Of a stretch of 64,000 nt of DNA, positions 1-64,000 are shown piece by piece; within the stretch, counting starts at the first letter, position 1, and every line of letters starts with the position of its first letter. The position numbers were made by a program, and so were the translations under genes. The stretch spans positions 1-64,000 of the forward strand of contig NZ_JACJHY010000026.1 in NCBI RefSeq assembly GCF_014138625.1. Reading direction: 5' to 3'. This DNA is from Aminobacter ciceronei. GTDB taxonomy: Bacteria > Pseudomonadota > Alphaproteobacteria > Rhizobiales > Rhizobiaceae. The notes beneath the pieces were generated by a model. It was not told the origin of the DNA, did not search any database, and was given only the letters and a program-made list of their open reading frames with translations.

Positions 1-132
1 AAGGTGATCAACTGGAACCAGTTGATCGAGCGTGACGATCTCAAGTGCGGTTTGTTCAGGGCCGGCTCGCTTCAACATCACCCACTGAATCACAACCCCC
101 CAACTCTCGCCAGGGGTTTGTCAGCAGTCTGA

Positions 133-155
133 GCCCGCCGGATGGCGGGCTTTTT
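133..155 (+). terminator. Rho-independent terminator
   Basis: A perfect 7-bp GCCCGCC/GGCGGGC stem with a GGAT loop is followed by TTTTT on the plus strand. It would end a rightward gene whose 3' end lies at or before the left edge of the window. It sits just past the 3' end of the leftward PTS operon, but the T-run serves only the plus strand. Confidence 0.8.
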
Positions 156-175
156 GCTTGCTCGCGGAGGTGGAG

Positions 176-463
176 CTACTTGCGCAGCTCGGCCTCGATG
201 TCGTCGAGCGCCTTGTCCTTGCCGATGCCGGTCAGGAAGGCGAGCCCCTTGATGACAGGGACAGTCACCGACGCCGAAATGGGCGTGGTCGACACGATGA
301 GGTCGACATTGTCGGCGAGGCTCGGCACTTCGGTCGCCTTGCACTGCATGGCGTTGAAGATCAGCCCGCGCGATTTCATGGCTTCGGTGACGGTGGCGTT
401 GACCGCCGTCGAGGTGGCGACGCCGGTGCCACAGGCAAAGAGAACGGTCTTCTGTTTGGCCAT
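176..463 (-). CDS. PTS galactitol-family EIIB component
   Basis: 95 aa, the usual size of a free lactose/galactitol-type EIIB. The N-terminal P-loop-like motif FACGTGVATSTAV carries the phosphocysteine at Cys11, which takes phosphate from EIIA and passes it to the sugar bound by EIIC. It acts on the cytoplasmic face of the membrane. The start is supported by GGAAGGGA about 8 bases upstream. It is the last gene of a leftward IIC-IIA-IIB set, 21 bases after the IIA stop. The family assignment is firm; the sugar is not, because GatB-type domains also serve other polyols. Confidence 0.9.
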   Translation of the reverse strand: MAKQKTVLFACGTGVATSTAVNATVTEAMKSRGLIFNAMQCKATEVPSLADNVDLIVSTTPISASVTVPVIKGLAFLTGIGKDKALDDIEAELRK

Positions 464-484
464 CGAGTAAATCCCTTCCTATGG

Positions 485-946
485 CTAGCCGAGCACTGCG
501 CCGATGTCTTCGATCGACCTGGCGTTGCTGAGGCTGGCAAGCGCCGCCTCGCTCTGGATGGTGTCCATGATTTCCTGAAGCATATCTATCTGCTTGTCCT
601 TGTCGTTGATGGCAAGCAGGAACACGTAGCCGACCGGCACCGCCTCGTCGGGATCTTCCATGTTGGCGAAGTCCACCGGCTTTCGCAGCACGGCCAGCGC
701 GATCCCCGGTTTCAGGACATGCTCCGGGTCGGTGTGCGGAATGGCGACATTGAGGGCGTAGCCGAGCGGCAGGCCGGTCGGCATCGTCGCCTCGCGCTTT
801 ACCACGGCGCCCGAATAGGATGGCCGGACATAGCCGAGCGCCTCGAGCTTGCCGGCCAGCAGGCGGATGACCGCTTCGTTGTCTTGTGCCTCGACCCCCA
901 GGGCAATGGCTTGGGGATCGAGAAAGTTCATCAGGGCTCGCGCCAT
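485..946 (-). CDS. PTS EIIA component (fructose/mannitol EIIA superfamily)
   Basis: 153 aa single-domain EIIA of the PTS_EIIA_2 type. The motif AIPHTDPEHV holds the predicted phosphohistidine at His71, which receives phosphate from HPr and donates it to Cys11 of the next gene product. It could also be mistaken for PtsN of the nitrogen PTS, but its place between an EIIC and an EIIB gene, co-directional and closely spaced, makes it the transport EIIA of this permease. It is cytoplasmic. No separate promoter is evident in the 57-base gap behind the EIIC gene. Confidence 0.88.
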   Translation of the reverse strand: MARALMNFLDPQAIALGVEAQDNEAVIRLLAGKLEALGYVRPSYSGAVVKREATMPTGLPLGYALNVAIPHTDPEHVLKPGIALAVLRKPVDFANMEDPDEAVPVGYVFLLAINDKDKQIDMLQEIMDTIQSEAALASLSNARSIEDIGAVLG

Positions 947-1003
947 TCAACTACTCCAGTGTCCGAAACCGGCGGCACGCGCCGCCGGTCCGGGTTTTCG
1001 ATG

Positions 1004-2440
1004 TCAGGCGTGTGCCGAAGCCTTGGCGCGGACGGCAGGGGCTGCCTGCTCGGCTTCGTCCTCGGCACCCGCCGCGCGTTCCCATGCCGCGCTGTTGCGG
1101 CGGTAGAGGACGAACAGCAGGGCAATCACCGCCGCGAGCAGAACTAGGCCGGCGATGGCGAGGCCCTGGATCGCTTCGATGATCACGTAGGGGATCCACA
1201 GGAAGCCGTCGACGACAGAGGTGATCTGCACCGCATTGGCCGGCATCTGGAAGCCCGACGAGACGGCAGCACTAGTGAACAGCGGCGCCAGCGCGTTGGC
1301 GACGTAGAAGCCGAGCGCCAGCGTGACGGTGCCGACGATGACCATGCGGAAGACGTTGCCCTTGAGCAGCGGCGCGGTCATGGCGACAATGAACGGAATG
1401 ACTGCAAGATCGGCGAACAGGATGACGCGGTTGCCGGGCAGGATGACCGACAGCACGATGGCGATCGGTACCAGGATCAGCGACGACGAGATGGCGGCGG
1501 GGTGACCGATCAGGATCGCCGAGTCGAGGCCGACGAGCAGCTCACGGTCACCGGTGCGCTTGCGGACGAATTCCTGGGCGGCGTCCGAAACTGGCAGCAG
1601 GCCTTCCATCAGCACCTTCACCATGCGCGGCAGAAGCAGCATCACAGCAGCCAGCGTCATGCCCGTCGTCAGCACCTTGGACAGCACGGTGCCGAAATCG
1701 CCGGCGTTGTAGTACGCGATCACACCAAGCACGAGGCCGATGATCAGGCCGAGCACGACCGGCTCACCGAACACGCCGAAGCGCTTCTCGATGGTCTCGG
1801 TCGAGATATTGATCCTGTTGATGCCAGGAATGCGGTCCATGATCCAGTTCAGCACGATGGCGATGGGCAGGATCTGCGCCGAGGCCAGATGCGGCACCGA
1901 CACACCGGGAATGCCGTAGAACTGCTGCACCGCGCGTGCCGACCAGTCGGCGAACAGCAGCGCAAGCGCTGCGACGAGCGCTGCGACCGCCAAGCCGTAG
2001 CCGAGGCTGCCGGTAGCGGCGGTGGCCAGCGAACCGACGAAGGCAAAGTGCCAGAAATTCCAGACGTCGACGTTGAGCGTGCGCGTCAGTCGCAAAAGCA
2101 GCAGCGCGATGTTGACGGCAATACCGATCGGAATGACCCACAGGCCGACCGACGAGCCGAAGGCAATGGCGGCAGCCGACGGCCAGCCGACATCGACGAT
2201 GTCGCGCTGGATGCCGGTGTTGGTGACGATCGCCTTGGCGACGTCGCCGATCGAGCCGAGCATCAGCCCAAGCACCAGGTTGATGCCGATGAAGGCGACA
2301 CCGATGGTGATGGCGGCGCGGAACGCCTTGCCCACCTTGGCGCCGAGAACCACAGCGATGATGAAAATGACGATGGGCAACAGTACCGTTGCTCCAAGCG
2401 TGTCCACGGCCGCTTTCAGGCCGGTCAGAAACGAATCCAT
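1004..2440 (-). CDS. PTS galactitol-family EIIC permease
   Basis: 478 aa, very hydrophobic with about ten to twelve predicted membrane segments, matching the length and composition of the EIIC-GAT family. It forms the sugar channel in the inner membrane and works with the EIIA and EIIB encoded just downstream. The C-terminal ~35 residues are charged and Ala/Glu-rich, probably a cytoplasmic tail. The ATG is preceded by GGGGAGG, 4 bases away. First gene of the operon; its promoter must lie in 2441-2698. No polyol dehydrogenase, kinase or aldolase is adjacent, so the substrate cannot be read from context. Confidence 0.9.
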   Translation of the reverse strand: MDSFLTGLKAAVDTLGATVLLPIVIFIIAVVLGAKVGKAFRAAITIGVAFIGINLVLGLMLGSIGDVAKAIVTNTGIQRDIVDVGWPSAAAIAFGSSVGLWVIPIGIAVNIALLLLRLTRTLNVDVWNFWHFAFVGSLATAATGSLGYGLAVAALVAALALLFADWSARAVQQFYGIPGVSVPHLASAQILPIAIVLNWIMDRIPGINRINISTETIEKRFGVFGEPVVLGLIIGLVLGVIAYYNAGDFGTVLSKVLTTGMTLAAVMLLLPRMVKVLMEGLLPVSDAAQEFVRKRTGDRELLVGLDSAILIGHPAAISSSLILVPIAIVLSVILPGNRVILFADLAVIPFIVAMTAPLLKGNVFRMVIVGTVTLALGFYVANALAPLFTSAAVSSGFQMPANAVQITSVVDGFLWIPYVIIEAIQGLAIAGLVLLAAVIALLFVLYRRNSAAWERAAGAEDEAEQAAPAVRAKASAHA

Positions 2441-2698
2441 GTTGCCTCCCCAAGGCGTCTAAGTTGCTCCAGGCACATCCCTTGCCTAGAACATTTGTGT
2501 TTTACGGCATACGAAAGTTGCATCGTTTACAAAAACTGTCAATCTACCCATGCGGTCCCGACGGCCCAACGGGCGGGCAAATCGGCCACAGTCGCAGTCA
2601 ATTCGCAATTGCCCGACCGACGATGTCGGCCGGCAAAGCCTTGCCTTGAAAGCAAAATCGGGCGATTGAAGGCTGCGGACTGAGGAGAGGATTCTTTC

Positions 2699-3088
2699 AT
2701 GACGACTTCGCGCAAAATTGCTTCGGCCGGAGTGCTTGCCTTGCTTGCGGCCGCCATTGCCGGCTGTTCGACCAGCGGCGGCGGATCTTCGGGCGGCGGT
2801 GGCGTGAGGCCAGCGCCGACGGGTGTGGAAGGTGCCTGGCTCGACGCCAAGGGCACTGGGCTCTCCACCTTTGCCGCCGGCTCGTTCCAGACGGTCGCGA
2901 CCGACACCGGCCAGAAGCTCTCGGATGGTACCTACATCCTGACTGGCGCCAACTCGGTCCAGATCAACGGCACGTCGCTGATCCGCCAGTCGCCGATCAG
3001 CTTCAACTGCCTGCTGATCTCGGCCAACCAGCTCAACTGCACCAGCTCGGCCGGCCAGCAATTCACCCTGACCCGGCGTACCGCCTGA
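2699..3088 (+). CDS. omp10: Omp10-like outer-membrane lipoprotein
   Basis: 129 aa. A short signal peptide ends in the lipobox IAGC with the lipidated Cys23, followed by a Gly/Ser-rich tether. The mature part resembles the Brucella Omp10 minor outer-membrane lipoprotein: GVEGAWLDAKG near the start and NCTSSAGQQFTLTRR at the end are recognisable. Its function is not known; in Brucella it is a surface antigen that affects envelope stability and virulence. The start has GGAGAGG about 9 bases upstream. It appears monocistronic, followed by hairpins at 3132-3180. Confidence 0.85.
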   Translation: MTTSRKIASAGVLALLAAAIAGCSTSGGGSSGGGGVRPAPTGVEGAWLDAKGTGLSTFAAGSFQTVATDTGQKLSDGTYILTGANSVQINGTSLIRQSPISFNCLLISANQLNCTSSAGQQFTLTRRTA

Positions 3089-3131
3089 CGGCATTCCAAG
3101 CCCGCTTCGGCGGGCACGGCATCTCCTTTCA

Positions 3132-3180
3132 GGCTTCCGGCGCGGCCGGAAGCCATGCCCGGCAAGTAAGCCGGCTTTTC
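3132..3180 (+). terminator. Tandem hairpins ending in CTTTTC
   Basis: A 10-bp stem GGCTTCCGGC/GCCGGAAGCC (3132-3154) is followed by a second hairpin CCGGC-AAGTAA-GCCGG (3159-3174) and CTTTTC. A further 6-bp stem lies at 3100-3115. This is a plausible terminator after the Omp10 gene, though the T-run is short. Confidence 0.6.
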
Positions 3181-3301
3181 GTTTCCGATTCTCCCTTGCA
3201 TCCGAAAATTCGGAATGTGAACATGGCGCCAAGGAATGTGTAACATTCCGATCAAGCGAAGACGCTAAACGTCTCGCGGGGGTCATTCGGGAGATTTCAT
3301 C

Positions 3302-5266
3302 ATGAAAAGATTGGCTGCCATTGCGGCTTTGTCGGCCTCGGCATTCGGCTATTCCGCCGCGCCGTCATTCGCCGACTATACGTTGACCATCATGCATATC
3401 AATGACTGGCACAGCCGCATTGAGAGCAACAACAAGTTTGAATCGACCTGCTCCGCCGAAGAAGAGGGCAAAGGCGAGTGCATCGGCGGTGCCGCGCGCC
3501 TGGTCACGGCGATTGCCGAACAGCGCAAGAAACTCGAAGGCCAGAACGTTCTCTTGCTCAATGGCGGTGACAACTTCCAGGGCTCTTTGTTCTACACCAC
3601 CTACAAGGGCGCGGTTGAAGCCGAATTCCTCAACCAGATGAAGTTCGACGCCATGACCGTGGGCAACCACGAGTTCGACGACGGCGAAGAAGCGCTGGTG
3701 CCTTTCCTCGAGAAGATCCAGTTCCCGGTTCTCTCGGCCAACGTCCACCCGAATGCCCAGTCCAAGGTCGGCGACCGCATCAAGCCGTCACTGGTGCTCG
3801 AGGTCGGCGGCCAGAAGATAGGCATCATCGGCGCCGTCACCACCGATACCCCGGAAATCGCCTCGCCCGGCCCGAACATCGCCATCGAAGACGACATCAA
3901 GACGATCACCGCCGAAGTCGAGAAGCTGAAGGCCGAGGGCGTCAACAAGATCATCGCGCTGACCCATGTCGGCTATCCCCGCGACAAGGAACTGATCGCC
4001 AAGATTCCCGGCGTCGACGTTGTCGTCGGCGGCCACTCGCATTCTCTGTTGTCGAACACCGACGCCAAGGCTGAGGGCCCCTACCCGACGATGATCGACA
4101 ACCCCGAGGGCTACAAGGTTCCGGTCACCCAGGCCGCGTCCTACTCCAAATATCTCGGCGAGTTCACCGTCACCTTCGACGACAACGGCGTGGTCAAGGG
4201 AGCCAAGGGCGACCCGATCTATCTCGACAACTCGGTCAAGCCGGACGAGGCGGTTCTCGCCCGCATCAAGGAACTCGGCGCGCCGATCGAAGAGCTGAAG
4301 AACAAGGAAGTCGCCGAGGCCACCGACCTGATCGACGGCAGCCGCGATAATTGCCGTGCCCGCGAATGTGCGATGGGCAACCTGATCTCCGACGCCATCC
4401 TCGACCGGGTCAAGGACCAGGGCGTCACCATCGTCTTCCAGAACGGCGGCGGCATCCGCGCCTCGATCGACAAGGGCGTGGTGACGATGGGCGAAGTTCT
4501 CACCGTGTTGCCGTTCCAGAACACGCTCGCCACTTTCCAGCTCTCCGGCAAGGACATCGTCGCCTCGCTCGAGGCAGGCGTCAGCGAGATCGAGGAAGGC
4601 AAGGGCAAGTTTCCGCAGGTCGCCGGCCTGAAATACTCCTTCGACAAATCGGTCGCCGCCAATGCCGGCCGCATCAAATCGGTCGAGGTGATGGACGGCG
4701 GCGCCTGGAAGCCGATCGACGAAGCCAAGGTCTATACGGTCGCGACCAACAACTACGTCCGCCAGGGCGGCGACGGCTACAAGCTGTTCGCGTCGAACGC
4801 CACCAACGCCTACGACTATGGTCCGAGCCTCGAACAGGTCGTTGCCGACTATCTCGGCAAGAACCGTCCGTTCACGCCCAAGCTCGACGGCCGCATCACC
4901 GAGATCGCCGCGACCGTTGCCGCAGCGCCTGCTGCCGAGCCGGCCAAGCCGGCTGAAGCCGCCCCCGCGGCAACGACCGAAGCCACACCGGCAACGCCTG
5001 CGCTGCCGAGCGCCTCGGGCGAGATCGCCGGCACGCCTCCGACAGTCGAGCCAGCCAAGCCTGCCGAGGCAACTGCACCCGCTGCGGCGTCACCGGCTGC
5101 CGCCGGCAAGTCGCACACCATTGCCCGCGGCGACACCTTCTGGGATCTGGCCAAAACCTATCTCGGTGACGCGACCAAGTGGCAGGCGATTGCCGCGGCC
5201 AACCCGGACGCCAAGGCCGAGGACCTGCATATCGGCGGAACGCTTTCGATCCCGTCGGCAAACTGA
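3302..5266 (+). CDS. Periplasmic 5'-nucleotidase/UDP-sugar hydrolase with C-terminal LysM domain
   Basis: 654 aa. A signal peptide (about residues 1-24) is followed by a calcineurin-like metallophosphatase domain with the metal-binding motifs MHINDWHSR (D35, H37), NGGDNFQ, GNHEF and GGHSHS, then a 5_nucleotid_C substrate-recognition domain (about 345-530), an Ala/Pro-rich linker (about 540-600) and a LysM domain (about 602-654, with GDTFWDLA and NPDA). It should hydrolyse nucleotides or nucleotide sugars in the periplasm for phosphate and nucleoside salvage. The LysM would hold it to peptidoglycan, an uncommon addition to the UshA/YfkN family. GGGAGA lies upstream of the chosen ATG. Confidence 0.92.
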   Translation: MKRLAAIAALSASAFGYSAAPSFADYTLTIMHINDWHSRIESNNKFESTCSAEEEGKGECIGGAARLVTAIAEQRKKLEGQNVLLLNGGDNFQGSLFYTTYKGAVEAEFLNQMKFDAMTVGNHEFDDGEEALVPFLEKIQFPVLSANVHPNAQSKVGDRIKPSLVLEVGGQKIGIIGAVTTDTPEIASPGPNIAIEDDIKTITAEVEKLKAEGVNKIIALTHVGYPRDKELIAKIPGVDVVVGGHSHSLLSNTDAKAEGPYPTMIDNPEGYKVPVTQAASYSKYLGEFTVTFDDNGVVKGAKGDPIYLDNSVKPDEAVLARIKELGAPIEELKNKEVAEATDLIDGSRDNCRARECAMGNLISDAILDRVKDQGVTIVFQNGGGIRASIDKGVVTMGEVLTVLPFQNTLATFQLSGKDIVASLEAGVSEIEEGKGKFPQVAGLKYSFDKSVAANAGRIKSVEVMDGGAWKPIDEAKVYTVATNNYVRQGGDGYKLFASNATNAYDYGPSLEQVVADYLGKNRPFTPKLDGRITEIAATVAAAPAAEPAKPAEAAPAATTEATPATPALPSASGEIAGTPPTVEPAKPAEATAPAAASPAAAGKSHTIARGDTFWDLAKTYLGDATKWQAIAAANPDAKAEDLHIGGTLSIPSAN

Positions 5267-5288
5267 ACAGGGCCACTTGCTTAAGACA

Positions 5289-5314
5289 AACCCGCCCGGC
5301 ATGCCGGGCGGGTT
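5289..5314 (+). terminator. Strong GC hairpin after the 5'-nucleotidase gene
   Basis: AACCCGCCCGGC and its exact reverse complement are separated by AT, a 12-bp palindrome beginning 22 bases after the stop codon. It is followed by TTATTA rather than a pure T-run, so termination may be incomplete. Confidence 0.6.
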
Positions 5315-5336
5315 ATTAGATTCCGGGCAGGAGAAT

Positions 5337-5406
5337 CGGGCAATAGGGCAGTAAGCAATAAGGTACTGGGGCGACAAAACCCTACTCCCAGCTGCCCTGT
5401 TGCCCT
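5337..5406. repeat. Imperfect inverted repeat of GGGCAATAGGGCAG type
   Basis: Left arm GGGCAATAGGGCAG (5338-5351) pairs with CTGCCCTGTTGCCC (5392-5405) with a single mismatch; an inner CTGGG/CCCAG pair extends the structure. The arms consist of short GGGCAATA/GGGCAGTA-like units, resembling small intergenic palindromic repeats of rhizobial genomes. No coding capacity. Confidence 0.6.
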
Positions 5407-5487
5407 ATTCCCTTGCAGGGTGCGGCCAGACGCGACATTGAATGCCCACCCCATTCAATTAGGTATCCCGCGTAACGGAGACACCGA

Positions 5488-6552
5488 ATGAACCTGACGA
5501 CCACAATCGACGAGACATCGGCCAAGGCACTGGGCGCGTTTCCAAACGGTCATCCGGCGGTGCGCAAGGGCAAGGTCGGCGTTCTCCTGGTCAATCTCGG
5601 CACGCCCGACGGCACCGACAAGAAGTCGATGTGGCGCTATCTCCGCGAATTCCTGTCCGACCCGCGCGTCATCGAGATGCCCAGGGTGCTTTGGTATCCC
5701 ATCCTCTACGGCATCGTTCTCAACACGCGGCCGAAGAAGTCGGGCGAGAACTACAAGAAGATCTGGAACACCGATCGCGATGAGTCGCCGTTGCGCACCT
5801 TCACCCGCGCCCAGGGCGAGAAGCTGGCAGAAGCGCTCAGCGACCTGCCTGACGTCGTCGTCGACTGGGCCATGCGCTACGGCAACCCGTCGACCGAGAG
5901 CGTCGTCAAGAAGCTGATCGCCCAGGGCTGTGACCGCATCGTCATGTTCCCGCTCTATCCGCAGTTTTCGGCAACGACGACGGCGACCGCCAGCGACCAG
6001 CTGTTCCGCGCGCTGATGAAGATCCGCGCCATGCCGTCGATCCGCACGGTTCCCGCCTATTATGACGAGCCGGTCTATATCGAAGCGCTGGCCCGCTCGA
6101 TCGAGCAGCACCTGGCCAAGCTCGACTTCGAACCGGAGGTCATCCTCGCCTCCTATCACGGCATCCCGAAGCCCTATTTCGAGAGGGGCGACCCCTATCA
6201 CTGCCATTGCGTGAAGACGACACGGCTGCTGCGCGAGCGGCTGGCGATGAGCGACAAGAAGCTGATGACCACCTTCCAGTCGCGCTTCGGTGCGCAGGAA
6301 TGGCTGCAGCCTTACACCGACAAGACCGTCGAGCGGCTGGCCAAGGAGGGCGTCAAGTCGATCGCCATCGTCAACCCCGGCTTCTCGTCCGACTGCATCG
6401 AGACGCTGGAGGAGATCGCCGGCGAAAACGCCGAGATCTTCCACCATGCCGGCGGCAAGAATTTTTCCCACATCCCTTGCCTCAACGACAGTCCGGAAGG
6501 CATGGCGGTGATCGAGACGATCACGCGTCGCGAGCTCATGGGCTGGGTCTAA
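5488..6552 (+). CDS. hemH: Ferrochelatase
   Basis: 354 aa, usual length for bacterial ferrochelatase. It inserts Fe2+ into protoporphyrin IX, the last step of protoheme synthesis, at the inner membrane. The conserved VLLVNLGTPD opening, the catalytic His224 in ASYHGIPK and the acidic SDCIETLEEI segment (Glu305) are intact. CHC at 239-241 and other cysteines are present, but whether they form the [2Fe-2S] site found in some family members cannot be told here. The ATG has GGAGA upstream. The gene stands alone; no other heme gene is adjacent. Confidence 0.95.
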   Translation: MNLTTTIDETSAKALGAFPNGHPAVRKGKVGVLLVNLGTPDGTDKKSMWRYLREFLSDPRVIEMPRVLWYPILYGIVLNTRPKKSGENYKKIWNTDRDESPLRTFTRAQGEKLAEALSDLPDVVVDWAMRYGNPSTESVVKKLIAQGCDRIVMFPLYPQFSATTTATASDQLFRALMKIRAMPSIRTVPAYYDEPVYIEALARSIEQHLAKLDFEPEVILASYHGIPKPYFERGDPYHCHCVKTTRLLRERLAMSDKKLMTTFQSRFGAQEWLQPYTDKTVERLAKEGVKSIAIVNPGFSSDCIETLEEIAGENAEIFHHAGGKNFSHIPCLNDSPEGMAVIETITRRELMGWV

Positions 6553-6617
6553 CCGCCGGCGGCGGAACCTCCATCGGTGCGCGGCGTTGACCACGGGCCA
6601 GGGAGATCCGCCCGTCT

Positions 6618-7832
6618 ATGACCCGCAAGCTTGACCTCAGGACCGGACGGCCCGTCTGGCACGCCTACCGCGCACCGTCCGTGCCGACAGGTAAGCTCAC
6701 CCGCGACATCAGGACCGACGTAGCCATCGTCGGCATGGGCATCAGCGGCGCATTGATCGCCGAAGCCCTGACCGATGCTGGCCATGCTGTCGTCTGCATC
6801 GACAGGCGCGGACCGCTCCTCGGCTCGACTGCGGCGACCACCGCACTCGTCCAGTTCGAGATCGATCAACCGCTGTCGAAACTCGCCGGCAGCATCGGCC
6901 GTGAACAGGCCGAACGTGCCTGGCGACGTTCGCGTCTTGCGGTGTTGAACCTCAGGACGCGCGTCGGCGAACTTGGCATCCGTTGCAACATGGAAACCAG
7001 GTCTTCGCTCTATCTTGCCGGCGATGTTCTGGATGCGCCGGCATTGCGCGACGAGGCAGAAGCCCGGCGCCTTGCCGGCATTCACGCCACCTATCTTGCC
7101 GCATCCGAACTGCAAGACCAGTGCGGCATCCGACGCCAGGGCGCCATCCTGAGCCACGACAATCTGGCACTCGACCCGAGAAAGCTGACCGCCGGGCTGT
7201 TGCACAGGGCGCTGGAGTGCAAGGCACGCTTCTACGCCCCCGTCGAGGCTGTCTCCATCCAGACCGGACGCGAAGAGGCGGTGGTGGTGACGGCGGAAGG
7301 CCCGACGATTACGGCCGGCCATGTCGTGCTGGCGACCGGCTACGAACTCGTCGCCAACCTGATACCCGCCACCGACCACAAGATCATCTCGACCTGGGCG
7401 ATCGCAACAAAACCACAAAGGCAGGCGCTTTGGCCGGGCAGGCATCTGATCTGGGAGGCCTCCGACCCCTATCTTTACTTGCGCGCGACGGCGGACGGTC
7501 GGGTGATCTGTGGCGGCGAGGACGAGGATTTCGCCGATGAGGTTCGGCGCGACGCGCTGATCGCCGAAAAATCGGATCGCATTTCGGCGAAGCTGAAGCG
7601 GCTTTTCCCGCGACTCGATGCCAAACCGGCATTCGCCTGGGCCGGTTCGTTCGGGACCACGCCGACCGGCCTGCCCTATATCGGCACCATTCCCGGCCAC
7701 CCGCGCATCCATGCAGCCATGGGTTATGGCGGCAATGGCATCACCTATTCACGCATCGCGGCGGAGATCGTCAGCGCCGGCATTTCCGGCCACCGGGATG
7801 CCGACGCCGACCTGTTCGCCTTCCCACGCTAA
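6618..7832 (+). CDS. FAD-dependent oxidoreductase, DAO/OrdL family
   Basis: 404 aa. The dinucleotide-binding motif GMGISG (39-44) follows an N-terminal leader typical of the gamma-glutamylputrescine oxidase-like branch of the D-amino-acid oxidase superfamily. The C-terminal part has the usual FAD-contacting GYGGNGITY. Such enzymes oxidise the C-N bond of amino acids or amines in the cytoplasm. The natural substrate cannot be told from sequence. It lies 65 bases after hemH, in the same direction, and may be co-transcribed. Confidence 0.8.
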   Translation: MTRKLDLRTGRPVWHAYRAPSVPTGKLTRDIRTDVAIVGMGISGALIAEALTDAGHAVVCIDRRGPLLGSTAATTALVQFEIDQPLSKLAGSIGREQAERAWRRSRLAVLNLRTRVGELGIRCNMETRSSLYLAGDVLDAPALRDEAEARRLAGIHATYLAASELQDQCGIRRQGAILSHDNLALDPRKLTAGLLHRALECKARFYAPVEAVSIQTGREEAVVVTAEGPTITAGHVVLATGYELVANLIPATDHKIISTWAIATKPQRQALWPGRHLIWEASDPYLYLRATADGRVICGGEDEDFADEVRRDALIAEKSDRISAKLKRLFPRLDAKPAFAWAGSFGTTPTGLPYIGTIPGHPRIHAAMGYGGNGITYSRIAAEIVSAGISGHRDADADLFAFPR

Positions 7833-7945
7833 GCCGGACGACATTTCCGGCTTGCTGTGTTGTATCGCCGCTGAAACGCCCTTAAGTCTTCAACGCATGT
7901 GGCGCGACTTGTGAATCGCGCACTCAACTTGCGGGGGAGTTTCGC

Positions 7946-8896
7946 ATGGGCTTCAGCGGCTTCGATATCGTCATCCCGGTACTTGTCGTTCTCGTGCTCC
8001 TGGTGCTGTTCGCCGGCATCAAGACGATTCCCCAAGGTTACAACTACACTGTCGAGCGTTTCGGTCGTTACACCCGGACGCTGACGCCCGGCCTCAACCT
8101 GATCATCCCCTTCATCGACCGCATCGGCGCCAAGATGAACATGATGGAGCAGGTGCTCGACGTGCCGACGCAAGAGATCATCACCAAGGACAATGCGATG
8201 GTCGCCGTCGACGGCGTTGCTTTCTATCAGGTGTTGAACGCGCCGCAGGCGGCCTATCAGGTCGCCGGCCTGCAGAACGCCATTCTCAACCTGACCATGA
8301 CCAACATCCGCACCGTGATGGGTTCGATGGATCTCGACGAGTTGCTGTCGAACCGCGACGCCATCAACGAGCGCCTGCTGCGCGTCGTCGACGAAGCGGC
8401 ACACCCCTGGGGCATCAAGATCACCCGCGTCGAGATCAAGGACATCAATCCGCCGGCGAATCTGATCGAATCGATGGGTCGCCAGATGATGGCCGAACGC
8501 AACAAGCGCGCCCAGATTCTCGAAGCCGAGGGCATGAAGCAGGCGCAGGTGCTGGAAGCAGAGGGCCGCAAGGAAGCCGCCTTCCGCGACGCCGAGGCGC
8601 GTGAACGCTCCGCCGAGGCCGAGGCACGCGCCACCCAGGTGGTTTCGGAAGCCATCGCCAAGGGCGACGTCCAGGCGATCAACTACTTCGTCGCGCTGAA
8701 GTACACCGAGGCGCTGGCCAAGGTTGGAACAGCCAACAACAGCAAGCTTGTCCTGATGCCGATGGAGGCGTCGTCGCTGATCGGCACACTTGGCGGTATC
8801 GGTGAGATCGCCAAGGAAGTCTTCCGCGACGGCGGCACGGCAGGCGGGCAGCGCCAGGCCTCCCGGCCACCGAGGATTCCGCCCGAGCAGGGCTGA
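7946..8896 (+). CDS. SPFH/band 7 (stomatin, QmcA-like) membrane protein
   Basis: 316 aa. One N-terminal membrane anchor (about 8-25) is followed by [16 protein letters not shown] and a band-7 domain, then an Ala/Glu-rich helical region (about 180-235) that drives oligomer formation. Proteins of this type build ring or cage assemblies in the inner membrane and affect membrane order and proteolysis. GGGGAG precedes the ATG. It is paired with an NfeD gene 36 bases downstream, the standard partner of this family. Confidence 0.9.
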
Positions 8897-8932
8897 GCCT
8901 CTGACCGGACGAGGTGAATTGAGGAACCGCAC

Positions 8933-9397
8933 ATGATCGCAAGCATCGTTGCCGAACTCGGTCCCTGGAACTGGATGCTGCTCGGCTTCATCCTGCTGTG
9001 TCTGGAAATCTTTGCGCCGGGCGTATTCCTGCTGTGGATCGGCATCGCCGCGCTGATCGTCGGCTCGGCGTCGCTGCTGCTCTGGGACGCGGCGTTCTGG
9101 ACCTGGCAGGTGCAGGTCCTGATTTTCCTGGTGCTCTCGCTTGCCTCCGCCTATGTCGGCAAGAAGCTCGTTCGCGACCGCGAACAGGCATCCGACCAGC
9201 CCCTTCTGAACAATCGTGGCGCCCAGATGATCGGCCGCACGGCAACGCTGGCCGAACCGATCAGGGAAGGCCGTGGCCGCATCAAGCTCGGCGACACGAC
9301 TTGGCGGGTCTCCGGCCCCGATCTGCCCGCCGGCGCGCAGGTGCGTGTCATAGGCGCTGCCGACACCGACCTGGAACTGGTGGTGGAGCCGGTCTGA
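8933..9397 (+). CDS. NfeD-family membrane protein
   Basis: 154 aa. Two or three membrane segments in the first ~80 residues are followed by a C-terminal OB-fold domain (about 95-154, with LLNNRGAQMIGRTATL). This is the short NfeD1b form without the N-terminal ClpP-class protease. It works with the SPFH protein encoded immediately upstream in the inner membrane. GAGGA lies about 8 bases upstream of the start. Confidence 0.88.
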   Translation: MIASIVAELGPWNWMLLGFILLCLEIFAPGVFLLWIGIAALIVGSASLLLWDAAFWTWQVQVLIFLVLSLASAYVGKKLVRDREQASDQPLLNNRGAQMIGRTATLAEPIREGRGRIKLGDTTWRVSGPDLPAGAQVRVIGAADTDLELVVEPV

Positions 9398-9478
9398 GGC
9401 AAGCTCTCCTGATCGCTTGAGCGGCACCTCGCCAGCCCCCTGGAGCATCCCTTTGACTTGACCACATGACTACGCTCA

Positions 9479-9504
9479 ATTATTAGATTGATCAATCTAA
9501 TAAT
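9479..9504. promoter_or_regulatory. Perfect 26-bp palindrome, probable TetR operator
   Basis: The half-site ATTATTAGATTGA is followed directly by its exact reverse complement, ending 14 bases before the TetR start codon. TTGACT at 9453 could be a -35, so the palindrome would overlap the -10 and transcription start. Position and symmetry indicate autoregulation by the adjacent repressor. Confidence 0.75.
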
Positions 9505-9518
9505 AAACGAGAGCGCGG

Positions 9519-10124
9519 ATGCGCAAGGTCGACCCAGAAAAGTTCGAGGCAAAAAAGCAGCAGATCCTGACTGCGGCGATCACCTGTTTTACCCGGAAAG
9601 GTTTTCACGGCACCTCGACCGCGGAAATCTGCGCCGAAGCAGGCATGAGCCCCGGCAACCTGTTTCACTACTATCCGACCAAGCACGCCATCATCGCGGC
9701 AATCGTCGAGCAGGATCGCCGCGAGACGGCGGCCTATTTCGCACAGATCGACAACAGCCAGGACCTGTTCGGCGAGATCCTCAAATTCATGGACATCGTG
9801 CTCGAACTGGCCGCCGACCCGGCCTATTCGAGCCTCGCACTCGAAATCGCGGCGGAGGCGATGCGCGACCGGCAGATCGCAGCCCTCGTCACGGCCCATG
9901 ACGCCGAAATGCGCACAGCACTCGCCCTGATCCTGCGCGATGCCGCCGCGCGCGGCGAGATCGGGCCGGGGCTCGATCCTGCCGACGGCGCCCAATGGAT
10001 CTCCGCGCTCATCGACGGCGTGTTCGGCCGCGTCGCCGTCGACCCCGGCTTCAAGCCGCTCGAGCAAAAGAAGACATTGCATCTGCTGTTGACCCGCTTT
10101 CTCAGGCCGGGAGCAACTACATAG
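9519..10124 (+). CDS. TetR/AcrR-family transcriptional regulator
   Basis: 201 aa with a TetR_N helix-turn-helix at about 15-60 (GFHGTSTAEICAEAGMSPGN, then LFHYYPTKHAI). The C-terminal two-thirds is the variable ligand-binding domain. Expected to repress itself and the MFS gene starting 93 bases downstream until an exported compound binds. The large palindrome just upstream is the obvious operator. The Shine-Dalgarno site is weak. Confidence 0.88.
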   Translation: MRKVDPEKFEAKKQQILTAAITCFTRKGFHGTSTAEICAEAGMSPGNLFHYYPTKHAIIAAIVEQDRRETAAYFAQIDNSQDLFGEILKFMDIVLELAADPAYSSLALEIAAEAMRDRQIAALVTAHDAEMRTALALILRDAAARGEIGPGLDPADGAQWISALIDGVFGRVAVDPGFKPLEQKKTLHLLLTRFLRPGATT

Positions 10125-10217
10125 GCGAGACAGACGGGCACAGGCCGGCAAGGCTTGCCCCGGAAATCCTGGAAACCAGAACCAGCAAAGGATGCTGCGG
10201 CTCGCAGCGAAACTGTC

Positions 10218-11426
10218 ATGAACACCTTGCGCCTTGCCAGGACACGCGCCCCATTTGCCGGGCTGCAGCTGGCCAGTATCTTCTTCAGCCTGGGCAATGC
10301 AATCACCGCCATCGTCTATCCCTGGCTGGTCTACGACCTCACCGGCAGCGCCAGCTGGATGGGCATCGTCGCCTTCGTGACACTCGCTCCGGCTATTCTC
10401 GGCAGCGCGTTTGGCGGCCCTGTCGCCGAAAGACTCGGCATCCGCCAGACCGCCATGATCGCTGTCGGGCTCGGCTGCGCAGCGTCGATTGCCGCCGCCC
10501 TGCTTTACGGCTTCGGCATGCTGACCATCGGTGCACTCGTCGCGCTTGCCTTGCTCGGCGCCATATTCGACGGCCCCGGCAGCGTCGCGATCGAATCCCG
10601 CGTTCCCGAAATCGCGCGTCTGGCGCGCATGCCGCTGCTGCGCGCCAATGCCATCGACGACCTTGTCGACAACGGCGCCGCCATCGTCGGGCCGGCGATC
10701 GCTGCCTTGCTGGTGGCGATCGTCGAGACCTCTACGCTGTTGTGGATCATCGCCGCACTCAACATCGTGACCGCATTGATGACCGCGCTCAGCCTGCCCC
10801 AGTTCCGCCTGCGGCAGATGTCCTCAACCGCGTCCACTGAACTGGCTGGCGCGATGCGCATCATCTTCGGATCGGTCCGCCTGCGGACGGCCCTGCTGCT
10901 GGCAAGCCTTGGCACCGGCACCTTCGTCGCACTCGAAAATGTTGCCCTGCCGGCAATTCTGCGCGCCGAAGGGCAGTCGGCTTCGACATTGGGGCTCTAT
11001 CTCACCGCCGCCGCGGCCGGTGCCATAGCGGTCAACCTTGCAATGGCCGTAATCGGCGGTCGGCCCGCCTTGCGCAGTGTCTTCGTTGCCGCCTTCGTCG
11101 GCCTGGCCGCCGGCGTCATCATGCTCGTGATCGACCGCGCGGTGCCCACGCTGATTGCATCAGGTGCAGTTCTCGGCATCGCCGCCGGCCCGCTCTCGCC
11201 TGTTTTCACCACCCTGTTGCAGACCAGTGCGCCGAAGAACCTGCGCGCCCATGTCATCGGCGCATCGATCGGAATGATCCTCGTCACGGCCCCGCTTGCC
11301 GCTCTCGTTGTCGGTGCCGCGCTGGATCTGTTCGGCCCGACAGCTGTTCTATCGGCATGCGCGGCCATGCTTGCCGCCTGCGCGGTCATCGGCGCGCTCG
11401 CCCTCGGTCCGGACGAAGCTGAGTAG
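10218..11426 (+). CDS. MFS transporter
   Basis: 402 aa, about twelve membrane segments, resembling the MFS_3/enterobactin-exporter-like drug efflux group. The ATG at 10218 is chosen over a TTG at 10155 because it leads directly into the first hydrophobic segment. Paired with a TetR regulator upstream, the standard arrangement for inducible efflux. Substrate unknown. Confidence 0.85.
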   Translation: MNTLRLARTRAPFAGLQLASIFFSLGNAITAIVYPWLVYDLTGSASWMGIVAFVTLAPAILGSAFGGPVAERLGIRQTAMIAVGLGCAASIAAALLYGFGMLTIGALVALALLGAIFDGPGSVAIESRVPEIARLARMPLLRANAIDDLVDNGAAIVGPAIAALLVAIVETSTLLWIIAALNIVTALMTALSLPQFRLRQMSSTASTELAGAMRIIFGSVRLRTALLLASLGTGTFVALENVALPAILRAEGQSASTLGLYLTAAAAGAIAVNLAMAVIGGRPALRSVFVAAFVGLAAGVIMLVIDRAVPTLIASGAVLGIAAGPLSPVFTTLLQTSAPKNLRAHVIGASIGMILVTAPLAALVVGAALDLFGPTAVLSACAAMLAACAVIGALALGPDEAE

Positions 11427-11459
11427 GGGGCCGTCAGGCAGTTGGCAGCAGGGCGCCGG

Positions 11460-12458
11460 TCAGGCGGCGCCAACCCGGAGCAGATCGTGGAAGTGGATGA
11501 TGCCGACAGGCTTGTCGCCTTCGACCACCGGGATGGCGCTGATGTTGTGCTCGTTGAGCATTGCCGTCGCAGTGCCCGCCAGCATCTGCGGCGGCACCGT
11601 CTTGGGCTGTCGGGTCATGATGTCCTCGACATTGGTCTCGGCGAGATTTCGATCGAGATTGCGCGCCAGGTCACCGTCGGTGACGATGCCGGCCAGCCGG
11701 CCCTGCTCGTCGACGACAACGACGCAACCGAAACGCTTCTTGGACAGTGTCTTTACTGCCTCCGGCATCTTGGTGCCGACGGCGACGATCGGCATTTCCT
11801 CGCCCTTGTGCATCAGGTCGCCGACCGGCATCAGGCTCGCGCCGAGCTGGCCGCCGGGATGGAAGGTGCGGAAATGATCGGCAGTGAAGCCGCGCGCCTC
11901 GAGCAAAGCCACGGCCAGCGCGTCGCCGACGACGAGTTGCAGCAGCGTCGACGTCGTCGGCGCAAGACCGTGCGGACAGGCTTCCGGCGCCCGGGGCAAT
12001 GACAGGACGACGTCGGCCTGACGCGCCAAGGCGGACGTATCGCCGGCCGTCAGCGCAATCAGCGGGATCGAAAAGCGCCTCGAATAGGCAACGATACCCT
12101 TGAGCTCTGCTGTTTCACCCGACCAGGAGAGTGCGACGATCGCGTCTTCCCTGGTGATCATGCCGAGATCGCCGTGAATGGCTTCCGAAGGATGGACGAA
12201 ATAGGCCGGAGTCCCGGTGGAGGCGAAGGTCGCCGCCAGCTTGGAGCCGATATGCCCACTTTTGCCGACGCCGGTGATGATCGCCCGGCCGCTGAGCTGG
12301 CCCAGGATCGAGACAGCCCTGGCGAATGGCTCGGCGAGCGGGCCTTCAAGCGCTGCGACAAGCGCGGCGATGCCGGCCTGCTCGATGGTGACGGTGCGGA
12401 GCGCGGAGGCGATCGACGCCTGCCCGTCCGGCTCTTTTTTCAGCGATCCAGCGTGCAT
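11460..12458 (-). CDS. kdsD: Arabinose-5-phosphate isomerase (KpsF/GutQ family)
   Basis: 332 aa: an N-terminal SIS sugar-isomerase domain (about 45-190, with ITGVGKSGHIGSK and LSWSGETAEL) and two CBS domains (about 215-330). It converts ribulose-5-phosphate to arabinose-5-phosphate, the first committed step to KDO for lipopolysaccharide. The length and domain order fit the family exactly. Convergent with the MFS gene and divergent from the barrel-protein gene. No good Shine-Dalgarno is visible before this ATG, so the start is less sure than the identity. Confidence 0.92.
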   Translation of the reverse strand: MHAGSLKKEPDGQASIASALRTVTIEQAGIAALVAALEGPLAEPFARAVSILGQLSGRAIITGVGKSGHIGSKLAATFASTGTPAYFVHPSEAIHGDLGMITREDAIVALSWSGETAELKGIVAYSRRFSIPLIALTAGDTSALARQADVVLSLPRAPEACPHGLAPTTSTLLQLVVGDALAVALLEARGFTADHFRTFHPGGQLGASLMPVGDLMHKGEEMPIVAVGTKMPEAVKTLSKKRFGCVVVVDEQGRLAGIVTDGDLARNLDRNLAETNVEDIMTRQPKTVPPQMLAGTATAMLNEHNISAIPVVEGDKPVGIIHFHDLLRVGAA

Positions 12459-12608
12459 GGCGCATGCGTTAGCGCGTCGGCGTGCGGCTGTCCATGATTA
12501 TCCGCCCAAAACGAGGCCTCTCAGGGCGTGCGGGAAACGCTCCGTTAACCATGGCGATTTACCAGTTGGTAAGTGCGACGCCCTTGCGTCGGCGAAGCAG
12601 TGGGAAAG

Positions 12609-14294
12609 ATGGCGCAGATCAGGCCGGAGCAACGGACACAGACCACGGCACTCCGCATCTTGCTGGCGACGGCAAGCGTGGCGACGTTGCTGTGCGCCGC
12701 ACCGCTGCATGCCCAGGAAACCGCCTTGCGCGGACCGGTCAGCGAAGACGACATCAACAACACCCTGCGGCTTTACAAAAGGCGCCCTGCGGCCGAGCAG
12801 GCGCAGGACCAGGCACCGGCCTACCAGCCGGTCAGCCCCGGCGCGATTCCAACCCAGGCTGACGCTGAGGCCACCGATTTGTTCAGCGAACCGCCCAACG
12901 CCGACGGCACATCGGCCGGCTCCTTGCCATCCGCCCGTCCGCCCACGACCGCGCGCCAGCGCGCCCGCGAGGCACGTGAGCGGCCGGCCGGCACCGCCGC
13001 GCCGACGGCTGCCGAGCGGCCAGCAGTGCCGGCAGCCGACGAAGAGCTGACCACCGGCACCGTGCGCCAGGGCACCGTCGATTCCGAAACGGAGATCGAG
13101 AACGGACCCGAAGCCGAGCGCCAGCGCGCCATCGAAGGCCGCAGGCCTCAGCCGGATGCGAACCCGTTCGAGCCGACTGGCATCCGTTTCGGCACCTTCG
13201 TTCTGAAGCCGAGCCTTGAACAGGGCGTCACCGCGACGTCGAATGCGGATTCCAGCTTTAACGGAAAGTCGGCCGTTCTGTCCGAGACGACTCTCAGGCT
13301 GAACGCCGCGTCCGATTGGGAAAGCCATTCGGCGACCATCGACGCCTATGGCAACTACCGAAAATCCATCTCCGGCCAGGAGGTCAAGGATCTCAGCGGC
13401 GGCATCGACGGGCGGCTGCAGCTCGATCTCGCCGACGACATGCGCGCATTGGCGCGGCTCGGCTACAGCATGCGCCCGGAATCGACGTCGTCGCCCGTGG
13501 TCATCTCCGGCACCGCCGAGCGGCCGACCCTGCACACGCTGAACGGCGCGCTGGGTGTCGAAAAGGCCGTCGGCAAGTTCCGCTTCGGAGTGACCGGCGA
13601 AGCTGTCGACGAAAGCTACAGCGACGCCGAACTGACCGACGGCACCACGCTCTCACAGAAGGACCGCGACTCCAGACTCTATACCGGCAAGGTCCGCGTC
13701 GGCTACGAGGTCTCACCGGCGTTGACGCCCTTTGGCGAGGTCGAATTCGGCCGCCGGGTCTATGACCTGCGCTTCGACACCGCCGGTTTCGAGCGCTCGT
13801 CCAAGCGTACCGGCGCCCGCGCCGGCGTCGAGATCGACATGGGCGAAAAATTCGGCGGCGAGATTTCGGCCGGCTGGATTTCGGAGGATTTCGACGACGA
13901 CCGGCTGAAGACGGTTTCCGCCGCGACGATTGCCGCTGATCTCAGATGGTCGCCGATGCGCGGCACGATCGTCGGCCTGACCGGCGAAACCCTGGTCGAA
14001 GGTTCGACCACTGCCGGCGACAGCGGTTCGGTGCTCTACAACGGCCGCCTCAGCGTCGAACGGCAGATCCGTTCCAACCTGACTGCATTCCTCGCCGGCG
14101 GCGTCGGCTACCGCGACTATGCCAGCTCGAACGACCACGAGCTGAGGCTCAGCGCCGAAGCGGGCCTGACCTGGTGGCTCAACCGCTACGCCGGCCTGAC
14201 CGGCAAGCTGCGCCATGAGACCTTCGACAGCACCTTGCCGTTCCGCGACGCCAAGACCAACAGCGTCTTCGTCGGGTTGAAAATCCAGCGCTAA
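12609..14294 (+). CDS. Outer-membrane beta-barrel protein (BBP2-like)
   Basis: 561 aa. A signal peptide ends at LHAQ (about residue 36). Residues ~40-180 are a low-complexity Ala/Pro/Glu-rich, probably unstructured periplasmic stretch. From about 190 to the end, alternating polar/aromatic strands (GTFVLKPSLEQGVTATSNAD, GYRDYASSNDH, and a terminal VFVGLKIQR) indicate a beta-barrel of the type found as an uncharacterised surface protein in rhizobia and Brucella. Alternative GTG starts exist at 12573 and 12600; the ATG is preferred because of the signal peptide. Function unknown; possibly linked to polysaccharide export. Confidence 0.75.
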   Translation: MAQIRPEQRTQTTALRILLATASVATLLCAAPLHAQETALRGPVSEDDINNTLRLYKRRPAAEQAQDQAPAYQPVSPGAIPTQADAEATDLFSEPPNADGTSAGSLPSARPPTTARQRAREARERPAGTAAPTAAERPAVPAADEELTTGTVRQGTVDSETEIENGPEAERQRAIEGRRPQPDANPFEPTGIRFGTFVLKPSLEQGVTATSNADSSFNGKSAVLSETTLRLNAASDWESHSATIDAYGNYRKSISGQEVKDLSGGIDGRLQLDLADDMRALARLGYSMRPESTSSPVVISGTAERPTLHTLNGALGVEKAVGKFRFGVTGEAVDESYSDAELTDGTTLSQKDRDSRLYTGKVRVGYEVSPALTPFGEVEFGRRVYDLRFDTAGFERSSKRTGARAGVEIDMGEKFGGEISAGWISEDFDDDRLKTVSAATIAADLRWSPMRGTIVGLTGETLVEGSTTAGDSGSVLYNGRLSVERQIRSNLTAFLAGGVGYRDYASSNDHELRLSAEAGLTWWLNRYAGLTGKLRHETFDSTLPFRDAKTNSVFVGLKIQR

Positions 14295-15046
14295 CCTGCT
14301 TGGGGCAAACCGCCGATCGCGGCGGCTGCGGCCCTCAAGGCCGTCTCCCCCTGCCCCGCATAGACCTCGCTCATGATCAGCTCGGCAAGCGGCAGACGGC
14401 ATCCCCAGCCATGGCGCTCGAGATCGGGCTTGTCGGCGAATTCGCTGACGTGGCCGACGCAGAGATAGGCCACCGGCACGACGTGATCGGGAATGCCTAG
14501 CAACTGCTTCAGCGCCTCGCGATCGAGGATGCTGACCCAGCCGACGCCTATGCCCTCGGCACGCGCGGCGAGCCAGAAATTCTGAACCGCGCAGACGGTG
14601 CTGAAGAGGTCCATCTCGGGATTGTGCCATCGCCCGAGCGGAGAGTTTGCCGAACGGCTGCGGTCGCAGGTGATGACCAGGTTGAGCGGGCTTTCGCAGA
14701 TGCCTTCGAGCTTGAGCTTGCGGTACAGCTCCCGCCGCTCCTCGGCGATCTCAGGCAGTTCCTGCTGCCGCGCCGCAAAGAACAGGTCGCGGACCCGCTC
14801 GCGTCGTTCGCGATCTCTGATGACGATGAAGTTCCACGGCTGCATGAAGCCGACCGACGGCGCGTGATGGGCAGCCAGCAGCAGCCGCGCCAGCACATCG
14901 TCGTCGATCGGATCAGGCAGAAAATGGCTGCGAACGTCGCGGCGCGTGAAGATGGCGCGGTAAACGGCATCCTGTGCGGCGATATCGAAACAGCCTGAAG
15001 CGGCCTTCAACTGGTCAGCAAGCATCGCATATCCCCTGGCGAGCAT
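14291..15046 (-). CDS. bluB: 5,6-dimethylbenzimidazole synthase
   Basis: 251 aa nitroreductase-fold protein. BluB cannibalises reduced FMN with O2 to make 5,6-dimethylbenzimidazole, the lower ligand of vitamin B12. RRDVRSHF, the HHAPSVGFMQPWNF stretch and GVGWVSI are typical of the family. The ATG at 15046 is chosen because GGAGG lies 8 bases upstream and because a longer reading frame would run into the riboswitch. A cobalamin riboswitch occupies the leader, so expression should fall when B12 is plentiful. Its 3' end overlaps the convergent barrel-protein gene by four bases. Confidence 0.93.
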   Translation of the reverse strand: MLARGYAMLADQLKAASGCFDIAAQDAVYRAIFTRRDVRSHFLPDPIDDDVLARLLLAAHHAPSVGFMQPWNFIVIRDRERRERVRDLFFAARQQELPEIAEERRELYRKLKLEGICESPLNLVITCDRSRSANSPLGRWHNPEMDLFSTVCAVQNFWLAARAEGIGVGWVSILDREALKQLLGIPDHVVPVAYLCVGHVSEFADKPDLERHGWGCRLPLAELIMSEVYAGQGETALRAAAAAIGGLPQAG

Positions 15047-15078
15047 GTCGGTTCCCTCCGCCTGACCATGCGGAGGTC

Positions 15079-15255
15079 GATGTCTGCCGGGCCGGTCTTC
15101 TGGCTCGAGTTCAACCCGTCTGCGGCGCCTTCCCGTTGGATGAACAGTGGCCTCTGCCGATACGGTCCCTCTTACAGCGTTGGGCACGCCACGGATTTGC
15201 ACCGTGTTCCCGATTCTCCCGCATCGCTGCGGGCACCTGGCAGGGTATTTCTAGC
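15079..15255 (-). promoter_or_regulatory. Cobalamin riboswitch in the bluB leader
   Basis: Read on the minus strand, the leader shows GGTGCAAATCCGTGGC, then GCCACTG and GGGAAGGC, and finally the B12 box AGCCAGAAGACCGGCC (15090-15105). These blocks, in this order and spacing, are the hallmarks of the cobalamin aptamer. The 3' end lies about 35 bases before the bluB ATG, leaving room for an expression platform that hides the GGAGG. Boundaries are approximate. Confidence 0.92.
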
Positions 15256-15318
15256 GGCAGCAGCGGCCGAAAGCCATCGCACCGTGCGTCCAATCCTGAC
15301 GCACAGGCGACATGTGGC

Positions 15319-16206
15319 TTATTTGCCCGGCTTGATCTCGCCGAGCAGCCCTTCGATGACGCCGGCCATGCTCCTGCTGAGATCGGAGCGCGACAAGGCA
15401 AAGGCAACGTTGGCTTCGACGAAACCTTCCGGCGAGCCGCAGTCGAAGGTGCGGCCGCGATAATGATAGCCGTAGAAGGACTGCATCTTCTCGAGCTTGA
15501 GCATGGCGTCGGTCAGCTGGATCTCGTCGCCGGCGCCACGCTCCTGGCTTGCCAGGATCTTGAAAATCTCCGGCTGCAGAATGTAGCGGCCATTGATGAA
15601 CAGGTTCGAGGGTGCCGTGCCCTGCTTGGGCTTTTCCACCATGCCCTCGATCTCGAAGCCGGTGTGAACCGACTTGCCCTTGCCGACGATGCCGTATTTG
15701 TGCGCCTCGGCCGGGTCGCATTCCTGGACGGCGATGATGTTGTTGCCGGTCTCGGCATAGAGCTCGACCATCTCGCGCATGCAGCTCTTTTCCGACTGCA
15801 TGATCATGTCGGGCAACAGCAGCGCGAAGGGCTCGTCGCCGACCAGCTCGCGCGCACACCACACTGCGTGGCCAAGGCCGAGCGGTACCTGCTGTCGCGT
15901 GAACGAGGTCTGGCCCGGGGCCGGCTGCAACCGCTGCAGGCGCTCCAGTTGCTCGGTCTTGCCGCGCTGGGCCAGCGTATCATAAAGTTCGAACTGGACG
16001 TCGAAATGGTCTTCGATGACCGCCTTGTTGCGGCCCGTGACAAAGATGAAATGTTCGATGCCCGCTTCGCGCGCCTCGTCGACCACGTACTGGATCACAG
16101 GGCGATCGACCACAGTCAGCATTTCCTTGGGGATAGACTTGGTGGCAGGCAGAAAACGCGTGCCAAGGCCCGCGACCGGAAAAACTGCCTTGCGAACTCT
16201 TTTCAT
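15319..16206 (-). CDS. galU: UTP-glucose-1-phosphate uridylyltransferase
   Basis: 295 aa, the normal GalU length. It makes UDP-glucose from UTP and glucose-1-phosphate for exopolysaccharide, LPS and cyclic glucan. The nucleotide-binding motif [17 protein letters not shown] lies near the N-terminus, and VEKPKQG and GNIIAVQE-like segments (NNIIAVQE) follow. The ATG at 16206 puts the conserved motif at the normal distance from the start; an upstream in-frame extension to 16311 has no family support. Monocistronic. Confidence 0.95.
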
Positions 16207-16453
16207 TGCGTGGTCGTCCGATAGAGGGATGTATCGGACGCCAACTTTGCCACGCCCGAATTGATGAATACTGAATGCGTTCACATATTCGGCGACAGCG
16301 GGCAAGACCATTGATCACGCGATCTTGATTGTCCGAACAGCTAGGTGGACAATCCCTCAACCCGCTTTTCGTTCCCCAACGGGTCTATGGTAAACTGATT
16401 GATAACCGGCATCGGCGATGAATCGTGTTTCTGATCTCTCCAAGGAGGAAAGA

Positions 16454-17671
16454 ATGCCCCTTCGCAAGACCGCCAAAGGCCTCCTGAGCGCCGCTGCCCT
16501 TTCGCTGGCATTGATGCTTCCGGCCGGCCCGGCGGCCGCCGAAGCCGGTTTCCAGCGCTGGGTGGCGAGCTTCCGCTCCGTCGCCGCAGACAACGGGATT
16601 TCCGGTTCGACCTATGACCGCGCCTTTCGTGGCGTGACCTCGGCCGACCCCGAAGTACTTGAAAAGGCCCGGTTCCAGCCCGAATTCACCGCGCCGGTCT
16701 GGGATTATTTCGACAATCGCGTCCATGACCAGTCAATTGCTGTCGGTCGCGAGATGGCGCGCAAGTGGAAACCCTGGCTCGACCGCATCGAGGCCAAGTA
16801 TGGCGTCGACCGCTACATCCTGCTCGCCATCTGGTCGATGGAATCGAACTACGGCGAGATTCTCAAGAACGACAAGGTGATGCGCAATGTCGTGCGGTCG
16901 CTGGCGACGCTCGCCTATGGCGACCAGCGCCGGGCGAAGTTCGCGCGCACCCAGCTGATCGCGGCGCTGAAGATCCTGCAGCGCGGCGACATCGACGAAA
17001 GTCACCTCGTCGGCTCCTGGGCCGGCGCGATGGGCCACACCCAGTTCATCCCGACCAGCTACCAGGCCTACGCGGTCGATGCCGACGGCAATGGCAAGCG
17101 CGACATCTGGAACTCCGTGCCCGACGCGCTCGCCACCGCAGCCAACCTTCTGAAGAAGAACGGCTGGCAGGCCGGCAAGACCTGGGGTTACGAAGTGGTG
17201 CTGCCCGCGGGTCAGAAGTTCCCGACGGGATCGCTGACGCTCGACAAATGGGCATCGCTCGGCATCGAACGCGCCAACGGCAAGGCCTTCAAGCGCGGCT
17301 CCGACGTCGCCACCCTCAAGGTGCCGGACGGCCGCGGCGGACCGGCCTTCCTGATGACCAAGAATTTCTCGGTCATCAAGCGCTACAACAACGCCGACAA
17401 ATACGCGCTCGCCGTCGGCCTTCTTGCCGACGAGATCGCCGGCTATGGTGGCCTGGTGCAGGACTGGAAGCGGCCGTTCACCAAGCTCAGCTTCGAGGAA
17501 AAGCAGGAGTTGCAGAAACGGCTGTCGGCGCATGGCTATTACGACGGCAAGAGCGACGGCAAGATCGGCGAGGGTTCGCGCTCGGCAATCAAGGCATTCC
17601 AGGCACAGCTGGGCTTGACGCCGGACGGTCATCCGAGCATGGAAGTGCTGAAGTTCCTGCGGCGTAACTAG
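16454..17671 (+). CDS. Lytic murein transglycosylase (SLT_2/MltB type) with peptidoglycan-binding domain
   Basis: 405 aa. Signal peptide to about residue 29 (AAAEA). The SLT_2 catalytic domain carries the general-acid Glu130 in IWSMESNYGEI and the downstream GAMGHTQFIPTSY motif. A PG_binding_1 domain is at the C-terminus (about 345-405, KRLSAHGYYDGKSDGKIGEG). It cleaves the MurNAc-GlcNAc bond in the periplasm with formation of 1,6-anhydro ends. The start is fixed by AAGGAGG 6 bases upstream of ATG 16454. Probably co-transcribed with the DUF459 gene 15 bases on. Confidence 0.93.
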   Translation: MPLRKTAKGLLSAAALSLALMLPAGPAAAEAGFQRWVASFRSVAADNGISGSTYDRAFRGVTSADPEVLEKARFQPEFTAPVWDYFDNRVHDQSIAVGREMARKWKPWLDRIEAKYGVDRYILLAIWSMESNYGEILKNDKVMRNVVRSLATLAYGDQRRAKFARTQLIAALKILQRGDIDESHLVGSWAGAMGHTQFIPTSYQAYAVDADGNGKRDIWNSVPDALATAANLLKKNGWQAGKTWGYEVVLPAGQKFPTGSLTLDKWASLGIERANGKAFKRGSDVATLKVPDGRGGPAFLMTKNFSVIKRYNNADKYALAVGLLADEIAGYGGLVQDWKRPFTKLSFEEKQELQKRLSAHGYYDGKSDGKIGEGSRSAIKAFQAQLGLTPDGHPSMEVLKFLRRN

Positions 17672-17686
17672 CAACCGGAGGCTGTA

Positions 17687-18928
17687 TTGGCATTGACGCG
17701 TCGTCCGCGGTTTTCGCTGTTGCGCCTGACGACGCCACTGGTCGCGGTGGCGGTCGCCTTGACCGCCATTTCGTCGACAATGCCGACGCCGGCCGTGGCG
17801 CAGGAAGGCATTCTGCGCAAATGGTCCCTGCGCGACCTGTTCATGCCGCGCCGCGAACCGCGCGTCGATCCCTTCATCATTGACGAGCCGCAGCCGCGCA
17901 AGAAGATCCGCAAGACGCCACGCAAGCCAAAGGCAACCGCCGGCAATATCGGCAGGGCTGCCGATCCGGCCGTTCCGGTGGTCGAAAAGCTGGCTGACGC
18001 GCGTGTCGTGTTGGTCATCGGCGACTTCCTCGGCGGCGGCATTGCCGAGGGGCTGGGCACGGTCTTTGCCGAGAATGCCAAGATCAGGGTCATCGACAAG
18101 ACCAACGGCTCGTCGGGCCTCGTCCGCGAGGACTATTACAACTGGCCCGAGAAAGCCAAGGCGCTGATCGAGCAGGAAAAGCCTGCCGCCGTCATCATCA
18201 TGATGGGCTCCAACGACCGCCAGCAGATGCGGGTCGCCGACACCCGCGAGCCACCGATGAGCGCCGCCTGGACCAAGGAGTACGCGGCGCGCGCGGACAA
18301 GCTGGCCAAGGCCATCGCCGACACCAAGGTGCCGTTCCTGTGGGTCGGCATGCCCGCCTTCAAGTCGTCGAAGATGAACACCGACATGCTCGCCTTCAAC
18401 GACATCTACCGTGCTGCAACGGAAGCCGCAGGCAGCGAATTCGTCGATGTCTGGGACGGCTTCGTCGACGAGGCCGGCGCCTTCGTCACCAGCGGCCCCG
18501 ACATCAACGGCCAGCCGGTGCGCCTGCGCGCCGACGACGGCATCAACGTCACCCGCGCCGGCAAACGCAAGCTCGCCTTCTTCGCCGAAAAGCCGCTGAA
18601 CAAGCTGCTCGGCATCACGCCTCAAGGTACCGAAACCGTCGTGCCGGCAAGCCTGCCGCAGGCGACGCCCGGCGAACTCAATGTGCCTGTCAACATCGAC
18701 CGGACGGTGCCGGTCTCGCTCTCCGATCCGGAACTCGACGGTGGCACGGAGCTTCTCGGCGGCCAGACGGCTGCCACGTCCGACCCGCGTTCTCCAGGCG
18801 AAAAGCTTGCCGTGCAAGGCATCGCCCCCGCAGCACCTGCCGGCCGCATCGACGACTTCTCCTGGCCGCCAAAGCCGCTGCCTGCAGCGCAAGGAACCGA
18901 AACGACGACCGCCATCATCAGGCGCTAA
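17687..18928 (+). CDS. DUF459 SGNH-hydrolase-family periplasmic protein
   Basis: 413 aa. An N-terminal signal/anchor (about 8-35) is followed by a basic region (RRKKIRKTPRK-like, ~65-80) and an SGNH domain with a degenerate block I (VIGDFLGGG, where Ser is replaced by Asp-Phe) and block III MMGSNDRQQM. The rhizobial DUF459 family is poorly characterised and likely acts on acyl groups of envelope polymers. The start is a TTG, supported by GGAGG 6 bases upstream. Position right after a lytic transglycosylase suggests a role in peptidoglycan. Confidence 0.82.
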   Translation: MALTRRPRFSLLRLTTPLVAVAVALTAISSTMPTPAVAQEGILRKWSLRDLFMPRREPRVDPFIIDEPQPRKKIRKTPRKPKATAGNIGRAADPAVPVVEKLADARVVLVIGDFLGGGIAEGLGTVFAENAKIRVIDKTNGSSGLVREDYYNWPEKAKALIEQEKPAAVIIMMGSNDRQQMRVADTREPPMSAAWTKEYAARADKLAKAIADTKVPFLWVGMPAFKSSKMNTDMLAFNDIYRAATEAAGSEFVDVWDGFVDEAGAFVTSGPDINGQPVRLRADDGINVTRAGKRKLAFFAEKPLNKLLGITPQGTETVVPASLPQATPGELNVPVNIDRTVPVSLSDPELDGGTELLGGQTAATSDPRSPGEKLAVQGIAPAAPAGRIDDFSWPPKPLPAAQGTETTTAIIRR

Positions 18929-18948
18929 AGTTGTCGACCGGAAACGAA

Positions 18949-18973
18949 AAAGGCGCCTCGCGGCGCCTTTTTT
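18949..18973. terminator. Rho-independent terminator between convergent genes
   Basis: AAAGGCGCC-TCGC-GGCGCCTTT, a 9-bp stem flanked by A-run and T-run, so it can stop both the rightward DUF459 transcript and the leftward gltD transcript. Confidence 0.88.
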
Positions 18974-18994
18974 GTTTGCTTGGTTCCGGCCAGC

Positions 18995-20449
18995 TTAACG
19001 CGGCAGGACGCTCGACCCCATCAGGTCGGCATCTATCGAATGCGCGGCCTGGCGGCCTTCGCGGATCGCCCAGACCACAAGCGACTGGCCGCGGCGCACG
19101 TCGCCGGCGACATAGAGCTTGTCCACATTGGTCTTGTAGTCGCGGTCGTTGGCGGCAACATTGGTCGAACGGCGGCTGTCGGTGGTGATCTCGAGCTTGC
19201 CCTCGAGTTCCTTGACCATACCGTCGGCGAGCGGCCCGGCGAAGCCGATGGCGATGAAGGCGAGATCAGCGCGGATGACGAACTCGGTGCCCGGGATCGG
19301 CTTGCGCTTGTCGTCGACTTCGCAGCACTTCACGCCGGTCAGCTGGCCTTCCTCGCCGATGAACTCCAGCGTCGCCACCTGGAACTCGCGCTGCGCGCCT
19401 TCGGCCTGCGAGGACGAGGTGCGCATCTTGGTCGCCCAATAGGGCCACACGGCGAGCTTGTTCTCGCGCTCCGGCGGCTGCGGGCGGATGTCGAGCTGGG
19501 TGACGCGCACGGCACCCTGGCGAAATGCGGTGCCGACGCAGTCGGACGCCGTATCGCCGCCGCCGACGACGACGACATGCAGGCCACCAGCGACGATCGG
19601 TTCCGACTGCCAGGCAACCGACTGGATGTCTTCGCCGCCGACGCGCTTGTTCTGCTGGACGAGGTAAGGCATCGCGTCATGCACGCCCTTAAGGTCGTCG
19701 CCGGGAATGCCCGCCGGACGCGGCGTTTCGGAGCCGCCGCAGTAAAGCACGGCATCATACTCGGCCAGGAGCTCGGTCACCGGCTTGTCGACGCCGACAT
19801 TGACGCCGCAATGGAACGTCACGCCTTCGCCCGTCATCTGCTCGACACGACGGTCGATATAGTGCTTCTCCATCTTGAAATCAGGAATGCCGAAACGCAG
19901 CAGGCCGCCGGGACGGCTCTCGCGCTCATAGACATGCACGTCGTGGCCGGCGCGGCCGAGTTGCTGCGCCGCTGCCATGCCGGCAGGGCCGGAACCAATG
20001 ACAGCGATCTTCTTGCCGGTCTTCTTCTCTGGCGGATAAGGCCTGATGTAACCGGTCTCGTAAGCCTTGTCGGCGATCGCCTGCTCGACGGTCTTGATGG
20101 CGACAGGAATGTCCTCGAGGTTCAGCGTACAGGCTTCCTCGCAAGGTGCCGGGCAGATGCGACCGGTGAATTCGGGGAAGTTGTTGGTCGAATGCAGGTT
20201 GCGGATCGCGTTGTCCCAATCGCCATTGTAGACGAGGTCGTTCCAGTCCGGGATCTGGTTGTGCACCGGACAGCCCGTCGGGCCATGGCAGAACGGAATG
20301 CCGCAATCCATGCAGCGCGCAGCCTGCTTTTCGACTTCCTTGTTCGACATCGGCAGCGTGAATTCGCGGAAGTGCCGGATGCGGTCGGAAGCCGGCTGGT
20401 ACTTGTGCACCTGCCGGTCAATTTCGAGAAAACCTGTAACCTTGCCCAT
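18995..20449 (-). CDS. gltD: Glutamate synthase (NADPH) small chain
   Basis: 484 aa. N-terminal cysteine clusters ([19 protein letters not shown] and CPAPCEEAC) bind two [4Fe-4S] clusters. FAD-binding [16 protein letters not shown] and an NADPH-binding [13 protein letters not shown] follow. It feeds electrons from NADPH to GltB for the transfer of glutamine amide nitrogen to 2-oxoglutarate (GOGAT reaction) in the cytoplasm. Downstream of gltB with a 116-base gap, in the usual order; all key motifs are intact. Confidence 0.96.
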
Positions 20450-20565
20450 CGTAACTCTCGTCAGTCATGCCCAGCACCTCGGCGCGGGCTTAGAATTCCA
20501 CCACTTCAAATGAAGCATGCGATGGCAGGCGCCCTGTTCGGGCGCCGCCGGAAGATCGTCACGGC

Positions 20566-23500
20566 TTACTCCGCCGCGACGCCCATCCTCATGCGCTCCA
20601 TCTCGATCAGTGCGCGGCGGTACTCCACCGGCATGACTTTGCGGAATTTGGGTCGGTAGCTCGCCCAGTCGTCCAGGATCTGCTTGGCACGGGTCGAACC
20701 GGTGTAGTGCATATGGTTCGAGATCAGCTGAACCAGGCGCTCCTCGTCATGGCGTGTCATGTCGCCCGAGACGTCGACACGGCCCTTGTGGGCGATGTCG
20801 CCACCGTGATGGTGCAGCTTCTCCAGCATGTCGTCCTCTTCAGGGACCGGCTCGAGCTCGACCATCGCCATGTTGCAGCGCTCGGCGAAATCGCCTTCCT
20901 CATCGAGGACATAGGCGACGCCGCCCGACATGCCGGCTGCGAAGTTGCGGCCGGTCTTGCCGATGACCACCACCACGCCGCCCGTCATGTATTCGCAGCC
21001 ATGGTCACCCACGCCTTCGACGACGGTAACGGCGCCCGAGTTGCGGACGGCGAAACGTTCGCCGGCGACACCGCGGAAGTAGCACTCGCCTTCGGTCGCA
21101 CCGTAAAGCACGGTGTTGCCGACAATGATTGAATCCTCGGCAACGATCCGGGCGTCATCCGACGGGCGGATGACGATGCGGCCGCCGGACAGGCCCTTGC
21201 CGACATAGTCGTTGCCGTCGCCGACCAGCTCGAACGAGATACCGCGTGCCAGGAAGGCACCGAAGGACTGTCCGGCGGTCCCGGTCAGCTTCACCGAGAT
21301 GGTGTCCTCGCGCAGGCCCTTGTGCCGGAAGCGCTTGGCGACCTCACCCGACAGCATCGCACCGGCTGAGCGGTCGACGTTGCGGATGGTTGCCTCGATC
21401 TTCACCGGCTGGCGCGTTTCGAGCGCCGCCTTCGCCTCGGCGATCAGCTTGCGGTCGAGAACGTCGTCGATCGGATGCTTCTGGCGCTCGGTCCAGTGGA
21501 CGGCTTCGCGCGGCGCATCGGGCTTGTAGAACACCTTGGAGAAGTCGAGGCCACGCGACTTCCAGTGGTTGATCAGCTCACGCTTTTCCAGCAGGTCGGC
21601 GTCACCGATGATCTGATCGAGGTGGGTGTAACCCATTTCGGCCAGCAGCTCGCGCACCTCTTCAGCGACGTAGAAGAAGTAGTTGATGACGTGCTCGGGC
21701 GTGCCCTTGAAGCGCTTGCGCAGCACCGGATCCTGGGTGGCGACGCCAACCGGGCAGGTGTTGAGATGGCACTTGCGCATCATGATGCAGCCCGCCGCGA
21801 TCAGCGGCGCGGTCGAGAAGCCAAACTCGTCGGCGCCCAGCAGAGCGCCGACGACGACGTCGCGGCCGGTACGCAGGCCGCCGTCGACCTGGAGCGCGAC
21901 ACGCGAACGCAGGCCGTTCAGCACCAGCGTCTGATGCGTCTCGGCGAGGCCCATTTCCCATGGGCTGCCGGCATGCTTGAGCGAGGTCAGCGGCGATGCA
22001 CCGGTGCCGCCGTCATAGCCTGATATCGTGATGTGGTCGGCGCGCGCCTTGGCGACACCTGCCGCAACCGTGCCGACGCCCACTTCCGACACCAGCTTGA
22101 CCGACACGTCGGCTGCCGGGTTGACGTTCTTCAGGTCGTAGATCAGCTGCGCCAGGTCTTCGATCGAATAGATGTCATGGTGCGGCGGCGGCGAAATCAG
22201 GCCGACACCTTGGGTCGAGTGGCGGGTCTTGGCGATCGTCGCGTCGACCTTGTGACCAGGCAACTGGCCGCCCTCGCCGGGCTTGGCACCCTGCGCCACC
22301 TTGATCTGCATCATGTCGGAGTTGACGAGATACTCCGTCGTCACGCCGAAGCGGCCGGAAGCCACCTGCTTGATCGCCGAACGCTCGGGGTTCACGCCGC
22401 CACCGGGCAGCGGCAGGTAGCGGTCGGGCTCCTCGCCGCCCTCGCCGGTGTTCGACTTGCCGCCGATCTTGTTCATCGCAACGGCAAGCGTGCTGTGCGC
22501 CTCGCGGCTGATCGAGCCGAAGGACATGGCACCGGTCGAGAAACGCTTGACGATCTCGGCCGCCGGCATGACGTCGTCGAGCGCGGCCTTCTTGCGCCCG
22601 CTCTCCTCGGCCAGCTTGATGCGGAACATGCCGCGGATCTGCTGGGCACGTGCTGTTTCGCTGTCGATCTGGGCGGAGAACTCCTTGAAGGTCGCCCACG
22701 AGCCCGAACGCACGGCGTGCTGCAGCGAGGCAACCGCGTCAGGCGTCCACACATGGGCTTCGCCGCGCATGCGATACATGTACTCGCCGCCGACTTCGAG
22801 CGCGTTGCGCAGAACCGGGTCTTCGCCGAAGGCCGATTCGTGACGGCTGACGGTCTCGGTCGCCACCTCTTCCAGCCCGACGCCTTCGATGTTGGTCGCC
22901 GTGCCGGTGAAGTACTTCTCCACGAAGTCGGTCTTCAGCCCGATGGCGTCGAAGATCTGCGCGCCGCAATAGGACTGGTAGGTGGAGATGCCCATCTTGG
23001 ACATCACCTTGAGGATGCCCTTGCCGATAGACTTGATGTAGCGGCCGACGACCTCCGAGCCATCCACTTCAGGCGGGAACTCGCCCCGCTTGTGCATGTC
23101 GGTCAGCGTGTCGAAGGCCAGATACGGGTTGATCGCCTCCGCGCCGTAGCCGGCAAGGCAGCAGAAGTGATGCACCTCGCGCGGCTCGCCCGATTCGACG
23201 ACAAGGCCGACCGAGGTGCGCAGGCCCTTGCGAACCAGGTGATGGTGCACGGCCGCCGTCGCCAGCAGCGACGGGATGGCGATGCGGTCCGGACCAAGCT
23301 GGCGATCGGACAGGATGATGATGTTGTAGCGGCCCGCGACCGCCGCCTCGGCGCGCTCGCACAGACGCTCGATCGCACCCTGCATGCCGGCAGCACCTTC
23401 CGATGCGGCATAGGTGACGTCGATCGTCTTGGTGTCGAAGCTTTCCTCGGTGTGGCCGATGGAGCGGATCTTCTCCAGGTCGGCGTTGGTGAGGATCGGC

Positions 23501-25296
23501 TGACGCACTTCCAGACGCTTGCGGCGCGACGTGCCGACGAGGTCGAGAATGTTCGGGCGTGGACCGATGAACGAGACCAGGCTCATCACCAGCTCCTCGC
23601 GGATCGGATCGATCGGCGGGTTGGTGACCTGGGCGAAGTTCTGCTTGAAGTAGGTGTAGAGCAGCTTCGACTTGTCCGACATCGCCGAGATCGGCGTGTC
23701 GGTGCCCATCGAGCCGACTGCTTCCTGGCCCGTCGTCGCCATCGGCGACATCAGGAGCTTGGTGTCTTCCTGGCTGTAGCCGAAGGCCTGCTGGCGATCG
23801 AGCAGCGAGACGTCCTTGCGCAACGCACGCGGTTCGACCGGCTTCAGTTCCTCGAGGATCAGCTGGGTGTTGGACAGCCACTTCGTGTAGGGGTGCTTGG
23901 TCGCGATCTCGGACTTGATCTCCTCGTCCGAGATGATGCGGCCCTTGACCAGGTCGATGAGCAGCATCTTGCCGGGCTGCAGACGCCACTTCTTGATGAT
24001 TCTCTTTTCATCAACCGGCAGCACGCCGGCTTCGGACGCCAGGATGACCCGATCGTCGTCGGTGACCATGTAGCGGGCGGGACGCAGGCCGTTGCGGTCG
24101 AGCGTGGCACCGATCTGGCGGCCGTCGGTGAAGCACACCGCAGCCGGACCGTCCCACGGCTCCATCAGGGCCGCGTGATATTCGTAAAAGGCCTTGCGGT
24201 CGGCATCCATCGACTTGTTGCCGGCCCAGGCTTCCGGGATCAGCATCATCATGGCATGCGCCAGCGTATAGCCGCCCTGGAACAGGAACTCGAGCGCGTT
24301 GTCGAAGCACGCCGTATCCGACTGCCCCTCATAGGAGATCGGCCAGAGCTTGGAGATGTTGTTGCCGAACAACTCGCTGTCGACCGAGGCCTGGCGCGCC
24401 GCCATCCAGTTGTTGTTGCCGCGCACCGTATTGATTTCGCCGTTGTGGGCAACCATGCGGTAGGGGTGCGCCAGCTTCCATGACGGGAACGTGTTGGTCG
24501 AGAAGCGCTGGTGGACGAGGATCAGCGCCGTCTCGAAGCGCGGATCGGAAAGGTCCTTGTAATAAGCGCCGACCTGGAAGGCCAGGAACATGCCCTTGTA
24601 GACGATGGTGCGCGCTGACAGCGACACGCAATAGGCGCCGATGTCCTTGTTGTTGTGCTCGGCATAGATGCGGCCGGAAATGACCTTGCGCAGCAAATAG
24701 AGGCGCGCCTCATACTCCTCATCGTCGTCGACTTCGGGCGTGCGCCCGATGAACACCTGGCAATGGAACGGCTCGGAAGCAGCGATATCAGGTGCCTTCG
24801 ACAAAGAGGCGTTGTCGACCGGCACATCGCGGAAGCCGATCAGCGGCAAACCTTCCGACTGCGCCGACTCGCGGATGATGTCCATGACATGTTCGCGCGT
24901 CGCAGCATCCTGCGGCATGAACCAGTGGCCGACGCCATACTGGCCGGGTGCCGGCAGATCGATGTCCTGCTTGGCCATCTCCTCGCGGAAGAACCGGTCG
25001 GGGATCTGCACCAGGACACCGGCGCCATCGCCCATCAGCGGATCGGCGCCGACGGCGCCGCGATGCGTCAGGTTTTCGAGCATGAACAGACCGTCCTTGA
25101 CGATCTGGTGCGACTTGATGCCCTTCATCTGGGCGATGAAACCGACGCCGCAGGCGTCATGTTCGTTGCGCGGATCGTAGAGGCCATGCGCTGCATAGCC
25201 GGTGGTGGTTCGGAGATGATCGGTTTTATTGTTGGCCGCTTTCGTCTGCGCGGCCGGCACAAAACCCGTCGTCACAGATGGCGTCAACTCCGTCAT
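20566..25296 (-). CDS. gltB: Glutamate synthase (NADPH) large chain
   Basis: 1576 aa, full length. A propeptide precedes the class II glutamine amidotransferase domain, whose N-terminal nucleophile after processing is Cys49 in [10 protein letters not shown]. Then come the central domain, the FMN-binding synthase domain with the [3Fe-4S] motif [15 protein letters not shown], and the GXGXG beta-helix at the C-terminus. It combines glutamine and 2-oxoglutarate to two glutamates, the second half of ammonium assimilation. GGAGA precedes the ATG. Divergent from the threonine aldolase gene across a 500-base spacer. Confidence 0.97.
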
Positions 25297-25797
25297 CGTC
25301 TATCTCCATTCCAGCCCGATCCGGGCAGTTTGCCTTGGGACGGCAGTATGCCGATCCGTTCACCTTCAGATATGCTCGATATGCAGCGGCCCAGCGCCGT
25401 TCGTCGGCGCTAAACCGCAGTCGGGACAGACGTGAACGGATTGCTCCGACCTCAGCCCTGACCCTAGCCCGCAGCGGAAGCCGGACGCGGCGTCATCATA
25501 CGCCAAATCCGGTTCGTATTGGGCAGATAAATAAGACAGCACTGCTGTCCTAAATTTTGTATGACAGAATTCTTGAATACGCACAAGACCGATTCACGAA
25601 TTTTCCGCCTCTGCAAAGACCGAAAATTACGTCAAACCGTCGCATGGCGTAATTTTTGAACACCCGGTCAAAACAGCACTTTTCCTGCCTCAATCGATTT
25701 CTGGACCCCGCACTTGCCGAAGATCGGCAAATCCGGTCTAGCTCGCGCCTACCCCCTGCCACGCAGTCTCCCGCAGCCATATTACGGACCGACGAAA
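25297..25797. other. 500-base divergent spacer between gltB and ltaE with two inverted repeats
   Basis: No supported coding region. It contains GACAGCA-C-TGCTGTC (25535-25549), a perfect 7-bp inverted repeat, and AAAATTACG/CGTAATTTT (25623-25631 and 25648-25656), 9-bp arms 16 bases apart. It must hold both divergent promoters. The repeats are candidate regulator sites; no protein can be named. Confidence 0.5.
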
Positions 25798-26847
25798 ATG
25801 TTCTTCGCATCAGACAATTGGGCCGGCGCTCACCCCAAGATTTCCGAGAGACTGCATGCCAGTGCTGCGGGCTTCAGCCGCGCCTATGGCGACGGCGAGC
25901 TCGACAAGGCGGTCTATGCACGGTTCTCCGAAGTTTTCGAGCGCGAGGTGGCGGTGTTCTTCGTCGCCACAGGCACCGCGGCTAATTCGCTTTCGCTCGC
26001 CGCATACGGCAAGCCAGGTGGCATTTCCTTTGCCCACCGCGAGGCGCACATTCTCGAGGATGAATGCGGCGCGCCTGAGTATTTTTCCCATGGTTCTCGG
26101 CTCTACCCGGTCGATGGAACGCTCGGGCGCATGGACATCGGCAATCTCGAGCGAGCGATCGGCCGCTACGCCTCCGAAAACGTCCACGGCGGACGCCCGG
26201 CGGCGATTTCCATCACCCAGGCGACCGAGGTCGGCACCATCTATCGTCTCGACCATATCGCGGCCGTCTCCGCCGTCGCCCGCAAGCATGCGGTGCCGCT
26301 GCATATGGATGGCGCCCGCTTTGCCAATGCGCTGGTGTCTCTCGACGTCTCGCCGGCGGAGATGACCTGGAAACGCGGCGTCGACATCATCTCCTTCGGC
26401 GGCACCAAGAACGGCTGCTGGTGCGCCGAGGCGATCGTCATGTTCGATCTCGACCGTGCCAGGGAAATGGCCTTCCTGCGCAAGCGTTCGGCCCAGCTGT
26501 TCTCCAAAGCGCGTTTCATCTCGGCGCAATTCGACGCCTATTTCGACGGCGGCCTGTGGCTGGAAACGGCGCGTCACGCCAATGCGATGTCGGCGAGTCT
26601 TGCCCAGGCTTTCGAAAGCTCGGCCGTTGCGCGCCTCGGCTGGCAGCCTGAGGCCAACGAGGTCTTCGCCATCATCAGGAAGGATGTTGCCGAAAAGGCC
26701 CAGGCGGCAGGTGCCGCCTTCTACACCTGGCCGACCCCGACGTCGCTCGCCGGGCAGATCAGCGATGACGAGGCGCTCTATCGCTTCGTCACCTCCTTCG
26801 CCACCACCTCAGACGACATCGGCCGGTTCAGCGAACTGCTGCGTTAG
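25798..26847 (+). CDS. ltaE: Low-specificity L-threonine aldolase
   Basis: 349 aa PLP enzyme of fold type I that splits threonine/allo-threonine to glycine and acetaldehyde. The PLP lysine is Lys204 in SFGGTKNGCW; DGAR (Asp171) contacts the cofactor ring, and the FVATGTAANSL phosphate-binding stretch is present. The ATG at 25798 puts FASDN at the N-terminus as in the family; an upstream extension is not supported. Monocistronic, with a terminator 28 bases past the stop. Confidence 0.9.
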   Translation: MFFASDNWAGAHPKISERLHASAAGFSRAYGDGELDKAVYARFSEVFEREVAVFFVATGTAANSLSLAAYGKPGGISFAHREAHILEDECGAPEYFSHGSRLYPVDGTLGRMDIGNLERAIGRYASENVHGGRPAAISITQATEVGTIYRLDHIAAVSAVARKHAVPLHMDGARFANALVSLDVSPAEMTWKRGVDIISFGGTKNGCWCAEAIVMFDLDRAREMAFLRKRSAQLFSKARFISAQFDAYFDGGLWLETARHANAMSASLAQAFESSAVARLGWQPEANEVFAIIRKDVAEKAQAAGAAFYTWPTPTSLAGQISDDEALYRFVTSFATTSDDIGRFSELLR

Positions 26848-26874
26848 GCGCAGTTACGGATAGCGGACAACAAA

Positions 26875-26901
26875 AAAGGCGGCGCTGGAGGCGCCGCCTT
26901 T
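26875..26901. terminator. Bidirectional terminator between ltaE and the hsp20 gene
   Basis: AAAGGCGGCGC-TGGAG-GCGCCGCCTTT, an 11-bp perfect stem with A and T tails, placed between two convergent genes. Confidence 0.85.
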
Positions 26902-26921
26902 GCTGCTTGGGAGGAGCAGTC

Positions 26922-27389
26922 TTAGTTGACCGTGTTGGCCTCGATCTGCTTGGCCTTCGCTGGAGCAGCGGAGATCTCGATCTTGCGAGGCTTGTGCTCT
27001 TCAGGAATGTTGCGCTTGAGATCGATATGAAGCAGGCCGTTCTTGAGGGTCGCGCCGACGACCTCGACATGGTCGGCAAGCTGGAAGCGTCGCTCGAAGG
27101 CACGCGAGGCGATGCCGCGATAGAGCAGCTCCGAACCTTCGCCGGCGCTTTCATTGGCGCGCTCGCCCTTGACCGTCAGCACATTGCGATGGGCTTCAAT
27201 CGAAATCTCGGTTTCCGAGAAGCCTGCGACCGCCATGCTGATGCGGTAGGCGTCCTCGCCGGTGCGCTCGATGTTGTAGGGCGGATAGGTGGTGCCGCCG
27301 TCAGGCTGGCCAAGGCCATCAAGCATGTTGAACAGACGGTCGAAGCCGACAGTCGAGCGGTGGAGCGAGGAAAAATCAACGTGACGCAT
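26922..27389 (-). CDS. Small heat-shock protein, Hsp20/IbpA family
   Basis: 155 aa with an alpha-crystallin domain (about 38-130, from YPPYNIERTGEDAYRISMAV to GLLHIDLKR) and the C-terminal IEISA-type IXI-like anchor. It is an ATP-independent holdase that keeps heat-denatured proteins refoldable in the cytoplasm. The rhizobial class A type is indicated by the N-terminal VGFDRLFNMLD segment. Upstream are an RpoH-type promoter and a ~100-base leader with ROSE thermometer features, so both transcription and translation should rise with heat. Confidence 0.93.
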   Translation of the reverse strand: MRHVDFSSLHRSTVGFDRLFNMLDGLGQPDGGTTYPPYNIERTGEDAYRISMAVAGFSETEISIEAHRNVLTVKGERANESAGEGSELLYRGIASRAFERRFQLADHVEVVGATLKNGLLHIDLKRNIPEEHKPRKIEISAAPAKAKQIEANTVN

Positions 27390-27487
27390 GGGTGTTCTCC
27401 AGTGAGCAACAAGGTTTGCGCATGACCTGTGCCGAAACCCATTCTGGCGTCCCGGCGGTGATCAGCGGCCCCGATATTGGGCGCCGC
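27390..27487 (-). promoter_or_regulatory. ROSE-like RNA thermometer in the hsp20 leader
   Basis: The leader between the predicted transcription start and the ATG is about 100 bases, as in rhizobial ROSE elements. Its last hairpin places TTGCT opposite TGGAG, the Shine-Dalgarno region, with a G opposite G in the stem; that is the pairing known from ROSE elements, which melts at heat-shock temperature. The match is by motif and position only; no folding was computed. Confidence 0.5.
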
Positions 27488-27493
27488 AGGAGA

Positions 27494-27523
27494 CATTTGG
27501 GGGGCGCCCAAAGCCATTTCAAG
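27494..27523 (-). promoter_or_regulatory. RpoH (sigma-32)-type promoter of hsp20
   Basis: On the minus strand CTTGAA (27518-27523) is followed after 14 bases by CCCCCAAAT (27495-27503). This fits the alphaproteobacterial RpoH consensus CTTGAA-N(11-16)-CCCCATNT well and lies about 100 bases before the start codon. Confidence 0.78.
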
Positions 27524-27700
27524 ACATCTTTGCGAGAGCTTTTTCACCGCCGCCAGGATGAACCGAAGATGAACCGCCCCTTCGGTATCCGTTCAGGTCG
27601 GCCGGCCTAGAGTGCACCCAAGTTCAAGAACAGGCGGCACCACAGAATGCCGCCGACGAAGCCGAACCGGGTTGCAACGTCCCTTCCTCCCGGAACGACA

Positions 27701-27736
27701 GAGGCCGAAGGCAACCCGCAAGCTGCCTTCGGCCTC
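27701..27736. repeat. 13-bp perfect inverted repeat
   Basis: GAGGCCGAAGGCA (27701-27713) and TGCCTTCGGCCTC (27724-27736) form a 13-bp stem with a 10-base loop in the spacer between hsp20 and the hydrolase gene. No T-run follows on either strand, so it is not a simple terminator. Confidence 0.6.
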
Positions 27737-27853
27737 ATTCGATTCCGATTGGCGTTTCCGCTTCGCACGGATTTCCTTTGATTTTCTCGGTGCGGCTTTC
27801 TATCACCCTCGTATCGCCAGATCCCACGGCAGCGAGTGCCAAGCCGAGCGCTG

Positions 27854-28813
27854 ATGACGGACGTGTTCCACGAAATCCCCGGCAATCCGGTACCCGAGCG
27901 GGCAACCGTCGGCCACTTCAACGCACATGACAGCAAGCAGTTGCGTTATGGCCTGTTTCCCGCGACTTCGCACCCGTTCAAGGGCACGGTGATTCTGCTG
28001 CCGGGCCGCAACGAGTGTATCGAGAAGTATTTCGAGACCGTTCGCGATTTGTCAGTACGCGGCCATGCCGTCGCCACCTTCGACTGGCGTGGCCAGGGTG
28101 CATCCGAGCGGCTGCTGCGCGACCGTCACCGCGGCCACGTCAAGACATTCGACCACTATGTTAGGGATCTCGAGGCCTTCTTCGAGCAGATCGTCTTGCC
28201 CGACTGCCGCGGCCCATTCTTCATCCTTGCCCATTCAAGCGGTGCCTTGATCGCCCTTCTCGCCGCACCGGCGATGATCAACCGCGTCCAGCGCATGGTG
28301 CTGGTGGCGCCGTTCCTGTCGGTCGTCGGCGCGCCGTTCTCGATGTCGGCGATCAGGCGCATCACAACGCTGCTGTGCTGGATCGGCCTCGGCAGGCTCT
28401 ACGCCGCCTGGGGCCCGCGGCCGCGCGAAGGCACGCCCTTTGCTGTCAACAAGCTGACCAGCGACGAACGTCGCTATCGCCGCAACATCCTGCTCTACGA
28501 GACCTATCCCGAACTTTCCGTCGGCGGGCCGACGATCGCCTGGCTGCGGGCGGCTGCGACGGCCTCGGAAACCGTGCGCGACCCGGCCTTCATGGCCTCG
28601 CTCAAGGTGCCGATGCTGATTGTCACGGCCGGCGCCGACCAGGTGGTCTCGACGCGCGACGTCGAGCAATATGTCCACGGATGCCGTGTTGCCTCAATGC
28701 TGACCATCGATGGCGCCCGCCACGAGATCCTGCAAGAAGTCGATATCTACCGCGAGCAACTGCTCGCGGCGTTCAGCGCTTTCGTGCCGGGAACGCCCGT
28801 GATGGTCGAATAG
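27854..28813 (+). CDS. Alpha/beta hydrolase (lysophospholipase/monoacylglycerol lipase-like)
   Basis: 319 aa, serine aminopeptidase S33/Hydrolase_4 type. Core motifs are FDWRGQGAS near the oxyanion hole, the nucleophile serine in LAHSSGAL, and a late His in DGARHEIL. The family includes PldB-like lysophospholipases. Cytoplasmic, no signal peptide. A GTG at 27836 in frame is an alternative start; neither has a strong ribosome site. Convergent with hisN, with only 6 bases between the stops. Confidence 0.82.
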   Translation: MTDVFHEIPGNPVPERATVGHFNAHDSKQLRYGLFPATSHPFKGTVILLPGRNECIEKYFETVRDLSVRGHAVATFDWRGQGASERLLRDRHRGHVKTFDHYVRDLEAFFEQIVLPDCRGPFFILAHSSGALIALLAAPAMINRVQRMVLVAPFLSVVGAPFSMSAIRRITTLLCWIGLGRLYAAWGPRPREGTPFAVNKLTSDERRYRRNILLYETYPELSVGGPTIAWLRAAATASETVRDPAFMASLKVPMLIVTAGADQVVSTRDVEQYVHGCRVASMLTIDGARHEILQEVDIYREQLLAAFSAFVPGTPVMVE

Positions 28814-28819
28814 CCTGCT

Positions 28820-29593
28820 TCAGCCCATCAGCACCTTCAGGGCCGCAGCATGCAGCTCGGGCGTTGCCGCCGCGATGATGTCGCCACCATTTTCCGCCGG
28901 GCCGCCCTCGAAGGTCGTGACGATGCCACCGGCCTGCTCGATGATGGGGATCAGCGCCACGATGTCGTAGGGCTTGAGCCCCGGATCGACGACGATGTCG
29001 ACCTGGCCCGCCGCAACCATGGCGAAGGCGTAGCAATCGGTGCCGTAGCGCGCGAGTTGCACCTGCGTTTCCAGATGGTCGTAGCGTTTGCGCATCTCGC
29101 CCTTGAACAGGCTTGGCGTCGTGGTGAACATCGTCGCATTGGCGAGCGACGTTGTCTTGCGCACGGCAAGCTTGCGCGGCCCGCCCGGGCCCTCGTAATG
29201 CGAACCCTTGCCGTCGGCATAAAACAGCTCGCCGGTGAATGGCTGCGACATCAGGCCGGCAACCGCATCGCCCTCGACGGTTAGCCCGACCAAGGTGCCC
29301 CACACCGGCAGGCCGGAAATGAAGGCGCGTGTGCCGTCGATCGGGTCGATCACCCAGACATGGCTGTTGCCGAGGTTTTCGCTGCCATGCTCCTCGCCGA
29401 GGATGCCATGATCGGGAAATTCGGCGTTGATCAGCGCGCGAATGGCACTTTCGGCCTCCTGGTCAGCCTCGGTGACCGGATCGAAACCACTGGCAAGCTT
29501 GTTTTCCACCGCCTCAAGGCGGCGAAAACGCGGCAGCGTCTCGGCTGCTGCTGCAGTTGCGATCCGTCGCATGAACCCGGCGTCGACCATCAA
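28820..29593 (-). CDS. hisN: Histidinol-phosphatase, inositol-monophosphatase family
   Basis: 257 aa. Metal-binding motifs GEEHGSE and WVIDPIDGTRAF, plus the C-terminal metal Asp region, place it in the IMPase superfamily. The length and the FISGLPVWGTLVGL stretch fit the HisN-type histidinol-phosphate phosphatase that rhizobia use in place of the HAD enzyme of E. coli. Role: dephosphorylation of L-histidinol phosphate in histidine synthesis. An inositol-1-phosphatase role cannot be excluded from sequence. Confidence 0.82.
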   Translation of the reverse strand: MMVDAGFMRRIATAAAAETLPRFRRLEAVENKLASGFDPVTEADQEAESAIRALINAEFPDHGILGEEHGSENLGNSHVWVIDPIDGTRAFISGLPVWGTLVGLTVEGDAVAGLMSQPFTGELFYADGKGSHYEGPGGPRKLAVRKTTSLANATMFTTTPSLFKGEMRKRYDHLETQVQLARYGTDCYAFAMVAAGQVDIVVDPGLKPYDIVALIPIIEQAGGIVTTFEGGPAENGGDIIAAATPELHAAALKVLMG

Positions 29594-29684
29594 TCACCCC
29601 ATCTCCAACTGTGGCGTGAATGACACGCCACGACCCCGCTCGGCAATAACCACATCACCGTGAATTAAAAAGCCCAAAGGCGCC

Positions 29685-29712
29685 TTGACTTTTGTGCAGC
29701 GCACAATAATCT
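29685..29712 (+). promoter_or_regulatory. Promoter of the alpha-r8 small RNA with overlapping inverted repeat
   Basis: TTGACT (29685-29690) is spaced 16 bases from TAATCT (29707-29712). Between them lies the perfect inverted repeat TTGTGC-AGC-GCACAA (29692-29706). Such a site in the spacer would block or recruit polymerase. The GC-AGC-GC type core recalls sites proposed for the PHB regulator PhaR, which is inference only. Confidence 0.65.
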
Positions 29713-29718
29713 CGACTT

Positions 29719-29796
29719 CGGACAGTTCTCCTGTCCATGCCCTCCTTGGGCGTTTCCTCCCTAGACTTCGACCGCTCTCCGGAGCGGTCTTTTTTT
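29719..29796 (+). ncRNA. mmgR: Alpha-r8 family small RNA (MmgR-like)
   Basis: About 78 nt. Hairpin 1 is GGACAG-TTCTC-CTGTCC (29720-29736) and hairpin 2 GCCC-TCCTT-GGGC (29739-29751). An unpaired TTTCCTCCCT follows (29753-29762), then a terminator, GACCGCTC-TCCG-GAGCGGTC with seven T (29770-29796). The unpaired 10-mer, the order of elements and the size match MmgR (Sm8) of Sinorhizobium meliloti, a trans-acting sRNA that limits polyhydroxybutyrate storage. The CCUCC segments look like anti-Shine-Dalgarno seeds. It lies between hisN and the N-formylglutamate amidohydrolase gene, antiparallel to both. Confidence 0.78.
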
Positions 29797-29815
29797 AACC
29801 GCCGGCCTCGGGCGG

Positions 29816-30706
29816 CTACTCTGCGGCCAATGGCAGGTCGAGGAAATGATAGTCTGGCATTGCCATGAGATCCCCGGAAAACCGGGCCAGATCGTCGGCA
29901 AGCGCATAAAATCCAGCGGATTTCTTGAACGTTCGTTCGTCCATATAGAGCCCGCGATTGATCTCGATCTGCAGCGCATGAAGCTTCCGGGCCGGGCGGC
30001 CGTAGTGTTCGGTGATAAAGCCGCCGGCGTAAGGTTTATTGTGCGCCACAGCATAACCCATGGCCGCCAGCAGCCCGATTGCCCGCTCTGACAGAGCAGA
30101 TGCAGCAGAGGTCCCGAAACGGTCACCGACGATGAAATCAGGCCGTGTGCCATTGTCGCCGAGACGGACCGATGCCGGCATCGAATGGCAGTCGACGAGC
30201 ACGGCATAGCCAAACCGGGCATGGGTCCGGGTAACCAGCCGCTTCAACGTCTCATGATAGGGCTTGTAGACGGATTCGATTCGCCCGATCGCCTCCGACA
30301 GCGGCAGCCGGCCGGGATAGATATCCAGCCCCTCGCCCACCAGCTTCGGCACCGTGCCCAGCCCTCCGGCGACGCGCGCCGAGCGGACATTGGCGAAAGG
30401 CGGCACCGGCTCGGCGAACATCCGGGGATCGAGTTCCCACGGCTCGCGGTTCACATCGAGATAGGCGCGTGGGAAGTGAGCGGTCAGCATCGGCGCGCCC
30501 AAGGCGACGGCCGCGCCGAACAGCTCGTCGACATAGCAGTCCTCCGAGCGCCTGATCGCCATGGCATCGAGCCTGGACATGGCCAGAAACCGGTCGGGAT
30601 AACAACGTCCGCTGTGCGGCGAATTGAACACGAATGGCACACGCTGCTCGGCACTCGTCCGGACTTCGAACGGCGGCAGCTCGGCGAAATCTTCGGCTGG
30701 CGTCAT
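29816..30706 (-). CDS. N-formylglutamate amidohydrolase family protein
   Basis: 296 aa from the ATG at 30706; a GTG at 30733 would add nine residues and neither start has a clear ribosome site. FVFNSPHSGRCYPDRF and LVDCHSMP are the zinc-site segments of the FGase family (HutG-like). Such enzymes release glutamate and formate from N-formylglutamate, the last step of one histidine degradation route, but genomes often carry extra copies of unknown substrate. No hut genes are adjacent. Monocistronic. Confidence 0.85.
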   Translation of the reverse strand: MTPAEDFAELPPFEVRTSAEQRVPFVFNSPHSGRCYPDRFLAMSRLDAMAIRRSEDCYVDELFGAAVALGAPMLTAHFPRAYLDVNREPWELDPRMFAEPVPPFANVRSARVAGGLGTVPKLVGEGLDIYPGRLPLSEAIGRIESVYKPYHETLKRLVTRTHARFGYAVLVDCHSMPASVRLGDNGTRPDFIVGDRFGTSAASALSERAIGLLAAMGYAVAHNKPYAGGFITEHYGRPARKLHALQIEINRGLYMDERTFKKSAGFYALADDLARFSGDLMAMPDYHFLDLPLAAE

Positions 30707-30934
30707 CTTTCGTGATGGACCTGCGAAATGCACTCACTCATCTATCGAAAGTGCCACCTGCGGCGGCCAGTGTCCAGTCGTTCAGGCGGTGGAAAGTCGG
30801 CTCTTATTATGCCTTTGCGTCACTCTGCTGACACGGCATTCACTTGATGTTTACCGTCCAGGACTCATATACAAGATGGTTAACGAAGCCCCTGCTGGGG
30901 GGCGGCTTCGACCGCTGATTCGGACGGGATACTT

Positions 30935-31297
30935 ATGGCACGCATTCTTCTGGCAGAAGACGACGACGATATGCGTCGCTTCCTGGTCAAGGCGCTGGAA
31001 CGCGCAGGTTACCAGGTGAGCGACTTCGACAATGGCGCAAGCGCTTACGAGCGGCTGCGCGAGGAACCCTTTTCGCTGCTTCTGACCGACATCGTCATGC
31101 CGGAAATGGACGGCATCGAACTGGCGCGCCGCGCAACCGAGATCGACCCCGATCTCAAGGTGATGTTCATCACCGGCTTCGCGGCTGTCGCCCTGAACCC
31201 TGATTCGAAGGCACCACGCGACGCAAAAGTGCTGTCGAAGCCCTTCCATCTGCGCGATCTCGTCAACGAAGTCGAGAAGATGCTCCACGCCGCATAG
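30935..31297 (+). CDS. cpdR: CpdR response regulator
   Basis: 120 aa single receiver domain. The acidic pocket is AEDDDD (8-12), the phosphorylated residue Asp52 in LTDIVMPEMDG, and the conserved Lys lies in LSKPFH. The sequence closely follows CpdR of Sinorhizobium and Brucella. Unphosphorylated CpdR directs ClpXP to degrade cell-cycle regulators such as CtrA; the CckA-ChpT relay phosphorylates it. The protein ends in Ala-Ala, a C-terminus of the kind ClpXP recognises. Divergent from the amidohydrolase gene. Confidence 0.92.
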   Translation: MARILLAEDDDDMRRFLVKALERAGYQVSDFDNGASAYERLREEPFSLLLTDIVMPEMDGIELARRATEIDPDLKVMFITGFAAVALNPDSKAPRDAKVLSKPFHLRDLVNEVEKMLHAA

Positions 31298-31380
31298 GCG
31301 TTTCCCCAGCGTCGCCAAGGGAATTGATCGCGCCGCTGAAGGAATTGACGATCCGGCGCGTTTTTCCGCCAAACACGCTA

Positions 31381-31409
31381 TTGACGCGCCGGATCAAAAA
31401 TGGTGTATC
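31381..31409 (+). promoter_or_regulatory. Promoter of tRNA-Val
   Basis: TTGACG (31381-31386), a 17-base spacer and TGTATC (31404-31409), ending 14 bases before the tRNA 5' end. The TTGACG -35 with this spacing is typical for stable RNA genes. Confidence 0.6.
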
Positions 31410-31423
31410 CGCCCCCATCGGAT

Positions 31424-31498
31424 GGGCGTGTAGCTCAGCGGGAGAGCACTGCATTGACATTGCAGGGGTCACAGGTTCAATCCCTGTCACGCCCACCA
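31424..31498 (+). tRNA. tRNA-Val (anticodon GAC)
   Basis: 75 nt with encoded CCA. The acceptor stem GGGCGTG/CACGCCC is perfect. The D-arm has TAGCTCAGCGGGAGAGCA; the anticodon stem CTGCA/TGCAG frames the loop TTGACAT with GAC at its centre; the T-arm ACAGGTTCAATCCCTGT is canonical. It reads GUC/GUU codons. No integrated element follows it here. Confidence 0.97.
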
Positions 31499-31581
31499 TC
31501 CGAACTCCCTGATATCACTTGCTAATATCGACCAGCGCCCGACGGACAGCCGGACTTGGCACAGTTGTTTGCGTCGTCCTT

Positions 31582-33069
31582 TTACGCCGCCCGATAATCC
31601 GGCGCGCTGTTGAGATAGCCCGCATAGGCATCGGCGTTTGGCGGCGCGAAGTTTTCGGCCAAGACGTTGCGCCGCCGTTTGGTTGCGCCGATGTCAGCCA
31701 GCAGTTCGTCGAAATGCTTGAAATGATAAGGCGCGACGCACAGGCCACCATAGACGCCAGCCGCCGGCCGTTCGTCGCGCTTCCAGCGCAGCATCATCTC
31801 GATGTTGTCGGTCATCTCCTGGTGCGTCGGCTGACGCCCCAGCTTGCCGTCCGCATATCGCACCAACCAGTTGGCGGCGAGTTCAGCACTCAGAACAGTG
31901 CAGAATGAAGAGTTGAAGCCGACGAAGCCCATGTCGGGCAAATCGGGGTTGGCGATGACGCGATAAAGCCGGTACTGCCCGTCGGGCTCGACCAGCTTGC
32001 GCCGGTATTCCTCCGGAAGGAACGGCACGCCGGATTTCCAGCCGACGGCGAGAATGGCCATGTCGGCCTTGACCCGCTCGCCGCCCGACAGGACCACCGT
32101 GTCCTTCGCATAAGAAGCGATGGTGCCCTGGATTGCCTTGATGCGCCCATCGGCGACCATGTCGAAGAAGCCGGGCGTGACGATCGGTACCGAGCAGTTG
32201 ATGCTGGTCTCGATCGGCACCTTCGGCCTGAGGCCGGTCTTCTTCAGCTTGAGTTGCAGCGAAAGCAGGCTTTCCAGCCCGCGCCAGTTGGCCCAGACGA
32301 ACGGCTTGGCCATGGCATGCGCCAGTCGCGCCAGCAGAGGCTGGTTCCAGCTCGGGAACATCACCTCCTGGGCACGGACATAGAGGATGCGCTTGAAGTT
32401 GATCAGGCCGCCGATGAAGTAGGGAATACGCCAGACCGGCTCGAGATAGACGATGGTGACGGCGGCTGCACCCGAATTGACGGCGTTGACGGCGATGTCT
32501 GTCGCCGACTTGGAGAAGCCGAGCACCACGACCCGCTTGCCCCGCACCGTCGCCGGATCGGTGTATTCGGACGAGTGCAGCACCTGGCCGCCGGCCGCGA
32601 CGAACGTGTCCTGACCCGGATGCACCAGCTCGCGTTTCTCGCTGAAATTGCCCGTGCAGACGGCAACGAAGTCAAAATCCCCAGTGACCGTCGTGCCGTC
32701 GCCAGTTTCCAGTTCGACGGCCCAGCCTTTGGCGCCATTGCGCCGCTGCATGGAAACAACCTTGGTACCGTAGCGGATCAGCGGCACGAGCCCGTTCTGC
32801 TCGGCGTAACTCTTGAGATAGGCGTGGACCTGCGTGCCTTTCGGCCATTCCGGATAGTTCTCCGGCATCGGCATCGAGGTGTAGCGATAGAGATCCTTTG
32901 GGCTTTGCGTCTGAACGTCGGGATAGGATCGCGACGGCTCCCAGACCCCGCCCAGGTCGTAACCGCGCTCGACGATTTCGACATCATGTCCGCGCTGCCT
33001 GAAGGCATGTGCTGCCGCAAGCCCGCTGACGCCGGCGCCGATGACGCAGACTTTCTTCTTCTCGACCAT
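31582..33069 (-). CDS. Flavin-containing monooxygenase
   Basis: 495 aa. FAD-binding GAGVSG (11-16) in VCVIGAGVSGLAAAHAF, an NADPH-binding Rossmann motif VVVLGFSKSATDIAVNA, and a central LHSSEYTD segment, all typical of class B FMO/Baeyer-Villiger-like enzymes. It would oxygenate a soft nucleophile or ketone with NADPH and O2. Start at 33069 chosen for AAGGA 8 bases upstream. It lies 109 bases after a cupin gene in the same direction, and both face an AraC regulator, suggesting a small inducible unit. Confidence 0.87.
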   Translation of the reverse strand: MVEKKKVCVIGAGVSGLAAAHAFRQRGHDVEIVERGYDLGGVWEPSRSYPDVQTQSPKDLYRYTSMPMPENYPEWPKGTQVHAYLKSYAEQNGLVPLIRYGTKVVSMQRRNGAKGWAVELETGDGTTVTGDFDFVAVCTGNFSEKRELVHPGQDTFVAAGGQVLHSSEYTDPATVRGKRVVVLGFSKSATDIAVNAVNSGAAAVTIVYLEPVWRIPYFIGGLINFKRILYVRAQEVMFPSWNQPLLARLAHAMAKPFVWANWRGLESLLSLQLKLKKTGLRPKVPIETSINCSVPIVTPGFFDMVADGRIKAIQGTIASYAKDTVVLSGGERVKADMAILAVGWKSGVPFLPEEYRRKLVEPDGQYRLYRVIANPDLPDMGFVGFNSSFCTVLSAELAANWLVRYADGKLGRQPTHQEMTDNIEMMLRWKRDERPAAGVYGGLCVAPYHFKHFDELLADIGATKRRRNVLAENFAPPNADAYAGYLNSAPDYRAA

Positions 33070-33178
33070 CTTGCTGTTCCTTGTGTGCCAGGATGCAGGG
33101 TTCGCCAGGACGCGAGCCGGCCTTCGCACGCGACCCGTGTCGCGCGCGCCAGGCAGATTCCCGTTGGAAGCTGGCAGC

Positions 33179-33631
33179 CTAGTCGTTGGCTTCGGGCGGC
33201 AGGAAGTTGACCTCGTGCTGAGCCGAGACCTTCACCACCTCGGCCGGGTCGGCGAGGTTGTCGAGCCGGTTGAACAGTTCTTCCAGCATTCCAGCCGGCG
33301 AAACCCAGAACAGGGCCTTGGTCGGCTTGTCGGACTTGTTGAAGTAGCCGTGCGGAATGCCCCTGGGCATGCGCACAAGATCGCCCGCCTTGGCCTTGAC
33401 CCATTCGCCGTCGAGCTTGAGGTCGAGCTCGCCTTCCTGCACCAGGATGAACTCTTCCTGGTTCGGATGGATGTGCACGGGCACGAACTGGCCCGGCTCG
33501 CTGTTGGTCTCGAAGGCGAAGGTGGCGTCGCACACCGCCTTCGGGAAATAGACCTGTCCAAGGATGTTCCAGGTCTTGCCGGCATAGCCGGTGCCCTGGC
33601 GCGTGATGCCCTTGGCGAGTTCATTGCTCAT
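33179..33631 (-). CDS. Cupin-domain protein
   Basis: 150 aa. A single cupin barrel with the two motifs HIHPNQEEFILVQEGELDL and PRGIPHGYFN, giving the usual His/Glu metal site. The N-terminus resembles quercetinase-like cupins. Function could be a dioxygenase, an isomerase or a sensor. GGGAG precedes the ATG. Probably co-transcribed with the flavin monooxygenase gene downstream and possibly acting on the same substrate. Confidence 0.85.
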   Translation of the reverse strand: MSNELAKGITRQGTGYAGKTWNILGQVYFPKAVCDATFAFETNSEPGQFVPVHIHPNQEEFILVQEGELDLKLDGEWVKAKAGDLVRMPRGIPHGYFNKSDKPTKALFWVSPAGMLEELFNRLDNLADPAEVVKVSAQHEVNFLPPEAND

Positions 33632-33827
33632 GTGATGCTCCCTTTGCTTTCGAAGGGCCTACCCGAGGCGACCCTTTCATTTGTTCCACGCATAGATTGC
33701 TGCGGGTATCTTCAAAGCACTAGCCGGAATGCGCGATGACTATCCAGAAAGCGCAAAAATGCTGCCGGCACGACCTACTGCCGCTCATTTTCATTGGCAG
33801 CTGGAGGATCGGTGCTAGTCTGCCCGA

Positions 33828-34829
33828 ATGCTGATGGAAGAGGCGTCCGTCCGAAGGGTACCGCTTTCAGACCATGTCTTGTTTCAGTCGAACGATCTCG
33901 ACTGCGCCAGGGAGCGGGTCGCCCAGAAGTTTTGCAATCACCGACTGGACATCATCGGTGAGAGGACAGCTTTTCGCGTCACGCACAATCATGCGCCCGG
34001 CGAGATGATCTCGCTGAACTACATCAGCTATGGCGCCGACGTGCTGATCGATCCGGGCGAACTCGGCGACTTCTACCTGATCCAAATGCCGATCTCCGGT
34101 TCAGCCACCGTCCGCAACGGCACACGCGAGTTTCTGACCGACCGCAGCGTCGCCTCCGTCCTCAACGCCGACCTGGCGACAAGGATGAAATGGTGGCAGG
34201 GCTGCGCCCAGTTGCTCGTCCAGGTGCGAAAGGCGCCGCTGCATGCCTTTGCCATGCGCTTGCTCGACCGCGATATCCAGGGGCCGCTGATCTTCGACCC
34301 GCTGATCGATTTCTCCCGGCCCGAGATGCAGGCATGGCGCCGTCTTGCCAATTCGCTGTTCCATGCCGCCGATGCGAAGGAACCGCTGCACGGCCCGGGC
34401 CTGCACAACGTTCTGCATGAGCAGCACCTGCTCGAACTGTTCCTGCGCAACCAGCCCAACAACATGAGCCTGTTCTTCAACGAGCACAGGCCGGGTGCAG
34501 CCCCCCGCCACCTGAAGCGGGCAGAAGAATTCATCCGCGCCAATGTCGCGGCACCCATCGGTCTGCATGAGATCGCCGAAGCCGCCGGCGTAGCCCCCAG
34601 GACCTTGCAACTGGCTTACCGCAACGCCTTCGGCATCTCGCCCATCCGTGCCCTGACCCGCGAACGCATGCGCCGTGCCCGTTTCGACCTCGTGGCGGGC
34701 GAAGCCAGCGTCACCGACGTCGCGCTGAAGTGGGGCTTCACCCATTTCGGCCGCTTCGCCGCCGAGTACCGGCACGAGTTCGGCGAGCTCCCTCGCGAGA
34801 CGAGAAAAGCCAGCGCTCTGCCGCAGTAG
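33828..34829 (+). CDS. AraC-family transcriptional regulator
   Basis: 333 aa. The N-terminal ~200 residues form a cupin-like ligand/AraC-binding domain (AraC_binding_2 type), and the C-terminal ~100 residues hold two helix-turn-helices (IGLHEIAEAAGVAPRTLQLA and VTDVALKWGFTHFGRFAAEY). Transcribed divergently from the cupin/monooxygenase pair with a 196-base spacer; activation of that pair is the natural expectation. Another in-frame ATG lies two codons in. Confidence 0.9.
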   Translation: MLMEEASVRRVPLSDHVLFQSNDLDCARERVAQKFCNHRLDIIGERTAFRVTHNHAPGEMISLNYISYGADVLIDPGELGDFYLIQMPISGSATVRNGTREFLTDRSVASVLNADLATRMKWWQGCAQLLVQVRKAPLHAFAMRLLDRDIQGPLIFDPLIDFSRPEMQAWRRLANSLFHAADAKEPLHGPGLHNVLHEQHLLELFLRNQPNNMSLFFNEHRPGAAPRHLKRAEEFIRANVAAPIGLHEIAEAAGVAPRTLQLAYRNAFGISPIRALTRERMRRARFDLVAGEASVTDVALKWGFTHFGRFAAEYRHEFGELPRETRKASALPQ

Positions 34830-34931
34830 CTTGCAGGCGCTTGGCGCAACGCTTTACCCTCCTTCCCGACAAGCAAAACCGCCAGATGGTGTTCGTCGCC
34901 CGAGTCACTCGACAATCACTGGAGCATACCT

Positions 34932-35183
34932 ATGCCCGACCTCCCCCGGATGGCGTCGCCCTTGCAGGCGATCCTGATGTCGGAGCTATCAAGGGGAAAC
35001 AGTATTCTCTCGGTCGGCGACTGGCCGCCGGGCTGTCGACTGTTCGTCATGCTGGCGCGTCCGTTCAGGAAGAAATACGCCATGTCTGGCGATGTGGAAT
35101 ATGCCTTGGTCAACGACCCGCACTATTGGAAAGCCGAATATCGCTACAGGAACGGCGAGGAATGCCTTGCCTGCGGTTTCTAG
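34932..35183 (+). CDS. Small hypothetical protein
   Basis: 83 aa, no signal peptide or membrane segment. GGAG lies about 9 bases before the ATG, and codon use looks like that of neighbouring genes. The central DWPPGCRLFVMLARPF stretch looks like a conserved family core, as in short rhizobial orphans, but no function is recognised. It follows the AraC gene by about 100 bases in the same direction. Confidence 0.6.
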   Translation: MPDLPRMASPLQAILMSELSRGNSILSVGDWPPGCRLFVMLARPFRKKYAMSGDVEYALVNDPHYWKAEYRYRNGEECLACGF

Positions 35184-35216
35184 GTCTGTTCTCGACCGAA
35201 GCTGAGCTACTCAACA

Positions 35217-35226
35217 TGTATACAAT
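35217..35226. promoter_or_regulatory. Candidate GntR operator (site 1)
   Basis: TGTATACAAT, sharing GTATACAAT with two other sites in the island. Centred on the palindrome GTATAC. Distant (about 320 bases) from the racemase start. Confidence 0.45.
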
Positions 35227-35480
35227 TAGCATAGCCTCCAGAGGCGCAAGCCGCCCCGGAAAACCACGCAATAATTGGCTTTACGCTACAGCCCGTTGCA
35301 GTGCAGCAAAATCCCAAATCCTTCAAATGCTTGTGCTGCCAGCTAGGATAGCCCGGGCATCCGTGCGCAAACCCGCCGCCATCAGTCCTGCGACGGGCGG
35401 CCACTCGTATTCGTCTATCCCGCAAAATCGCCGGATACCGTGTTGACAACAGCAAATTACATCCAATACGAATACATGAT

Positions 35481-35490
35481 AGTATACAAT
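35481..35490. promoter_or_regulatory. Candidate GntR operator (site 2)
   Basis: AGTATACAAT, 54 bases before the racemase ATG and about 33 bases downstream of TTGACA, a suitable place for repression by the GntR protein encoded at 36308-37048. Confidence 0.5.
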
Positions 35491-35543
35491 TTTAGGCTGG
35501 GAACTACCGACACCCGGCGAGGCCAGCGGCTTCAGAGGATCGC

Positions 35544-36311
35544 ATGAGAATTAAGCTCATCAATCCCAACACCACCCAGTCGATGACCGATCTCATCGGT
35601 GATGCGGCGCGGGCGGTTGCAGCACCGGCAACCGAGATCCTGGCGGTGACCTCCCGCTCCGGCGCCGCCTCGATCGAAGGCCACTACGATGAAGCGATGA
35701 GCATCATCGGCCTTGTCGACGAGATCATGGATGGGCCGGCCGCCGACGCCTACATCATTGCCTGTTTTGGCGATCCCGGTCTGCTTGCGGCGCGCGAGAT
35801 ATCAGGCGCGCCGGTGTTCGGCATTGCAGAAGCCGCCATGCACGCGGCAAGCTTCGTCGCCACCGGCTTTTCAGTGGTGACGACGCTCGAACGCACGCGC
35901 ATCATCGCCGAACAGCTGGTCCGCAACTACGGCATGCAGCATCATTGCCGCCGCGTGCGCGCCACCGACGTTCCGGTGCTGGAGCTGGAAAAGCCGGAAT
36001 CGAACGCCCGCGCGATCATCCTTGCCGAGTGCGAGAGGGCGCTGTCCGAAGATCGCTCCGAGGCCATCGTGCTCGGTTGCGCCGGCATGGCCGATCTTGC
36101 GCATTATCTCGAAGACCGGCTGCAGGTTCCCGTCATCGACGGCGTGGTTGCCGGCGTCAAATTTGCCGAGGCCATTGTCGGCATGGGCCTGAAGACCTCC
36201 AAGCGCGGCGATCTCGCCTATCCGCTGCCCAAGACCTATCGCGGCAAGCTCGCCGGCTATGCACCCGAAACGCGCCTCGCAAACGCCGGAACGACGAGAA
36301 AGGTCAGTTAG
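35544..36311 (+). CDS. Asp/Glu/hydantoin racemase family protein
   Basis: 255 aa. The two catalytic cysteines of the family are present: Cys74 in IIACFGDPGL and Cys179 in IVLGCAGMADL. The N-terminus RIKLINPNTTQSMT is typical of hydantoin/allantoin racemases (HyuE type). It would epimerise a cyclic ureide or related compound without cofactor. AGAGGA precedes the ATG. No hydantoinase or carbamoylase is adjacent; instead, the island carries an importer and a deaminase-like amidohydrolase. Its stop overlaps the convergent GntR stop. Confidence 0.88.
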   Translation: MRIKLINPNTTQSMTDLIGDAARAVAAPATEILAVTSRSGAASIEGHYDEAMSIIGLVDEIMDGPAADAYIIACFGDPGLLAAREISGAPVFGIAEAAMHAASFVATGFSVVTTLERTRIIAEQLVRNYGMQHHCRRVRATDVPVLELEKPESNARAIILAECERALSEDRSEAIVLGCAGMADLAHYLEDRLQVPVIDGVVAGVKFAEAIVGMGLKTSKRGDLAYPLPKTYRGKLAGYAPETRLANAGTTRKVS

Positions 36312-37048
36312 GCCAACGGTTTGAACAGCGTCTTGAAGTCGACGCGCACGGGGTGGTCGGACAGGTCGATCTGAGCCTCGATATGACGGAGATGGTGGTC
36401 CATGTACTGCGCAGCTTTTTTGCCGTCCCGCCGCTTCAGGGCGTCCACGATCTCCTTGTGCTCGCTGTACGAGCACGGCACCGCACCCGGCGATTCGTAC
36501 AGCGCGATGATCAGCGACGTCCGCGACACCAGTTCGTGCACGAAGTCACGCAGCACCTCGTTTCCGGCAAGCGAAGCGAGTTCACGATGAAAATCCCCGG
36601 AGAGCTGCAGCCGCCTATGTTTGCTGTCTTGCTCGACTGCCTCCGCCTCGGCGCTCACCATGGCCGTCAGCCGATCGACGTCTTCCCTGGTTATCGTCGA
36701 GGCGAGCTTTTCCGCAAGGATGCATTCCACGCCGCGCCTGGCTTCGAACACCTGCCGCGCCTCCTCGATCGAAGGCTTGGCGACGAAGGCGCCCTTGTTG
36801 GGGATCAGGTCGACCAGCTTCTCGTGCGACAGCCGCTGCAGAACCTTGCGGATGATGGTGCGGCTGACGCCGAAGGCAGTCGCCAGCGCGTCCTCCTGCA
36901 AGGGCGTGGCGGGGCGGATCTGGTGGTTGATGATCGCCGCGTAGATTTCGCCGTGAATATGCTCGTCGGTCGGGCCGCCGCGCTTTTTGGTCTTGCCGCT
37001 CTGGCTCGACGAAACGGCGGTCTTCGAAGCGTGGGGCTCGCGTAGCAT
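36308..37048 (-). CDS. GntR-family (FCD) transcriptional regulator
   Basis: 246 aa. Winged helix at about 25-95 (HGEIYAAIINHQIRPATPLQ, TAFGVSRTIIRKVLQRL), then an FCD ligand domain (about 100-230) with metal-site histidines in DFHRELA and SEHKEIVDAL. AGGA precedes the ATG. Divergent from the ABC ATPase gene and convergent with the racemase gene. It is the likely repressor of the whole island; boxes containing GTATAC recur in front of the racemase and the binding-protein gene. Confidence 0.88.
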   Translation of the reverse strand: MLREPHASKTAVSSSQSGKTKKRGGPTDEHIHGEIYAAIINHQIRPATPLQEDALATAFGVSRTIIRKVLQRLSHEKLVDLIPNKGAFVAKPSIEEARQVFEARRGVECILAEKLASTITREDVDRLTAMVSAEAEAVEQDSKHRRLQLSGDFHRELASLAGNEVLRDFVHELVSRTSLIIALYESPGAVPCSYSEHKEIVDALKRRDGKKAAQYMDHHLRHIEAQIDLSDHPVRVDFKTLFKPLA

Positions 37049-37180
37049 GTCACGATCCTGATGAATTGACCTGGTGAATTGGGCATAAGGAGGACTTGGT
37101 ATGTATTCTATCCTCTACAGTCGCTGCTTGGAACATGCCTTTTCCCTTGGCACAACCCTTGAACGCATGGCGGTGCTCCC

Positions 37181-38194
37181 ATGACTGGACTGGCCTTTGA
37201 TCCGGGAGCGGCGGCGCAAGCTGCCGCCGTCCTCGATGTACACAATCTGCGCATCGAGTTTCCGCTGCGCCAACGCTCGCTCGTCGCCGTCGACGACGTT
37301 TCCTTCAGCATAGGCCAGGGCGAAATCCTCGGCGTCGTCGGCGAATCCGGCGCCGGCAAGTCGCTGACCGGAAGCGCCCTGATCGGGCTGCTTCAGCCGC
37401 CCGGGCGCATATCGGGCGGCACCGTCCATCTCTCCGGCCAGCGCATCGACGACCTGCCCCAGGCCGAACAACGCAAGCTGCGCGGCCGCCATATCGGCGC
37501 GATTTTCCAGGACCCGCTGACCAGCCTCGACCCGCTGTTCACCGTCGGACGCCAGTTGACAGAAACCATCCGCGCGCATCATCCGGGCAATGCCGAGACC
37601 GCACGCGCCAAGGCGCTGCAGCTGCTGCGCGAGGTCGGCATCGCCGATCCGGAAAACCGCTTCAGCCAGTATCCGCACCAGTTCTCGGGCGGCATGCGCC
37701 AACGCATCGTCATAGCACTGGCGCTTGCCGGCGAGCCGGAGCTGATCATTGCCGACGAGCCGACGACGGCACTCGACGTTTCGGTCCAGGCCCAGATCAT
37801 CGGGCTGTTGAAGCGGCTTGCGGCGACCCGTGGCACCGCGATCATGCTTGTCACCCACGACATGGGTGTCATCGCCGAAACCGCCGACCGGGTCGCGGTG
37901 ATGTATGCCGGCCGCGTCGTCGAGATCGGCCCCGTCGACGAGGTCATCCACCGGCCACGCCACCCCTATACTGCCGGGTTGATGGGCTCGATCCCGTCGC
38001 TCAATCGCAAGGCCGACCGGCTTGCCCAGATCGATGGCTCGATGCCGCGCCTGGGCAGCTGGCCGGAAGGCTGCGCCTTCAATCCGCGCTGCCCCAAGGC
38101 CGGAGACCGCTGCCGCAGCGAACTGCCCCGGCTCGCCGATGCCGGCGGCACATCCGCCGCCTGTTTCATCCACCAGGGCGGCACGACGCTCTGA
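37181..38194 (+). CDS. ABC transporter ATPase (DppD/OppD type)
   Basis: 337 aa. Walker A GESGAGKS near residue 55, signature FSGGMRQR, Walker B ELIIADEP and an oligo_HPY C-terminal domain with the cysteine pattern CAFNPRCPKAGDRC that often binds an iron-sulfur cluster. It is one of two ATPases of a peptide/opine/nickel-class importer completed by the genes at 38665-44353. A 470-base gap separates it from the binding-protein gene, so it may have its own promoter next to the GntR gene. Confidence 0.92.
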   Translation: MTGLAFDPGAAAQAAAVLDVHNLRIEFPLRQRSLVAVDDVSFSIGQGEILGVVGESGAGKSLTGSALIGLLQPPGRISGGTVHLSGQRIDDLPQAEQRKLRGRHIGAIFQDPLTSLDPLFTVGRQLTETIRAHHPGNAETARAKALQLLREVGIADPENRFSQYPHQFSGGMRQRIVIALALAGEPELIIADEPTTALDVSVQAQIIGLLKRLAATRGTAIMLVTHDMGVIAETADRVAVMYAGRVVEIGPVDEVIHRPRHPYTAGLMGSIPSLNRKADRLAQIDGSMPRLGSWPEGCAFNPRCPKAGDRCRSELPRLADAGGTSAACFIHQGGTTL

Positions 38195-38664
38195 CGGCAG
38201 AACAGCCGCCCCAAGGATGGCGCTGCCGCGGTCTGAACATGGCCTTCGATTTCGATAGCGTCGCCCGTTGCGACGGCGCTGGTTTCGCCACGCCCATGCC
38301 CCTGCCGCACAGCTCAAATTTCAGGCATTGTTTGTATACAATTTATGCCATTTTACGCATACAACACTGTAGACGAAGCGTATTCGATGTGAAATCATCC
38401 CTCCTGTCGGCTCTCAACAGGCTAGGCTCCAAGTGACAAGTGCTCGAGATCAGAACGGATCGAAATGGGCATTCCCCGAACCTCGGGGGATGAGAGGATC
38501 GCGGTTTCGTTCCTGTCACGCCGGCCACACAGCCTTGTTGAACCAGTTCTCGAACCCGATGGATGCGGCGGCTTTCGGCATGCTCGACGCCCTGGCCATC
38601 GGCATGCCGACGCCCGAACGAGACAAGACAAGTCCAACAATCAAGAACTGTGTGGGAACAGCCG
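38195..38664 (+). promoter_or_regulatory. Spacer before the binding-protein gene with operator-like palindrome
   Basis: 470 bases without a convincing gene. Contains TTGTATACAA (38332-38341), related near-sites directly after it (GCATACAACACTGTAGAC), and a hairpin CCCCGA-ACC-TCGGGG (38474-38488). The binding-protein operon probably starts here, giving a leader of up to 300 bases. Confidence 0.45.
38332..38341. promoter_or_regulatory. Candidate GntR operator (site 3)
   Basis: TTGTATACAA is a perfect 10-bp palindrome and shares GTATACAAT with sites 1 and 2 (38334-38342). It is upstream of the ABC/amidohydrolase operon. Confidence 0.55.
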
Positions 38665-40230
38665 ATGAACCGTTATCTGAAACTCCTTCTCCTCACCTCC
38701 TGCGCCGGCCTCGCCATCAGCGCGGCTGAAGCCAAGACGCTGCGGTTCGCTGAATCGCAGGAAATCAGTTCGATGGACCCTCACGCGGCGCGTGAGGATT
38801 TCACGCTCAGCCTGATCGGCAACGTCTATGAAGGCCTTGTCCGCTGGAACAAGGAGCTCAAGATCGAGCCGGCCCTGGCCGAAAGCTGGGAAACGCTGTC
38901 CGACACTCAGTGGCGCTTCCACCTGCGCAAGGGCGTGGAGTTCCACAACGGCAACCCGTTCACCGCCGACGACGTGATCTTCTCCTATGAGCGTGCCGGT
39001 TCGCCGGGCTCGCCCTTCGCCGGCCTGCTCGAGCCGATCGCCGGGATCGCCAAGGTCGACGACCACACCATCGACATCACGCTCAAGCGCAAATACGCGC
39101 TGCTGCTCAACGATTTCGCCGGCTGGTACATCCTCGACAAGGAATTCCAGGAATCGATCGGCGCCCAGAAGCCGCTCGACCTGTCGACCAACACCGGCGG
39201 CGCGATGATCACGCAAGGGATCGGCACCGGACCGTTCAAGGTCGCCAGCCGCGAGCCCGACGTGAAGACCGTCTTCGTCGCCAACGAAAAATGGTGGGAC
39301 AAGCGCGAGCACAACATCGACGAGATCGTCTACACGCCAATCGCCAACAATGCCACGCGCGTCGCGGCCCTGCTCTCCGGCGAGGTCGACTTCATCCGCA
39401 ACGCGCCGCCGCAGGACGTCGCGCGCGTCGAGGGAACACCCGGAATGCAGATCATGCGCGCGCCACATCTGCGCAACATCTTTTACGGCATGGACCAGCA
39501 GTCCAAGACCTTGCCCGGCCTCGATTCCAACCCGCTCGCCGACGTACGCGTCCGCAAGGCGATCTACCAGGCCATCGACATCGACGGCATCAAACGCTCG
39601 ATCATGCGCGACAACAGCCGCCCGTCGGCGATCATGATGGCGCCGCAGTTGCCCTTCTACGACGCCAGCCTCGACGTCCGCTTCCCCTTTGATATCGAGG
39701 CGTCGAAGGCACTGCTCAAGGAAGCGGGTTATGCCGACGGCTTCACCTTGCCGATGGATTGCCCGGCCGGTTCGTTCATCAATGACGAGCAGATCTGCCA
39801 GGCAACTGTCGGCATGCTCGCCAAGGTCGGCATCAAGGCGCAGCTGACGATGCACCCGCCTGTGCAGTTCGACACCGAGCTGCCCGCCGGCAAATACTCT
39901 TTCTACATGCTCGGCTGGGCCGGCCTGCCGACGCTGGACGCCTACAACATCATCTCGGCGACCTTCCACACACCCACCGGCGACCTCGGCGCCTGGAACC
40001 CGAAAGGCTATTCCAACGCCCGCGTCGACGAGCTGATCCCGCAGATCGGCACCGAATACGACACCGAGAAGCGCCAGGAGATGATCTCCGAGGTGATGAA
40101 GCTGCACCGCGACGAGGTCGGCAAGATCATGCTGCACCAGCAGTTCCTGACCTGGGGTATGAGCGACAAGGTCCACGCCATCGTACCAGCCGACGAATAC
40201 ACGCGGTTCTGGTACTACACGATGGACTGA
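38665..40230 (+). CDS. ABC transporter substrate-binding protein (family 5, DppA type)
   Basis: 521 aa. A signal peptide (about 1-23, ending SAAEA) is followed by an SBP_bac_5 fold: FRLRKGVEFHNG-like segment (FHLRKGVEFHNGNPFTADDV) and WNPKGYSNARVDELI near the end. It captures a peptide-like or small polar ligand in the periplasm. The ATG at 38665 is chosen because the signal peptide starts there; an upstream extension to 38563 is not credible. First gene of an operon with two permeases, an amidohydrolase and a second ATPase. Confidence 0.92.
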   Translation: MNRYLKLLLLTSCAGLAISAAEAKTLRFAESQEISSMDPHAAREDFTLSLIGNVYEGLVRWNKELKIEPALAESWETLSDTQWRFHLRKGVEFHNGNPFTADDVIFSYERAGSPGSPFAGLLEPIAGIAKVDDHTIDITLKRKYALLLNDFAGWYILDKEFQESIGAQKPLDLSTNTGGAMITQGIGTGPFKVASREPDVKTVFVANEKWWDKREHNIDEIVYTPIANNATRVAALLSGEVDFIRNAPPQDVARVEGTPGMQIMRAPHLRNIFYGMDQQSKTLPGLDSNPLADVRVRKAIYQAIDIDGIKRSIMRDNSRPSAIMMAPQLPFYDASLDVRFPFDIEASKALLKEAGYADGFTLPMDCPAGSFINDEQICQATVGMLAKVGIKAQLTMHPPVQFDTELPAGKYSFYMLGWAGLPTLDAYNIISATFHTPTGDLGAWNPKGYSNARVDELIPQIGTEYDTEKRQEMISEVMKLHRDEVGKIMLHQQFLTWGMSDKVHAIVPADEYTRFWYYTMD

Positions 40231-40290
40231 CGATTGATCGGAGGCTGGGCGCCACGCGCGCCCGGCCTCTTCTCCATTTCAGAGGCTGAG

Positions 40291-41256
40291 ATGATTTCCT
40301 TGCTCGCCACGCGACTGACCAGCGTCATCCTCGTGATGCTGGTCGTGTCGGCGCTTTCGTTCTCGATCTTCAATTTCCTCGGCGACCCGGTGAACAACAT
40401 CCTCGGCGTCAACGCCACGCTTGCCCAGCGCGAGGAACTGCGTGTCGCCCTTGGTCTCGACCAGTCGACTTTCGTCCAGTTCTGGCGCTTCGTCGAACGT
40501 GCCGTGGTCGGCGATTTCGGCATCTCCTATCGCAACCGCCAGCCGGTGGTCGACCTGATCCTCGCCCGCCTGCCGGCGACGCTGGAGCTCGTCATGTGCG
40601 CGACCGTCATTGCCCTTGCCATGGGTATCCCGATGGGCGTCTATACGGCGCTCAAGCCACGTGGCCTGTTGAGCCGCAGCCTGCAGTTTGGGTCGCTGCT
40701 CGGCATCTCCATGCCGCAGTTCCTGATCGGCATGCTTCTGATCCTGGTGTTCTCCGTCGAACTGCGCTGGCTCTCGGCCTTCGGCCGCGGCGAGGTCGTG
40801 ACGCTGGGTTGGTGGACGACTGGCCTGCTCACCACATCAGGCATCAAGGCTCTGATCATGCCGACCATCACGCTCGCCGTGTTCCAGGTGTCGATGATCA
40901 TGCGGCTCGTGCGCGGCGAAATGCTTGAGGTGGTACGCACGGATTTCGTCAAGTTCGCCCGCGCCCGTGGCCTGTCTGACCGCGCCGTCTATCTGACGCA
41001 TGCGCTGCGCAACAGCCTGTTGCCGGTCATTACCATCACTGGCCTGCAGATCGGCTCGCTGATCGCCTTCGCCATCGTCGTCGAGGCGGTCTTCCAGTGG
41101 CCCGGCATGGGCATGCTGATCCTGCAGGCCATCGAATTCGCCGACTTCCCCGTCATGGCCGCCTATCTCGCCTTCGTCGGTTTCAGTTTCGTCACGATCA
41201 ACCTGGTCGTCGACCTTATCTATCTCGCCGTTGATCCAAGGTTGCGCGCAAAATGA
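40291..41256 (+). CDS. ABC transporter permease (DppB type)
   Basis: 321 aa with about six membrane segments, the first at 5-30 and typical of the family (the sequence begins ISLLATRLTSVILVMLVV). The BPD_transp_1 EAA-like loop is visible in ARARGLSDRAVYLTHALRNS. AGAGG lies 5 bases before ATG 40291, preferred over a TTG at 40234. Overlaps the next gene by 4 bases (ATGA), indicating translational coupling. Confidence 0.92.
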   Translation: MISLLATRLTSVILVMLVVSALSFSIFNFLGDPVNNILGVNATLAQREELRVALGLDQSTFVQFWRFVERAVVGDFGISYRNRQPVVDLILARLPATLELVMCATVIALAMGIPMGVYTALKPRGLLSRSLQFGSLLGISMPQFLIGMLLILVFSVELRWLSAFGRGEVVTLGWWTTGLLTTSGIKALIMPTITLAVFQVSMIMRLVRGEMLEVVRTDFVKFARARGLSDRAVYLTHALRNSLLPVITITGLQIGSLIAFAIVVEAVFQWPGMGMLILQAIEFADFPVMAAYLAFVGFSFVTINLVVDLIYLAVDPRLRAK

Positions 41257-42176
41257 GCCAGCTCGTCCTCCGACTGAAAGCCTTTGGCAACAGCGAACTG
41301 GCCTGGCGTTTCAGGAACTCGCCGCCGGTCATCTTCGCCGCTGTCGCGCTGATCGCGCTGGTGTTCTGTGCCGCCGCCGCAAGCCTGATTGCGCCTCACA
41401 ATCCGTTCGATCCGGCCACCCTCAACATCATGGACGCCCGCCTGCCGCCGGCATGGATCGACGGCGGCAGTTCGACCTACCTGCTAGGCACCGACGAGCA
41501 GGGCCGCGACATCCTCTCCACCATCTTCTACGGTATGCGGGTGTCGATCCTGGTCGGCATCGCCGCCGTCGCCTTCTCGATGACCATCGGCGTCGCACTC
41601 GGCCTGATCGCCGGCTATCTCGGCGGCTGGGTCGACACGGTCATCATGCGGCTCGGCGACATCCAGCTCAGCTTTCCGACCATCATGATCGCCTTTTTCA
41701 TCGACGGCGTCGCCAAGATCGTCATGCCGATCGGCATGCGCGAGGAGATGCGTTTCTACGTCGTCATCCTGGCGATCGGCGTCGCCGACTGGGTGCAGTT
41801 CGCCCGCACCGTGCGCGCTGCCACCATGATCGAGCGCCGCAAAGACTATGTCGCCGCAGCCCGCATCAGCGAGGTCGGCAACGTCCGTATCCTGCTTGCC
41901 CACATCCTGCCCAACACCATCGGCCCGGTGCTGGTGCTGGCAACGCTCGGCCTCGGCGTCGCCATCCTCACCGAAGCGATCCTGTCCTTCCTCGGCCTCG
42001 GCATGCCGCCGTCGCAGCCCTCGCTCGGAACCCTGATCCGCGCCGGCAACGACCTGCTGCTGTCGGGCGAATGGTGGATCTCGCTGTTCCCCGGCGCCGC
42101 ACTCGTGCTTCTGGTGCTGGCCGTCAACATCGTCGGCGACTGGCTTCGAGACGTCCTCAATCCTCGCCTTCGCTAA
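41253..42176 (+). CDS. ABC transporter permease (DppC type)
   Basis: 307 aa. N-terminal OppC_N helix, then the motif LLGTDEQGRDILSTIFYGMR that marks DppC/OppC proteins, and about five more membrane segments with the coupling-loop sequence AARISEVGNVRILLAHILPN. Partner of the DppB-type permease just upstream. The amidohydrolase gene follows 18 bases later. Confidence 0.93.
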   Translation: MSQLVLRLKAFGNSELAWRFRNSPPVIFAAVALIALVFCAAAASLIAPHNPFDPATLNIMDARLPPAWIDGGSSTYLLGTDEQGRDILSTIFYGMRVSILVGIAAVAFSMTIGVALGLIAGYLGGWVDTVIMRLGDIQLSFPTIMIAFFIDGVAKIVMPIGMREEMRFYVVILAIGVADWVQFARTVRAATMIERRKDYVAAARISEVGNVRILLAHILPNTIGPVLVLATLGLGVAILTEAILSFLGLGMPPSQPSLGTLIRAGNDLLLSGEWWISLFPGAALVLLVLAVNIVGDWLRDVLNPRLR

Positions 42177-42194
42177 GACCACGGAACAGCAATC

Positions 42195-43394
42195 ATGACC
42201 AACCTTCTGCTCACCAATGTCCGCCCCGATGCCGGGAGCGCGGGCAACATCCTGATCGAGAACGGCCGCATCGCGGCGATTGGCAGCAATGTGACGGGCC
42301 CTGACGGCATCACGGTCGTTGACGGCAAGGGCGCGATCGCCATTGCCCCCTTCGTCGAGGCGCACGTCCATCTCGACAAGATCCTGTGGGGCCTGCCCTG
42401 GCACAGCATCAATGTGCCGGATTCACTCCGCTCCATGATCGACAACGAGGTCGAGATCCGCCGCAGCTTGCCCTGGTCTGTCGCCGAGCGCGCCGGCAAT
42501 CTGATGCGCCAGTGCGTCGCCAACGGCTCGACCCACATTCGCAGCCATGTCGACATCTCGCCCGAATACAAGCTCGACAATCTGCATGGCGTGCTCGCCG
42601 CATGGGAAAAGACCAAGCACGCCGTCGACCTCGAGATCGTCGCCTTCCCGCAACTCGGCATGCTGATCGAGCCGGGTACGGCAGAGCTTATGGAAGCAGC
42701 CCTTGACGAAGGCGCCTCTGTAATCGGCGGCATCGACCCGGCCAGCGTCGACGGCGACGCGAAGGGCCATCTCGACACCATTTTCGGCATCGCCCACCGC
42801 AAGCAGGCCAAGATCGACATCCACCTGCATGAGCGCGGCGAGCTCGGCCTCTACGAACTCGGCCTGATCGCCGAGCGCGCCAAGGCGCTTGGCATGCAGG
42901 ACAAGGTCATCGTCAGCCATGCCTTCTGTCTCGGCACCGCATCGCGCGACGAGCTCGCCCGCATGATGGACCTGCTCGCCGAGGCCGGCATCGGCATCAT
43001 CTCGGCGGTGCCCGGCGACATCCCCTTCCCGCCGATGTTCGAGCTTGCCGACTATGGCGTGCGTTGTGCTGTGGCGTCGGATTCGTTGCGCGACACCTGG
43101 AACCCGCATGGCAATGGCGACATGCTGGAGCGCTGCTGGCTGTTGTCCTGGCGCAGCAACTGCCGCACCGACGCCGAGCTGACGGCTGCCCTCGACATGG
43201 GTACGAAGCGCGGCGCCGACCTGCTCGATCTCGCCGGCCATGGGCTGGATGTCGGCTGCGACGGCAGCCTCGTGCTGATCGAAGGTGAAAACCAGGCCCA
43301 GATCGTCGTCGACCGGCCCAAGCGCGCACTGGTGGTCAAGCGCGGCCGTATCGTCGCCCGCGACGGCAGTTGGATCGATGGTGGCGGCGCATGA
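42195..43394 (+). CDS. Amidohydrolase, cytosine deaminase-like
   Basis: 399 aa metal-dependent hydrolase. The metal ligands are seen in HVHLDK (57-62), STHIRSHVD, DIHLHERGE, VSHAF and ASDSLRD, the pattern of the cytosine deaminase/AtzC branch rather than the hydantoinase branch. It should deaminate or hydrolyse a cyclic nitrogen compound in the cytoplasm. It is embedded between the second permease and the second ATPase and overlaps the ATPase start by four bases (ATGA), so it is made together with the importer and probably acts on the imported compound. Confidence 0.88.
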   Translation: MTNLLLTNVRPDAGSAGNILIENGRIAAIGSNVTGPDGITVVDGKGAIAIAPFVEAHVHLDKILWGLPWHSINVPDSLRSMIDNEVEIRRSLPWSVAERAGNLMRQCVANGSTHIRSHVDISPEYKLDNLHGVLAAWEKTKHAVDLEIVAFPQLGMLIEPGTAELMEAALDEGASVIGGIDPASVDGDAKGHLDTIFGIAHRKQAKIDIHLHERGELGLYELGLIAERAKALGMQDKVIVSHAFCLGTASRDELARMMDLLAEAGIGIISAVPGDIPFPPMFELADYGVRCAVASDSLRDTWNPHGNGDMLERCWLLSWRSNCRTDAELTAALDMGTKRGADLLDLAGHGLDVGCDGSLVLIEGENQAQIVVDRPKRALVVKRGRIVARDGSWIDGGGA

Positions 43395-44353
43395 ACGCAA
43401 TCGTTACCGAACAGCCCTTGCTCAAGGTCGCCAATCTCGGCCGCACCTTCGATGTTTCAGCACCCTTCCTGCAACGCCTGGCAACCGGCGCCCCGCGTCG
43501 CAGCGTCAAGGCCGTCGACGGCGTCAGCTTCGCCATTCGCCCCGGCACCACCTTCTCGCTGGTTGGCGAATCCGGCTGCGGCAAGTCCACCGTCGCACGC
43601 CTCGTCGCCGGACTGGAAAGGCCGACCGTAGGCGCCGTCGAGATCCGCAAGGACAGCGGCGAGCGTGTGCGCTTGCAGATGGTGTTCCAGGATCCGGTCG
43701 GCAGCCTCAATCCACGCTGGCGCATCGGCCAGAGCATTGCCGAGCCCATGGCGCGAAAGCTTGGCCGCATTGAGCGCCGCAAGCGCATCGGCGAGCTGCT
43801 GGTCACCGTAGGCCTGGCACCCAGCGACGCCGACAAATATCCGCACGAATTCTCCGGCGGCCAGCGCCAGCGCATCTCGATCGCCCGCGCGCTTGCCGCC
43901 GAGGCCGAGCTGCTTTTGCTCGACGAACCGACATCCGCCCTCGACGTGTCTGTGCAGGCACAGGTGCTCAACCTGCTCAAGGATCTGCAGCAGAAACTAG
44001 GGCTGACCTATCTGTTCATCAGCCACAATCTGTCGGTCGTGCGTTTCCTCACCGACCGCATCGGTGTGATGTATCTCGGCCGCCTCGTCGAGGAAGGACC
44101 GGGCGAAATCATCCTCGAAAACCCGCAACACCCCTACACCAGGCTGCTGCTCGAAACCGTGCCCGACCTCGAAGCGCCGAAGCGCGACCGCGCGCCCTTG
44201 GGCGGCGACATTCCGAGCCCGCTCAACCCGCCCAGCGGCTGTACCTTCCACCCGCGCTGCCCGCTGGCGATGGACGTCTGCAAGAAGGAACGGCCGGAAC
44301 TAAGGCACTCGGCAGCCGGCGCCAACGTCGCCTGCCACGCCATTCAAGACTGA
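43391..44353 (+). CDS. ABC transporter ATPase (DppF/OppF type)
   Basis: 320 aa. Walker A GESGCGKST, signature FSGGQRQR, Walker B LLLLDEP, and an oligo_HPY tail with CTFHPRCPLAMDVC. Second ATPase subunit of the importer; pairs with the DppD-type protein encoded at 37181-38194. Start overlaps the amidohydrolase stop. A bulged hairpin at 44395-44416 follows the stop codon by about 40 bases. Confidence 0.93.
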   Translation: MNAIVTEQPLLKVANLGRTFDVSAPFLQRLATGAPRRSVKAVDGVSFAIRPGTTFSLVGESGCGKSTVARLVAGLERPTVGAVEIRKDSGERVRLQMVFQDPVGSLNPRWRIGQSIAEPMARKLGRIERRKRIGELLVTVGLAPSDADKYPHEFSGGQRQRISIARALAAEAELLLLDEPTSALDVSVQAQVLNLLKDLQQKLGLTYLFISHNLSVVRFLTDRIGVMYLGRLVEEGPGEIILENPQHPYTRLLLETVPDLEAPKRDRAPLGGDIPSPLNPPSGCTFHPRCPLAMDVCKKERPELRHSAAGANVACHAIQD

Positions 44354-44394
44354 GCAGCAACGCACAACGCAAGGCCAGTTCCCGCACATTAGAT

Positions 44395-44416
44395 CCGAAA
44401 GGTTGCCAACCTTCGG
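44395..44416 (+). terminator. Possible hairpin terminator of the ABC operon
   Basis: CCGAAAGGTTG and CAACCTTCGG pair with one bulged A and a one-base gap. There is no T-run after it, so termination is uncertain. Confidence 0.3.
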
Positions 44417-44600
44417 CATGCGCCGGCCGTTCATTCGGGCGGTCGGCAAAGAAGGGCTCGACCTTTCGGTTGACGAGCCTCTCGTCACACGCCAGAAAGT
44501 GTTCACCAAAGCCGCGCTTCGCCTTCTGGTTGCTCGCCACGGCTCTGCTGGACGGCCGCATGCCGGGCACCTGTCTTGGGCCTATGGAGCTTCGCACCCC

Positions 44601-45597
44601 ATGAAAATTCCCCGGAAGCTCGGTCATATCTGGATAGGCCCGAAGCAGCAGCCGTCGCAGTGGATGCAGAGCTGGATCGAGCGGCACCCGGACTGGGAAT
44701 ACACGCTCTACGACAATGACTTCCTCCGTAACGGCACGTTCAGGACTCGCGCCCAGATCGACGAGTACATGAAGCGCGGCGCTTATGCCGGTGCCGCAGA
44801 CCTGCTGCGCTTCGAAATCCTGTACGCCCAGGGCGGCTACATGGCCGGGCGGACAGCATTTGCGTCCACCCGGTCGATGAATTGTTCGATGACGGTGGAA
44901 GCCTCTACACTGTCTACGAAAACGAATTCCTGCGCGGCCAGTTGGTTGCCCCGATCGTTGCGGCTGCGCCGGGCCATCCATTCCTGGACCTGATCCTCTC
45001 CATACTGGAAAAGCCCCCCCGGCCGAACTGGACGAGCCCTGGAGGAACGGCATCCTCGCCACCGCCGGAGGCCCCGCCTTCATCGTCGATACGGTGAAGG
45101 CGCCCAACGACAGCATTCCGGCCGCCATCGCCATTCTCCGCAATGCCCAGCCAGCCAACAAGCGCGCAGTGATCGGCTTTATCTCCGACTATACTGGTGG
45201 CCCGAGGAAGGGCACCGCACTTGCATACGACCTCGCCTACCAATGTTCGGACCAGTTCATCTTCGTCGGCGAAAACGGCCATCGCGCCCGCCCTACCGCA
45301 GAGGACAGGAACAGCGGCAAGTTCATCGACTTCCTCTTGCCAAAGGAGGCATCTGACTATGTCAAGGCAACCTCGCGGCCGAACGAACTGATCCTTCTGA
45401 AGGGGTCACAGACCCAGCATCTTGAACGGATCGCGCTCAGTTGGACACACGATGTCCAGTGCTGGGAAACCAATTGCGGCAAGTACATCGACTGTCTGCA
45501 ATGCGGAATGGTCGAGGTTCCCTACCACGATCATCGCAAGGCCCGGAAAGCTCGTTCGCGGGCCATGCGGAACAAAGGCAGCCAATCCACGGACTGA
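44601..45597 (+). pseudogene. Glycosyltransferase with DXD-type sugar-binding region, two frameshifts
   Basis: The start MKIPRKLGHIWIGPK and the stretch GAYAGAADLLRFEILYAQGG match Gly_transf_sug (OCH1/GT32-like) enzymes, which transfer sugars to surface polymers. The frame breaks near 44842 at GGCCGGGCGG. It continues one frame back (VHPVDELFDDGG, YENEFLRGQLVAP), then breaks again at a run of seven C (45014-45020) before finishing in the third frame (FIVDTVKAPNDS to the stop at 45597). Both breaks equal the loss of one base in a G or C run. Restoring them gives about 332 aa. Either a recent pseudogene or two sequencing errors. Confidence 0.75.
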
Positions 45598-45651
45598 GGG
45601 CATGCCCCCTCGAGCAGGAGTGACGGGCGAGGCCTGGCCCTCCGGGTGAAA

Positions 45652-47307
45652 CTAGCTTATCTCGGCCCTGGCCCGTGGTCGGGTGTCGTTGCGCTCATAT
45701 GTGAAAATCGCCGGTGGCAGCGGGTCGCGGTTGCGGATGATGTCGGCGCCTTTCTCACCCATCATGACAGTCGGGCCATTGGTGTTGCAGGAGGGCACGC
45801 GCGGCATGACCGAGCTGTCGCAGACACGCAAGCCCTCCATGCCATGTACCTTGAGCTCAAGGTCGACGACAGCCATATCGTCGGTGCCCATCTTGCAGGT
45901 GCCGACAGGGTGATGGTCTGTCTTGGCGTTGGCGCAGCCATAGTCGAACAGCTGTTCCTCGGACACCTTGTCCGGTCCGGGCAGCCGCTCGGCCAGCACG
46001 AACGGCTTGAGCGCTGCCTGCTGCATGATCTCGCGTGCAACCCTGAGACCTTCGATCGACATCTTGCGGTCGTGCGGATCGGCCCAGTAATTGGGGTCGA
46101 TCAGCGGAGCCGCCGCCGGGTCGCTGGACGCGAGCCGCACCGTGCCGCGCGAGCGCGGATGCAGATAGGCGGAGTTGAGCGTCACGCCGGCGTTCTTGAG
46201 CCTGGCGACGCCGGCCTCGATGCCCGAACCAAGGCCGAGATGGAACTGGATGTCCGGCGAACGCGCGTCGGGATCGGCGTACCAGAAGCCACCCGTTTCA
46301 AAGAGGCTTGACGTCACCGGCCCGGTGCGGAACAGCACATATTGCAGTCCTGCCCACAGCGTCCGATGCAGCTTGGCGACGTTGTCGTAAGTGTGATCGC
46401 CGGTACATTCGGAAATGACGAACAGGTCGAGATGGTCCTGCATGTTTTCGCCGACACCCTTGAGGTCGTGGACGACAGGCACACCGACGCTCTTCAGGTG
46501 ATCGGCCGGGCCGATGCCCGACTGCAGCAGAAGCTTGGGCGAGCCGATGGCCCCGGAGGAAACCAGCACCTCGCGCTCGGCGCGGATGATTTCGCTGCCA
46601 TTGCCGCTCGCGACCTCGACACCGACAGCCCTGCCCTTCTCGACCACGATGCGCGTTACCCGTGCGCCGAGCCGGACGGTCAGGTTGCGCCTGTCCTTGA
46701 TCGGGGCGAGATAGGCCATCGAGGCCGACGAGCGCCGCTTGTTGCGCTGGGTCAATTGATAGAAGCCGACGCCGGCCTGCTGTTTGCCATTGAAGTCGTG
46801 ATTGTAGGGAATGCCGAGCTCCTGGCCGGCGCGGATATAGGCATCGCAGATCGGCAGGGCAGCCGACGGCATCGACACGCCGAGTGGCCCGCCATAGCCA
46901 TGATAATCGTCGGCGAAACGCTGGTTGTCTTCCGAGCGCTTGAAATAGGGCAACACCGAGCGGTAGTCCCAGCCGGTGCAGCCGTCCTCGCTTGCCCACA
47001 GATCATAGTCTGCGGCGTTGCCGCGCGTGTAGAGCTGGGCGTTGATGCTGGAGCCGCCGCCGATCACCTTGGCCTGGGTGTAGCGCAAGACGCGGCCTTT
47101 CATGTGCTTCTGCGGCACGGTTTCCCAGCCCCAGCTGGCCACGCCCTTGGTCATCTTGGCAAAGCCCGCCGGCATGTGGAACAGCGGGTTCCAGTCGCCG
47201 CCGCCGGCCTCAAGTAACAGTACGCGCACATCGGAATCTTCGCTCAACCGGTTGGCCAGCACGCAACCGGCTGGACCCGCACCTGTGATGATGTAGTCGT
47301 AAGTCAT
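45652..47307 (-). CDS. GMC-family flavin oxidoreductase (choline/alcohol dehydrogenase-like)
   Basis: 551 aa. FAD motif [16 protein letters not shown] at the N-terminus, the GMC signature [11 protein letters not shown] and [10 protein letters not shown], and the catalytic-region [10 protein letters not shown] near the C-terminus. It would oxidise a primary or secondary alcohol to aldehyde or ketone, passing electrons to the respiratory chain or O2. Last gene of the leftward cluster; ATG 47307 begins 9 bases after the SDR stop codon. Substrate unknown; the aldehyde dehydrogenase of the same cluster could take the product. Confidence 0.9.
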
Positions 47308-47315
47308 CTCTGATC

Positions 47316-48092
47316 TCAAAGTCGCGCGACCGACAGCGCACCGTCAGCCCTGATGATGGAGCCGGTGGCAAAGCCGAAGCCGCCGCTGGCGAGTGCCGCC
47401 GCGATGCGGCCGATGTCGTTCGGCTCGCCCCAGCGTTTGACCGGCACGAGGCCGTCAGCGATGAGCCGGTCGTATTTCTCCGAGACTTTCGCCGTCATTT
47501 CGGAGCGGATGATTCCGGGCCGGATTTCGAACACGTCGATGCCGGTGCCGGCGAGCCGCAGCGTCAGCCCTTGGGTGAATGCGGCAAGCCCGGCCTTCGA
47601 CATGCAGTAGTCGAGCCTGTCGGGCGACGTCATCTCGGCCGAGATCGAGGTGATGTTGATCACCGAGCGCGGATGCAATGTCGGTGGTGCGATGAGCATG
47701 GCCCGCAGCACCGCCTGGGTGAAGAACACCGTGCCGCGCAGATTGACCGCCATGATGGCGTTGAAATTCTCGGGCGTCATCTCGAGGAAATCGCCGCGCA
47801 CCCCGGACGCGACACCGGCATTGTTGACCAGGCAGTCGATCTGCCCGAAATGCCCGACGATCCTGTCGACCGTGCCGGCATGGCCGTCGAGGTCGGCAAG
47901 GTCGGAGGCGAGGAACAGCACGCGCGCACCGTGTTTCTCCAGCCCCGATACCGCCTCTGCCGAGGCAACGTCTTCCTCGCGATCGGTGATGGCGAGGTCG
48001 AAGCCCGCCCTGGCAAGCGCTTCGGCAACGGCAAGGCCGATGCCGCGCCGCGCGCCGGTCACCAGTGCCACCGGTTTTGCCGCCACTTTCAT
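47316..48092 (-). CDS. Short-chain dehydrogenase/reductase
   Basis: 258 aa classical SDR. Cofactor motif TGARRGIG (12-19), NNAG, a catalytic Ser in INITSIS, and Tyr162/Lys166 in DYCMSK. It would interconvert a hydroxyl and a keto group with NAD(P). AAGGA precedes the ATG, and the first bases overlap the 3' end of the next GMC gene (stop at 48089), so the two are coupled. It is placed between two GMC oxidoreductases, which suggests a common polyol-like substrate. Confidence 0.9.
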   Translation of the reverse strand: MKVAAKPVALVTGARRGIGLAVAEALARAGFDLAITDREEDVASAEAVSGLEKHGARVLFLASDLADLDGHAGTVDRIVGHFGQIDCLVNNAGVASGVRGDFLEMTPENFNAIMAVNLRGTVFFTQAVLRAMLIAPPTLHPRSVINITSISAEMTSPDRLDYCMSKAGLAAFTQGLTLRLAGTGIDVFEIRPGIIRSEMTAKVSEKYDRLIADGLVPVKRWGEPNDIGRIAAALASGGFGFATGSIIRADGALSVARL

Positions 48093-49594
48093 GCCGCCAG
48101 ATCCTTTTCAGCGATGTGGTCGGCAACCCGCAGCGCCTGCGCCGCGATCGTCAGCGCCGGATTGACCGCCGCCGATGTCGGCAGGAAGCTCGCATCGACC
48201 ACGAACAGGTTCGGATGGTCGAAGGCGCGGCAGAAGACGTCGAGCGGGGCGTCCTTGGGGTCGCTGCCTATCCTTACCGTGCCGCACTGGTGCGACGGCG
48301 TGCGCTTGTCGAAGGCGCGTGAGACGACGACCGGGAAACCTGCGCTGCGCAGCACCTGCTTGAGCTTGGCTACCAGCCGCTCATGCGCCTGCCAGTTGCT
48401 GCGCACCCATTTCAGCACGATGCGGTCGCCATCGACCATGACCCGGCTTTCCGGCGACGGCAGGTCCTCGCTCATGGCGTAGAAGTCGATCGAATGCGCC
48501 GTCGTCAGATTCAACAGCCACTCCGGCACGGCGGGCATCGCGCCCTTCAGGATGGTGCCCGAGATGCGCCCGAGCAGCTGGACGTTGCCCAGTGGCGGCC
48601 CGCCCTCGCCGTCGGAGAGATAGAAATCGTTGAAGCCGAAGGTCTTCTGGTAAACCGAGTCATTGCGGAACCAGGGGCTCATGGCGATGACAGCCGTCGA
48701 ATTGTGGTTCATGAAGTTGCGGCCGACCTGATCGGAGCGGTTGGCGAGGCCGCTGGGGTTGCTGTCGTTGGCCGAGCGCAGCAGAAGCACCGCCGATTGC
48801 ACAGCCCCTGCCGACAGGATCGCCAGCTTCGGTCGCAGCACTGTTGCCTCGCCATTGCGCAGGTAATGAACCGCAACGATCCGCCCGTCGGCGGCCGCCT
48901 CCAGATGCGTCACACGCGAGCCGGTCTGCAGCTTGACGTTCTCATGCTTCAGCGCCGCGGCCAGCGCCGTCGTCTCGGCATCCATCTTGCCGTCGAAGCT
49001 GTTGGGGTGGGCGTCCCACGGCGTCTTGCCCTTGGCCAGCCAGCGCTCGATATCGACACCGAGCGGCAGCGAAAAGGGATGCATGCCGTTGGCCTTGAGG
49101 CGTGCCCGCACCTTCGAGATCGCGGGCTCGTCGGCAACGGGCTTCAAGCCATAGGGCTGCGAATGCACGGGCTCTGTCGGGTCTTCGCCGAGCGTACCGC
49201 GCACCTGATAAAGCTCTTCGGCCCTGCCGTACCACGGCTCCAGGTCTTCATAGGCAATCGGCCATGCCGGCGACACACCGTCGAGATGCTGCATCTCGTC
49301 AAAGTCCTCGCGGCGGTAGCGTGTCAGCACGGCGCCGTAGAACTTCGAATTGCCGCCGACATTGTAATAGTTGCCTGGATTGAAGCCGGTACCGTCGGCC
49401 TCATACCAGGTCTCGTCAGGGCGGAAATGCCCGCGCTGGAAGATGGCGCGCTGGTCGCGGTTCTCCGGCCGGTCGGCGATATGGCCACCAGCCTCGAGCA
49501 CGAGAATCTCCGCGCCGGTCGCGGCGAGCCCTGCAGCAACAGTGGCGCCGCCGACACCCGAGCCGATGATGACGATGTCAGGCTGTCCGGACAT
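48089..49594 (-). CDS. GMC-family oxidoreductase (glucoside/pyranose dehydrogenase-like)
   Basis: 501 aa. The FAD motif GSGVGGATVAAGL follows the start DIVIIGSG; HQCGTVRIG near the C-terminus corresponds to the GMC_oxred_C active-site His. It differs clearly from the other GMC protein of the cluster and is closer in type to sugar dehydrogenase large subunits (gluconate/glucoside dehydrogenases). ATG 49594 overlaps the stop of the ABC ATPase gene by ATGA, so the gene is coupled to the sugar importer. Confidence 0.85.
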   Translation of the reverse strand: MSGQPDIVIIGSGVGGATVAAGLAATGAEILVLEAGGHIADRPENRDQRAIFQRGHFRPDETWYEADGTGFNPGNYYNVGGNSKFYGAVLTRYRREDFDEMQHLDGVSPAWPIAYEDLEPWYGRAEELYQVRGTLGEDPTEPVHSQPYGLKPVADEPAISKVRARLKANGMHPFSLPLGVDIERWLAKGKTPWDAHPNSFDGKMDAETTALAAALKHENVKLQTGSRVTHLEAAADGRIVAVHYLRNGEATVLRPKLAILSAGAVQSAVLLLRSANDSNPSGLANRSDQVGRNFMNHNSTAVIAMSPWFRNDSVYQKTFGFNDFYLSDGEGGPPLGNVQLLGRISGTILKGAMPAVPEWLLNLTTAHSIDFYAMSEDLPSPESRVMVDGDRIVLKWVRSNWQAHERLVAKLKQVLRSAGFPVVVSRAFDKRTPSHQCGTVRIGSDPKDAPLDVFCRAFDHPNLFVVDASFLPTSAAVNPALTIAAQALRVADHIAEKDLAA

Positions 49595-49595
49595 G

Positions 49596-50711
<1,116 letters not shown>

Positions 50712-50715
50712 GGGC

Positions 50716-51597
50716 TTACCCCTTGACCGCGCCGGCCATCAGGCCGCGCACGAAATAGCGTCCGGAGACGATGTAGACGATGAGGGTGGGCAGGGCGGCG
50801 AGGATCGCGCCGGCGAAATGCACGTTGTATTCCTTCACGCCGGTGGACGAGTTGACGAGGTTGTTGAGCGCTACCGTCAGCGGGATCGAGTTGAAGCCCG
50901 AAAACGACGAGCCGAACAGGAAGTCGTTCCAGATGTTGGTGAACTGCCAGATGACGGTGACGACGATGATCGGACCCGACGACGGCAAAAGGATGCGCCG
51001 AAAGATCTGGAAGAAGCTCGCGCCGTCGATCTGTGCTGCCCGCACCAGTTCGGTCGGGAACGCCTCGTAATAGTTGCGGAAGAACAGCGTGGTGAAGCCG
51101 AGGCCGTAAATGGCGTGGATCAGCACAAGGCCGGTGATGGTGCCGGCAAGGCCGGTCAGGCCGAGGATGCGCGCCGACGGGATCAGCACGATCTGGAACG
51201 GAATGAAGCAGGCAAGCAGCATCAGGCCGAAGACGATGTTATCGCCCTTGAAGCGCCATTTGGTCAGCACATAGCCGTTGAGCGCTCCGAGGATGGTCGA
51301 CAGCGCCACCGCCGGAACCACCATCATCACCGAGTTCAGGAAATAGGGTTTCAGCCCCGTCGGCGAGACGCCGATCTGCGCAGTCGACCAGGCGGACAGC
51401 CAGGGCGCTATCGTCCATTGCTGCGGCAGCGCCAGCATGTTGCCCTGGCGGATCTCGTCCAGCGGCTTCAGCGAATTGACGACCATCACATAGAGCGGCA
51501 GCAGGTAGTAGACCGCAAACAGGATGAGAACGGCATAGATCAGCGCACGGGCGAAGATGCCGTTACGGGTTGCGACGTCCTGGGAGGCGGCACTCAT
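50716..51597 (-). CDS. Sugar ABC transporter permease (MalG type)
   Basis: 293 aa, six membrane segments, with the EAA coupling loop visible as YYEAFPTELVRAAQIDGASF. Partner of the MalF-type permease whose 3' end overlaps its start by 4 bases. Together with the ATPase and binding protein it forms a complete carbohydrate importer of the CUT1 class. Confidence 0.93.
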   Translation of the reverse strand: MSAASQDVATRNGIFARALIYAVLILFAVYYLLPLYVMVVNSLKPLDEIRQGNMLALPQQWTIAPWLSAWSTAQIGVSPTGLKPYFLNSVMMVVPAVALSTILGALNGYVLTKWRFKGDNIVFGLMLLACFIPFQIVLIPSARILGLTGLAGTITGLVLIHAIYGLGFTTLFFRNYYEAFPTELVRAAQIDGASFFQIFRRILLPSSGPIIVVTVIWQFTNIWNDFLFGSSFSGFNSIPLTVALNNLVNSSTGVKEYNVHFAGAILAALPTLIVYIVSGRYFVRGLMAGAVKG

Positions 51598-52511
51598 TTC
51601 TTCTTCCCCCCGAGTTCGGAGTAGAGGTAGGGCACGATGATGGCGAAGATCATCATCATCATGATGATCGCGGACGCAGCACCCATGCCCATTTCATTGC
51701 GGCCAAAGGTGAACTTCTGCATGAACAGCGCCGGCGTCCAGGTCGCAGTCCCCGGTCCGCCGTCGGTCATCGCCACCACAAGGTCGTAAGACTTGATGGC
51801 GAGGTGGGCGAGCACCACGAAGGCCGACAGGAACACCGGCCGCATCAGTGGAATGATGATCCGGCGATAGATGGTGAGCGTCGAGGCGCCGTCGATCTGG
51901 GCGGCCTTGATGATTTCGTTGTCGACGCCGCGCAGGCCGGCGAGGAACATCGCCATGACGAAGCCCGACGATTGCCACACCGCAGCGATGACGATGGTGT
52001 AGATCGCCATCTGGCCTTCCTTGATCCAGCGGAACGAGAAGCTTTCCCAACCCCATGACTGCATCACGTGCTCGAGGCCGATGCCGGGGTCGAGAAACCA
52101 CTTCCAGGCGACGCCGGTGACGATGAATGACAGCGCCATCGGGTAGAGATAGATCGGGCGCAGCACGCCCTCGCCGCGGATTTTCTGGTCGAGGAAGATC
52201 GCCAGCGCCAGCCCGATGAAACTGCAGATGACGATATACAGCACCGAGAAGATCGCAAGGTTCTTCAGCGCCGTGATCCAGTTGGGATGGTTGAACAGCC
52301 TGACATAGTTGTTCAGGCCGACCCAGGTCGAGAAATCGGGCAAAAGCTTCGAGCCCGAGAACGACAGGAAGGCCGTGAAGACGATGAAGCCGTAGACGAA
52401 GATCAGGATCAACGCGAAGCTCGGCGCCAGCACGATCTTCGGCAGCAGGTCCTGCAACGTCGCGCGCGGGTTCGTCACCGCGCGGGGTGCGGTCGTGGTG
52501 AGATCGGCCAT
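51594..52511 (-). CDS. Sugar ABC transporter permease (MalF type)
   Basis: 305 aa, six membrane segments, coupling loop GLRGVDNEIIKAAQIDGAST. CUT1 importer subunit. It lies 164 bases downstream of the binding-protein gene; that gap holds two strong stem-loops that may protect the binding-protein mRNA and lower permease synthesis. Confidence 0.93.
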   Translation of the reverse strand: MADLTTTAPRAVTNPRATLQDLLPKIVLAPSFALILIFVYGFIVFTAFLSFSGSKLLPDFSTWVGLNNYVRLFNHPNWITALKNLAIFSVLYIVICSFIGLALAIFLDQKIRGEGVLRPIYLYPMALSFIVTGVAWKWFLDPGIGLEHVMQSWGWESFSFRWIKEGQMAIYTIVIAAVWQSSGFVMAMFLAGLRGVDNEIIKAAQIDGASTLTIYRRIIIPLMRPVFLSAFVVLAHLAIKSYDLVVAMTDGGPGTATWTPALFMQKFTFGRNEMGMGAASAIIMMMMIFAIIVPYLYSELGGKKK

Positions 52512-52543
52512 GGGGTCCAGCCTCTGGGTTGTCAGGTCAGGAT

Positions 52544-52567
52544 GTGCCCCGACCGAAGCCGGGGCAC
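52544..52567 (-). repeat. Stem-loop between binding-protein and permease genes
   Basis: GTGCCCC (52544-52550) pairs with GGGGCAC (52561-52567) around a 10-base loop, in the transcribed spacer of the sugar importer operon. Confidence 0.55.
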
Positions 52568-52630
52568 GAAGTTCGGTGAAGGGCCTGCCGTGGCCCCGCT
52601 GCTACGCAGCTCCCAGGCGTTCGCCGCCTG

Positions 52631-52653
52631 CCATCGTGCCACCGGCACGATGG
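52631..52653 (-). repeat. Interspersed palindrome, copy 1
   Basis: CCATCGTGCC-ACC-GGCACGATGG, a 10-bp perfect stem. Flanks (GCGTTCGCCGCCTGCC on the left, GCTGCGC and CTCACCC on the right) recur at 62.1 kb, where two stem base pairs differ but pairing is kept. Confidence 0.7.
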
Positions 52654-52675
52654 ATTTGCTGCGCATACCGGCGTC

Positions 52676-53929
52676 TCACCCCTTGGCGGCGGCAACCGCT
52701 TCGGCCAGCGCCTGGGCGGCGGCCTTGGAGTCGAGTTCGCCGTTGAAGTGACGGGTAACGACGTCGTAGAGCGCGTTCTTCACCGCGGCCGGTGCGGCAT
52801 AACCATGTGCCATCGAGCCGAACAGCTTGCCACCGGAGCTGGCTTCGGCCAGGTCCTTGATGCCCTTCTTACCGCAATCGTCAAAGGCGGTGTCAGGCAC
52901 GTCGGTGCGTGCCGGCACCGAGCCCTTGACCACGTTGAACGACGACTGGAAGGCCGGATCCTCGATGTCGGCAGCCATCTGCAGCTGCGCCTTCTTCTTG
53001 TCGTCGCCAACCTTGAACATCATGAACATGTCAGAGTTGAAGGTGACGGCGCCCTGCGTCCCGGGGAAGCGGATGCAGACGAAGTCGGTGCCCGGCTTCT
53101 GGCCGGCCTTGAGGAACTCACCCTTGGCCCAGTCACCCATCATCTGCATGCCGGCCTTGCCCTCGATGACCATGGCCGAGGCAAGATTCCAGTCGCGGCC
53201 AGAGAAGTCCTTGTCGACATAGGTCTTGAGCTTGGCCATGCGGTCGAAGGCTTCGACCATCTTGTCGCCGCCAAGTGCGGCCGGATCGAGATCGATCATC
53301 GACGACTTGTAGAAGTCGGTGCCGAGCGACAGCACGACGGCGTCGAAGATGGTCGCATCCTGCCAGGCCTGGCCGCCATGGCCGAGCGGGGTGATGCCGT
53401 TGGCCTGCATCTTGTCGAGCACCGCGACCAGCTCGTCCCAGGTCTCGGGCGCCTTGCCGCCGGCAGCGTCGAGCGCCTTTTTGGAGATCCAGACCCAGTT
53501 GGTCGAGTGCACGTTGACAGGTGCTGCAATCCACTTGCCGTCATGCTTGGCGAAGTTCTGCAGTGCGGCCGGAACGACCTTGTCCCAGCCTTCCTTGTCG
53601 GCCACTTCGCCGAGATCGCCGACGACGCCCTGGTTGGCCCAGTCGGTGATGTCGAAGCCAAGCGCCTGCACGGCGGTGGGCGGATCGCCTGCGGTGACAC
53701 GGGCGCGCAGCGCGGTCATCGCCGCTTCGCCGCCGCCGCCGGCAACCGGCATGTCTTTCCAGGTCACGCCCTGGCCTTCCAGGTTCTTCTTCAGCACGTC
53801 GAGTGCTGCTGCCTCACCGCCTGACGTCCACCAGTGCAGAACTTCGACGCTTTCCTCGGCCTGTGCCATCGGCATAGGCGCGGCAAACAGTGCCGCCACG
53901 GCTGCCGTACTCATCAAAAACTTACGCAT
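52676..53929 (-). CDS. Sugar ABC transporter substrate-binding protein
   Basis: 417 aa. Signal peptide to AQAEE (about residue 24), then [16 protein letters not shown], the start of the glucose/mannose GtsA-like group of CUT1 binding proteins (SBP_bac_1). It captures a carbohydrate in the periplasm. GGAGG lies 8 bases before the ATG. An 85-base gap separates it from the aldehyde dehydrogenase gene upstream, and stem-loops follow it. The GtsA resemblance suggests a monosaccharide but does not prove it. Confidence 0.92.
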
Positions 53930-54014
53930 TCCAGTTCCTCCCGGGTTGCAAGTTCCTCACGCGTCATTGCGTGTCATAAAATCCCTTCGGCCCCGCCTCT
54001 GGGAATTCCTCCGT

Positions 54015-55535
54015 TCAGCCGCGCGCCTCCTTCGGCATCCAATGGCCGGTGCGCGGTCCGATATGCATGTTGAGCGTCTTGGTTTCGGTGTAATCCTCGA
54101 CCGCATGGCGGCCGAGCTCGCGGCCGATGCCCGATTGGCGGTAGCCGCCGAAGGGCAGCTCCGAGGCGCCGTCCATGAAGGTATTCATCCAGACGGTACC
54201 GGCACGGACTCTACGGCCGACTGTCAGGCAGGTGTCGAAGTCGCGGCTCCAGACGCCTGCCGACAGACCATAGTCGATCGAATTGGCGATACGGATCGCC
54301 TCGTCAGTGGTCTCGAAGGCAAGCACCGAAAGCACCGGTCCGAACACCTCCTCTTTCGCCACCGCCATGTCGGGGGCGACCGACGACAGGATCGTCGGCT
54401 CCATGAACTGGCCGAGGCCGAGATCAGCGGCAGACCCGCCGACAGCAACCCTCGCACCGTTCTCGCTCGCACCTTTCACGTAACCAACGATCTTCGCAAG
54501 ATGCTGCGGCGTGATGATAGCACCAACCTGCGTCGATGGGTCGAGCGGATCGCCGACCTTGACCTTGGCCGACAGAGCGGCAACGCGGCTGGTCACCTCG
54601 TCGGCGACGTCGCGATGCACGATCAGGCGGGAGCCGGCATTGCAGCACTCGCCGGCGTTGAAATAGGCGCCGAAGACGGCCGCATCGACGAAGTCATCGA
54701 GATTGGCATCAGGGAAGACGATCTGCGGGTTCTTGCCGCCGAGCTCCAGTGACACTTTCTTCAACGTTTGCGCGGCGTTGGCCATGGTCAGCTTGCCGAT
54801 ACCGGTCGAGCCGGTGAACGACACCATGTCAATGTCGGGGTGGCTGGTCAGCGGCGCACCAGCCTCCGGCCCGGTTCCGACGATGATGTTGACCACGCCC
54901 TGGGGGACCCCTGCCGCCTCCAGAATCTCGCCGAGTACCAGCGTCGAGCCTGACGTCAACTCCGACGGCTTGACCACTGCCGTACAGCCGGCGGCCAGCG
55001 CAAAAGGCAACTTCTGGCTGACGATCAGGAACGGGAAATTCCACGGCGTGATGATCGACACGACGCCGATCGCCTCGCGCAGGACCACGCCCAGCGTGCC
55101 GTCGCCCAGCGTGTTGTAGCTCTCGCCATGCAGGTCCCGCGCAAGTGCTGCCGCATAGCGCCAGATGTCGGCGGCACCGCCAAGTTCGCCCTTGGCCTGG
55201 GAGATCGGCTTGCCTGACTCGATACAATCGAGGAAGGCGAGTTCATCGGCACGCGCGTCAATGATGTCGGCGGCCCTGAGCAGGATGCGCGAGCGCTCGG
55301 CGCCGGTCATGCGCGGCCAATGTCCGTCGTCGAACGCCTTGCGTGCCGAGGCAATGGCGCGGTTCGCATCGATAGCGGTCGCGGCCTCGTAGCGGCTGAC
55401 AACGGCGCCATGGCCGGGGCTGGCGCGCTCGATGGCCTTGCCTTCGGCGCCGGCGGTCCATTTGCCGTCGATCAGCATCTTGAACTCGCGGACCTTGAAG
55501 CCGTCGAGCGGCTTGGGACGCATCAGGACCGTCAT
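54015..55535 (-). CDS. Aldehyde dehydrogenase (NAD(P)+)
   Basis: 506 aa. Catalytic cysteine in GECCNAGSRL, general base Glu in LELGGKNP, and the oxyanion Asn in IITPWNFPF. It oxidises an aldehyde to the acid in the cytoplasm. The start at 55535 forms TGATG with the stop of the enoyl-CoA hydratase gene and has GGAG 7 bases upstream; an ATG six bases earlier is an alternative. In this cluster its acid product would be the substrate of the CoA-transferase. Confidence 0.92.
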   Translation of the reverse strand: MTVLMRPKPLDGFKVREFKMLIDGKWTAGAEGKAIERASPGHGAVVSRYEAATAIDANRAIASARKAFDDGHWPRMTGAERSRILLRAADIIDARADELAFLDCIESGKPISQAKGELGGAADIWRYAAALARDLHGESYNTLGDGTLGVVLREAIGVVSIITPWNFPFLIVSQKLPFALAAGCTAVVKPSELTSGSTLVLGEILEAAGVPQGVVNIIVGTGPEAGAPLTSHPDIDMVSFTGSTGIGKLTMANAAQTLKKVSLELGGKNPQIVFPDANLDDFVDAAVFGAYFNAGECCNAGSRLIVHRDVADEVTSRVAALSAKVKVGDPLDPSTQVGAIITPQHLAKIVGYVKGASENGARVAVGGSAADLGLGQFMEPTILSSVAPDMAVAKEEVFGPVLSVLAFETTDEAIRIANSIDYGLSAGVWSRDFDTCLTVGRRVRAGTVWMNTFMDGASELPFGGYRQSGIGRELGRHAVEDYTETKTLNMHIGPRTGHWMPKEARG

Positions 55536-56314
55536 CACCATTCTCCTGCAAATTTGGCGGCACGCTTCTCGCTGAAGGCCGCGACCCCCTCCTTGAGGTC
55601 TCCGGTCTTGGCCACGAGAATCGAGCCCAGCGCCTCGACGGCGGTGCCATTGTCTTCACCATTCGCGGTGGCGATCATCAGTTTTGCGACCTCAACTGCC
55701 GCAGGCCCCCGCGCCGCGACCCGGGCCGCATAGGCGCGCGCCGCAGCCACCGCCGCGCCGGTCTCGACCACATGGTCGACCAGCCCGAGCCCTGCTGCCT
55801 CGTCGGCGGAAAACACCTCGCCGCCCAGCGCCATACGCCTCACCACCTGCGCACCGGCGCGCCTCACCAGACGCTGTGTGCCCGACCAGCCCGGCACCAT
55901 GCCGAGCCCGGTTTCCGGCAGGCCGATCTTCACATGACGCTCGGCAATGCGGATGTCGGCGGCTATCGCCAGCTCCAGTCCGCCGCCCAATGCATGGCCG
56001 TTGATGGCAGCGATCACCGGTACGCGCAGCGTCGCCAGGCGTTCGAACACGCGGTGGCCGAAACGCACCCAGGCATGGCCGAACTCGTTGGGTGTCATTT
56101 CGCCCCAGGCCTTGATGTCGCCGCCGGCCGAAAACGCTTTGCCCTCGCCGGTGAGGATGGCGACGCGGATTTCCGCATTGGCCTCGACCTCGTCGCAGGC
56201 CTGGGACAGCGCCTTCAGCATGTCTATATCGAAGGCGTTGAGCTTGTCCGGCCGGGCCGCCGTGATGATCGCGACAGGACCCTCGAACTCGACCCTGATG
56301 CGCTGGTCAGCCAT
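55535..56314 (-). CDS. Enoyl-CoA hydratase/isomerase family protein
   Basis: 259 aa crotonase fold. The oxyanion-hole segment NGHALGGGLELAIAAD and a Glu in GLPETGLGMVPGWSGTQRL, at the position of the second catalytic Glu of hydratases, are present. It should add water to, or isomerise, a CoA thioester. GGAGG precedes the ATG, which overlaps the CoA-transferase stop. Presence of a crotonase next to a sugar importer is unusual. Confidence 0.9.
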   Translation of the reverse strand: MADQRIRVEFEGPVAIITAARPDKLNAFDIDMLKALSQACDEVEANAEIRVAILTGEGKAFSAGGDIKAWGEMTPNEFGHAWVRFGHRVFERLATLRVPVIAAINGHALGGGLELAIAADIRIAERHVKIGLPETGLGMVPGWSGTQRLVRRAGAQVVRRMALGGEVFSADEAAGLGLVDHVVETGAAVAAARAYAARVAARGPAAVEVAKLMIATANGEDNGTAVEALGSILVAKTGDLKEGVAAFSEKRAAKFAGEW

Positions 56315-57917
56315 GGATGCCCTCCAGCTTGCGCACCGGCTTGCGCGGCAGCTTCAACCTGATCGGCGCTTCGGCGAACAGGGCAGCATCCATCTGCTTG
56401 AGTTTGTCCGACACGATCAGCGGGAATTCCGACTGGTCGAGAATATGCGTCTGCAGTTCGACGCCCGGCGCGATCTCGGTCAGCACAATGCCTTGAGGCA
56501 TAAGCTTCATCACACAGCGTTCGGTGACATAGGTGATGTCCTGGCCCTGTTCGACGCCGCGACGCCCCGAGAAGGTGACATGCTCGACCTCGTTGACCAG
56601 CTTCTTGAGCTTGCCTTCCTTCTCGACCACCAGCTTGCCAGCCTCGATGTCGAGCTTGGCGCCGGCATTGAACATGCCGGAGAAGACGATCTTCCTGGCT
56701 CGCGCCGTGATGTCGATGAACCCCCCGGCACCCGCCGTCACATGTGGCCGGAAGCTGAGCTTGGAGACGTTGACCGAGCCGTTGCGGTCGATCTCGAGGA
56801 ACGACAGCAGCGAGGCGTCGAAACCCGCGCCCTGGAAGTAGGTGAACTGGTAGGGCGACGGCATAAAGGCATCGGCATTCGACGCGCAGCCGAAAGCGAA
56901 ATCGAGCAGCGGCACGCCGCCGACGGCACCCTGCTCGATCACCCAGGTGACCTCACCATGCAGCCCTTCTTCAAGCAGGATGCGCGGCACGTTGGCCGAA
57001 ATGCCGAAGCCGAGATTGACCGCGCTGCCGGCCTCGAGTTCCTGAGCGACCCGGCGGGCGATGACCTTCTGAAGGTTGAACTCGGGCACGCGGAAGCTGT
57101 CGAGAGGCCGCATGATCTCGCCTGAAATCGCAGGGTCGTAGAGCGTCTGCGTCGTCTGCTTCTGCTCGGGGTCGACGACGATGTAGTCGACCAGCATGCC
57201 CGGCACGCGCACATCGTGCGGGCGCAGCGAGCCGTCCTTGGTGATACGCTTGACCTGGGCAATGACGATGCCGCCATTGTTGCGCGCGGCGAGTGCCTGG
57301 TCGAGCCCGCCGAGATAGGCGCCTTCATGTTCGTAGGTCAGGTTGCCGCGCTCGTCTGATGTCGTTGCCCGAATGATCGCCACTTCAGGCTTGATAGCTG
57401 GGAAGAACAGCCAGTCCTCGCCCTCGAAGCTGACCTTCTTGACCAGCGGTTCGGCCGCAGCACGCGCATTCATGGCGCAGCCCTGCCGCTCGGGATCGAC
57501 GAAGGTGTCGAGCCCGACCTTGGTCATGACGCCCGGCCGCTTGGCGGCAGCCTCGCGATGCATGTCGAACATGATGCCGGACGGCACGTTGTAGGCAGCC
57601 ACCTCCTCATTGCCGATCATCTGCCAGATCAGCGGCGGCTCGGCGCTCGACGGCCCCGACGGATAGGAGCCGCCGATGATCGTCTTCAGCAGGCCCTTTT
57701 TGGCGATATGGTCGACACCCTTGATGCCGCTCATGTCGCCGGCGGCGATGGGGTGCAGCGTCGTCAGGTCGCGCGGATGGCCTGTAGCCTCGAAGCGTTC
57801 GCCGATCGCCTTCAGCGTCAGGTCGGGACAGCCTAGCCCGCTCGACGACGACACCGAGACCACCGCACCATCGGGTATCAAAGCAGCGGCCTGGGCGGGA
57901 GTGATGTGCTTGCTCAT
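56307..57917 (-). CDS. Family I CoA-transferase (YdiF/propionate CoA-transferase type)
   Basis: 536 aa single-chain enzyme with fused alpha and beta halves. The catalytic glutamate that forms the CoA thioester is Glu327 in VIEQGAVGG; the N-terminal half has VSVSSSSGLGCPDL and GLLKTIIGGSYP. It would move CoA from acetyl- or succinyl-CoA to an acid, preparing it for the hydratase. The ATG at 57917 directly follows the stop of the Gfo/Idh gene; an extension upstream to 58118 has no family support. Confidence 0.88.
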   Translation of the reverse strand: MSKHITPAQAAALIPDGAVVSVSSSSGLGCPDLTLKAIGERFEATGHPRDLTTLHPIAAGDMSGIKGVDHIAKKGLLKTIIGGSYPSGPSSAEPPLIWQMIGNEEVAAYNVPSGIMFDMHREAAAKRPGVMTKVGLDTFVDPERQGCAMNARAAAEPLVKKVSFEGEDWLFFPAIKPEVAIIRATTSDERGNLTYEHEGAYLGGLDQALAARNNGGIVIAQVKRITKDGSLRPHDVRVPGMLVDYIVVDPEQKQTTQTLYDPAISGEIMRPLDSFRVPEFNLQKVIARRVAQELEAGSAVNLGFGISANVPRILLEEGLHGEVTWVIEQGAVGGVPLLDFAFGCASNADAFMPSPYQFTYFQGAGFDASLLSFLEIDRNGSVNVSKLSFRPHVTAGAGGFIDITARARKIVFSGMFNAGAKLDIEAGKLVVEKEGKLKKLVNEVEHVTFSGRRGVEQGQDITYVTERCVMKLMPQGIVLTEIAPGVELQTHILDQSEFPLIVSDKLKQMDAALFAEAPIRLKLPRKPVRKLEGIHG

Positions 57918-57918
57918 G

Positions 57919-59960
<2,042 letters not shown>

Positions 59961-60009
59961 AACGATCCTCCTGGCGAGCGTCTCTGGCTCCCTTTTCCGA
60001 GTCCAATAA

Positions 60010-60023
60010 TTGGAACGTTCCAA
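60010..60023. promoter_or_regulatory. LacI operator O1 (perfect palindrome)
   Basis: TTGGAACGTTCCAA, 14 bp, with the central CG typical of LacI-family sites, 50 bases upstream of the lacI TTG. It should give autoregulation of the whole leftward cluster. Confidence 0.85.
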
Positions 60024-60230
60024 ACTGTCAAGCAAGGAAGAACGGCGATACCATCCTTTTCACATCGGCAGAACCCAAAGGCCTTGGCCACCAGAATGCC
60101 AGAATTGTACACAATTCGCGCTTTCAAACGATTTGTAATGCTATTTTGCCCTGAAACCATCCCAGCATATCGATGCACCGCCCGATCGACCGGCACACCT
60201 GCGCCAGGCCTCACAATTCCGGCTTGAAAT

Positions 60231-60244
60231 TTGGAACGATCTAA
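60231..60244. promoter_or_regulatory. LacI operator O2 (two mismatches)
   Basis: TTGGAACGATCTAA differs from O1 at two positions and lies 33 bases before the DUF993 start codon, so the same repressor should control the divergent gene. The sites are 221 bases apart, a distance that would allow DNA looping. Confidence 0.8.
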
Positions 60245-60276
60245 ATTACCAGATGCAACCGATCAGGGAGGAACCC

Positions 60277-61443
60277 ATGGCCAAGGCAGTGAAGCTTCCG
60301 CGGACAGACCGCTCGATCGAGACCTACACACTTGTCGGCACACCGATCGAACGACCTGAAGCCGCCCCCGTTTTCAATCGTATCGCCTACGCGGCTGCGC
60401 ATGTCGTCTCCGACCCGTGGGCCGACACGCTGCCCTGGAACAGCCCTGTAATCGACTGGGATGCGACCATGGCCTTCCGCCATCATCTCTGGTCGCTCGG
60501 CTTCAAGATCGCCGAGGCGATGGACACCTCGCAGCGCGGCATGGGGCTGGATTGGACGGGCGCGCAGGAGCTGATCAGCCGCTCACTCGCCGAAGCGCGC
60601 ACGGTGCCGGGTGCCGACCTCGCTTGCGGCGCGGGCACCGACCAGTTGCCCAAACAGGATGCCAAATCGCTCGACGACGTCATCTCGGCTTACGAGGAAC
60701 AGCTCGGCTTCATCGAGAAGCATGGCGGCCGCGCGATTCTGATGGCGAGCCGGGCGCTCGCCCATGTCGCGAAATCCCCCGACGACTACCGCAAGGTCTA
60801 CGGCCGCATCCTTGGCCAGGCCAAGGACAAAGTCGTCCTCCACTGGTTGGGCGACATGTTCGATCCCGAACTCACAGGCTATTGGGGCGGCGACCGTTTC
60901 GAGGACACGTTGCTGACCGTGCTGTCCATCATCACCGATCACCAGGACAAGGTCGAAGGCATCAAGATCTCGCTGCTTGACCAGGCCTATGAGGTCGAGC
61001 TGCGCCGGCGTCTGCCCCAGGACGTGATCTGCTTCACCGGCGATGACTTCAACTATGCCACCCTGATAGAAGGTGACGGCACGCGCCACAGCCACGCGCT
61101 GCTCGGCATCTTCGATGCGGTAGCGCCCCAGGCATCCAAGGCGCTGGCAGCCTTGGCCAACGGCGACCTCGCCACCTTCCGTGGCACCATCGAGCCGACA
61201 GTGCCGTTGTCGCGCAAGATTTTCGAGGCGCCGACGCAATATTACAAGGCCGGCGTCGTCTTCCTCGCCTGGCTCAACGGCCACCAGAGCCACTTCACCA
61301 TGCCCGCCGGCATGCAATCGGCAAGAGGTGCACTGCACTACGCCGACATCTTCCGCCTCGCCGACCAGGCCAATGTGCTCGACAAGCCTGACCTCGCTGC
61401 ATTGCGCATGACGGCGCTGATGACACAGTACGGCTTCGCCTGA
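60277..61443 (+). CDS. DUF993 family protein (aldolase-like TIM barrel)
   Basis: 388 aa. The sequence (PWADTLPWNSPVIDWDATMA, DLACGAGTDQLP, QYYKAGVVFLAWLNGHQSHF) fits the DUF993 family, usually labelled dihydrodipicolinate-synthase-like, of unproven function but found with sugar catabolic genes. It probably performs a retro-aldol or related C-C step in the cytoplasm. GGGAGGA lies about 5 bases before ATG 60277. Transcribed divergently from lacI with its own operator. Confidence 0.83.
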   Translation: MAKAVKLPRTDRSIETYTLVGTPIERPEAAPVFNRIAYAAAHVVSDPWADTLPWNSPVIDWDATMAFRHHLWSLGFKIAEAMDTSQRGMGLDWTGAQELISRSLAEARTVPGADLACGAGTDQLPKQDAKSLDDVISAYEEQLGFIEKHGGRAILMASRALAHVAKSPDDYRKVYGRILGQAKDKVVLHWLGDMFDPELTGYWGGDRFEDTLLTVLSIITDHQDKVEGIKISLLDQAYEVELRRRLPQDVICFTGDDFNYATLIEGDGTRHSHALLGIFDAVAPQASKALAALANGDLATFRGTIEPTVPLSRKIFEAPTQYYKAGVVFLAWLNGHQSHFTMPAGMQSARGALHYADIFRLADQANVLDKPDLAALRMTALMTQYGFA

Positions 61444-61447
61444 CCGG

Positions 61448-61942
61448 CTACATCAGGCCAAGCTGCTTGTAGAAACCGAGCGCGTCATAATAGTCGCTCT
61501 GGCTGGCGATCTTGCCATCCTTGACCGAGAACATCGAGGCGCCGGTGAAGGCAAACTTCTTGCCGGTCGCCTTGGTGCCGTCGGCCCAGTCGCCGGTGTT
61601 GGTGCCGGAGAATTCCCATTCGAACGACACGCGGTCGTCCTGCACCACGGGCTTGCCCTTCATCGTCCAGACGGCATCGGGTACAGCCTTCAGGAAATTG
61701 TCGATGACGCCGGTCTTGGCAGCTTCCTTGCCCTCGACGGGCTTGCCAACCGAAGCGTCGTAGTAGACGACGTTGTCGGCGAAATGTTCGGCCGCCTTGG
61801 CCGAGTCATGGGCATTCCAGGCGGCGAGATAGGCGTCGACGACAGCCTGCGGCGTGTCCTGCGCCAGCGCCGGCCCGATGGCTGGAGCCGTAGCGAGGAA
61901 TGCAGCAACGGCTGCGGATGCGAGAAACTGACGACGATGCAT
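61448..61942 (-). CDS. SnoaL/NTF2-like secreted protein
   Basis: 164 aa. Signal peptide with twin-arginine-like MHRRQFLASAA and a cut near ALAQ (about residue 28), then one SnoaL-like polyketide-cyclase fold (AYLAAWNAHDSAKAAEHFAD). These small barrels bind diverse ligands; no catalytic role can be named. GGAGG upstream fixes the start at 61942. Convergent with the DUF993 gene, 4 bases apart, and separated from patD by repeats. Confidence 0.82.
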   Translation of the reverse strand: MHRRQFLASAAVAAFLATAPAIGPALAQDTPQAVVDAYLAAWNAHDSAKAAEHFADNVVYYDASVGKPVEGKEAAKTGVIDNFLKAVPDAVWTMKGKPVVQDDRVSFEWEFSGTNTGDWADGTKATGKKFAFTGASMFSVKDGKIASQSDYYDALGFYKQLGLM

Positions 61943-61967
61943 GTCTTTTCCTCCCTTGTTTCCTTTG

Positions 61968-62001
61968 CCCCGTTCACGGGGAGAAGGTGGCCCGAAGGGC
62001 C
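61968..62001. repeat. RIME-like intergenic repeat with two hairpins
   Basis: CCCCG-TTCA-CGGGG (61968-61981) and GGCCC-GAA-GGGCC (61989-62001), followed by GGATGAGGG. This arrangement is a familiar interspersed motif of Rhizobiales genomes. Confidence 0.65.
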
Positions 62002-62098
62002 GGATGAGGGCGGGTACGACAAGCTGTGCTCCCTCATCTGCCTGCCCGTCCAGCCGGATCCCGCAGCCTGCGGCAGCGTCCCGGCATTCGCTGGCCTG

Positions 62099-62121
62099 CC
62101 ATGATGCCACCGGCATCATGG
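62099..62121 (-). repeat. Interspersed palindrome, copy 2
   Basis: CCATGATGCC-ACC-GGCATCATGG, a 10-bp perfect stem, followed by a second hairpin TTTCGCGC-TGC-GCGCGAAA (62123-62141). Related to the copy at 52631-52653 with compensatory changes. It lies 29 bases past the patD stop codon. Confidence 0.7.
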
Positions 62122-62149
62122 CTTTCGCGCTGCGCGCGAAAACGGCCGC

Positions 62150-63577
62150 TCACCCATGCGCGATCATGACATGGCGTACGGCGGTGTAGTCCTCCAGCGC
62201 GTAGACCGACATGTCCTTGCCGTAGCCGGACTGTTTCAGACCGCCATGCGGCATCTCGTTGGTCAGCATGAAGTGCGTGTTGATCCAGGTGCAGCCATAT
62301 TGCAGCCGCGCCGCGGTCGCCATGCCGCGCGAGATGTCCTTGGTCCACACCGACGACGCCAGGCCGTAGTCGCTGTCATTGGCCCAGTTGACCGCCTCGT
62401 CGACGTCGGAGAAACGCGTTACCGAAACCACCGGGCCGAACACCTCGCGGCGCACGATCTCGTCCTCCTGCAGCGCGCCGGCGACGACCGTCGGCTGGTA
62501 GTAGAAGCCGCCGCCCTCGCCCGGCTTGCCGCCTGTGGTGATCTCGATGTGCTTGAGCTCGGAGGCCCGTTCGACGAAGGAGGCAACGCGGTCGCGCTGG
62601 CGCCTGGAGATGAGCGGCCCGATCTCGTTTTCGGTGTCGTCGGCCTGGCCGTAGCGGATGGTAGACACTGCTGACGACAGGTCGGCGACGAGCTTGTCGT
62701 AGACCTTTTTCCCGGCGTAGATGCGGCAGGCCGCCGTGCAGTCCTGGCCGGCATTGTAGTAGCCGAAAGCGCGCAGGCCGCTGACCACGGCGTCGATGTC
62801 GGCATCGTCGAAGACGATGACCGGCGCCTTGCCGCCGAGTTCGAGATGCGTGCGTTTGACCGACTTGGCCGCCGCCTGCAACACCTTCTTGCCGGTGGCG
62901 ACGTCGCCGGTAATCGAGATCATGCTGACCGCCGCATGGTTGATCAGCGCATTGCCGACACTCTCGCCGCGGCCGAGCACGACATTGACCACGCCTTCCG
63001 GCAGGACCTCAGCGAGAATCCTGGCGAGCTTCAGTGCCGTCAGCGGCGTCTGCTCCGAAGGCTTGAAGACGACAGTGTTGCCGCCGGCGATTGCCGGTGC
63101 CAGCTTCCAAGCCATCATCATCAGCGGATAGTTCCACGGCGCGATAGAGGCGACGATGCCTACGGGGTCGCGGCGGATCATCGAGGTGTGCCCGGGCAGA
63201 TACTCGCCCGCCACCAGACCCGGCATCGAGCGCACCGCGCCGGCGAAGAAGCGGTAGCAGTCGACGATAGCCGGAATCTCGTCATTGAGCACGGCGTTGA
63301 TCGGCTTGCCGCAGTTGAGTGCCTCGAGCCTGGCAAAGGCTTCCGCCTCGGCCTCGATGCGGTCGGCGATCTTGAGCAGGTAGCCCGAGCGCTGCGCCGG
63401 CGTGGTCTTCGACCACGTCACGAACGCCGTCTGCGCTGCCGTAACCGCCGCCTCGATCTGCGCCGGCGAGGCCTCCGGCAGGCTGAGAATCGTCTCGCCG
63501 GTGCGCGGGTTGAGGATCGCTTCCTCGGTCTCTGTTCCCCGCTCGAATTTCGAGCCGATGAGCATCTGGGTGTCCAT
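62150..63577 (-). CDS. patD: Gamma-aminobutyraldehyde dehydrogenase
   Basis: 475 aa, very close in length and sequence to E. coli PatD (YdcW). Shared stretches include [41 protein letters not shown] and [18 protein letters not shown]. Catalytic Cys280 and Glu246 are intact. It oxidises 4-aminobutanal to GABA in putrescine breakdown. It follows an ABC permease gene of the polyamine type by 19 bases, in line with an import-plus-oxidation operon. GGGAG precedes the ATG. Confidence 0.94.
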
Positions 63578-63596
63578 GATTTCTCCCTTTCGAGGC

Positions 63597-64000
63597 TTAT
63601 TTGCCGGCGCCGGCGATCTGGTCGCCTTCGCGGGTCAGGTAATAGGCGGCAAGGATGGGCAGCAGGGTCGCGAGCACGACGACCATGGCGACGACATTGG
63701 TGACCGGGCGCTGGCGTGGCCGGACCAGTTCCTCCAGCATCCAGATCGGCAGCGTCTGCTGCTGTCCGGCGGTGAAGGTGGTGACAATGACTTCGTCGAA
63801 GGACAGCGCAAAAGCGAGCATGCCACCGGCCAGAAGTGCCGTGCCTATGTTGGGCAGGATCACATGCCTGAACGTCTGGAAGCCGTCGGCGCCGAGATCC
63901 ATCGATGCTTCGATGAGCGAGCCCGAGGTCCGGCGGAACCGTGCCACCGCGTTGTTGTAGACGACGACGACGCAGAACGTCGCGTGTCCCAGCACGATCG
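63597..64000 (-). CDS. ABC transporter permease (PotC/YdcV type), 3' part only
   Basis: Only the C-terminal ~134 residues lie in the window; the gene continues past the right edge. Three membrane segments and the coupling loop [20 protein letters not shown] with [16 protein letters not shown] place it in the spermidine/putrescine permease group (PotC/PotI/YdcV). Together with patD just downstream it suggests putrescine or a related amine as substrate. Confidence 0.9.

Follow-up and report, generated by a model that had tools for sequence, protein, structure and literature searches.

The window, a 64-kb stretch of DNA from Aminobacter ciceronei analysed as a whole, carries 12 minus-strand genes that run as a tight unit from a LacI-family regulator gene to GMC1 (59960-45652), with a divergent DUF993 gene beside them (Table 1). 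The initial annotation had named a CUT1 sugar importer, two GMC flavin dehydrogenases, an SDR, a Gfo/Idh dehydrogenase, an aldehyde dehydrogenase (ALDH), a CoA-transferase, a crotonase and DUF993, and Pfam/NCBIfam profiles matched every one of these genes across the whole unit. Five mechanically called open reading frames (LacI, CoA-transferase, GMC2, GMC1 and DUF993) begin too early, and their likely starts are those given in Table 1; the putative LacI start is a TTG preceded by AGGAGG.

Table 1. Genes and operator-like sites of the locus, with the matches on which each assignment is based.
Feature	Position	Strand	Basis
GMC1, choline-dehydrogenase-like alcohol dehydrogenase	45652..47307	-	NF002550, 593.5 bits (slightly below cut-off of 605); PDB 9lq0, 401 bits
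SDR, PRK12745 "3-ketoacyl-ACP reductase" subgroup	47316..48092	-	NCBIfam NF009386, 350.7 bits (cut-off 250)
GMC2 flavin dehydrogenase	48089..49594	-	PDB 6a2u, 151 bits; 7w2j, 107 bits
MalK/UgpC-type ATPase	49596..50711	-	ABC_tran + OB_MalK; UgpC subfamily above cut-off
ABC permease 2, CUT1 type	50716..51597	-	BPD_transp_1
ABC permease 1, CUT1 type	51594..52511	-	BPD_transp_1
Periplasmic binding protein, SBP_bac_1	52676..53929	-	PDB 4r2b, 660 bits
Aldehyde dehydrogenase (ALDH)	54015..55541	-	Aldedh, 562.6 bits; start 55541 or 55535
Crotonase (enoyl-CoA hydratase/isomerase family)	55535..56314	-	ECH_1, 177.5 bits
Family I CoA-transferase (YdiF/FadX type)	56307..57917	-	CoA_trans; PDB 2ahu (YdiF)
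AFR orthologue, Gfo/Idh family	57919..58920	-	PDB 2glx and 4koa, full-length matches
LacI-family regulator, first gene of unit	58917..59960	-	Pfam LacI + Peripla_BP_3
Operator-like palindrome upstream of LacI, ATTGGAACGTTCCAAA	60009..60024	.	0 mismatches; conserved in relatives
Second operator-like palindrome, upstream of DUF993, TTTGGAACGATCTAAA	60230..60245	.	2 mismatches
DUF993 protein, DHDPS-like TIM barrel	60277..61443	+	PF06187, 603 bits

Most joints between successive genes are close: -4 bp for LacI and Gfo/Idh, +1 bp for Gfo/Idh and CoA-transferase, -8 bp for CoA-transferase and crotonase, -1 bp for crotonase and ALDH (TGATG), -4 bp between the permease genes, +4 bp for permease 2 and the ATPase, +1 bp for the ATPase and GMC2, -4 bp for GMC2 and SDR, and +8 bp for SDR and GMC1. 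The tight gene overlaps claimed earlier are real across the unit, but the one between GMC1 and the SDR is gone because the GMC1 start is corrected to 47307, and two looser joints flank the binding-protein gene (ALDH to binding protein, +85 bp; binding protein to permease 1, +164 bp).

Operator-like sites between LacI and DUF993

The two operator-like palindromes, both located between LacI and DUF993, are the sole matches at ≤3 mismatches within the window and, as far as sequence can suggest it, support the earlier description of the cluster as LacI-controlled; LacI would repress transcription in both directions via the paired operators. At least two such sites (≤3 mismatches) were found in 76 of the 77 LacI-DUF993 divergent regions of relatives, and 11 outside the divergent regions of the same loci (1,595,597 bases in all), the motif having been derived from the same divergent regions in which it was later counted and some genomes being present twice, as a G-sample and as a named contig. 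A single weak site each was found in loci L083, L103 and L106, and none in loci L152, L105, L107-L110 and L151. The conserved site offers a handle for finding further such clusters. A sigma-70 promoter scan of the sequence gave no match, and terminator-like sites were not above shuffled sequence (10 found versus a mean of 10.0).

The reductase gene and its linkage in relatives

The Gfo/Idh protein matched the PDB entries of 1,5-anhydro-D-fructose reductase (AFR) over its full length (2glx, 581 bits; 4koa, 576 bits), with the next PDB match at only 127 bits, and on this sequence comparison it is the orthologue of the characterised AFR. A single one of 333 residues distinguishes 4koa from the S. 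meliloti copy, whose operon is of the same type. The AFR orthologue links the set to a partly described pathway, not to the inositol, deoxy-sugar or quinate-like substrates considered initially, and inositol, quinate and rhizopine readings were dropped. The odds lean slightly towards a glucopyranose-shaped anhydro sugar as the substrate, most likely 1,5-anhydro-D-fructose together with the related 1,5-anhydrohexitols (1,5-anhydromannitol and 1,5-anhydroglucitol).

In 199 mutually related genomes of one family sample, its own genome included, all 43 AFR orthologues found (E≤1e-100) adjoin a CoA-transferase gene, a linkage count resting on the matches listed, of which the 62 at ≥63% identity come first. 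A DUF993 gene lies within 20 kb of 42 of the 43, one of these (G089) having just a DUF993 fragment where the contig ends, and in the exception DUF993 is on another contig. Conversely, 79 DUF993 matches were found in the family genomes and all were taken into the nearness tests; 49 of the 74 longer than 800 bp, regarded as full copies, have a CoA-transferase within 20 kb. Fisher values for this linkage take no account of kinship between the genomes and were not treated as proof.

Homologues of the unit's genes co-occur widely in relatives, which supports the initial view of a single unit in which sugar import and oxidation are combined with CoA loading and DUF993, and runs counter to the initial refuting condition that they never occur together elsewhere. 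Co-conservation of DUF993, the CoA-transferase and the GMC genes is seen in so far as they are widely found together, but the arrangement is modular and some cores lack DUF993. In seven fully viewed relatives the core of CoA-transferase, crotonase, ALDH, GMC1, GMC2 and importer is found with neither AFR nor DUF993 nor glycerate kinase, and mostly with no SDR, and it may therefore have its own substrate. A pSymA-type cluster of S. meliloti has the CoA-transferase and DUF993 without AFR, with an acyl-CoA dehydrogenase and ETF instead. AFR is absent in 12 of the 90 loci having CoA-transferase and DUF993, a count in which, as in the other locus gene-content counts (8 of 78, 23 of 23 and 12 of 23, below), some genomes appear twice, as a G-sample and as a named contig. 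Three of these loci without AFR (L098, L143 and L170) otherwise resemble the A. ciceronei operon, which speaks against an anhydro-sugar substrate, and neither AFR nor crotonase was seen in locus L149. The odds for this substrate were slightly lowered on account of the loci that have the other genes but no AFR.

Glycerate kinase follows GMC1 in four annotated relatives (L002-L005) and accompanies DUF993 on pAO1, where there are no CoA genes. It was not seen in 12 of the 23 views reaching GMC1, many of which end there. The glycerate kinase gene of A. ciceronei is on a different contig, where a 19-kb stretch contains no operator-like site. Scripted gene calls were rough, and served to pick proteins for Pfam.

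Predicted functions of the importer, oxidoreductases, CoA enzymes and DUF993

After 4r2b, whose ligand we take to be glucose, the binding protein best matched 8hqq, 5dvf and 5xpj (named sugar-binding) and 2b3b (named glucose-binding). Its closest sequence relatives are proteins that bind sugars and glucose, which counts for an anhydro-sugar substrate. Its counterpart in the S. meliloti operon, by gene order, is smc04396, for which the available text of PMC4960864 gives induction by dextrin. No binding-protein match was in view in 8 of the 78 loci with LacI, CoA-transferase and DUF993, two of these views being short. For GMC2 the best matches are FAD glucose and fructose dehydrogenases (6a2u and 7w2j). 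In S. meliloti, the proteins named sorbose dehydrogenase (SMc04390), SDR (SMc04391) and dehydrogenase (SMc04392) show joint changes in proteome data tabulated in PMC12542648, and these names match GMC1-SDR-GMC2, in favour of the anhydro-sugar operon. Each of the 23 views that extend as far as GMC1 and contain both CoA-transferase and DUF993 includes the SDR gene.

The CoA-transferase resembles short-chain acyl-CoA transferases of the YdiF/FadX type over its full length (2ahu, 364 bits), and its E328 aligns with E333 of YdiF, which we take to be the active-site glutamate; it differs in scoring far below the cut-off of the FadX equivalog (348 bits against 750). The crotonase carries the motifs GGGLEL and LPETGLG, whose glutamates are presumably the two catalytic ones expected of hydratases. 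A retro-Claisen (BadI-like) crotonase was lowered in rank, both glutamates being kept if that motif assignment is right.

The predicted structure of DUF993 (pLDDT 93) matched in Foldseek first PDB 4dnh, itself a DUF993 protein, and then DHDPS and YagE entries (E ~1e-9), with only 11-16% identity among the best 49 matches after 4dnh; the model thus points to a DHDPS-type TIM barrel fold. In an hhalign match that is weak (probability 1.6%), the invariant K230 on strand 6 (226-232) aligns with DHDPS K161, the Schiff-base lysine, which does not vary among seven of the eight DHDPS homologues found in the A. ciceronei genome. DUF993 therefore resembles the DHDPS/KDG aldolase superfamily (DapA, YagE) in fold and lysine. 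It differs, in the same weak match, in having H189 at the catalytic Tyr and D83-T84-[AS]85-Q86-R87 at GTTGE, which we take to be motifs of the pyruvate-dependent DHDPS/KDG-aldolase members. The earlier proposal that DUF993 performs a C-C cleavage remains plausible from the fold of the model, but the canonical Tyr and GTTGE are absent in this weak alignment, and a plain KDG-type aldolase was accordingly lowered in rank. DUF993 is more likely than not a lyase that cleaves a C-C bond.

Among 80 loci sampled from the DUF993 matches, 27 have DUF993 with another Gfo/Idh protein and without such a CoA-transferase, which counts against the anhydro-sugar operon. GMC, SDR and glycerate kinase are seldom counted in this sample since its 20-kb views stop short of them. 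Elsewhere DUF993 pairs with Gfo/Idh and AP_endonuc_2-type proteins, both of which occur in keto-sugar routes. This pairing, the nearest relatives of GMC2 and of the binding protein, and the reduction of osones by AFR would all suit the FAD-dependent oxidation of a sugar or glycoside of gluco configuration, be it common or rare (such as a 3-keto-glucoside or a glucosone-type osone), with AFR as a general 2-keto-aldose reductase. AFR is said, from work by Kuhn in 2006, also to reduce other 2-keto aldoses, which leaves room for a natural substrate other than 1,5-anhydrofructose. We nevertheless consider the gluco-configured sugar or glycoside unlikely, as it explains the CoA-transferase and crotonase no better and Pfam/NCBIfam found no glycoside hydrolase among the unit's proteins.

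A possible aerobic route for 1,5-anhydrohexoses

As described in the available text of a 2025 review (PMC12441222), 1,5-anhydrofructose, for which alpha-glucans are a source, is converted in Rhizobiaceae to 1,5-anhydromannitol and then to mannose by a hydroxylase that the review calls unidentified. The unit shares with this pathway an AFR orthologue, and the operon around the S. meliloti AFR is of this type as well; however, the published pathway proceeds to mannose by a C1 hydroxylase, whereas the unit links AFR to CoA-transferase, crotonase, SDR, DUF993 and often glycerate kinase. The published scheme needs no CoA genes and leaves the linked ones unexplained. The earlier view knew of no described pathway with exactly this set, which AFR ties to a partly described one.

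It is improbable that the published route is right and complete, with AFR forming 1,5-anhydromannitol, an unlinked P450-like C1 hydroxylase forming mannose, and the CoA genes serving a different substrate through a common importer and regulator. The route is reported for Sinorhizobium morelense in that text of PMC12441222, the core genes also exist without AFR, and the genome has three P450 matches (contigs C3, C38 and C14), a distant hydroxylase gene being possible. However, AFR lies between LacI and the CoA-transferase in one overlapping unit, no AFR orthologue was found apart from a CoA-transferase gene among the matches listed, and P450 matches are absent from C26, the contig of the window, and by Pfam from the unit's proteins.

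A deoxyribonate-like scheme is very unlikely. In it, C3 oxidation of a polyhydroxy acid would be followed by formation of its CoA thioester and by cleavage, to which DUF993 would be unrelated, into glycerate and an acetyl-CoA-type fragment. Mutant fitness data led Price et al. (2019, available text of PMC6365646) to propose for deoxyribonate a set of CoA-transferase, beta-hydroxyacyl-CoA dehydrogenase and glycerate kinase, which has in common with the unit the sugar-acid chemistry, the CoA thioesters and the terminal glycerate kinase. It differs in its own thiolase or beta-keto acid cleavage enzyme and MFS transport, with neither AFR nor DUF993 in that text; AFR, GMC2 and a glucose-type importer would play no part, and the scheme was rejected as the unit's proteins gave no Pfam match to a thiolase or a beta-keto acid cleavage enzyme. 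Among open-licence PMC papers, no relevant one was found for anhydroglucitol with CoA-transferase or for S. meliloti pSymA locus tags, nothing useful in the pAO1 xylose literature, and none for DUF993 by name.

Anaerobic breakdown of 1,5-anhydroglucitol and 1,5-anhydromannitol by a PTS and the glycyl-radical enzymes YbiW/PflD (Ma et al., as cited in the available text of PMC12441222) faces the same problem of opening a ring that lacks the anomeric carbon. In contrast, the unit is flavin, NAD and CoA based and would suit aerobic cells; no PTS or glycyl-radical enzyme was matched by Pfam in it, and it has an ABC importer instead.

The ring ether of a 1,5-anhydrohexose offers no anomeric carbon to hydrolyse. 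We put at just under even the chance that the unit serves as an operon for the aerobic breakdown of 1,5-anhydrohexoses, acting by oxidation, CoA loading, ring opening by the crotonase and DUF993 cleavage toward glycerate. In such an operon the CUT1 importer would take up the anhydro sugar, GMC2 and AFR would interconvert the C2 keto and alcohol forms, and GMC1 with ALDH would turn the primary alcohol oxidatively into a carboxylate. The CoA-transferase would form the CoA thioester and could recycle CoA from product to substrate; the crotonase, acting on the acidified alpha-hydrogen, might then break the otherwise stable ring ether by elimination/hydration. The SDR would oxidise one hydroxyl, DUF993, a barrel with a conserved Schiff-base-type lysine, would cleave the chain with one C3 half going to glycerate, and glycerate kinase would feed this into glycolysis. 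The order of these steps and ring opening by the CoA arm are a guess, and a doubtful one. Somewhat unlikely, too, is the fullest version, an undescribed aerobic route in which elimination across C4-C5 of a C6 CoA thioester by the crotonase opens the ring ether, the CoA-transferase recycles CoA, DUF993 is a new lysine-dependent C-C lyase yielding glycerate or glyceraldehyde, and the published mannose route is wrong or a side reaction.

1,5-Anhydrofructose forms from starch and glycogen, and its reduced form, 1,5-anhydroglucitol, is present in virtually all food analysed. The cluster offers a small, testable gene set for a route of this kind and provides an initial lead on the function of DUF993, a family for which a structure has been solved but not characterised. 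It is a real and conserved cluster that probably lets soil bacteria use unusual ring-locked, starch-derived sugars (1,5-anhydrofructose and related ones) aerobically by an uncharted CoA route.

Gene content and operator-like sites of the unit

Pfam and NCBIfam scans confirmed all genes that the initial annotation had named for this cluster. Intergenic spacing in the unit ranges from -8 to +8 bases, with the exceptions of +85 and +164 flanking the binding-protein gene. One DUF993 match was found in the 6.77-Mb genome. Immediately 3' of DUF993 lies a SnoaL-like gene, whose product has a likely signal peptide, and the downstream stretch also encodes an aminobutyraldehyde dehydrogenase together with a permease of polyamine type (Pfam/NCBIfam); these genes look like a separate unit. 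The nearest glycerate kinase of this genome (70% identical) is on another contig, and the 19 kb surrounding it contain no other unit genes and no operator-like site.

Features of the unit and of related loci
Feature	Sequence	Position	Direction	Remark
LacI, Gfo/Idh, CoA-transferase, crotonase, aldehyde dehydrogenase (ALDH), binding protein, permease x2, ATPase, GMC2, SDR, GMC1	window	59960-45652	minus	in this order
Operator-like site WTTGGAACGTTCCAAW	window	60009-60024		0 mismatches
Operator-like site, copy of WTTGGAACGTTCCAAW	window	60230-60245		two mismatches
DUF993	window	60277-61443	opposite to the LacI unit	divergent
SnoaL-like protein	window	61448-61942	minus	
DUF993	L111 (plasmid pAO1)	14001-15191		sugar cluster with GMC and ALDH
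DUF993 with BKACE and thioesterase-like gene	L074	7866-10536		
Core units	L199-L203, L207, L209-L213, L215			without AFR, SDR, DUF993 and glycerate kinase

The LacI–DUF993 gap of 316 bases contains two copies of WTTGGAACGTTCCAAW, the only matches in the window with up to three mismatches, and genome-wide there are two further sites with two mismatches each. At least two operator-like sites (≤3 mismatches) were present in 76 of 77 divergent LacI–DUF993 intergenic regions of CoA-transferase-bearing loci, and 11 outside those regions in the same loci (1,595,597 bases in total); since the motif was derived from these regions, the count describes conservation and placement and is not an independent discovery. 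Paired sites were also detected 5' of LacI or the CoA-transferase in 9/9 core loci (L199-L207), Paraburkholderia L006 and Ciceribacter L008, and none in Caballeronia L152 or the pSymA-type loci L105, L107 and L108. The proposed LacI control is therefore well supported by operator-site conservation in sequence, and DUF993 is a member of the putative LacI regulon.

Identity of the Gfo/Idh gene and linkage in relatives

Across its full length, the Gfo/Idh protein of the unit matched two PDB structures that carry the name 1,5-anhydro-D-fructose reductase (AFR), 2glx with 581 bits and 4koa with 576 bits; the next-best structure scored 127 bits. The counterpart in the S. meliloti operon, presumably SMc04400, differs from 4koa at 1 of 333 residues. 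This AFR locus was found in CP090106.1 (L002), a 3.7-Mb record labelled pSymB; the S. meliloti tags of this locus (SMc) are chromosomal, and the record is probably a mislabelled chromosome. In a published proteome table (PMC12542648), SMc04390, SMc04391 and SMc04392 are named sorbose dehydrogenase, SDR and dehydrogenase, which fits the order GMC1-SDR-GMC2, and other literature names SMc04396 as a sugar transporter gene and SMc04401 as a regulator. From these fixed points together with SMc04400 and the gene order, the operon would span SMc04389 to SMc04401. The same table shows SMc04390-92 and the SMc04132-35 proteins of another DUF993 cluster both falling in the phbC phaR mutant; a PHB link of the two clusters is possible.

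Gene order is near-identical in S. meliloti Ak57, Rhizobium ACO-34A, R. daejeonense and Rhizobium SL42. DUF993 is annotated in three of these four, and ACO-34A (L003) holds a copy at 27.9-29.1 kb with 78% identity that is absent from the PLSDB table annotation. Three of the four have a second LacI gene within the unit, and glycerate kinase continues the unit in all four, with a small Dabb protein intervening in two.

DUF993 is present in 67 of the 199 family genomes. The CoA-transferase (≥63% identity) has 62 copies in 57 of these genomes, and for 50 copies a DUF993 match lies no more than 20 kb away, so the case considered in the initial annotation, that homologues never co-occur elsewhere, is excluded and co-occurrence is borne out. 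AFR orthologues (E≤1e-100) were found once each in 43 of the 199 genomes, which are mutually related and do not represent 43 independent events; each of the 43 has a CoA-transferase copy as its neighbour, in the same orientation and no more than 240 bases away, and none was found outside this setting. A DUF993 match lies within 20 kb in 42 of the 43 (a fragment at a contig end in G089); the remaining genome, G095, carries DUF993 on a different contig. Among 90 fetched loci with CoA-transferase (>60%) and DUF993, AFR was present in 78 and absent from 12, namely seven pSymA-type loci, L149, L153, and L098, L143 and L170, the last three otherwise built like this operon. Similar operons in Ochrobactrum/Brucella (L122, L132, L133, L136) showed no importer genes between ALDH and GMC2. 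It is very probable that the genes form a single catabolic unit, conserved among relatives, and that an AFR orthologue is part of it.

Core units and other settings of DUF993

In seven relatives (G113, G009, G042, G012, G161, G102 and G067), the CoA-transferase cluster was viewed whole and contains neither AFR nor DUF993; G102 and G067 carry DUF993 elsewhere in the genome. Glycerate kinase was seen in none of the seven clusters, and SDR is absent from all except that of G067. These six SDR-less core units have a different Gfo/Idh-like match (27-31%) 3' of GMC1, and Pfam analysis of two units showed a Gfo/Idh protein and, besides it, an FAD_binding_2 protein of about 700 aa. They represent a swapped sub-pathway that merits separate study. 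SDR was present in 23/23 DUF993 loci whose view reaches GMC1; 11 of these also show glycerate kinase, and many of the remaining views stop at GMC1. DUF993 and SDR thus travel as a pair, usually accompanied by AFR, and are added to a core that consists of the CoA-transferase, the crotonase, ALDH, the GMC enzymes and the importer.

Of 80 sampled loci, 27 pair DUF993 with another Gfo/Idh, for the most part alongside an AP_endonuc_2-type isomerase, and none of the 80 combines this pairing with the present CoA-transferase. Plasmid pAO1 of Paenarthrobacter nicotinovorans clusters an ABC importer, GMC, ALDH, Gfo/Idh, DUF993 and glycerate kinase without CoA genes, DUF993 lying between the Gfo/Idh and glycerate kinase genes. 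A third setting (S. meliloti RCAM1750, Rhizobium NLR16a, Rhizobium TH2 and Paracoccus) comprises CoA-transferase, crotonase, GMC, SDR, DUF993 and acyl-CoA dehydrogenase with ETF, and no AFR. A related AFR-less DUF993 cluster in L105-L108 and L151 (S. meliloti pSymA type, Rhizobium, Paracoccus, Raoultella planticola) has CoA-transferase, GMC, mostly ALDH, and acyl-CoA dehydrogenase with its own ETF genes. In L074, DUF993 directly follows two genes, one for a beta-keto acid cleavage enzyme (BKACE) and one that is thioesterase-like. The settings clustered in the DUF993 tree, the broadly defined CoA group requiring 3 changes versus 38.8 in shuffles, a contrast inflated by near-copies in a quick-method tree with many weakly supported forks and several long branches.

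DUF993 fold, substrate class and proposed route

The DUF993 model from 34 natural sequences (mean pLDDT 93) matched best to 4dnh, the uncharacterised S. meliloti SMc04132, followed by DHDPS entries and YagE. In a profile alignment with seven same-genome DHDPS homologues, its invariant K230 on strand 6 falls at the position of their Schiff-base lysine, and invariant H189 and DT[AS]QR stand in place of the catalytic Tyr and of the GTTGE motif; the alignment is weak (probability 1.6%) but consistent with the strand order in the model. DUF993 is thus DHDPS-like in its predicted fold and not a proven aldolase.

According to PMC12441222, Rhizobiaceae reduce 1,5-anhydrofructose to 1,5-anhydromannitol, which is converted to mannose by a not yet identified cytochrome P450-like hydroxylating enzyme; the paper adds that the known 1,5-anhydroglucitol routes are anaerobic and that no oxidative route of this kind has been described for 1,5-anhydroglucitol. 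Dextrin induces smc04396, as stated in PMC4960864. The mannose scheme does not account for the CoA-transferase, crotonase, ALDH, SDR, DUF993 or glycerate kinase, and no P450 match was found on the window's contig.

The 1,5-anhydrohexoses are somewhat more likely than not to be the substrate class. Hydrolysis cannot open their ring, as C1 has no second oxygen. Oxidation of C6 to an acid and formation of its CoA thioester would acidify H5, allowing the crotonase to expel the C4 hydroxyl and yield an enol ether, whose hydration would give a ring-opened 3-deoxy-2-keto chain; a lysine enzyme could then split this chain into two C3 halves, one toward glycerate. This route employs most unit genes. 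Against it, water addition at the alpha carbon is unusual for crotonase chemistry, and DUF993, judged by its sequence, is without the motifs of enzymes acting on 3-deoxy-2-keto-type acids. An aldol-first order of steps is equally possible, and the detailed route through the C6-CoA thioester, crotonase ring opening and C3 + C3 split is rather doubtful.

The cluster described in the initial annotation is real and conserved, and it is now better explained than it could be at the time of that annotation. At the level of genes, the unit represents a new form of a catabolic capacity that was known in part.
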